A DNA stretch of 37,283 bases from Planctomycetota bacterium (GCA_021831565.1 JAKBMM010000029.1:1-37283), one strand, 5' to 3'; shown: positions 1 through 37,283, counted from the first letter of the stretch. Notes: generated by a model not told the origin, from the letters alone. Made by a program: numbers and translations.

Positions 1-21
1 ACGGGTGGTTGTCGCGGGCAT
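1..21 (-). CDS. 5' end of an unidentified minus-strand gene, cut by the window edge
   Basis: Read on the minus strand, a strong ribosome binding site AAGGAGG (bases 35-29) lies seven bases before an ATG at 21-19. Seven open codons follow (MPATTTR) before the window ends. The site is among the best Shine-Dalgarno matches in the window, so a real gene probably starts here and extends leftward. Seven residues are too few to assign a family. It is divergent from the intron remnant and the response regulator. Confidence 0.5.
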
Positions 22-209
22 GATGGTTCCTCCTTGAACAGAAGCCATAACTTCCGAACCACTTCCTGTGGATCAGTTTCTCCCATTCTACCAATCGCCG
101 ACCCCGGACAGAAACTGTCACAGGCCCATCCGCAACCGCAACCCGGTCTCTCGTCCTGGCGCCCCTCACCCGACCGGTCTAATTACAAGGGAATCCCCTG
201 GCACCGTAG

Positions 210-602
210 GTGCGACAAAAAGCTATTCTGCACGGCTGCGCCAAAAGCCGCTGGGGCAAGCTATTCACCGCGTTCCTGCCGGCGATCAGCCGAAAGGCCA
301 TGAAAGCCATTGTGACGGAAGTCCGTGGCTGGGGTCTTCAACGGAGTAACGTCCTGGAACTGGAGGAACTGTCGCGGACATTCAATTCGAAAATCCGTGG
401 CTGGGTCACCTATTATGGACGGTACTACCCAACGGCGCTCCGACGTGTCTTCCGCCATCTGAATCGGCGGCTGGTGCGTTGGGCGCAGCGGAAATACAAA
501 CGATTCCGAACCCACGAGCGACGAGCTTGGCACTACCTGCGTCATCTGGCGCAGGGACAACCAGATCTGTTCGCCCACTGGGCCATCGGAATCACGCCAT
601 AA
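210..602 (+). pseudogene. Group II intron reverse transcriptase/maturase, C-terminal fragment
   Basis: About 120 residues match the C-terminal end of bacterial group II intron-encoded proteins: the maturase (domain X) segment with FNSKIRGWVTYYGRYY, followed by a basic tail rich in Arg/Lys and ending near LFAHWAIG. Full-length proteins of this family have roughly 400-600 residues and an N-terminal reverse transcriptase domain with a YADD motif. None of that is present, and an in-frame stop (207-209) lies directly before the GTG. Recognisable similarity begins around AKSRWGKLF. The fragment sits just upstream of intron domains V and VI, as expected for a maturase ORF located in domain IV. It is a 5'-truncated remnant and should have no reverse transcriptase activity. 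Confidence 0.85.
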
Positions 603-624
603 TATTATGGCAAAGCGATGATGG

Positions 625-659
625 GAGCCGGATGAGCCGAGAGGCTCATGTCCGGTTCT
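625..659 (+). ncRNA. Group II intron domain V
   Basis: The 35-base hairpin starts GAGCCGGATGAGCC, has a GAGA tetraloop, and closes with GGCTCA-TG-TCCGGTTCT. The lower stem GAGCCGGA pairs with TCCGGTTC, the upper stem TGAGCC pairs with GGCTCA, and a two-base bulge lies on the 3' side. The catalytic AGC triad is at 626-628. Length, bulge and triad all fit domain V of bacterial group II introns. Confidence 0.85.
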
Positions 660-660
660 G

Positions 661-698
661 CGAGAGCGCGGGGGTGAAACTCCCCCGCGCCACTCACC
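661..698 (+). ncRNA. Group II intron domain VI
   Basis: A perfect nine-pair stem (666-674 with 682-690, loop 675-681) is extended below by GAG (662-664) pairing with CTC (693-695). An unpaired A at 692 is the likely branch point. It directly follows domain V, as the group II architecture requires. Confidence 0.7.
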
Positions 699-900
699 CT
701 CTTGCCTTGACCAACCGGAAGAGTATGAGGCCGCTTGGCCTTTGGCGCCCTTAGCACGTACAATTACAACCGTTGCCGCCGGTCGGGCCGTAAATCCCGG
801 CGCCAGGAAAAGACCTATTTCTGGAAATGCCGCCGGGCGGGCAGTGGCGGAGTATGGCTTTTCATGCGATCTACGGTCTGTTCTTGAGAAAGGATTGAAG
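699..900 (+). other. Intergenic stretch between the intron remnant and the response regulator
   Basis: About 200 bases. A short GGCC-gctt-GGCC stem followed by TTT lies at about 732-746 and could be a weak terminator remnant. AGAAAGGA (887-894) is the ribosome binding site of the next gene. I see no convincing promoter or RNA gene. Confidence 0.35.
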
Positions 901-1299
901 ATGAGTGAACAATTCAAAGACAAAATCGTTCTTGTCGTTGATGACGACGCCGACGTGCTGGTCACCATTACCACGGCGTTGTCCACCACGGGCGCCAAGG
1001 TTCTTTCCGCTCCGGACGGCAACACCGCCGTCGAAATTGCCGAGCGCGAACAACCCGATCTGATCATCCTGGACATGATGCTTCCGAAGCGCAGCGGTTT
1101 TCTGGTGCTCGAACGCATCAAGGCGCGCAAGCCCAAGGGCGACAAACCTCATGTCATTATGATCACCGGGAACCTCGGCACGCGGCACAAAACATATGCC
1201 GAATCCCTGGGCGTAGAAGATTATCTCAATAAGCCGTTCCGCATGGATCGTCTGCTCTCTTCCATGGAGCGGTTGCTCAATCCACCGGCACGCCAATAA
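901..1299 (+). CDS. Single-domain response regulator (CheY-like receiver)
   Basis: A 132-residue stand-alone receiver domain, a phosphorylation-controlled switch in two-component signalling. It shows the acidic pocket VVDDDAD (Asp14-16), the phospho-acceptor Asp58 in ILDMMLPKRSG, Thr89 in the MITG switch position and the invariant Lys111 in NKPF. No output domain follows, so it probably acts by protein-protein contact or phosphotransfer. The reading frame is open further upstream (to 742), but the ATG at 901 is preferred because AGAAAGGA precedes it and the receiver fold begins there. mutM follows after 23 bases, so the two may be cotranscribed. No sensor kinase lies nearby and its partner is unknown. 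Confidence 0.92.
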   Translation: MSEQFKDKIVLVVDDDADVLVTITTALSTTGAKVLSAPDGNTAVEIAEREQPDLIILDMMLPKRSGFLVLERIKARKPKGDKPHVIMITGNLGTRHKTYAESLGVEDYLNKPFRMDRLLSSMERLLNPPARQ

Positions 1300-1322
1300 A
1301 GGTTCGATGCGCGGCGCATTTC

Positions 1323-2141
1323 ATGCCTGAATTACCCGAAGTCGAACATCTGCACCGTACGCTCCAGCCGCTGGTGATGGGCGTCGCCGTTACGGGGGTA
1401 AGAATTCTGCGGCCTGCTTACCTGCGTACGCCTCCGGGGCCGTTTCGTAAACTTGTCGGCCGGTCGGTGCGGAAAACCACCCGGCACGGGAAAAAGATTT
1501 TTTGCACTTTCGATGACTCCCAAACGCTTGTGGCGCATCTGGGCATGAGCGGCGGTATGGTGCGGGCAAAACCAGACGATCCTCTCCAACCACACACCCA
1601 TATTGTTTTTGATCTCGCCTCCGGATGGCAACTCCGGATGCATGATCCCCGGCGATTTGGCGGGTTGTGGCTTTATTCTTCCCCGGAAGAAGCGCACGAG
1701 CGCCACGTCCATGAAGTCCTGGGAGTGGACGCCCTGGAACTTGCGCCGAAACACCTGCGGCACTGGAACTCATCTTCGGCCCGGCTCAAGACCGCCTTGC
1801 TTTCCCAGCGCGACGTGGCGGGATTGGGTAATATTTACATCGACGAATCACTCTGGTTGGCCCGGCTGCATCCGCTGCAGATGGTGAGCCGAATTTCGCC
1901 GGCGCTCCGGGTGTTGCTGGTCAAGCACATCCGCGCCATCTTGCACCGGTCGATTCGCCTGGGTGGAACCACTTTGCGCGATTACCGGAATGTCGCCGGA
2001 CAAAAAGGACGATTCGCCAGCCATCTGGCCGTCTATGGCCAGGCCGGCCAACTCTGCCGGCGCTGTGGAACGCCGTTGGCTTCGCTTCGTGTTTCGGGAC
2101 GCGCCACGGTGTTCTGCCCCGCCTGTCAGCGCCGCAGATGA
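1323..2141 (+). CDS. mutM: Formamidopyrimidine-DNA glycosylase (Fpg/MutM)
   Basis: A bifunctional base-excision repair enzyme that removes oxidised purines such as 8-oxoguanine and nicks the abasic site. The 272-residue length is normal for the family. It begins with the signature MPELPEVE, giving the catalytic N-terminal Pro2 and Glu3 after Met removal, and has the conserved lysine of the HGKK motif (Lys57/58). The helix-two-turn-helix segment contains GLGNIYIDESLW. A C-terminal zinc finger has the pattern C-x2-C-x16-C-x2-C. Nei-type enzymes share the fold, but the PELPEVE start and GLGNIYIDE segment fit Fpg best. The gene lies 23 bases after the response regulator and 132 bases before the NuoL-like gene. 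Confidence 0.96.
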   Translation: MPELPEVEHLHRTLQPLVMGVAVTGVRILRPAYLRTPPGPFRKLVGRSVRKTTRHGKKIFCTFDDSQTLVAHLGMSGGMVRAKPDDPLQPHTHIVFDLASGWQLRMHDPRRFGGLWLYSSPEEAHERHVHEVLGVDALELAPKHLRHWNSSSARLKTALLSQRDVAGLGNIYIDESLWLARLHPLQMVSRISPALRVLLVKHIRAILHRSIRLGGTTLRDYRNVAGQKGRFASHLAVYGQAGQLCRRCGTPLASLRVSGRATVFCPACQRRR

Positions 2142-2273
2142 ATCTCCACCCCGGGAAAACGTTTCCCTGCCGCCTTCCCTGCGGCAAGCCGGGACCATGG
2201 ATTCCGGCACTTGGGATTCCGAAACTGGCCGTATCAAGAGCGGCGGGTTAAATTATACATCAGGATGTAAGAC

Positions 2274-4385
2274 ATGCCGCATTCGGACATACTGCTGAGT
2301 TTGGCCGCCCTGCTGCCGCTGCTGGCGTGCCTTCTGGCGCTGTTACGAAGATCGAAAACGCCGATCGTTGCCGCCTATGTTAGCATCGGCGCAAGTCTGA
2401 TGAGTTTAACCCTGACCCTGTTGGCCATCGCCCGCCGTTTGGGCCGCGGTGGGATGGCGGGCGCTATCCATCAGCGGCTGGGACTCTTTTGTTGGCTGCC
2501 ATTGCCTGGAGGATATCCTCCCGTACCGCACCAGGGGCTGACCTTCGGCGTATCGGTCGATTCTTTGAGCCTGGTCTTTTTCCTGCTGGTTCTGCTGCTT
2601 CATTTGCTTTCCGGAGTTTATTCGCTTTCACTGTTGCGGCAGCGGGAAATTCACTCTTTATATTTTGCCGGAACCAATCTATTTACCTTCAGCGTGCTGG
2701 CCATGCTCATCTCCGCCAATATCCTGCAGCTTTATGCGTTTCTTGTCCTCGCCGGAATCGGGGCATTCTGCGTCGGTTTTACGGCGTGGCGGTCCGATGA
2801 CCGTGCCGCGCCCCGCCGGCTTTTGACGGGGGCCATCGTGGCTGATGCACTTTTTCTCATTGGAATGGGTATTCTGCTGGCGCATGGTCCCGTCAGCATT
2901 TTGACCGTGCGCCCGCGGGCGGGCGAACTTATTGTGCCGGCAAGCGTGGTTCCCGCCGTGGGGAGCCATGCCCCTGCGTACATTTTCCACTTCAGCGGTC
3001 CGCCGGGATTTCTGGGCCTGGGATGGATGGATTGGGTGGGTATCTGCCTGCTCGCCGGTGCTATGGCCCGATCGGCGCAATTTCCTTTTCACTGCTGGCC
3101 GATGGATTTTCTTCCCATGCCGTCGCCGGCCAACGCTCTGATCGGCGGCGCCCTGATCGCCGTTTGCGGACCTTATTTGTTGGCCCGGTTGTTTCCCCTG
3201 CTGAACCTGAATATCCGGCTGGTGGCGGCCATCTGCGGCGCCACCACCCTGACCATCGCCGCACTGGTGGCGCTGGTGCAGACCGACATTAAACGCCTGG
3301 TGGCTTGGCTGCTGATTGCCTGGACGAGTCTTGCGTTTCTGCTTCTGGGAGCCGGCGCCTATCGGGTCGGCGTCCTGGAATCCATCCTGGCCTGCCTGGC
3401 CGCCGCAACGCTGTTTCTGGTGGTCGGAAGCGTGCTGGGCGCGGTGGGGGGGCAACGCGATATTCGCCTGATGGGGGGCCTTTGGGCGAAGCTGCCGGTC
3501 ACGGCCGGCGCGGCGTTGTTGATCACCATGTCGGCGACGGGACTGCTGGCGTTGGGAGGTACTCCGGCTTTACAAGTTGGTTTGACATATCTTGAACATT
3601 ATGCATCCGCCATCGGTGGTTATGGACGGCTTCTTTTCTGGGCGCCCGCTCTGGTCGGCTATCTCCTGCCTCTGGCCATGTGCCGATGGTGGTGGCTGGT
3701 ATTCGCAGGCCGGGCCAGGAGCGTGTTGCCCGCCGGAGTCTCGGAATCTCCGGTCCGCACCCTGCCGATCCTCCTGTTGACTTTGGGAATTCTCACGGCG
3801 CAACAGCCGTGGATCGGTCTGACCAAACTGCTGGTCAGACCGGCGCCTGGGGCGTTCCGGGCGGCCATCTTCCCCCCTCTGACGGGGACTACGGTCGGCC
3901 TGATCATTGCCCACCTGCGCTGGGCATGGCCGGCGGTGCTGGCCCTGATCGCGGCGATCTATTTTGTCGACCTGCAGTACGCCGATCGTATTCGCCGCTT
4001 TCCGGGTTTAAACCTGATTCATCGCTGGCTCAATCAGGATATGTTTTTTTCTGATTTGTATACGGCGTCGCTGGGCCGACCGGTTCGGCTTCTGGCGCAG
4101 GGGTTCGCCTTCCTTGACAAATGGATCGTGGGATGGGCGTTGCTTACGGGCACCCTGATCCTGCGCCTGGGCGCGTTGATCTGCGCGGCTTGGGAACGAC
4201 GCGTTCTCGAATTTTCCATCGGCGGACGCAATCCCCAGCGGGCCGGTTGGGGTGTTTTTCGCAGTGCGGCGCCCGGCGCCCAGGTATGGCGATCCCTGCT
4301 GCTTTTGTTGTTGCTGATCGTTCTGTTCTTTTTTATTGCCCTCCTGCTGGCGCCGCACGGATGGTCTTACCCGGCCCGGTTATGA
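2274..4385 (+). CDS. NuoL-like membrane protein with lost proton-channel residues
   Basis: A 703-residue polytopic protein of the complex I / Mrp antiporter family, closest to NuoL. It has the long run of hydrophobic helices and a NuoL-type C-terminal section (SDLYTASLGRPVRLLA) corresponding to the lateral helix and last transmembrane segment. Family landmarks remain: VSVDSLSL (about 94-100), SAQFPFHCWPMD (267-278) and QTDIKRLVAW (336-345). Aligned by eye to E. coli NuoL, the channel residues are changed: TM5 Glu144 is Ala160 (context LAGIGAF for WEGVGLC), TM7 Lys229 is Arg266, Lys342 is Ala377 and Lys399 is near Leu427. The start has AGGATG nearby. It overlaps the next gene by four bases (ATGA), so translation is probably coupled. 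A proton-pumping role is therefore doubtful; function unknown. Confidence 0.85.
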   Translation: MPHSDILLSLAALLPLLACLLALLRRSKTPIVAAYVSIGASLMSLTLTLLAIARRLGRGGMAGAIHQRLGLFCWLPLPGGYPPVPHQGLTFGVSVDSLSLVFFLLVLLLHLLSGVYSLSLLRQREIHSLYFAGTNLFTFSVLAMLISANILQLYAFLVLAGIGAFCVGFTAWRSDDRAAPRRLLTGAIVADALFLIGMGILLAHGPVSILTVRPRAGELIVPASVVPAVGSHAPAYIFHFSGPPGFLGLGWMDWVGICLLAGAMARSAQFPFHCWPMDFLPMPSPANALIGGALIAVCGPYLLARLFPLLNLNIRLVAAICGATTLTIAALVALVQTDIKRLVAWLLIAWTSLAFLLLGAGAYRVGVLESILACLAAATLFLVVGSVLGAVGGQRDIRLMGGLWAKLPVTAGAALLITMSATGLLALGGTPALQVGLTYLEHYASAIGGYGRLLFWAPALVGYLLPLAMCRWWWLVFAGRARSVLPAGVSESPVRTLPILLLTLGILTAQQPWIGLTKLLVRPAPGAFRAAIFPPLTGTTVGLIIAHLRWAWPAVLALIAAIYFVDLQYADRIRRFPGLNLIHRWLNQDMFFSDLYTASLGRPVRLLAQGFAFLDKWIVGWALLTGTLILRLGALICAAWERRVLEFSIGGRNPQRAGWGVFRSAAPGAQVWRSLLLLLLLIVLFFFIALLLAPHGWSYPARL

Positions 4386-6028
4386 CGATTTTCTCAAAGG
4401 CAATTTTGACTACTTACCAATACAGTTCGATTCTCACCTGCCTTGTCGGTCTGCCGATGGTCGGAGCGTTTTTGCTGATGCTCTTACCCGCCAAACGCAC
4501 TCGTCTTATTCGCAACGGCGCCCTGGCAGTGCTGGCGGGAATGCTGGCCATCGCCATCGCCGCGGCCTGCCTCTTTAACTGGCGTGCAGTCCCGGGTTTC
4601 TCCGCCATGTTGCAGCTTCAAGAAAATCTGCCCTGGATTAGGAATATCAACGCCCATTTCCATCTGGCCGTGAACGCCCTCTCGCTGTTTTTAATTTTGC
4701 TGGTGTGTGGCGCCGGCCTCCTGGCGGCGCTGACCGGTTACGTCATCGATCAGCAGATCAAAACCTATTACGTCATGCTGTTGTTGCTTGCCGGAATGCT
4801 CGTCGGCGCATTGGCCTCGGTCGATCTTCTGTTGTTTTATCTCTTTAGCACCGCGGCGATATTTCCAGGTTATTTTCTTCTTGGGCTATGGGGTGGACCG
4901 GGACGGCGCGCGGCGGCGATGAAATTCGGCCTGTTCGGAATTTTAGGATCGATCGCCCTGCTCCTGGCGATTATCGCTATTGGCTGGTGCACGCGACATT
5001 CCCCCGCCTTTCCGCGCGGAACCTTGAATATGGTGTATCTCACCGGTACCGCCGCAACCCACCGGCTGGCGGACCTTGGCGCACATTCCGGCGTGCCCGC
5101 GGCGGGCTTTGTCGCCCGCGCCGCGTTCTGGCTGTTGCTGTTTTCGTTCGCCGCCCGACTCGGGGTTCCCGGTCTGCACATGTGGCTGCCCGACGTCGTG
5201 AGCGAAGCCTCCGTGCCGGCTCTCATGCTCACGGTGGGCGGCAACCTGGTTCTGGGAGCTTACGGACTGGCGCGGATTACGTTTCCCATGTTTCCCCGCC
5301 TTAGCGCGCACAATCAAATCGCCCTGGGCGTCTGGGCCGCCTGCGCCATTCTTTACGGCGCCCTGTGCGCCCTGGCGCAAAGCGACCTGCGCAAGGTGAC
5401 GGCCTACTGGCTCCTCTCCCAGGCCGGTTATATCCTGCTGGCTTCCCTAATCGGAGTAGCCGCGGCTTTTAATGGCGCGATTCTTTTTATCGCCGGCGAT
5501 TTGGTCACGTTGTTGCTGCTGTTGTGGTCCACTCAAACGCTCGAACGGCGGGCCAATCACCGCGATCTGAACCGCCTGGGCGGAATGGCCCAGCTCCTTC
5601 CCGACTTCTTCTGTTTTTCCATCATTGGCTTTCTCTGTGCCATGGCCTGTCCGAGTCTATGCCTGTTTCCCGCGCTATTTTTGACCATGGTCGGTATATT
5701 TTCCGCCGCCTATCGCGGTCATCTCCCGGCCGTACCCGGTCTGGGCGGGTTGGAACCGGCGCAATGGTTTGTCATGTTCGCCCTCGCCGCCGCCGCCGGC
5801 GCCGTTTTAATCGCGGCGAACATGCTCTGGACAATAGAAAGAATTTTTCTTGGCCAGCCGCGGCCGGAATATCATCACTTCACCGGTTTGACACTTGTGG
5901 AGAAGGGAATTTTCATCATTCTCATCGCCGCCGCATTGGCTTTCGGAATTATACCGGATATGCTTGTGCTGGCGCCGATTCATCAGGCATTGCAATCATT
6001 GGTCTTGGTATCGACGCGGCCTCGGTAA
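4382..6028 (+). CDS. NuoM-like membrane protein with lost proton-channel residues
   Basis: A 548-residue protein of the NuoM/MrpD antiporter-like family with about 14 hydrophobic segments. Landmarks are FYLFSTAAIFPGYFLLGLWG (152-171), HMWLPD (266-271), LGAYGLARI (291-299) and AQSDLRKVTAYWLLSQAGY (332-350). Against E. coli NuoM, TM5 Glu144 is Thr157, TM7 Lys234 is Arg259, Lys265 is Val290 and distal Glu407 is Leu432. The neighbouring helices are otherwise well kept. The ATG at 4382 is chosen because it overlaps the stop of the preceding gene. The frame is open upstream to 4121, but that lies inside the NuoL-like gene. No nuoN, nuoH or peripheral-arm gene is present, so the pair either joins a complex encoded elsewhere or forms a separate membrane unit. 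Confidence 0.85.
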   Translation: MTIFSKAILTTYQYSSILTCLVGLPMVGAFLLMLLPAKRTRLIRNGALAVLAGMLAIAIAAACLFNWRAVPGFSAMLQLQENLPWIRNINAHFHLAVNALSLFLILLVCGAGLLAALTGYVIDQQIKTYYVMLLLLAGMLVGALASVDLLLFYLFSTAAIFPGYFLLGLWGGPGRRAAAMKFGLFGILGSIALLLAIIAIGWCTRHSPAFPRGTLNMVYLTGTAATHRLADLGAHSGVPAAGFVARAAFWLLLFSFAARLGVPGLHMWLPDVVSEASVPALMLTVGGNLVLGAYGLARITFPMFPRLSAHNQIALGVWAACAILYGALCALAQSDLRKVTAYWLLSQAGYILLASLIGVAAAFNGAILFIAGDLVTLLLLLWSTQTLERRANHRDLNRLGGMAQLLPDFFCFSIIGFLCAMACPSLCLFPALFLTMVGIFSAAYRGHLPAVPGLGGLEPAQWFVMFALAAAAGAVLIAANMLWTIERIFLGQPRPEYHHFTGLTLVEKGIFIILIAAALAFGIIPDMLVLAPIHQALQSLVLVSTRPR

Positions 6029-6063
6029 AACAACGCCGGTTCGGGATAAGGAAGTGAAATAAT

Positions 6064-6099
6064 ATGGACGACAATCAATCTCTGCGCCCTCGGCGCTGA
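6064..6099 (+). other. Very short ORF (11 codons) with a good ribosome binding site after the NuoM-like gene
   Basis: AAGGAAG (6048-6054) lies nine bases before an ATG that opens only MDDNQSLRPRR and then a stop. The spacing and strength of the binding site resemble a real gene start. It could be the start of a third gene that has been lost, a leader peptide, or chance. No further similarity is visible in the 50 bases that follow. Confidence 0.25.
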
Positions 6100-6152
6100 G
6101 TAGTTCGGGGTCACCGCCTATCTACGGAGCAGTTTAGCCGCGGATCTAGGTC

Positions 6153-6788
6153 CTACTTGTGCGCGTGAATAACTCGCTGGGCGGTGAAAACCCGGCCGGT
6201 GAGCGCATCGACAAACCGCACATGGAACGTGATTTCATCGTGTTGCGGCGGTTTTTTCCAGGGACAATCAAAAGCGAATTGATTAAGCCCCAACATGCCA
6301 TACCACGCCTTTTTTGCCTCGGCCGGTGTAAACGTCCATTGACCGATGCGCTGCGAACCATGGACCAAAGCCAGATCAAAAGCTTCGATGGTAAACGTAC
6401 CGGTTGCCGGCAGGGGGATGTTACCTGCCATAAGAGTCCGAACGAACACGCGGAACCCGCATGGTTTCCTGGCGCCGTGCAACCGGGCGATTCGTGTATC
6501 GGCGCCGATGCGGATCCGCTGGACGGTAAAAAGCTGCCGGAGGCGGTTTGCCGAAAGTGTAGGCAGAGACGGTGTTTTGGCGGCAAGCTGCTGCTCGAGT
6601 TCGTGTACTTCAAGGAGTTTACGCCGGAGTTTTTCTTTCAGGGAAACGATGGTGTTATGCAACGCCACGTTTTGTTGATACAGCGGTGCGTTTTTGGCGT
6701 AGTTGGCGCAGCCGCCCAGAACCAACAGGGCGCCTGCGAAGACGACGCTCCAGTGGCAATATTTTTGGGGCGAAATATTGAACCGCAC
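6153..6788 (-). CDS. Predicted lipoprotein with a coiled-coil segment
   Basis: A 211-residue protein that I cannot assign to a named family. A basic N-terminus and hydrophobic stretch end in the lipobox LVLGGC, with Cys27 as the probable lipidation site, so it should be anchored in a membrane facing the periplasm. Residues about 38-66 look like a short coiled coil (NTIVSLKEKLRRKLLEVHEL). The rest is a mixed alpha/beta domain ending with VRFVDALTGRVFTAQRVI. The start is set at a GTG (6788-6786) because GGAGGTG (6799-6793) lies just upstream. An upstream TTG at 6860 is possible but would place a basic, unstructured stretch before the signal peptide. It lies 74 bases after clpP on the same strand and may share its transcript. 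Confidence 0.75.
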   Translation of the reverse strand: MRFNISPQKYCHWSVVFAGALLVLGGCANYAKNAPLYQQNVALHNTIVSLKEKLRRKLLEVHELEQQLAAKTPSLPTLSANRLRQLFTVQRIRIGADTRIARLHGARKPCGFRVFVRTLMAGNIPLPATGTFTIEAFDLALVHGSQRIGQWTFTPAEAKKAWYGMLGLNQFAFDCPWKKPPQHDEITFHVRFVDALTGRVFTAQRVIHAHK

Positions 6789-6821
6789 ATTCCACCTCCG
6801 ATCCGCGCGTCTCCAAGACCC

Positions 6822-6839
6822 TCCCGCCGGCCGGCGGGA
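6822..6839. repeat. 18-bp perfect palindrome between clpP and the lipoprotein gene
   Basis: TCCCGCCGGCCGGCGGGA is exactly self-complementary. It lies in the 74-base gap after the clpP stop and before the lipoprotein start. No T-run follows on either strand, so it is not a classical terminator. It could be a transcript-stabilising hairpin, a protein-binding site or part of a dispersed repeat. Confidence 0.6.
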
Positions 6840-6862
6840 TACGCCGGGACAACTTTTCAATT

Positions 6863-7582
6863 TTACCGGTCCGGTCCATCCGATTTGTTTTCGGGCGGCG
6901 CCAGATCGCCGCCGTGTACGGGAGCCAGCGGGAGCATCCGCTCGAGTTTTTTATCGATGACTCCGTAATGGATGGCCTCATCAGCCTCCAGCCACAGGTT
7001 GCGATCGCAATCTTTATGAACCTTTTCGATGCTCTGGCCGGTATGGGCGGCGAGAATCTCGAACATTCGCTGGCGCAGGCGAATCATTTCACGGGCCTCG
7101 ATGGAAAGGTCCGTGGCCGTTCCCTGCATCACGCCGGAAATCAGCGGCTGGTGGAGCATCACGCGGCTGTTGGGCAGAGCATAGCGCTTGCCTTTTTTCC
7201 CCGCCGCCAGAAGCCACGCGCCCATGCTGGCCGCCAGGCCCACGCAGGTGGTGGCCACGTCGCAGCGGAGAAACTGCATGGTGTCGTAAATGGCCAGCCC
7301 CGCCGTCACGGATCCGCCGGCGCTGTTAATGTAAAAGTTGATGTCCGTTTTCGAGTCATCGTTGGACAGGAACAAAAACTGGGCAATGATAAGATTTGCC
7401 GTTTCGTCATCGACTACACCGGCCAGAAACACCACGCGGTCCCGCAGCAACCGCGAGAATATGTCGTACGATCTTTCGCCGCGACCGCTGCGTTCGACCA
7501 CAATCGGAACCAGGTTATTGGCCTGGGGATTACCGCGCAGCGTCCGCTGAATGACGGCCGCCGGATCATCATATCGCGTCAT
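6863..7582 (-). CDS. clpP: ATP-dependent Clp protease proteolytic subunit
   Basis: The serine peptidase subunit of Clp, which forms a tetradecameric barrel and degrades proteins unfolded by ClpX or ClpA/C. The 239 residues include a long, poorly conserved N-terminus (about 40 residues) and a short C-terminal tail. The catalytic triad is visible: Ser119 in GLAASMGAW, His144 in MLHQPL and Asp193 in CDRNLWLEA. The oxyanion loop [11 protein letters not shown] (85-95) is typical. The start ATG is supported by AGGAGA six bases upstream. addB lies 110 bases upstream on the same strand and the lipoprotein gene is downstream. No clpX or tig is adjacent, unlike the usual tig-clpP-clpX arrangement. Confidence 0.95.
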
Positions 7583-7630
7583 ACAAAGTCTCCTTGGATG
7601 TAGGAACTTCCTCCATCCTGCCTAAGCGTA

Positions 7631-7651
7631 GCCGACGTCTTGTCCGTCGGC
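7631..7651. repeat. Inverted repeat between addB and clpP
   Basis: GCCGACG and CGTCGGC form seven-base arms around a seven-base loop (TCTTGTC). It lies in the 110-base gap upstream of clpP. There is no T-run, so it is more likely a regulatory hairpin or REP-like dispersed element than a terminator. Confidence 0.5.
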
Positions 7652-7692
7652 AATCCCGCGGGCTATCCCGTCAGGGGTCGGCGCGGCAATAT

Positions 7693-10600
7693 TCATTCTC
7701 TCTCCGGCGCCGTGGAAATCACATAATCCACAGCCTTGCGACCGCGATGTGGGGGAATCTTCCGGTAATTGCCGTACAGGCGATCAAAGCGACAGAGGCT
7801 TTTGAACTCGCAATATTGACAAGCAGTTTCGTTTCCCATTCGATACGGCGCCGGCGCTATCCGGCCATGATGGATATCTTCCGCCAGCCGCCTGATTGTG
7901 TCCGTGGCAATGGTCAATAACTTTTCAAATACGGCAGCGGGCAAACCATCGTGGCCGGTGGAGGACGGTGTTCCATCTTTTTTTATGCGGGCTCGAAACC
8001 ATGCGCTTTGTCCGCCGTTTTCCATTCCCGGCGCCAGCCGATCCAGATGCTCATTCTTAAAAAAACCATGCGGCCGGCATGTTGCGTAGAATTTATCGTC
8101 AGCGTGGGAAAAATTCGTATGGCTTTTGTTCCACCCGGGTGCAAGCGTCTGGTAGAACGCTCCGAACGGCCGCAGCGGCGTTGGAGCCGCGGGGGTCTTT
8201 TGCCGCAGCGCCAGAATGTAACTGGTCAACTGCAAGTCCAAACCCGTGCGCATTTTGACCGCGTTAAAAACCATCTCGGCCGCGAGCTTGTAATCCATCA
8301 CAATCGCCAAACCTTCCGCAGCGGCGTCGATGCGATCAATCTTGCCGCACAGTTCGGCCTCCCGACCGCCGGTGAGAGAAATCCGCAGCGCCGGCAGAGC
8401 CGGGATTCCCGCGGACCGTTCCGCCGGGCGTGCCGCTTGTTCCGCTGAGTGAAATTCTCCAAACGGAATCTCCACTCCCACCGGCCGCAGCTTATTTTCC
8501 CGGGCGCCGCGCCGCTGGGCTTCCAGCAGAAATTCCAGATTCCGCCGCAGGGACCGCAGCTTCGCCTGCGCTTCGGGCTGGGCGGCGAAAAGCTCCGTCT
8601 GCCAGACGGCGGATTCTTCACGGATGATCGCCTCGATCCTTTGCTTCAGTCGCTTTTCCTCCCAGTTCGGCCAGCGGCTGGATTCGTCAACCAGGCTCTC
8701 CGGCGCCAACTCGGCGATTACGCCGGCATAAAATCTCTCCAGCACGCGGTGATACAATTGACCCAGGTCGCGCGCCTCCAGCGCCAGTTCCGGCCGCTCC
8801 CGCAGACCTAATGTATAGGAAAAGAAATATCTCAATGGGCAGGCGGCGAATTTCGAAAGCTGGCTGACGCTCAATGATATTTTCCGATCCGCCGGTTGCC
8901 CGGCCGGGTCCGGGCGAAGCACGGGAATGGTTTGCCGCTTCATGCCGCGCCAGCCGATCTGGATCAGCCGTTTGATTTCCGGATCGCGCCGTTCCCGCAA
9001 CCACTCATACGCGAGCACCGCCAGGCGTTGATCCGGCAGGCTGTTCTGATGGCTCTGAGTATCAGCCGCGCCGGACCATGGACTTCGCTCGGACGCCTCC
9101 CGTAGAGAGTCCAACAGAGTTTCCACCACGTCCCGGGCGGCGGCGGCTTGCGGCAGGCGCAGGCGCTTTCCCGCAAGATTTTTTTCTGATACGTCCGGTA
9201 TTTGGCGCAGCCGGCGGATATAGGCCGAGGGCGTCGTTCGGCGACCCGCGCCATCCGTTTCCGGCCAACTAACCACAAGCTGCCGGCTGGCGCGGGTAAA
9301 GGCCACATAATCGAAAAACCGGCTCTCCAAGAGGCTGGCGTCGCCACCGGCGTTCACCGAGCCCGGCGCGAATCGTTCCAGCAGCCGGCGCTGCCGATCA
9401 TCCAGCATGGGGTCCTCGGGCCTGGTCTGCGGTAACCGGGTTTCAATTGCTCCCAGCACGATCACCATTTGGAGTTCCGGATGACGTGACCGCTGGGCGG
9501 AACTTATCAATACCTGATCCAGCGCCGGGGGAATCAGGCCCAGGGTGAGGGTTTGCAGGCTCATCCACAGCAATTCGCCAAAATTCGCCATATCCATAGG
9601 CTCTGCGGCCAGAATATCCCGCATGGCCGAGAGCAGTTCCCGGCATTGCTTCCAGGCTTGCTCGTGAATTTGCGCCAGTTCCGGTTTGCCGTCGGACAGG
9701 GCCGTGGCCATCCATGCTTCCAGCGATTTTTTGACGCCCAACCTGTCCAGTAAGGCGATTAATCCCGCCGCCAATTGACTTGCCGTACCAGCATGGGCGG
9801 GATTCCCCGTCAGCTCCATCCAGGCTTTAAGTCCGGAATGCAACGTTGCCCGCGCCCGGTTGGCCGCTTCGATCTGATCCGCCTGCCGGTCTTGCGCGAT
9901 CTCGGGATCGGCATCGGAATCCGCCGGCAACGCCTGCCACCGCCAGCGTTGCGATAGATCGTCACCATCGATGCCGTGCGCCAGCATGTAGTTTTCCATC
10001 GCAAAGGCGTCGGCCGGTGTGATATCCGCCAAGCCGGTTTTGACCAGCGCCAGCACCTCAGCGCGGGCATAACGGCCGGTGGCCAGCGCCATGGCGCTCC
10101 GCAAGAGTTCCACCAGCGGATGATGCGCCAGCGATTTTCGCTGATCGATGAAATGGGGAATGTTCCGGGCGGAAAATATTCGGTGAATCGGCTCTTCATA
10201 GAGGCTTAAATCAGCGACTACCAGCCCCATCCGGCGATAGCGTATCCCCCGCGCCGCACAACGCTGAATATGTCGGGCCGCCGCCAGGACTTCCTCCTGC
10301 GGATTCCCGCATGACCAGAGTGCTATCGCCGGCGCGTCGATTGGCTCCGCCTGTCCGGCGGACGGGCGGCCGGCAGGGTCAGCCGCCATGGCGGGGGCGG
10401 AAGTTTCCTGAGGAGTCGGGATTTGTGCCGGCGCGTGGTGCGCCGATGCGGTTTGATTTTCCGCCGGAACCGGCGGTGATTTATCAGCAAACAGCCTCTG
10501 TTCCACCCACACCAACCCCGGCGCCGCCAGGCGGTGCTGCCCGGTTAGCGCCACAGTCGGTTCCAGGGAAACTCCCGCTTTTTCAAAAGCCCGCAGCAAC

Positions 10601-11394
10601 CTTTGATGGAACAGTTCCGTGCGATAAAAGAATCCCATTTCGTCCGGGCCGACCAGCGGGTTGCGGATGGCGGCGGCGTGCGGATCCGCCAGCAGGGTGA
10701 TCGTCACGGTCCGCGCCTGGCGGGCGAGCTGGGCGAGCAGTTCCATCTCCAACACGTTCATGGAGCTGAATGAATCTACAAATATAGATGAATTTGTCAG
10801 GATGGCCCGAGACCGGAGTTTTTCGGCCACCAGCCCGGGCAGGGTTTCGCCATCCAGCGCCCTGGCGCGTACCACATCTTCCCAGTGTTGGAGAATCATC
10901 GCCAGATCATGCAGCTTTTGCGACAGGACCGTATCCGCCGGCGGCTCCCGGGCCGCCTGCTCCGCCAAGGCGCGCAGCGACGCCGGCGTCTGCCCGTTCT
11001 GAACCAGTTCCGCCACCATCGCCTCGAGAGGAATAAGAAATCCTGGTTGCTGCGAGACCGATCGAAAAATCGTCAGCGATTCGCGGCAGCGCCGCAACGC
11101 CTGCGCCAAAAGCAGCCGCCGCGACACCGGGGTTAACTCGCCATGTATGGGTATCCCCAAATCCGGGGCCAGCATCCGGCACAACCGCTTGCAACCGAGT
11201 ACGCGCACGCGGAACGTGCCGGCCATTCGCGGGTCCGTCATCAGCCGCCGCTCCGACAGGAACGACGCCTGCTCGGGCACGAGCCAGAAAAGGTCGGGGC
11301 CCAATGGGTTGGCCAGCGACTCGCGCACCAGAGCTTCAACGCAATAGTGCGTTTTGCCGCTGCCCGCCCGCCCGATGACGAATCGCACCGCCAT
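7693..11394 (-). CDS. addB: AddB-type subunit of the AddAB helicase-nuclease
   Basis: A 1233-residue protein of the AddB/PD-(D/E)XK nuclease family, which with AddA resects double-strand breaks for RecA-dependent repair. A Walker A motif GRAGSGKT is at residues 8-15. The C-terminal nuclease shows GKIDRID (1017-1023) and DYK (1034-1036). The four iron-sulfur cysteines are Cys852 in CPLRYFF and Cys1192, Cys1195 and Cys1201 in CQYCEFKSLC, the AddB arrangement. An Ala/Pro-rich low-complexity linker (SPPVPAENQTASAHHAPAQI region) interrupts the protein between about residues 295 and 350. The ATG at 11394 is preferred over an upstream TTG (11439) because GAGG precedes it and the Walker motif follows at the usual distance. 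No addA gene is in the window. Confidence 0.85.
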   Translation of the reverse strand: MAVRFVIGRAGSGKTHYCVEALVRESLANPLGPDLFWLVPEQASFLSERRLMTDPRMAGTFRVRVLGCKRLCRMLAPDLGIPIHGELTPVSRRLLLAQALRRCRESLTIFRSVSQQPGFLIPLEAMVAELVQNGQTPASLRALAEQAAREPPADTVLSQKLHDLAMILQHWEDVVRARALDGETLPGLVAEKLRSRAILTNSSIFVDSFSSMNVLEMELLAQLARQARTVTITLLADPHAAAIRNPLVGPDEMGFFYRTELFHQRLLRAFEKAGVSLEPTVALTGQHRLAAPGLVWVEQRLFADKSPPVPAENQTASAHHAPAQIPTPQETSAPAMAADPAGRPSAGQAEPIDAPAIALWSCGNPQEEVLAAARHIQRCAARGIRYRRMGLVVADLSLYEEPIHRIFSARNIPHFIDQRKSLAHHPLVELLRSAMALATGRYARAEVLALVKTGLADITPADAFAMENYMLAHGIDGDDLSQRWRWQALPADSDADPEIAQDRQADQIEAANRARATLHSGLKAWMELTGNPAHAGTASQLAAGLIALLDRLGVKKSLEAWMATALSDGKPELAQIHEQAWKQCRELLSAMRDILAAEPMDMANFGELLWMSLQTLTLGLIPPALDQVLISSAQRSRHPELQMVIVLGAIETRLPQTRPEDPMLDDRQRRLLERFAPGSVNAGGDASLLESRFFDYVAFTRASRQLVVSWPETDGAGRRTTPSAYIRRLRQIPDVSEKNLAGKRLRLPQAAAARDVVETLLDSLREASERSPWSGAADTQSHQNSLPDQRLAVLAYEWLRERRDPEIKRLIQIGWRGMKRQTIPVLRPDPAGQPADRKISLSVSQLSKFAACPLRYFFSYTLGLRERPELALEARDLGQLYHRVLERFYAGVIAELAPESLVDESSRWPNWEEKRLKQRIEAIIREESAVWQTELFAAQPEAQAKLRSLRRNLEFLLEAQRRGARENKLRPVGVEIPFGEFHSAEQAARPAERSAGIPALPALRISLTGGREAELCGKIDRIDAAAEGLAIVMDYKLAAEMVFNAVKMRTGLDLQLTSYILALRQKTPAAPTPLRPFGAFYQTLAPGWNKSHTNFSHADDKFYATCRPHGFFKNEHLDRLAPGMENGGQSAWFRARIKKDGTPSSTGHDGLPAAVFEKLLTIATDTIRRLAEDIHHGRIAPAPYRMGNETACQYCEFKSLCRFDRLYGNYRKIPPHRGRKAVDYVISTAPERE

Positions 11395-11490
11395 GAATGA
11401 ACCTCGGTTGAAGGTATACTGCCGGCGATTGCCGGGCAAGCCCGCCGCGGCGGCGCCGGTCAGGTGCGGGCCAAAGCCTGCGGTTAAAAC

Positions 11491-11606
11491 GGCACGCCGG
11501 TATCAATAGACGTCGGGATTCTCCGGCTGCTACGGAAAAATTGTCACCATCCCGGCGGGCGGCGCGAAAAAACTCAGGTCGCGGCGCTTCCGGCACGCCG
11601 GTATCA
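11491..11606. repeat. Pair of 15-bp direct repeats in the addB/tsaB divergent gap
   Basis: GGCACGCCGGTATCA occurs at 11491-11505 and again at 11592-11606, so the copies start 101 bases apart. Both are in the 235-base region between the divergent addB and tsaB starts. They may be binding sites for one regulator or copies of a small dispersed element. No other protein-coding signal is seen there. Confidence 0.6.
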
Positions 11607-11629
11607 TCATCCATTGCGGGAATTACAAC

Positions 11630-12448
11630 ATGATACCTTATACCGACACGTCACCCTCTCTTGCCCCGGCGCGTATCGTCGCCATTGAAACCAGCAGCCG
11701 TATCGGATCCGTGGCGGTGGCGCTGGGACCGCAACTTTTGACCCGGCGCCGGTTCAGCCATTCCCTGCGACACGCCGTGGAACTAATGCCCGCCATCCGC
11801 GATTTAACCCGGGATCAGAGCTGGAAACCGGCCGACATTGAACATGTATATGTATCCGCCGGACCGGGTTCCTTTACCGGCGTGCGCATTGCCATCACGG
11901 TGGCGCGGGCGCTCCACCAGGCCATCGGCTGCCGCCTCATCGCCGTTCCCACCGTTGATGTTCTGGCTTTGAACGCTCCTGCTCAAACGGAGAACCTCGT
12001 TGTCCTTCTGGACGCCAAGCGCGGTCAGATTTACTCCGCCCGCTACCGGCGAATTCTACCCGGTGAAGATTTTTCACCCACGGCCGCCCATCCACCCGTC
12101 CGCATCGGTGGTTGGGTGCGTACCGCCGGTCCTCTGTTGACGGATCCGGAGCAATTCATCCGCGAAACACCGCGTCCTTTGGCCATGATCGGTGAAGGGA
12201 TGGATTACCATCGCGCGGCGATTCGGAATGCCGCCGGTGATTCCACCGCGGTTGCGGAGTTGGAGCAATCGCTCTGGCCGCCGCGGGTCGAGAACGTTCA
12301 TGCCCTGGGCTGGACTTTGGCCCAGGCCGGCAAATTCATTTCCCGGGAAGATCTTTTGCCGATTTATTTGCGTAAACCCGAAGCCGAGGAAGTATGGGAG
12401 AAAAAGCGCGGCGGCGGGGGATATCCGGCGGCGACGGAAAGTTTCTAA
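11630..12448 (+). CDS. tsaB: tRNA threonylcarbamoyladenosine biosynthesis protein TsaB
   Basis: An ASKHA-fold, TsaD-like protein that forms the t6A-modifying complex with TsaD and TsaE, acting on tRNAs that read ANN codons. The 272 residues contain the family signatures IVAIETSSRIGSVAV near the start and YVSAGPGSFTGVRIA at about residues 79-93. The C-terminal third is longer and less conserved than in E. coli TsaB. The ATG at 11630 lacks a strong ribosome binding site; IVAIETSS begins only about 16 residues later, so a slightly later start is possible. tsaD and tsaE are not in the window. The xylulokinase gene follows after 80 bases on the same strand. Confidence 0.92.
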   Translation: MIPYTDTSPSLAPARIVAIETSSRIGSVAVALGPQLLTRRRFSHSLRHAVELMPAIRDLTRDQSWKPADIEHVYVSAGPGSFTGVRIAITVARALHQAIGCRLIAVPTVDVLALNAPAQTENLVVLLDAKRGQIYSARYRRILPGEDFSPTAAHPPVRIGGWVRTAGPLLTDPEQFIRETPRPLAMIGEGMDYHRAAIRNAAGDSTAVAELEQSLWPPRVENVHALGWTLAQAGKFISREDLLPIYLRKPEAEEVWEKKRGGGGYPAATESF

Positions 12449-12528
12449 AACTTATCCGCGCCGCATCTTGCGGCCCATTTGCGGGTGGATACGATTGGGA
12501 CATTGTTGGGTTGGTTAAGGAGCGGACC

Positions 12529-14061
12529 ATGATGGCTCTTCTGGGCTTGGACATTGGAACTTCCGGAACCAAGGCGCTGGTGCTTCAACCGAACGGTGCC
12601 GTGCTGGCAACCGCCGAATCACCGCACGAATTGCAAACACCCCGCCCCGGGTGGACCCAGCAAGACCCGGAAAACTGGTGGAGGGCGGCTCGGACCGCCG
12701 CGCACCAGGCGCTGCGAAAGGCCGGGATCAAAAGCGCGCAGATCACGGCTATCGGACTCTCCGGCCAGATGCACGGCAGCGTGTTTCTGGGTGAAGGTCC
12801 CAAGCCGCTGCGGCCGGCGCTGCTTTGGAACGATCAGCGTACCGCCGAGCAATGCCGGCAGATCGAACAAGCCGCCGGTGGTCGCGAACAACTCATCAAC
12901 ATGGTGAGCAATCCGGCCTTGACCGGCTTTACCGCTCCGAAAATTCTCTGGTTCAGAGAGAATGAACCAGCCAAATATGAAAAATGCCGGCATGTTCTTT
13001 TACCCAAGGATTACATCCGCTATCGCCTTACCGGTGAATATGTTTCGGAAGTATCCGACGCCTCCGGCACGCTGCTGCTGGACGTCAAATCGCGGCGGTG
13101 GCACGACGATCTTATTTCGCGGCTGGGCATCGACCGGTCCATCCTGCCGCCGGTTGTCGAATCGCAGGAGATCACCGGGCGGATTACGCCGGCCGTAGCC
13201 GCGGCGACCGGTTTGCCGGCGGGCATACCCGTGGTGGGGGGGGCGGGCGATCAGGCCGCCGGCGCCGTCGGAACGGGTGTGGTGGCCCCGGGGCTGGTAT
13301 CAGCCGCCATGGGAACCAGTGGTGTGATATTCGCCGCCGCCGCTTCTCCCCGGACCGATCCGCAAGGTCGCGTCCACACTTTATGCCACGCCATTCCCAA
13401 TACTTGGTGTGTATTCGGGTGCATGCTTAGCGCCGGCGGTTCGCTGCAATGGCTGCGCAACGCGCTTTACACCGCGGAAACGCAGCAGTTGGTCCGAAAG
13501 AAAAAAGACCCCGGCGTTCTTTATGAACGCATGATGGCCCTGGCCGAAAAGGCGCCGGCCGGTGCGGAAAATCTCTTTTTCCTGCCATATCTGACCGGCG
13601 AACGTTGCCCGCATGCCGACCCGGCCGCGCGCGGATGCTTCATTGGTTTGACGCCGCGGCACGGCCAGGCGCATCTGATCCGCGCCGTTCTGGAAGGCAT
13701 CACTTTTGGCATGCGCGAACAGGTGGCGATTCTGCGGTCCCTGGGCATTCCCATCGAACAGGTGCGCGCCAGCGGCGGGGGGGCCAGAAGCGACTTCTGG
13801 CGGCGGCTCCAGGCCGACATGTACCAGGCGCCCGTGGTGACCATTCATGTCAGCGAAGGGGCGGCGCTGGGCGCGGCGATTTTGGCGGGCGTGGGCGCGG
13901 GCCTATGGTCCAGCGTACCGGAGGCGACGGCGCAAATAATTCGGGTTCGCCGGCGTAACAATCCCCACGAGCGGCGGGCGAAATTTTACGACGCCCACTA
14001 CCGAAAGTACGCTGGTCTATATCCAGCCCTGCGGGCGAGTTTTGCCGATCTCATTACATAA
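12529..14061 (+). CDS. xylB: Xylulokinase (FGGY carbohydrate kinase)
   Basis: Phosphorylates D-xylulose to xylulose 5-phosphate, feeding the pentose phosphate pathway. The 510-residue length fits XylB. FGGY hallmarks are the ATPase phosphate loop LGLDIGTSGTKALVL (5-19), the substrate segment SGQMHG (78-83), LLWNDQRT (98-105) and the catalytic-base region GGAGDQAAGAVGTG (Asp241). The C-terminal signature ASGGGARSDFW is present. The start at 12529 is chosen over an upstream open frame because AAGGAG lies six bases before it; a second ATG follows at once. No xylA or transporter is adjacent, so substrate specificity rests on sequence resemblance only. It converges with the glycosyltransferase gene, with only two bases between the stops. 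Confidence 0.9.
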   Translation: MMALLGLDIGTSGTKALVLQPNGAVLATAESPHELQTPRPGWTQQDPENWWRAARTAAHQALRKAGIKSAQITAIGLSGQMHGSVFLGEGPKPLRPALLWNDQRTAEQCRQIEQAAGGREQLINMVSNPALTGFTAPKILWFRENEPAKYEKCRHVLLPKDYIRYRLTGEYVSEVSDASGTLLLDVKSRRWHDDLISRLGIDRSILPPVVESQEITGRITPAVAAATGLPAGIPVVGGAGDQAAGAVGTGVVAPGLVSAAMGTSGVIFAAAASPRTDPQGRVHTLCHAIPNTWCVFGCMLSAGGSLQWLRNALYTAETQQLVRKKKDPGVLYERMMALAEKAPAGAENLFFLPYLTGERCPHADPAARGCFIGLTPRHGQAHLIRAVLEGITFGMREQVAILRSLGIPIEQVRASGGGARSDFWRRLQADMYQAPVVTIHVSEGAALGAAILAGVGAGLWSSVPEATAQIIRVRRRNNPHERRAKFYDAHYRKYAGLYPALRASFADLIT

Positions 14062-14063
14062 AT

Positions 14064-14903
14064 TCATCCTTCGGGGCCGGTGCGATGCTCCGGGGCGGCC
14101 GGGTTTAAAATCTTGTCATTCCCGCGGGCGGCGCCCAGTTCCTGTTCGCCGTAAAGCACGCTGTATTTAAGCATCACGCCGATGGTGGTTTTGTAGCAGA
14201 CAACCAGGCCGAACCGTCCCTGTAAAAATCCCCCGCGCAGTAGATAATATTTCAAAAAAGTGCTCGCTGGACGCAACAGCAGATTTCCAAACGTAGCCTT
14301 CTGCCCGCGGGCCAGCATGTGCCGGGCCAGCAGCTCCGCCCGCTCGGCCATCACCGGCCCATCATTAAAATTTCCCGGATGATAAGGCGTGGTGCGGTTA
14401 TGAAGCAGAGATCCACGCAGCGTGCCGATGCGAAAGCCCGGCTTGGGCCGGCGCGTTTCCGGTATGCTCCGGGAATCCCATTCAATCCGTTCGCCGTGGA
14501 GCAGTCGCGTTTGATAATCCGGCGACCAGCAGCGCACCCATCGCCCGGCGAGAAAGTTTTTCCGCGGTATGCGGAACATGGCGTTTGCCGACAAAACGGA
14601 TTCCGGAAGGCTTTGAATTTCCCGGGCCAGTTCCGGCGAACATTCCTCGTCGGCATCCAGCGCCAGCACCCATGCGTGGCGGCATTGGCGCACGGCAAAT
14701 TCGCGCTGCCGGCAATAACCCCGCCAGTTTTGGCGGAGTACACGCGGTTGGGCCTGGTGGGCCGCGGCGCGCTTGGCGGTATCGTCCGTGGAGCCGGAAT
14801 CCACCACGACAATGTCGGAACACCAGGCCAGCGAATCGAGGCATGTTTGAATTTTGTCGGCTTCGTTCCGGCATATTACACATGCCGATATGGGGCTTGT
14901 CAT
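14064..14903 (-). CDS. Family 2 glycosyltransferase, WaaE/KdtX-like
   Basis: A GT-A fold transferase of 279 residues, probably adding a sugar to lipopolysaccharide core or another surface glycan at the inner membrane. It opens with ISACVICRNEADKI (5-18), the usual nucleotide-binding start. It has VVVDSGSTDDT (32-42) and the metal-binding DxD motif LDADEE (Asp83 and Asp85). The C-terminal part (FLKYYLLRGGFLQGRFGLVV) is basic and amphipathic, as in WaaE-like proteins that sit on the membrane. The ATG at 14903 starts right at the conserved core. The frame is open further upstream but has no better signal. The acceptor cannot be told from sequence. Confidence 0.85.
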   Translation of the reverse strand: MTSPISACVICRNEADKIQTCLDSLAWCSDIVVVDSGSTDDTAKRAAAHQAQPRVLRQNWRGYCRQREFAVRQCRHAWVLALDADEECSPELAREIQSLPESVLSANAMFRIPRKNFLAGRWVRCWSPDYQTRLLHGERIEWDSRSIPETRRPKPGFRIGTLRGSLLHNRTTPYHPGNFNDGPVMAERAELLARHMLARGQKATFGNLLLRPASTFLKYYLLRGGFLQGRFGLVVCYKTTIGVMLKYSVLYGEQELGAARGNDKILNPAAPEHRTGPEG

Positions 14904-15160
14904 GCTGCGAACTCTATCCGAAATGATCCCGGCGGAAAAGAGAAATAGATGACATCCGGTTTTCGGTCCCCCGGTGCGGTAAACCAATCGACCATGAGGC
15001 GAATTTGCCTCGGAATTAAGCGTTTGATTCCTTATGGTTAACCGTGAAGGACTCGGACATCTATATGAATATTTGATTTTTTGTTCTGACTCAGGCCCAT
15101 TGGCTTGTCCGCATTCCAGCGGCTACACTGGCTGGTGACGTAGAGTTCGGAGAAGTACGT
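14904..15160. other. Divergent intergenic region between the glycosyltransferase gene and ribH
   Basis: Contains a small inverted repeat GAGGC-gaattt-GCCTC (14996-15011) and the ribH ribosome binding site GGAGAAG. I looked for an FMN riboswitch before ribH and did not find its conserved blocks. Promoters for both genes must lie here, but none matches well enough to mark. Confidence 0.4.
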
Positions 15161-15673
15161 ATGGTCCAGGACATTCGCGGCGAACTGAAGGTGCATCCGC
15201 ACGAGCGTTTCGCTCTCGTGGTCGCTGAATTCAACGGTCTGATCACCACGCGGCTGGCGGAGGCCGCGATCGATTGCCTGCGCCGGCATGGCGCCGGCGA
15301 AGAGCGGATTCTGCGCGTTTGGACGCCCGGCAGTTTCGAACTACCGACCGTAGCCCGCCGGCTGGCCGCCGGCGGACGCTACGCCGCCATCATTTGTCTG
15401 GGCTGTGTGATTCGCGGCCAGACCAGCCATTTCGATCACGTAGCCGAGCAGGCGGCCCGCGGCATCGCCTCTGTCGGCGAGCAAATGGGCGTGCCCACGA
15501 TCTTCGGCGTTATCACGGCTGATACGGTGGAACAGGCCATGGACCGGGCGGGTCTGAAAATGGGTAACGCGGGCTGGAACGCGGCCTGCGCCGCGATGGA
15601 AATGGCCGATGTGATGCGCCAGCTTCGCCTCATCCTGGACGCCGATAAGAAGCCAACACGGGAATCAGCGTGA
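15161..15673 (+). CDS. ribH: 6,7-dimethyl-8-ribityllumazine synthase
   Basis: Catalyses the penultimate riboflavin step, condensing 5-amino-6-ribitylaminouracil with dihydroxybutanone phosphate. The protein has 170 residues, the usual size. Substrate-binding motifs are complete: AEFN (22-25), WTPGSFELP (54-62), GCVIRGQTSHFDHV (81-94) with the catalytic His93, and FGVIT (115-119). GGAGAAG precedes the ATG. It overlaps nusB by four bases (GTGA), an arrangement that suggests translational coupling. ribH-nusB pairing is common in bacteria and supports both calls. No other riboflavin gene lies in the window. Confidence 0.97.
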   Translation: MVQDIRGELKVHPHERFALVVAEFNGLITTRLAEAAIDCLRRHGAGEERILRVWTPGSFELPTVARRLAAGGRYAAIICLGCVIRGQTSHFDHVAEQAARGIASVGEQMGVPTIFGVITADTVEQAMDRAGLKMGNAGWNAACAAMEMADVMRQLRLILDADKKPTRESA

Positions 15674-16149
15674 GGAACATCCATCACCAGCGTTCACAGG
15701 CCCGCCGCATCGCGCTGCAGGCGTTATTCCAAGCGGACGTGCAGGGCGACGATTTCATGGTCGAACTTCTGCCGCGATTTATCGCCCAGGCCACGGAGGA
15801 CATCGACCTTCGCCAGACGGCTTCCCAAATCGCCGGCGGCGCCTGGGACTATCGCACGATTGCCGATCAATGGATTGTCCGTCTTGTTCCCCAATGGAAT
15901 ATCTCCCGCATTGCCGTGGTGGATCGAAGCGTGCTTCGGTTGGCGTTGTGGGAGCTGACCCGGCAGCCGGACGTGCCGCCAAAGGTCGCGCTGGATGAGG
16001 CGATCAATATCGCCAGGGAATTTTCCACGGAGGAAAGTGCCCGCTTTGTCAACGGCGTATTGGATGCGGCGTGGAAAGAGCATTTGGCCTCTACCGGCCG
16101 GCCGGACGGTCCTACCGCCGCCCCTGCCGCGGATGACCCGCCGAAGTGA
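15670..16149 (+). CDS. nusB: Transcription antitermination protein NusB
   Basis: An all-helical RNA-binding protein that with NusE (S10) binds boxA RNA and promotes antitermination on rRNA operons. The 159 residues start with RSQARRIALQALFQAD, the arginine-rich boxA-contact helix, and contain the conserved C-terminal part VALDEAINIAREFSTEESARFVNGVLD. An Ala/Pro-rich tail of about 20 residues follows. It starts with GTG at 15670, overlapping the ribH stop. The CLC gene follows after 53 bases. Confidence 0.95.
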   Translation: MRNIHHQRSQARRIALQALFQADVQGDDFMVELLPRFIAQATEDIDLRQTASQIAGGAWDYRTIADQWIVRLVPQWNISRIAVVDRSVLRLALWELTRQPDVPPKVALDEAINIAREFSTEESARFVNGVLDAAWKEHLASTGRPDGPTAAPAADDPPK

Positions 16150-16202
16150 GCCTTGCAAGCCCGCCGCCGGCGGTTCATGACGTAAGGAGTAAAACGAAGG
16201 TA

Positions 16203-18032
16203 ATGTCCACACCTCATAAGCCCGGAAAACCCTTATCACAAGAGCATACTGGAACCACCACCGAAGGGTTGGGGATTGCTCCATCCATTGGTCCGATTTT
16301 GACTCATGATGGCATTGACCCTCATCCGACACTCCTGCGGCGCCGTGATTTTTTCATGTGCTTATTCGCTATCGGACTGGGTATCGTCGGCAGCGGAGTC
16401 GCGCTGCTGCTATTAAAATTAATTGGCCTTCTGACTAATATCTGTTTTTATGGCAGGTTTTCTTTTGCATTTAGCGATCCCACGGCACGTTACCTCGGTG
16501 GTTGGGTTATTCTGATCCCAGTCATCGGAGGGTTGGTTGTGGGAATGATGGCGCGCTACGGATCAGAGGCTATTCGCGGGCATGGTATACCGGAAGCCAT
16601 GGAGAGCATTCTGCTACGGCAAAGCCGAATTCCACCGCGTTTGACGTTCCTCAAACCACTTTCAGCGATAATCAGTATTGGCACCGGCGGACCTTTTGGC
16701 GCGGAAGGGCCGATTATCGCCACGGGAGGCGCCTTGGGTTCCCTGGTAGGGCAGATATTCAAAACCTCCGCGGATGAGCGAAAGACCCTGTTGGCCGCAG
16801 GCGCTGCCGCCGGCATGGCCGCCACTTTCGGTGCGCCAGTTTCTTCAGTTCTGATGGCGGTGGAACTTCTGCTTTTTGAATTTCGCCCGCGTTCGCTGCT
16901 ACCAGTGGCCTTAGCCAGCGCCATTGCCGCAGGATTGCGCATGCTGGTAATGGGAACCCACCCCATTTTTGCAATGCCATCTGTTCCGCCTGTACACATT
17001 GGAGCACTATTAATTTATGGCGTGCTGGGCGCTCTGGTGGGTGGAGTGGCGGCGCTAATCACCCGCACAGTATATGCCGTGGAAGATGGCTTTCATAAAT
17101 ATGTGCCCATCCATTGGATGTGGTGGCCGGCCATCGGAGCGATTGTGGTGGGTATCTGTGGTTATTTTGACAGCCATACGCTTGGGGTTGGCTATGACCA
17201 CATCAGTGCGGTGCTCAAAGGTGACGTTGCCTTGCGGGCAATGATTGCGCTGGGGCTTCTCAAATGGATTTCCTGGAGCTTTTCGCTAGGCAGCGGAACG
17301 TCTGGCGGAACACTGGCGCCTCTCTTTACCATGGGCAGCAGCTTCGGTGCGGTGCTGGCCGTGGCATTGCTTAGAGTTTTTCCCAATTGCGGAGTAAGCG
17401 TCTCGGTGGCTGCCTTGGTGGGCATGGCGGCACTATTTACCGGTTCAACACGGGCCATTCTGACTTCCATTGTCTTTGCCGTGGAAACGACCATGCAGCC
17501 TCGGGGATTGCTGCCACTGCTGGCCGGATGTTCCACCAGCTTTTTATTTTCCTGTCTGCTCTTGAAGAATACGATCCTTACTGAAAAGCTATCCCGCCGT
17601 GGGGTACGCGTCCCAGGGGAATTGATGGCTGATTTCATGGATCGGCTTTACGTACGCGACGCGGCCACATGGCAAGTGATTACCCTTCCAGCGCATAGCA
17701 CCGTCTACGAAATACGAGCACGATTTTTTACCAATCAGAATGTGCTCTCGCATCACGATTTTCCGGTAGTGGATGAAAACCAGAATGTTATCGGAATGAT
17801 CGGTTACCGTGAACTGCTCAATCCGAATGCGCGAATGGATCAGCCGATAAGTCAATTGGCCTTGCGGCCGGCGGTGTTTACTAATCCCGACCATTCACTG
17901 CGAGATGCCGACCGATTGATGGAGCGTTTCAAAGTGGGGCGACTGCTCGTGGCGGACCCTGCACAACCAGCCAAGGTAAAGGGTATCATTACCCGTAGCG
18001 ATTTGCTGGCGGCGCATCGACTTAATAATTGA
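16203..18032 (+). CDS. CLC-family chloride channel/transporter with C-terminal CBS domains
   Basis: A 609-residue integral membrane protein: CLC core (about 45-460) plus two CBS motifs (about 480-605) that usually bind nucleotides and gate transport. CLC signatures are GHGIPE (126-131, His127 in place of the usual Ser), GAEGP (166-170, gating Glu168 kept) and GSGTSGGTLAPLFTMG. The internal proton glutamate (E. coli Glu203) aligns to Leu222 in MAVELLL, so coupled H+ exchange is doubtful. The ATG at 16203 is chosen because AAGGAG and GAAGG precede it. Base composition looks more AT-rich than in the neighbouring genes. It sits between nusB and ftsY, with only 12 bases before ftsY, so it may have been inserted into an older housekeeping operon. 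Confidence 0.9.
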   Translation: MSTPHKPGKPLSQEHTGTTTEGLGIAPSIGPILTHDGIDPHPTLLRRRDFFMCLFAIGLGIVGSGVALLLLKLIGLLTNICFYGRFSFAFSDPTARYLGGWVILIPVIGGLVVGMMARYGSEAIRGHGIPEAMESILLRQSRIPPRLTFLKPLSAIISIGTGGPFGAEGPIIATGGALGSLVGQIFKTSADERKTLLAAGAAAGMAATFGAPVSSVLMAVELLLFEFRPRSLLPVALASAIAAGLRMLVMGTHPIFAMPSVPPVHIGALLIYGVLGALVGGVAALITRTVYAVEDGFHKYVPIHWMWWPAIGAIVVGICGYFDSHTLGVGYDHISAVLKGDVALRAMIALGLLKWISWSFSLGSGTSGGTLAPLFTMGSSFGAVLAVALLRVFPNCGVSVSVAALVGMAALFTGSTRAILTSIVFAVETTMQPRGLLPLLAGCSTSFLFSCLLLKNTILTEKLSRRGVRVPGELMADFMDRLYVRDAATWQVITLPAHSTVYEIRARFFTNQNVLSHHDFPVVDENQNVIGMIGYRELLNPNARMDQPISQLALRPAVFTNPDHSLRDADRLMERFKVGRLLVADPAQPAKVKGIITRSDLLAAHRLNN

Positions 18033-18044
18033 TACAGGTGAATC

Positions 18045-18989
18045 ATGGCATTGGATTTTCTTCGCAAAGCTATCAGCCAGAGCGTAGGTAAGCTCCGCAC
18101 CGGCTTGACCCGGACGCGCCACGCATTTGTCGGGTCGCTCAAGTCCCTCTTGCGCGGCCGGCAGCTCAATCAACAGCTTCTCGACGAGCTGCGCCGGCGG
18201 CTGATCCTGGCGGATCTGGGCGTGGCGGCGACGGGAAAAATCATGACCGATCTGGACCAGGCCTGGAAAGAAAAACAGATCAGTTCCGGCGATGAAGTTC
18301 TGGATTTTCTTAAAGCTCAGATGAAAACCTATTGGCCCGCGGAAAGTCGCGCGCTGCGGTTGGCCGCGTCCGGCCCCACGGTAATTCTGGTTGCGGGCGT
18401 CAATGGCGCCGGCAAAACCACCAGCATCGCCAAACTGGCTTATTATCTCAAGGCACAGAATAAAAAGGTGATCGTTGCCGCCGGCGATACTTTCCGCGCC
18501 GCCGCGGTCGATCAATTAAGCATCTGGGCTTCCCGCATCGGCGTGGATATCGTGCGGCATGGAATGGGAGGTGATCCGGCGGCGGTGGCGTTCGACGCCT
18601 GTCAGGCCGCCATTGCCCGGCAGGCCGATATTCTGATCATCGACACCGCCGGTCGCCTGCATACGCAGGACCATCTCATGCGCGAACTGGAAAAAATCCG
18701 CCGGGTGGCGCACAAAAATATCCCGGGCGCTCCGCATGAATCGCTGCTGGTGCTTGATGCGACCATTGGTCAGAACGCCATTCGCCAGGCCGAGGAATTC
18801 AAGAAAGCGGTGGATATTACCGGCATATTTCTGGCCAAGCTCGACGGCACGGCCAAAGGGGGAATCGTGGTGGCCATTCGTCATCAACTGGATTTGCCGG
18901 TAAAGTTTGTTGGACTCGGGGAACAGCCCCAGGATATCGCCCCCTTCTCGCCGGATGATTTTGTCGAAGCGCTCTTTGTCGAAGAATAG
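18045..18989 (+). CDS. ftsY: Signal recognition particle receptor FtsY
   Basis: The SRP GTPase receptor, which docks ribosome-SRP complexes to the translocon at the inner membrane. The 314 residues comprise a short N domain and the complete G domain. Motifs: G1 GVNGAGKTT (118-126), DTFRAAAVDQL (148-158), G3 DTAGR (200-204), AKLDGTAKGG (264-273) and GLGEQPQD near the end. The acidic A domain of E. coli FtsY is absent, so membrane binding probably relies on the amphipathic N-terminal helix (LDFLRKAISQSV). The related Ffh has a methionine-rich M domain, which is lacking here. AGGTGA precedes the ATG. The gene is the last of the ribH-nusB-CLC-ftsY run. Confidence 0.96.
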   Translation: MALDFLRKAISQSVGKLRTGLTRTRHAFVGSLKSLLRGRQLNQQLLDELRRRLILADLGVAATGKIMTDLDQAWKEKQISSGDEVLDFLKAQMKTYWPAESRALRLAASGPTVILVAGVNGAGKTTSIAKLAYYLKAQNKKVIVAAGDTFRAAAVDQLSIWASRIGVDIVRHGMGGDPAAVAFDACQAAIARQADILIIDTAGRLHTQDHLMRELEKIRRVAHKNIPGAPHESLLVLDATIGQNAIRQAEEFKKAVDITGIFLAKLDGTAKGGIVVAIRHQLDLPVKFVGLGEQPQDIAPFSPDDFVEALFVEE

Positions 18990-19088
18990 CCCCAGCAGCC
19001 GCACCGCAACGCGGTACGTATGCTTCGGGCTTACGGAGGAAATTCCACCCCGGGCAGGCCCAAGGCTCTGGGGGCCGCGCTGCGCCCG

Positions 19089-19922
19089 TCACGTCGTCCC
19101 GGCTTCATCTTCCGCCCGCACCTCACAGGATGTTTTCGGTGTTTCCCAGACGCGTACGGATACCAAACGGGCGGGTTCCTTGAAAACACCACCGAGTTTC
19201 TGAAATATAATCTGTGCGATGTTTTCGAGAGTGGGATTAACGCCGGAAAATTCCGGGCAATCGAGGTTCAGGTGCTTGTGATCGAACATCGCGATAGTCC
19301 GCTCGTTGACGAGTTTCTGAAATAAACGCAGGGGTATGATAAGCCCGGTCACGGGATCGGGCCGGCCTCGGATCGTCACTTCCAGCTCGTAATTATGACC
19401 ATGACCGTTGGGATTGTTGCATTTTCCAAAAAGCTCCCGGTTCGCACGTTCATCCAGAGCGGGGCTATGGAGACGATGGGCGGCGGAAAATTCAAATCGC
19501 TGGGTCATTCGGATCATGGGCGTTTCCTCGGCATAAATTTCCTGATACAGCCAAGGGCTTATGGCCAGACGCAGGCGAACCAGTCGGTGCGGTGTCAAGG
19601 CCCGGCCCAATGACCCCAGGAGCTGCGGCAACAGATCGGGCGTCGCGGGGGAAGACCCGCACGCCAGGCCGGTACGACAGGCGTCGGCGATCATGGGCGC
19701 GGCCACTTGGCGCAAAGTGCGGTCAATCTGCTTGATATTGATGAGCATGCCGGACTCGGGGTGCACCGGTCCGTCGATGGCGGCGGTGAGACAGACCAGC
19801 GGAGCGATGGAATCCAGCGAGGGGTTGGCGGCGAAGTTATTGGCCTCCGCCGCCGGCAACTCTTCTCCCAGCACGCCAAAGCGCAACTCGCGGGCCAGAC
19901 TTATTCGCATCAGGGGCATCAT
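19089..19922 (-). CDS. Tandem 6-pyruvoyl-tetrahydropterin synthase (QueD-like) protein, first domain degenerate
   Basis: Two T-fold domains in one 278-residue chain; single-domain members have about 120-140. The second domain (about 138-278) keeps the PTPS/QueD active site: zinc ligands His149, His174 and His176 (AAHRLH, NGHGHNYE), catalytic Cys168 in FGKCNNPNG, MFDHKHLNLD, and the Glu in VWETP. The first domain (about 5-133) keeps the fold pattern (SGMLINIKQIDRTL) but not the histidines or cysteine. The likely reaction is 6-carboxytetrahydropterin or pyruvoyl-tetrahydropterin synthesis from dihydroneopterin triphosphate; which one cannot be decided. Start 19922 is set by GGAAG a few bases upstream; 19919 is also possible, and an upstream ATG at 19952 is weaker. 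It converges with ftsY. Confidence 0.85.
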   Translation of the reverse strand: MMPLMRISLARELRFGVLGEELPAAEANNFAANPSLDSIAPLVCLTAAIDGPVHPESGMLINIKQIDRTLRQVAAPMIADACRTGLACGSSPATPDLLPQLLGSLGRALTPHRLVRLRLAISPWLYQEIYAEETPMIRMTQRFEFSAAHRLHSPALDERANRELFGKCNNPNGHGHNYELEVTIRGRPDPVTGLIIPLRLFQKLVNERTIAMFDHKHLNLDCPEFSGVNPTLENIAQIIFQKLGGVFKEPARLVSVRVWETPKTSCEVRAEDEAGTT

Positions 19923-20121
19923 AAGACTTCCATTGTAGGCCGCCGACGGCATGATCGCTAATTCCGCCTGGATTATTGGGCTGGCATGGCGGCCTTGCAC
20001 AATTTATAGTTGAAGAAGGTGGTGCGGCCGGAAGATCCAATTCCCGCGCCTCGTTTTCCGCCAGGCGCGGATACGAATGACTCCTCCGCCGGAAGAAACG
20101 TATCCTGATCCCGCGCAAGAA

Positions 20122-20139
20122 TCCCGATAGTTATCGGGA
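20122..20139. repeat. Inverted repeat upstream of the toroid-protein gene
   Basis: TCCCGATA and TATCGGGA are perfect eight-base arms separated by GT. It lies 32 bases before the ATG of the toroid protein, within the 248-base divergent gap after the tandem T-fold gene. It could be an operator or a dispersed element. It shares the TCCC...GGGA ends of the palindrome at 6822-6839. Confidence 0.55.
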
Positions 20140-20170
20140 CGGCCAGGCGAAAAGACGCTTGAGGAAACAG

Positions 20171-21220
20171 ATGAAACATGTCTTACACGTAACTGGAGCC
20201 ATGATCCTAATCGTCACGGTGGGCGTTTTTACGACGCGGGGCGACCGGCACGCCGCAGTCGCCGCGCCGCGGGTCGTTTTCGGGCAGACCAGCCCGCTGG
20301 GCCATGAATTGACTCCCCCGGTGCGCGAAGCGGTGCGAAAAGGACTGCTTTGGCTGGCGCGACGGCAGGCGGCGGACGGTTCGTTTGGCCGCGGCAATCA
20401 AGTGGCCATTACCGCCCTGGCCGGTATAGCCTTCATGGCCGGAGGCAATCTCCCCGGCCAGGGGCCTTACGGGGCCAACGAGGCGCGGGCCTTGCATTAC
20501 GTTTTGAGCCAATGCCGGCAATCGGGACTGATCGCGGGGGCCGATGATGGCGAACCCATGTATGGCCAGGGTTTTGCCACCTTGTTCCTGGCGGAGATTT
20601 ACGGCGAATCGCACGCCCCGGAACTGCGGCAAAAACTCCAGCGGGCGGTGCGGCTGATCGTTCAAACTCAGAACAACCAGGGCGGATGGCGCTATCAACC
20701 CATGCCGATGGACGCGGATATCTCGGTGACAATCTGCCAGGTCATGGCGCTGCGCGCTGCGCGCCAGGCCGGTATCGCGGTGCCACGGCGAACCATTCAA
20801 AAAGCGATCGGATTCGTTCGGCGGCTCCAGAACCCCGACGGCGGGTTCAGCTACATGCTCAACATGCGCGGCTCGGACTTTCCCCGAACGGCCGCCGGCG
20901 TAGCACTGCTTTTTTACGCCGGAGTGTACAAGGGCCGGGTGATCGACTCCGCCATGGCGTACCTGGTGAATTGCCTGCCCGGCAACCCGCAAAACAACCA
21001 GGGAAATTTCTTCTATGGAAATTACTATGGCGTCCAGGCGATGTTTCTCGCCGGCGGACGCTGGTGGGCCAAATGGTGGCCGGCGATCCGCACCGTGCTG
21101 CTCCAGCGCCAGCACGCCGATGGCGGCTGGATCGGCGGCGCCGGCGCCAGTTACGGCACGGCGATGGCCCTGATCATTCTGCAGGTTCCCGATCGCCTGC
21201 TGCCGATTCTGCAGAAATAA
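20171..21220 (+). CDS. Secreted prenyltransferase/squalene-cyclase-type alpha-toroid repeat protein
   Basis: A 349-residue exported protein with an N-terminal signal peptide (hydrophobic residues about 8-22, ending near AVAAP). At least four squalene-cyclase-like repeats are visible: RRQAADGSFG, QTQNNQGGWRYQ, RLQNPDGGFSYM and QRQHADGGWIGG. These build an alpha/alpha toroid. The central DADISVTICQVMALRAAR segment is typical of planctomycete members of the family. The cyclase acid motif DxDD is not seen, so terpene cyclisation is unlikely; the family is usually annotated without a proven function. The ATG at 20171 follows GAGGAAA; a TTG at 20159 would add only four residues. It heads a four-gene co-directional group. 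Confidence 0.8.
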   Translation: MKHVLHVTGAMILIVTVGVFTTRGDRHAAVAAPRVVFGQTSPLGHELTPPVREAVRKGLLWLARRQAADGSFGRGNQVAITALAGIAFMAGGNLPGQGPYGANEARALHYVLSQCRQSGLIAGADDGEPMYGQGFATLFLAEIYGESHAPELRQKLQRAVRLIVQTQNNQGGWRYQPMPMDADISVTICQVMALRAARQAGIAVPRRTIQKAIGFVRRLQNPDGGFSYMLNMRGSDFPRTAAGVALLFYAGVYKGRVIDSAMAYLVNCLPGNPQNNQGNFFYGNYYGVQAMFLAGGRWWAKWWPAIRTVLLQRQHADGGWIGGAGASYGTAMALIILQVPDRLLPILQK

Positions 21221-21232
21221 TCTGGAAATATA

Positions 21233-22567
21233 TTGATGATTAAATGTAAATTCCAGACGCCCGCGCCGCCCCCGCCCACCCGCCCGCCCGGGCGCGCCGC
21301 TACATCCGCCCCGGCCCGGTTTGCCGGTGCACCGCAACGCCGGAGCTGTTCGCCGCGTAGTGTCCAGCGGTTCCTTGCGTCGATGCTGGCCTACGGCGTC
21401 ATGGCGGTCGGAACGTGCCGCCCGGCCGTCGCCGCGCGCTGGAGAGTGACCCTGGCCCGCCTCGACCGCGCGGGGTATTTTGTCAAATTGAATCGGGCGA
21501 AGGTTATACGCTGGTCGCGCCGGGGTGAACTGACCCTGCGGCTTCCCGGCGGCCATACGCGCACGCTTGCCGCCGCCGACGTTTTGAACCTCAAGGCGAT
21601 CGCCCCGGCCCGCGGCGCCGGTCCGTTCCATCGCCGGCGGGGGGGGTGGAAACTGGTTCTGCGTAACGGCAATGTGCTCGTGGGCCGGCCAGTCCGCGCT
21701 CCTGCGGGCGACGTGGCGATTGACGTATATGGACCGGGTACGGTTCGGGTCCCGATAAAAATTGTCGCGGGTCTGGGTCGCCGGCCATCCACCTTCATTC
21801 CTGTACGGGCCGCCGATCATGACACGCTTTATTTGAGCAATGGCGACAAACTCCCCGGGGCCTTTGTCGCGCTGGGCGGATCATCCCTCGAATGGAGCAG
21901 CAGCCTGGGCCAAACCCGCATAACGCTTACGCGAATCGACCGCTTCGTACTCGGCGGACCGGTGGGCAAAATCGTAGTGTCCGGCGGTGGCGAACAACTG
22001 CGGCTGATCGGCGCCAACCGTCTTGACACACGATGGATTCAGTGGCGATCGGGAACCATTCGCTTCCCCGGCCCGGCGGGCGACATCCTCAAATGCCCCG
22101 CGGCGAACCTGCGCGGAGTTTGCGTCTACGGAGGACGAGTGCGGTGGCTGGCGGACTTGGCGCCGGCGTCCTATCGACAGGTTTCGTATTTCAACGAACA
22201 CTGGCCCCTGGGAATCAATCGCAACGTGCTTGCCCGACCGCTGGAGGTAAACCGGCGCCGTTATACGCACGGCCTGGGGATGCACGTTCGGACCACTCTG
22301 ACGTATGCACTCAACGGGATATATACAAAATTTGTTTTCATTCCGGCTATGGATGATTCCGCCCATCCCTTTGGACGGGCACGGCTGCTGGTGGCGGCGG
22401 ACAAGAAGATCATCTATCGCTCTGCGATCCTGGCGCCGGGCCGGGCGGTCAAGCCCGTGGTGCTTTCGGTCCGGGGCGTTCATACGCTTGTTCTCCAGGC
22501 GCGGGGCGTGGGTCGTTATGGCGTGCGCGGGCGGGTGGATTGGCTCAACGCGGCATTGCTGCGGTGA
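21233..22567 (+). CDS. Exported protein with C-terminal NPCBM domain
   Basis: A 444-residue protein. The C-terminal region (about 315-444) matches the NPCBM/NEW2 carbohydrate-binding fold: YTHGLGMHVRTTLTYAL, then FVFIPAMDDSAHPFG, VLSVRGVHTLVLQARG and VDWLNAALL. The middle holds repeated beta-strand modules of the type RNGNVLVGRPV and SNGDKLPGAFVAL. A signal-like stretch (about 46-67, MLAYGVMAVGTCRPAVAA) is preceded by an unusual Pro/Ala/Arg-rich 43 residues, so the true start is uncertain; Met51 at 21383 is an alternative without a clear ribosome binding site. It follows the toroid gene by 12 bases and probably acts in extracytoplasmic glycan binding. Confidence 0.75.
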   Translation: MMIKCKFQTPAPPPPTRPPGRAATSAPARFAGAPQRRSCSPRSVQRFLASMLAYGVMAVGTCRPAVAARWRVTLARLDRAGYFVKLNRAKVIRWSRRGELTLRLPGGHTRTLAAADVLNLKAIAPARGAGPFHRRRGGWKLVLRNGNVLVGRPVRAPAGDVAIDVYGPGTVRVPIKIVAGLGRRPSTFIPVRAADHDTLYLSNGDKLPGAFVALGGSSLEWSSSLGQTRITLTRIDRFVLGGPVGKIVVSGGGEQLRLIGANRLDTRWIQWRSGTIRFPGPAGDILKCPAANLRGVCVYGGRVRWLADLAPASYRQVSYFNEHWPLGINRNVLARPLEVNRRRYTHGLGMHVRTTLTYALNGIYTKFVFIPAMDDSAHPFGRARLLVAADKKIIYRSAILAPGRAVKPVVLSVRGVHTLVLQARGVGRYGVRGRVDWLNAALLR

Positions 22568-22578
22568 AAGTTGGATCG

Positions 22579-23376
22579 ATGTCGCAAACCAATATATTTG
22601 AGGCCTTCTGTGTGTGCGGGCAGGGCATGGCGATCAGCCGGGCGCAGATCGGACGGCACGTTGTTTGTCCAGCCTGCAATCGAGTGCTTATTCCCGTGGA
22701 TATCCGGCCGGCGAATACTCCGGAATCCGCCGTAGCGCCGGCGCCGCGACCCCACGTTCCGCCGGCGGCGCTCCGGGCCTGTCCGTTTTGCGGCGAAATG
22801 ATCCTCCCGACCGCCCGCAAGTGCCGCCATTGCGGAGAGTTTCTCCCCGCTCCAGCGGCCGAAGAGGCCGGAGGAAGGCCGCGCCACGAGCCGGCTTCGC
22901 CGGCGGACGACTCGGCGGATCCGGTGTTTTTGCTGCGTGTATCGCAGTGGGACAACTTCTGGCGGTACTTGACCTGCGCGATGGTGCTGATAGTGGCGGG
23001 GGGGGCCTATCTGGTTCCCGCGATCCGGCCCTGGGCGGGCACGATTCTGGCGGTCGTGGCGGCTACGGTCGCCGTGGCCCTGCTTTTCATTTATCTGGGC
23101 GCGCGAACTTCCATCTGCCTGATAAGTTCCCATCGCATCGAAACACGAGCGGGTATTTTTACCAGGCGGATCGACTGGGTTTCCATGGGAACCGTTCTGG
23201 ACATTCAGCTCAAACAGAGTTTCATTCAGCGGCTGCTGGGTATCGGTACAATTGTGGTCAAGAGTACCGATCAGGTCACCCCGCGGCTCGAGATTTATCA
23301 TGCGCCGCAGGCCAGAATGGCGTTTGAATATTTGCAACAACAAATCGCCCGGCATGGACGCGTGGTGGTGAAATAG
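22579..23376 (+). CDS. Membrane protein with two zinc ribbons and a bacterial PH (bPH2) domain
   Basis: A 265-residue protein with an uncommon layout. The N-terminus carries two treble-cysteine pairs, Cys11/13/30/33 and Cys68/71/82/85 (CPFCGEM, CRHCGEF), which look like zinc ribbons. Two transmembrane helices follow (about 126-145 and 148-171). A C-terminal bPH2/DUF304 domain (about 172-260) has SSHRIETRAGIFTRRIDWV and LGIGTIVVKSTD. bPH2 proteins are membrane-associated and their roles are poorly known. The ATG at 22579 is used; a GTG at 22564 overlapping the previous stop would add five residues and suggests coupling. There is no catalytic motif, so I infer an adaptor or scaffold role. Confidence 0.75.
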   Translation: MSQTNIFEAFCVCGQGMAISRAQIGRHVVCPACNRVLIPVDIRPANTPESAVAPAPRPHVPPAALRACPFCGEMILPTARKCRHCGEFLPAPAAEEAGGRPRHEPASPADDSADPVFLLRVSQWDNFWRYLTCAMVLIVAGGAYLVPAIRPWAGTILAVVAATVAVALLFIYLGARTSICLISSHRIETRAGIFTRRIDWVSMGTVLDIQLKQSFIQRLLGIGTIVVKSTDQVTPRLEIYHAPQARMAFEYLQQQIARHGRVVVK

Positions 23377-23511
23377 ACCGGTAATTGAAATAATTCCCGA
23401 AGGGGGGCTGGACACCAGGGCGTGAGTTGTAGCATATAAAACCATGTTAAAGCGACTTCTTTGCAGCCGGCGGGAGGATGCGCGGTATAAATATTCCGAG
23501 GAGAACATGGT

Positions 23512-26500
23512 ATGACAGACAAAAAAAACGGGGCCGATGCACCAGGCGGAGGCGGGACGTATGGCCGCGTTGCCTCGCTTCGAGGCGGGCTGCTGATACT
23601 TGGCATTGGCACGCTGATGGCTGTGGCGTCCGCACGCGGCCGGCCGGAAAAATATCCCTTGGCTGATTTGGGTTATATCCCCAAGCCCAGGTGGGTGGAG
23701 CAAACCGGGCCGGGATTGCCGCCGGCGGCGGCGTTGGTCGGTGCAATGCGGGGCGGCAATCCGGTTCAGATTCGCCGGGGGGCGCGGCACATAAGCATCA
23801 GCAACCAGTTCCTTACAATCACTTTCCAGCGGAAGACCGGGCGGGTGGTACGGATCATCAATGACGGCTCCAACGTGCTGCAAGGCTCTGGCGTCGCCAC
23901 GGCGTCCAATACTCCCTTCGTGGTGGCGGTGGAAAATCGCAAAGGGCTGCATTATTTTTCCCAGATCGGGCCGGTTCGGAAAGAAACCCTCGCCGCCTTT
24001 TCCGTAAAGATTCAGGTGAAAAAGCTCTCCCATGGCGGCGCGATGATGGTGGTAAAAGGTCACAACAAGGGCGGGGTTCGTATCAAGTATTGGGTGGTGC
24101 TGTTGCCGGGCGAACACTTAAGCTATTGGCGGATGCGCGTGGTAAATGATCATCCGCATGATCTGATCAACAAGGTGGTCTTTCCCCAATTCGCCGGATT
24201 GGTGGTGGGTAAACACGCCGCCAACAACTGGTTTACCTTTCCGATTATGCTCGGGGCAAAAATCAGGGCGCAGGGCATCCCCGCCGGAAAAACTCTTCAA
24301 AAGGTTATCGACGGGCTTGGCATGAAGGGGCGGACGCAGGGGAGCTATACGTACCCCTTCGGCATGCACATGCAGTGGCTTTCGCTGTATCAACGAAGCG
24401 GCTGGCAAAAGCGGGGAAGGGGATTTTATGTGGCATGTAACGATAATTATACGTATGTCAAGCATATGGATATTGGCGAAGGGAAAGATCATGCCGGTAT
24501 CATGAAGTATACCTTTCCCGGCACTTGGATTGCACCGCATTCCGCTTGGACCACTCCGTGGTTCAGCGTGGCCTATTATTCCCGGGGCGGGTGGGAACGG
24601 GCGGCGCGCTGGTATCGAAGCTGGGCCCGGAAGGTTGGATTTAAGCCGCCGGCCGGAGTGCCGGCAATTATTCGCCGGATGCCGGCGATGTGGTGGAGTC
24701 AATGGAACAATACCTATCGGGACATCAAGAATTTCTTCGAAGTACAACAGCGCGCGCCGGTTTCCGGGATCATTTATGATTTCATGGGAGGAGATAATTT
24801 ACCCCTGGAAGATATGCGCGGGAACACCTCCGATATTCGCCATCTGAACGAAGCAATTCGGCGGTTGGGTGGGATACCTTGCTTCTACATTTGTCCCTGG
24901 CTGCTGTACCAGGGATACACCGATTTCGGCGGAAGCAAATACTCTTTCGTAGAGGGACGGACAGGGGCCGTCGCGGGCGGCTGGGGCGACACCTGGCCGG
25001 ACCCGGCCGATAAAAAGTTTGTGGAATTGTGGTGCCTGAAAATTCGCCGTCTTGTGAACAAGTTGAAAGCCGGCGGGGTCACGTGGGACGTCGGTGGCGG
25101 TGGAATCAACGGCTTTCACTGCAACTACAATCCCCGGCGCACCTACCGCCCCGATCTCCTTCCTTACTACACGAAGGAATTCTTCAAGGCGGTGCGCCGC
25201 ACCGGCCGGAAATATAATCCGGATTTTACGATTTCCACCGAACACTGCGCCGACTATTACGCCTGTGAATTTGCCCGCTCCGCTGCGCACATATATGAGT
25301 TTGAGCGCACAGAGGTCCCGCAAGGTGTCCAGGGGCGATTAATGCCGGTGCTTTTTCGTTACACTTTACCCCGGATATCGGCACTGCAATATCCCACCCA
25401 AAGCAACTGCGATTTCTGGATGTACGGATACGGGCCGGGCTATGGATTTCTCGGTGGCGAGCAGTCCTCGGGGAGGAATCCGAAAACTCAGGCCGCCAAC
25501 TATACTTTCTATAAGCTTCAGTGGTATTTGTACTACCGCTGGCGCGTAGGCTTTATGGACGCGGTGGTGGATGGCAAAGTGCTGGGCGAAAACGTCACCG
25601 CCGGCGTGGGGAAGAGAAGTTTTCCGTGCGAATTTCCCAACCATCTGGTGGCCTGTTCCTTTCTGGGAACCGGGCGGCAGATTACCCTGGGCGGTTGGTT
25701 CGATCTGAATCCCAGCACATACGGGCGGGCATTGATTCGCCACCGTTGGCCGCTTCCGCCCAGAGTTACGCTGGCAATTCAAACGCCTTTGGCCCACGTC
25801 CGCAAGATATACCTGCATAAGGTCGGGAAATCACCGCGATTGATTAAGTTCCGGCAGCAAGGCGACGAGGTCTATCTAACTGTGCCCCATCCGAGTTATT
25901 TCGCGATAGAAATGATTGACCGGGGGATTCACCCCCAGCTTGACGTGCCGCCGGCGGCCTATGAAGGCAAACCGCTGACGATAAAACTGGCGCTGAACAA
26001 CTGGACCGGCAAGGCGGCGCGGGGAACGGTTCGGCTGGATCTGCCGGTGGGGTGGCGCGTTTTTCACCAAGCGCGGTCTCGCCGCTGGGCAATTTCCGCC
26101 GGCCAACAAACAGTGCTTGCCTTTCAGGTAAGTGTTCCGCGAGAGCCGCTCCAACGCACCTATCCGCTCTCTGCGGTGATCCGATTCAGCAACGGGCGGA
26201 AACTTTATACCGCCGCCTCGGTGCGGGTGCTGCGGCGTTGCTATCTTCATGTGGATCATCCCATTCTGAACGTGGGCGCTACGGCGCGGGCGACCGCGAC
26301 CTTCATTAACAACCTGCCGGTTCCCATCAATGTCCGAGCGCAGGTCACGGCGCCGGCTGGTATGGTGGTGGCTCCTTCATCGTTTGATATCCATCTAAGC
26401 CCGGCCGGCTTCCAACGGCGGCATGTAATGTTGAAAACATCGCCGGGAACGCCTGCGGTGGCGACAACAAAGGCAATATATCCCCGGCAGAGGCAAGTCC

Positions 26501-27159
26501 TGCGGATACAGACGGAAAAGATACCGCTTTCCGGTGTTATGACCCTGCGTTACAGTGTTCAGACTGCTGGGGGAAGGCAAATCTTGCGGAAAGCTTATTC
26601 CTGGACTCCCCGGGTGAAGCTGCTGAGCTTGGCACAGGCCGCTTGGAGAAGCAAGCTTTTTCCGTCCATATATATCGGGCAGGGCCAGTATGGTGTGATG
26701 GGGATCGGAGGCAGCGAAACTCTTAGATTGTCATCCATAGATCCGCTAACCAGCGATGCGGATTGGCCGATTATGCGGGTGGGACAGAGAGTGACGTTAC
26801 CCAAAGATCAATCGTCTTCCATTGAGTATAAAAAGGATAGGGGATGGGGCGTATTCCGCACCTGGATCAACGTGCCGGAATCCTGGATGAAATATAGGTG
26901 CATCAGACTCCACGGTGTGGACCCCTATATAAGAGAATGGCCCCTGTTCAGTTTTAATTATGTCTTTATAAACGGTCGCCCCGCAGGCGCATTGGGCGAT
27001 AACCGTAGCATCCCGATCGGGCCTTATCTGTATTACGGCAGGAAAAATCTGATTGCGATCGCGCAATACGCGCCGGCGGGAATTCCGCGACTGTCCATTG
27101 TGGCTGCTCCAGTGCCGCCGGCTCGGGAGCGTGCATTTAAAACTCAAAACGGCGGGTAA
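23512..27159 (+). CDS. Very large exported glycoside-hydrolase-like protein (DUF6259-like)
   Basis: A 1215-residue protein with a hydrophobic segment at about 25-42 that serves as signal or anchor. Residues 85-380 look like a beta-supersandwich. Residues 390-690 look like a TIM barrel: MWWSQWNNTYRD, GIIYDFMGGDN, GGIPCFYICPWLL, GVTWDVGGGG (Asp526) and TISTEHCADYY (Glu577). Asp526 and Glu577 are candidate catalytic acids by position only. A beta domain, two Ig-like modules (about 820-1010) and a C-terminal beta domain with a WGVFRTWINVP segment follow. This resembles DUF6259-type proteins, which are glycosidase-like without a defined substrate. The ATG is supported by GAGGAG eight bases upstream. 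It converges with rpoC. The substrate is unknown. Confidence 0.7.
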   Translation: MTDKKNGADAPGGGGTYGRVASLRGGLLILGIGTLMAVASARGRPEKYPLADLGYIPKPRWVEQTGPGLPPAAALVGAMRGGNPVQIRRGARHISISNQFLTITFQRKTGRVVRIINDGSNVLQGSGVATASNTPFVVAVENRKGLHYFSQIGPVRKETLAAFSVKIQVKKLSHGGAMMVVKGHNKGGVRIKYWVVLLPGEHLSYWRMRVVNDHPHDLINKVVFPQFAGLVVGKHAANNWFTFPIMLGAKIRAQGIPAGKTLQKVIDGLGMKGRTQGSYTYPFGMHMQWLSLYQRSGWQKRGRGFYVACNDNYTYVKHMDIGEGKDHAGIMKYTFPGTWIAPHSAWTTPWFSVAYYSRGGWERAARWYRSWARKVGFKPPAGVPAIIRRMPAMWWSQWNNTYRDIKNFFEVQQRAPVSGIIYDFMGGDNLPLEDMRGNTSDIRHLNEAIRRLGGIPCFYICPWLLYQGYTDFGGSKYSFVEGRTGAVAGGWGDTWPDPADKKFVELWCLKIRRLVNKLKAGGVTWDVGGGGINGFHCNYNPRRTYRPDLLPYYTKEFFKAVRRTGRKYNPDFTISTEHCADYYACEFARSAAHIYEFERTEVPQGVQGRLMPVLFRYTLPRISALQYPTQSNCDFWMYGYGPGYGFLGGEQSSGRNPKTQAANYTFYKLQWYLYYRWRVGFMDAVVDGKVLGENVTAGVGKRSFPCEFPNHLVACSFLGTGRQITLGGWFDLNPSTYGRALIRHRWPLPPRVTLAIQTPLAHVRKIYLHKVGKSPRLIKFRQQGDEVYLTVPHPSYFAIEMIDRGIHPQLDVPPAAYEGKPLTIKLALNNWTGKAARGTVRLDLPVGWRVFHQARSRRWAISAGQQTVLAFQVSVPREPLQRTYPLSAVIRFSNGRKLYTAASVRVLRRCYLHVDHPILNVGATARATATFINNLPVPINVRAQVTAPAGMVVAPSSFDIHLSPAGFQRRHVMLKTSPGTPAVATTKAIYPRQRQVLRIQTEKIPLSGVMTLRYSVQTAGGRQILRKAYSWTPRVKLLSLAQAAWRSKLFPSIYIGQGQYGVMGIGGSETLRLSSIDPLTSDADWPIMRVGQRVTLPKDQSSSIEYKKDRGWGVFRTWINVPESWMKYRCIRLHGVDPYIREWPLFSFNYVFINGRPAGALGDNRSIPIGPYLYYGRKNLIAIAQYAPAGIPRLSIVAAPVPPARERAFKTQNGG

Positions 27160-27247
27160 ATAGCGCCCAGCCATAGAGCCACAACCATACAGCCCCCGCG
27201 GGCATGGCGTGTGTAGTGAGTCTCTTGACCGCAGCCCGCCACTGTTG

Positions 27248-31600
<4,353 letters not shown>

Positions 31601-31641
31601 GTTGTAACGCTCCGAAAAAAAGCGTGTAAAAATTCAACTAA

Positions 31642-35388
<3,747 letters not shown>

Positions 35389-35419
35389 GAGTTCACCTCT
35401 GCTACGTGGTTAACAACCG

Positions 35420-35447
35420 GTTATGCCGCCGCTATCGTTTTTTTCAA
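35420..35447 (-). promoter_or_regulatory. Candidate sigma-70-type promoter of rpoB-rpoC
   Basis: On the minus strand TTGAAA (35447-35442) is followed after 16 bases by CATAAC (35425-35420). The -35 box matches five of six consensus bases and the -10 box four of six. It would start the transcript about 25 bases before the rpoB start codon. Confidence 0.4.
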
Positions 35448-35478
35448 GCATCGCAGTAATAAGGTAGGAGTTAAAATA

Positions 35479-35715
35479 ATGATGGCTTCGGCTCCGACAT
35501 TCCATAAGCATGTTATTGTACAACGTCATCCGCGCGGAATGCAAGTGGACTGTGCAAAATTTTTTTTTGAAGGCTCGTCATGGCCTGCTCTTGAAAAAAT
35601 CTGTCGGAATACTAGAATATCATTCTCTCTCAAGGTATTGTGTTGCACGATACGTTTTGAGTCAGAACCTGGCAATCGGCGAGCGTTGCCTGTTCCGGTG
35701 CTAACTTCTCAATGA
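35479..35715 (+). CDS. Small ORF of doubtful coding status upstream of the glmU-like gene
   Basis: A 78-codon frame with a good ribosome binding site (TAGGAG) about eight bases before a double ATG. The product has no recognisable motif, includes an unusual FFF run and several Cys residues, and its codon use and base composition differ from neighbouring genes. It overlaps the candidate promoter for the glmU-like gene. More likely non-coding than real. Confidence 0.2.
   Translation: MMASAPTFHKHVIVQRHPRGMQVDCAKFFFEGSSWPALEKICRNTRISFSLKVLCCTIRFESEPGNRRALPVPVLTSQ
35591..35618 (+). promoter_or_regulatory. Candidate sigma-70-type promoter of the glmU-like gene
   Basis: TTGAAA (35591-35596) and TAGAAT (35613-35618) are separated by 16 bases and each matches five of six consensus positions. 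The transcript would have a leader of about 140 bases before the ATG at 35764. Confidence 0.45.
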
Positions 35716-35763
35716 CACCTCACGGGCGATGGCGATGGCGATGGTATTCTCTGGGAAGCTCTC

Positions 35764-37014
35764 ATGACGCCGATCTACATTTTTGAAGATGATCGGCTTG
35801 CGCAACTTTACCCGCTCACCTACGCTCGCCCCGCCTTTGATCTTCGTTGCGGCGCCGGCACGCTGCTGGACCGCATGGACCGGTATCTGCCCCGCCCTCC
35901 CACGGGCGTATTGGTTCGTGAGGCGCTGGCGGATCGGGTTAGCCGCGAAATTCGTTTTCCCGTGAATCCCCGCATAGACCCGGTCCATGGCGCAATTTTC
36001 ATCAACGCCCGCTGGCTCATGACCGCTCCGCCGCCGGAATTCAAACCCGATACCGCCGGACTTTCCAACGGTTCTTTCGCCTGGTTGCATGTATCAGGAG
36101 AAAAACTCGCCGGGATGGATATAAGCCGCATGACCCCGTCTGCGTTCAACGCGCTGGGCGCCGCACTGGGCGCCGTTGCGGCCGAGGCGGTGTTGATCGA
36201 CCATCCCTGGGACCTGATCGTTCACCAGCACGAAATTCTGCTCGCTGATTTTGTCGTCCGCGGCCCGGCGATTCGCAGCGAGCCGATGCCCGGCGCGCAT
36301 ATCCTCCATCCACAGAATGTTTTCATATCCTCGGATGTCCGCATTTTCCCTGGCGTTGTGCTCGATGCGCAAAGCGGTCCGATCATGATTGACCATGGCA
36401 CGCAAATTCAACCCAACGCCGTGATTACCGGGCCGGTCTACATTGGCCCCGACTGCATCATCCGTCCCGGCGCCAATATTCGCGCCGACACTTCCCTGGG
36501 ACCATCCTGCCGTGTCGGCGGCGAGGTCATTGGCTCGATCTTCCTGGCCAACACCAACAAGCAGCACGAGGGATTCGTCGGCCAGAGCCTCATCGGTCAA
36601 TGGGCCAATCTGGGCGCTGGAACCACCACCAGCAACCTTAAGAACACTTACGGCATGGTTCGCATGCCGATCAACGGCGGCGAGCTGGAAACCGGTCTTC
36701 GGTTCCTGGGTTCCGTGATCGGCGATCACGCCAAGATCGGCATCGGTGCATGCTTGAAAACCGGTTCGGTGATCGGTTTCGCCAGCCATATTATCACATC
36801 CCGTCCGCCCAAATTTGTCCCCAGCTTCGCGTGGGTCGGCGAGAAGGGTATCGAGCCGCTCGATTTTCATAAGGCCTTGGCCATCGCCAAAGCCGCAACA
36901 TGGCGGCGCGAAGGGGCCTTTACACCGGCCGATGAACTGATTTTTGCCCATATTCAACAACACTCGCGCAAAGTGGAAAAATTCCACTGGCCTCAAAGCC
37001 CCCCTGGGACGTAA
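35764..37014 (+). CDS. Alternative GlmU-like sugar-1-phosphate nucleotidyltransferase/acetyltransferase
   Basis: A 416-residue protein similar to the alternative GlmU family of Bacteroidota and related phyla, thought to make UDP-GlcNAc for peptidoglycan and other glycans. The N-terminus IYIFEDDRLAQLYPLTYARP replaces the usual GlmU pyrophosphorylase signature but is typical of this variant. Residues about 195-370 form a left-handed beta-helix with hexapeptide repeats (VFISSDVRIFPGVVL, VYIGPDCIIRPGANI), including GQWANLGAGTTTSNLKNTYG, and the acetyltransferase-type C-terminus follows. GTAs of related pathways share the helix, so exact substrates are inferred. A 140-base leader separates it from a good promoter, and a hairpin terminator lies 26 bases after the stop. 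Confidence 0.8.
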   Translation: MTPIYIFEDDRLAQLYPLTYARPAFDLRCGAGTLLDRMDRYLPRPPTGVLVREALADRVSREIRFPVNPRIDPVHGAIFINARWLMTAPPPEFKPDTAGLSNGSFAWLHVSGEKLAGMDISRMTPSAFNALGAALGAVAAEAVLIDHPWDLIVHQHEILLADFVVRGPAIRSEPMPGAHILHPQNVFISSDVRIFPGVVLDAQSGPIMIDHGTQIQPNAVITGPVYIGPDCIIRPGANIRADTSLGPSCRVGGEVIGSIFLANTNKQHEGFVGQSLIGQWANLGAGTTTSNLKNTYGMVRMPINGGELETGLRFLGSVIGDHAKIGIGACLKTGSVIGFASHIITSRPPKFVPSFAWVGEKGIEPLDFHKALAIAKAATWRREGAFTPADELIFAHIQQHSRKVEKFHWPQSPPGT

Positions 37015-37034
37015 GATGCGGGGAAACTGATCAT

Positions 37035-37065
37035 AAAAAGCCCACAATGCCATTGCGGGCCTTTG
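37035..37065. terminator. Bidirectional Rho-independent terminator
   Basis: A stem of GCCC-A-CAATG (37040-37049) pairs with CATTG-C-GGGC (37051-37060), with one A-C mismatch on this strand that becomes a G-U pair on the other. On the minus strand it is followed by TTTTT; on the plus strand by CTTTGT. It can end the glmU-like transcript, but the better signal is for a leftward transcript from beyond the window or from within 37066-37283. Confidence 0.65.
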
Positions 37066-37283
37066 TGGTGACCGCCGCCTCCGCCAGTCGTGCGTTGGGC
37101 CGGCACCCCCGCCGGCCATTGACTGAAATGCTTATCGGACCAGCCCCGCAAATCGCTCAGGGCAATTGCATGTAGATTCTCACCAAATAATTCGCGTCCG
37201 CGAAATTTGCGCATTTTAAAATGATGTGGTAAATAGTGGTTGTGCCAGAGTGTTTCTGGCCTCCGCGCGGCCGCGCAAGGTAT
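37066..37283. other. Right-edge region with several inverted repeats and no convincing gene
   Basis: Inverted repeats: GGCCGGC/GCCGGCC around ACCCCC (37098-37117), the palindrome CATTTTAAAATG (37212-37223), GCCAGA/TCTGGC around GTGTT (37244-37260), and the palindrome GCGCGGCCGCGC (37265-37276). A 73-codon minus-strand frame here has no ribosome binding site and runs through the terminator, so it is not called. Confidence 0.45.

Follow-up and report, generated by a model that had tools for sequence, protein, structure and literature searches.

Ion movement is the known function of antiporter-like subunits, and the question raised here is what two such proteins can be doing when the residues of the proton path appear to have been removed from both. 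The genes, which we call L* (NuoL-like) and M* (NuoM-like), follow one another on the plus strand of a stretch of 37,283 nt of DNA from a Planctomycetota bacterium, analysed as a whole and referred to below as the window. An earlier sequence-only reading had proposed that the two proteins keep the complex I fold, have lost the same functional sites in parallel and form a module whose function is not proton pumping. Here we examine the proteins, their relatives and the remainder of the genome, and consider which roles are compatible with what is found.

The L*M* locus and the predicted proteins

No other nuo gene lies near the pair, as had been noted, and the annotated genes immediately downstream of M* are unrelated and lie on the opposite strand. 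Features of the locus are listed in Table 1. The M* reading frame is listed as 4121-6028, with sensible starts at 4382 or 4406. The former overlaps the L* stop, and the two frames had indeed been described as overlapping. In G001, the sister species (92-93% identical), the reading frame from this ATG is cut off by a TGA after nine codons. The TTG, about 20 nt past the L* stop, is kept there together with the AAAGG upstream of it, and several other orthologues also start at that TTG. Comparison of these sequences thus suggests that M* most likely starts at TTG 4406 and that the frames probably do not overlap. Residue numbers of M* refer throughout to the 548-aa form (P0002, from ATG 4382). A scan for promoters and terminators returned signals no commoner than in shuffled sequence.

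Table 1. Positions of genes, start signals and proton-path codons in the window.
Feature	Position	Strand	Description
mutM	1323..2141	+	formamidopyrimidine-DNA glycosylase; lies upstream of the pair, in this place only in genera g1 and g5
L*	2274..4385	+	NuoL-like antiporter-fold protein, 703 aa, without proton-path residues
L* codon A160	2751..2753	+	TM5 Glu site (E. coli NuoL E144)
L* codon R266	3069..3071	+	TM7 Lys site (K229)
L* codon A377	3402..3404	+	central Lys site (K342)
L* residues 590-648	4041..4217	+	long uninterrupted helix in the model, pLDDT about 60-83; probably corresponds to the NuoL lateral helix
M* alternative start	ATG 4382	+	would give 548 aa (P0002)
AAAGG	4396..4400	+	likely ribosome-binding site for M* TTG 4406; AGAAAGG at the same place in the sister species
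M*	4406..6028	+	NuoM-like; conserved start TTG 4406 gives 540 aa
M* codon T157	4850..4852	+	TM5 Glu site (NuoM E144)
M* codon R259	5156..5158	+	TM7 Lys site (K234); Arg in 23/23 M* of the tree alignment
M* codon V290	5249..5251	+	central Lys site (K265)
M* codons W343 to Q347	5408..5422	+	W343, invariant M*-specific Trp; Q347 replaces channel His322
M* codon L432	5675..5677	+	distal Glu site (E407)

The best profile was NuoL for L* and NuoM for M*, and PF00361 was the only Pfam domain in either. L* (P0001) lies far under the NuoL (NDH_I_L) cut-offs, scoring 182.1 bits against TIGR01974 (cut-off 407.5) and 189.8 bits against PRK06590 (cut-off 556). M* (P0002) scores 271.7 bits, just over the cut-off of the NuoM (NDH_I_M) profile TIGR01972 (263.8) and below the equivalog cut-offs of PRK05846 (550 and more). 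AlphaFold2 models of M* (mean pLDDT 91.9, pTM 0.93) and L* (mean pLDDT 80.0, pTM 0.81) show the antiporter-like fold and have complex I M and L chains as their top PDB matches, in agreement with the earlier description of a NuoL/NuoM-like pair that keeps the complex I fold; for L*, a final TM helix is predicted besides the long C-terminal helix. By descent and by predicted fold L* and M* are NuoL and NuoM, sharing with the canonical subunits full-length homology, the NuoL-type long helix and the L-M gene order. They should not be annotated as working NuoL/NuoM, since they fall short on the defining channel residues and partner subunits, both of which we checked.

Searching the genome with PF00361 gave 11 places: nuoL, nuoM and nuoN on contig C1, two sets on contigs C16 and C27, and the window pair. 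nuoJ and nuoK adjoin nuoLMN, nuoD-E-F-G lie on contig C37 and nuoH on contig C39. A canonical set (nuoDEFG, nuoH, nuoJKLMN), for which a search had been suggested, is therefore present on other contigs, and L*M* is an extra pair beside canonical complex I. The idea that it represents the only nuoL/nuoM of the genome is excluded by the copies on C1. The C16 and C27 sets include NuoD-, NuoB- and NuoH-like genes; because their large subunits have no CxxC motif, they resemble hydrogenase-related complexes more than [NiFe] hydrogenases.

Residues of the proton path

Functional positions have been described in NuoL (E144, R175, D178, K229, K399 and D400), NuoM (E144, K234, K265, H322 and E407) and NuoN (E133, K217, K247 and K395) (PMC9271201, PMC11496545, PMC13144422). 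We located their counterparts with MAFFT, aligning the pair with E. coli NuoL and NuoM, the genome's own nuoL and nuoM and about 110 other sequences, and by a second route with HMMER alignments to solved chains. The independent alignments concur, and at the columns in question the canonical paralogues line up without difficulty, which excludes an alignment artefact. Nor were displaced replacements for the TM5 Glu or the channel lysines, the caveat attached to the original hand alignment, found in L* or M*.

For M*, the alignments confirm Thr157, Val290 and Leu432 as the replacements of the TM5 Glu, the central Lys and the distal Glu, to which a change from E. coli H348 to D373 can be added. 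None of the 23 M* in the tree alignment has the TM5 Glu, the central Lys or the channel His322, and the distal site is Asp or Glu in 13/23. Of six channel positions five are lost and the sixth has become Arg, whereas among the remaining conserved charged or His positions 3/16 are lost (Fisher p = 0.011); the loss is selective for the channel and more than chance. M* also has invariant residues that are absent from canonical NuoM, namely R259, W343, Q347, W382, D395, E486, E496 and H499. W343 stands one helical turn ahead of Q347, and together they may seal the proton path.

In L*, Ala160 and Ala377 are likewise borne out by both alignments as the replacements of the TM5 Glu and the central Lys. 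Further changes relative to E. coli NuoL are H254 to G291, H334 to E369 and H338 to A373; D178 (D191), K305 (K340) and D303 (D338) are retained. At the distal site (K399/D400) there is no Lys or Asp, as had been read, but the TM12 segment is shortened and poorly aligned, so that Leu427 as the exact partner residue is uncertain. Overall, 20/29 conserved charged or His positions are lost, and several Trp and N580 are gained. The L* proteins differ by genus: the K342 site is A, Y, M or F, the K399 site is unrelated, and a Glu at TM5 is still present in most L* of genus g3. The central Lys is absent from all L* and the channel His from most. The statement that the TM7 Lys has become Arg in both proteins holds in the window and, for M*, throughout, but not for L* as a group, where the residue at the K229 site changes with the genus (Lys, Arg, Leu or Phe).

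The nearest known deviation is DabB2, a NuoL-like protein outside complex I and a member of the MpsA/DabB group of inorganic-carbon transporter subunits, which like the window L* is without the TM5 Glu (Ile151) and which, of the NuoL-type ion pairs, has lost that residue only; it keeps the TM7 Lys, Asp185, His339/343 and Lys347 and requires DabA (PMC13144422). MrpA and MrpD belong to the same fold superfamily, and Mrp, unlike L*M*, keeps the channel lysines (PMC7419157). The genome has no match to DabA (PF10070) or to MrpG (PF03334), and on these grounds we exclude membership of the DAB/MpsAB inorganic-carbon transporters and of the Mrp antiporters, respectively. A search of the open-licence literature found no earlier description of a channel-less NuoL/NuoM pair.

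Distribution and ancestry in the Phycisphaerae

Using an M* profile (A1) we found M* in 24/28 genomes of the GTDB family to which the window genome belongs; the genera represented are g1, g2, g3, g5, g6, g7 and g9. Among 397 genomes of the class searched, full-length matches above 600 bits came from this family only and the best outside it reached 403 bits; by this profile, M* is confined to one GTDB family of Phycisphaerae. Wherever one contig holds both ends, M* directly follows L* on the same strand, and the frames are intact and the pairing is conserved across the seven genera. In g3 a third gene after M*, N*, encodes a NuoN relative from which E133, K217 and K247 have been lost and in which K395 is replaced by Arg. 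Apart from a weak match to the type-2 NuoN of G010 (see below), N* was not found in other genera, and a third degenerate subunit in all genomes is thus excluded. The N* branch in its tree is 4.6 long and its placement uninformative.

The genes around L*M* vary by genus, with mutM in g1 and g5, a fabF gene in g2 and L-fucose isomerase and others in g3. There is no conserved partner gene, and the neighbours across genera show no functional theme; the absence of such a partner speaks against a scaffolded complex. The named records of these sequences are Planctomycetota MAGs. The record names MAG 18 and MAG 19 match MAGs of an acid mine drainage pool of pH 2.97, where MAG 19 was assigned to GTDB order UBA1161 (PMC8357290). 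Judging from isolate names, the whole family may be acidophilic.

The sequence-only reading missed a second complex I in the ancestry of the pair. We distinguish type 1, the canonical complex I still used, which is close to that of Gemmataceae, from type 2, the vertically inherited Phycisphaerae-type complex. In the L and M trees, which contain long branches, all L* form one clade and all M* form one clade (SH-aLRT 100 each); these clades join complex I of other Phycisphaerae (G041, G050), and the genome's own nuoL and nuoM are placed elsewhere. G008 (genus g8) has two complexes I, a type 1 consisting of nuoDEFG, nuoJKLMN and nuoH, and a type 2 with nuoC-D on C57, nuoH on C33, nuoM-N on C17 and nuoL on C44. 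In the trees the latter is sister to L* and M*; it differs from them in that the channel residues of its L, M and N are intact and same-type NuoC, NuoD and NuoH are present in the genome. In the window genome, complex-I-type NuoD and NuoH are each present once, as type 1, the other matches being hydrogenase-like; NuoD and NuoH partners of the L*/M* type were not found in it, nor was any further complex I subunit of that type. L*M* is very likely the remnant of a type-2 complex I.

In G010 (genus g10) the type-2 subunits are partly eroded, with K342S and K399R in L, K234R, K265T, H322A, H348Q and E407Q in M (E144 is kept), and K247P and K395R in N (E133 and K217 are kept). A second complex-I-type NuoD or NuoH was not found in this genome. 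Since the M tree joins G010 with G011 (98), in which the channel residues of L and M are intact, the erosion in G010 may be independent of the M* clade. We have therefore discarded G010 as a simple intermediate, its erosion being perhaps parallel.

Possible roles of the pair

For one species pair, G000 and G001, a simple estimator gave dN/dS of 0.228 for L* and 0.209 for M*, compared to 0.212, 0.301 and 0.253 for canonical nuoL, nuoM and nuoN. L* and M* thus appear to be constrained about as strongly as subunits of a working complex I, and this purifying selection, together with their own invariant residues, argues that they do something. The initial suggestion that the module does something else than pump protons gains support from this selection, from the loss common to the M* of 24 genomes in seven genera and from the separate canonical complex I.

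We propose that the ancestor of this Phycisphaerae family carried two complexes I, type 1 and type 2. In seven genera, where no catalytic part of type 2 was found, that part would have gone, leaving distal NuoL and NuoM (plus NuoN in one genus); in the surviving arm the antiporter fold, the long helix of NuoL and the gene order would have been preserved. Loss of the TM5 Glu, the central Lys, the channel His and the distal Lys/Glu would have ended proton movement of the complex I style and, going by the aligned residues, such pumping has probably been lost in L*M*. We infer that L* and M* may form a heterodimer, that its channels may be sealed and non-conducting, and that it could serve as a membrane scaffold. 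Our preferred reading, to which we give about even odds, is that the L*M* heterodimer is exapted and sealed and that its role in the membrane is structural or, in any event, not one of pumping; the scaffold role in particular we put forward with more reserve.

Alternatively, the pair may now transport or conduct some other ion or solute along a hydrophilic axis rebuilt from Arg259 and Gln347 together with further polar residues new to M*. The invariant polar and aromatic residues gained by M*, some at channel positions (R259, Q347), and the basic residue kept at TM7 in 23/23 M* would agree with this. We consider it unlikely, however, as the old-path positions of L* vary freely by genus, which is unexpected for one conserved substrate path, and substrate-linked neighbour genes are absent. 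L*M* as an accessory membrane arm of group-4-hydrogenase-like complexes, in this genome those of C16 and C27, is improbable. Most of the L*M* genomes examined do encode such complexes, among them those of g5, where complex I was not detected, and their antiporter subunits belong to the same superfamily. They show no chromosomal linkage with L*M*, however, and have L-like and M/N-like subunits of their own, with the TM5 Glu, the TM7 Lys and the central Lys all present in the L-like subunits; moreover, g8 and g10, which are without M*, have these complexes too.

Residual ion conduction by L*M* is possible, given the Arg at TM7 of M*, the distal Asp or Glu in some M* (the 13/23 above) and the TM7 Lys in some L*, and DabB2 works with its TM5 Glu replaced by Ile (PMC13144422). 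That the pair still pumps or leaks protons via such replacement residues is nevertheless very unlikely, as no L* or M* has the central Lys and the channel His is missing from all M* and most L*, and DabB2, unlike L*, both keeps and needs the rest of the NuoL path.

L*M* might also be a subunit, assembly factor or regulator of canonical complex I, for which the paralogy to NuoL/M and the long C-terminal helix retained in the L* model could be cited. Yet the g5 genomes (n=4, 92-93% complete) keep the pair, and complex-I-type NuoD, NuoH, NuoL and NuoM were not found in them, only hydrogenase-like members; the genomes are MAGs, in which some absences could be assembly gaps, an unlikely cause for complex I in four consistent g5 genomes. 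This argues against a complex I subunit or regulator, the latter having been among the roles first suggested, and with L*M* and the nuo genes on different contigs we hold such a role to be highly unlikely. Finally, decaying pseudogenes, which would fit the stepwise loss of functional residues and of the type-2 catalytic subunits, are scarcely credible and were rejected on the dN/dS of about 0.2, equal to that of canonical nuo genes, as well as being at odds with intact frames, conserved pairing in seven genera and new invariant residues.

Returning to the exapted heterodimer, we suggest, quite tentatively, that L*M*(N*) may be a new membrane module, a complex I stripped to its antiporter arm and with the channel removed, having its own non-bioenergetic function in one Phycisphaerae family with many records from acid sites. 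This one family offers a natural series, from an intact second complex I (g8) through partly eroded L, M and N (g10) to a pair that has no channel and is under selection (seven genera, in one of which complex I was not detected). Natural variants that keep the fold but have no proton path may help to separate structural from transport roles of NuoL, NuoM and NuoN, and the pair would represent a case of a respiratory machine cut down to one part with a new use.

Gene neighbourhoods of the channel-less pair

The gene immediately upstream of L* and M*, the NuoL-like and NuoM-like pair lacking the proton-path residues, is mutM in both g1 and g5, genera with L* proteins that show only distant likeness. 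In genome G021, where a third, NuoN-like channel-less gene (N*) follows the pair, the trio is adjoined by three genes; in the window's genome, the orthologues of these three lie next to nuoLMN of the canonical complex I. One of the three, a putative thioredoxin reductase, is 79% identical to its orthologue.

Features and their coordinates
Feature	Coordinates	Remarks
GIIM-domain fragment	window 210-602	130 aa; domain match E 1.6e-14
mutM	window 1323-2141	immediately upstream of L*M*
L*M*N* neighbourhood in G021 and canonical nuoLMN neighbourhood in the window's genome	L050:6352-9068 and L041:2250-5143
NuoL-like gene pair, side by side	L043:6742-11242 (contig C27)	within hydrogenase-4-like cluster

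Further NuoL-like pairs and dispersed complex I genes

Two differing L*M* pairs (L045 and L061, contigs C309 and C351) were found in a single metagenome-assembled genome, G023, with identities to the window's M* of about 46% and 38%, reflecting either a true second copy or a binning mixture. In the window's genome, the NuoL-like neighbours of C27 are 68% identical to each other and the large subunit of their cluster lacks CxxC motifs; a similar set on contig C16 has two NuoL-like genes of 45% identity. Canonical nuoDEFG, nuoH and nuoJKLMN are dispersed over separate contigs (C37, C39 and C1, respectively), and complex I genes are dispersed in the same way in G008.

Left end of the window

The short fragment here, carrying a group II intron maturase-specific (GIIM) domain, looks like a leftover of an intron-encoded protein, or that protein's 3' end.
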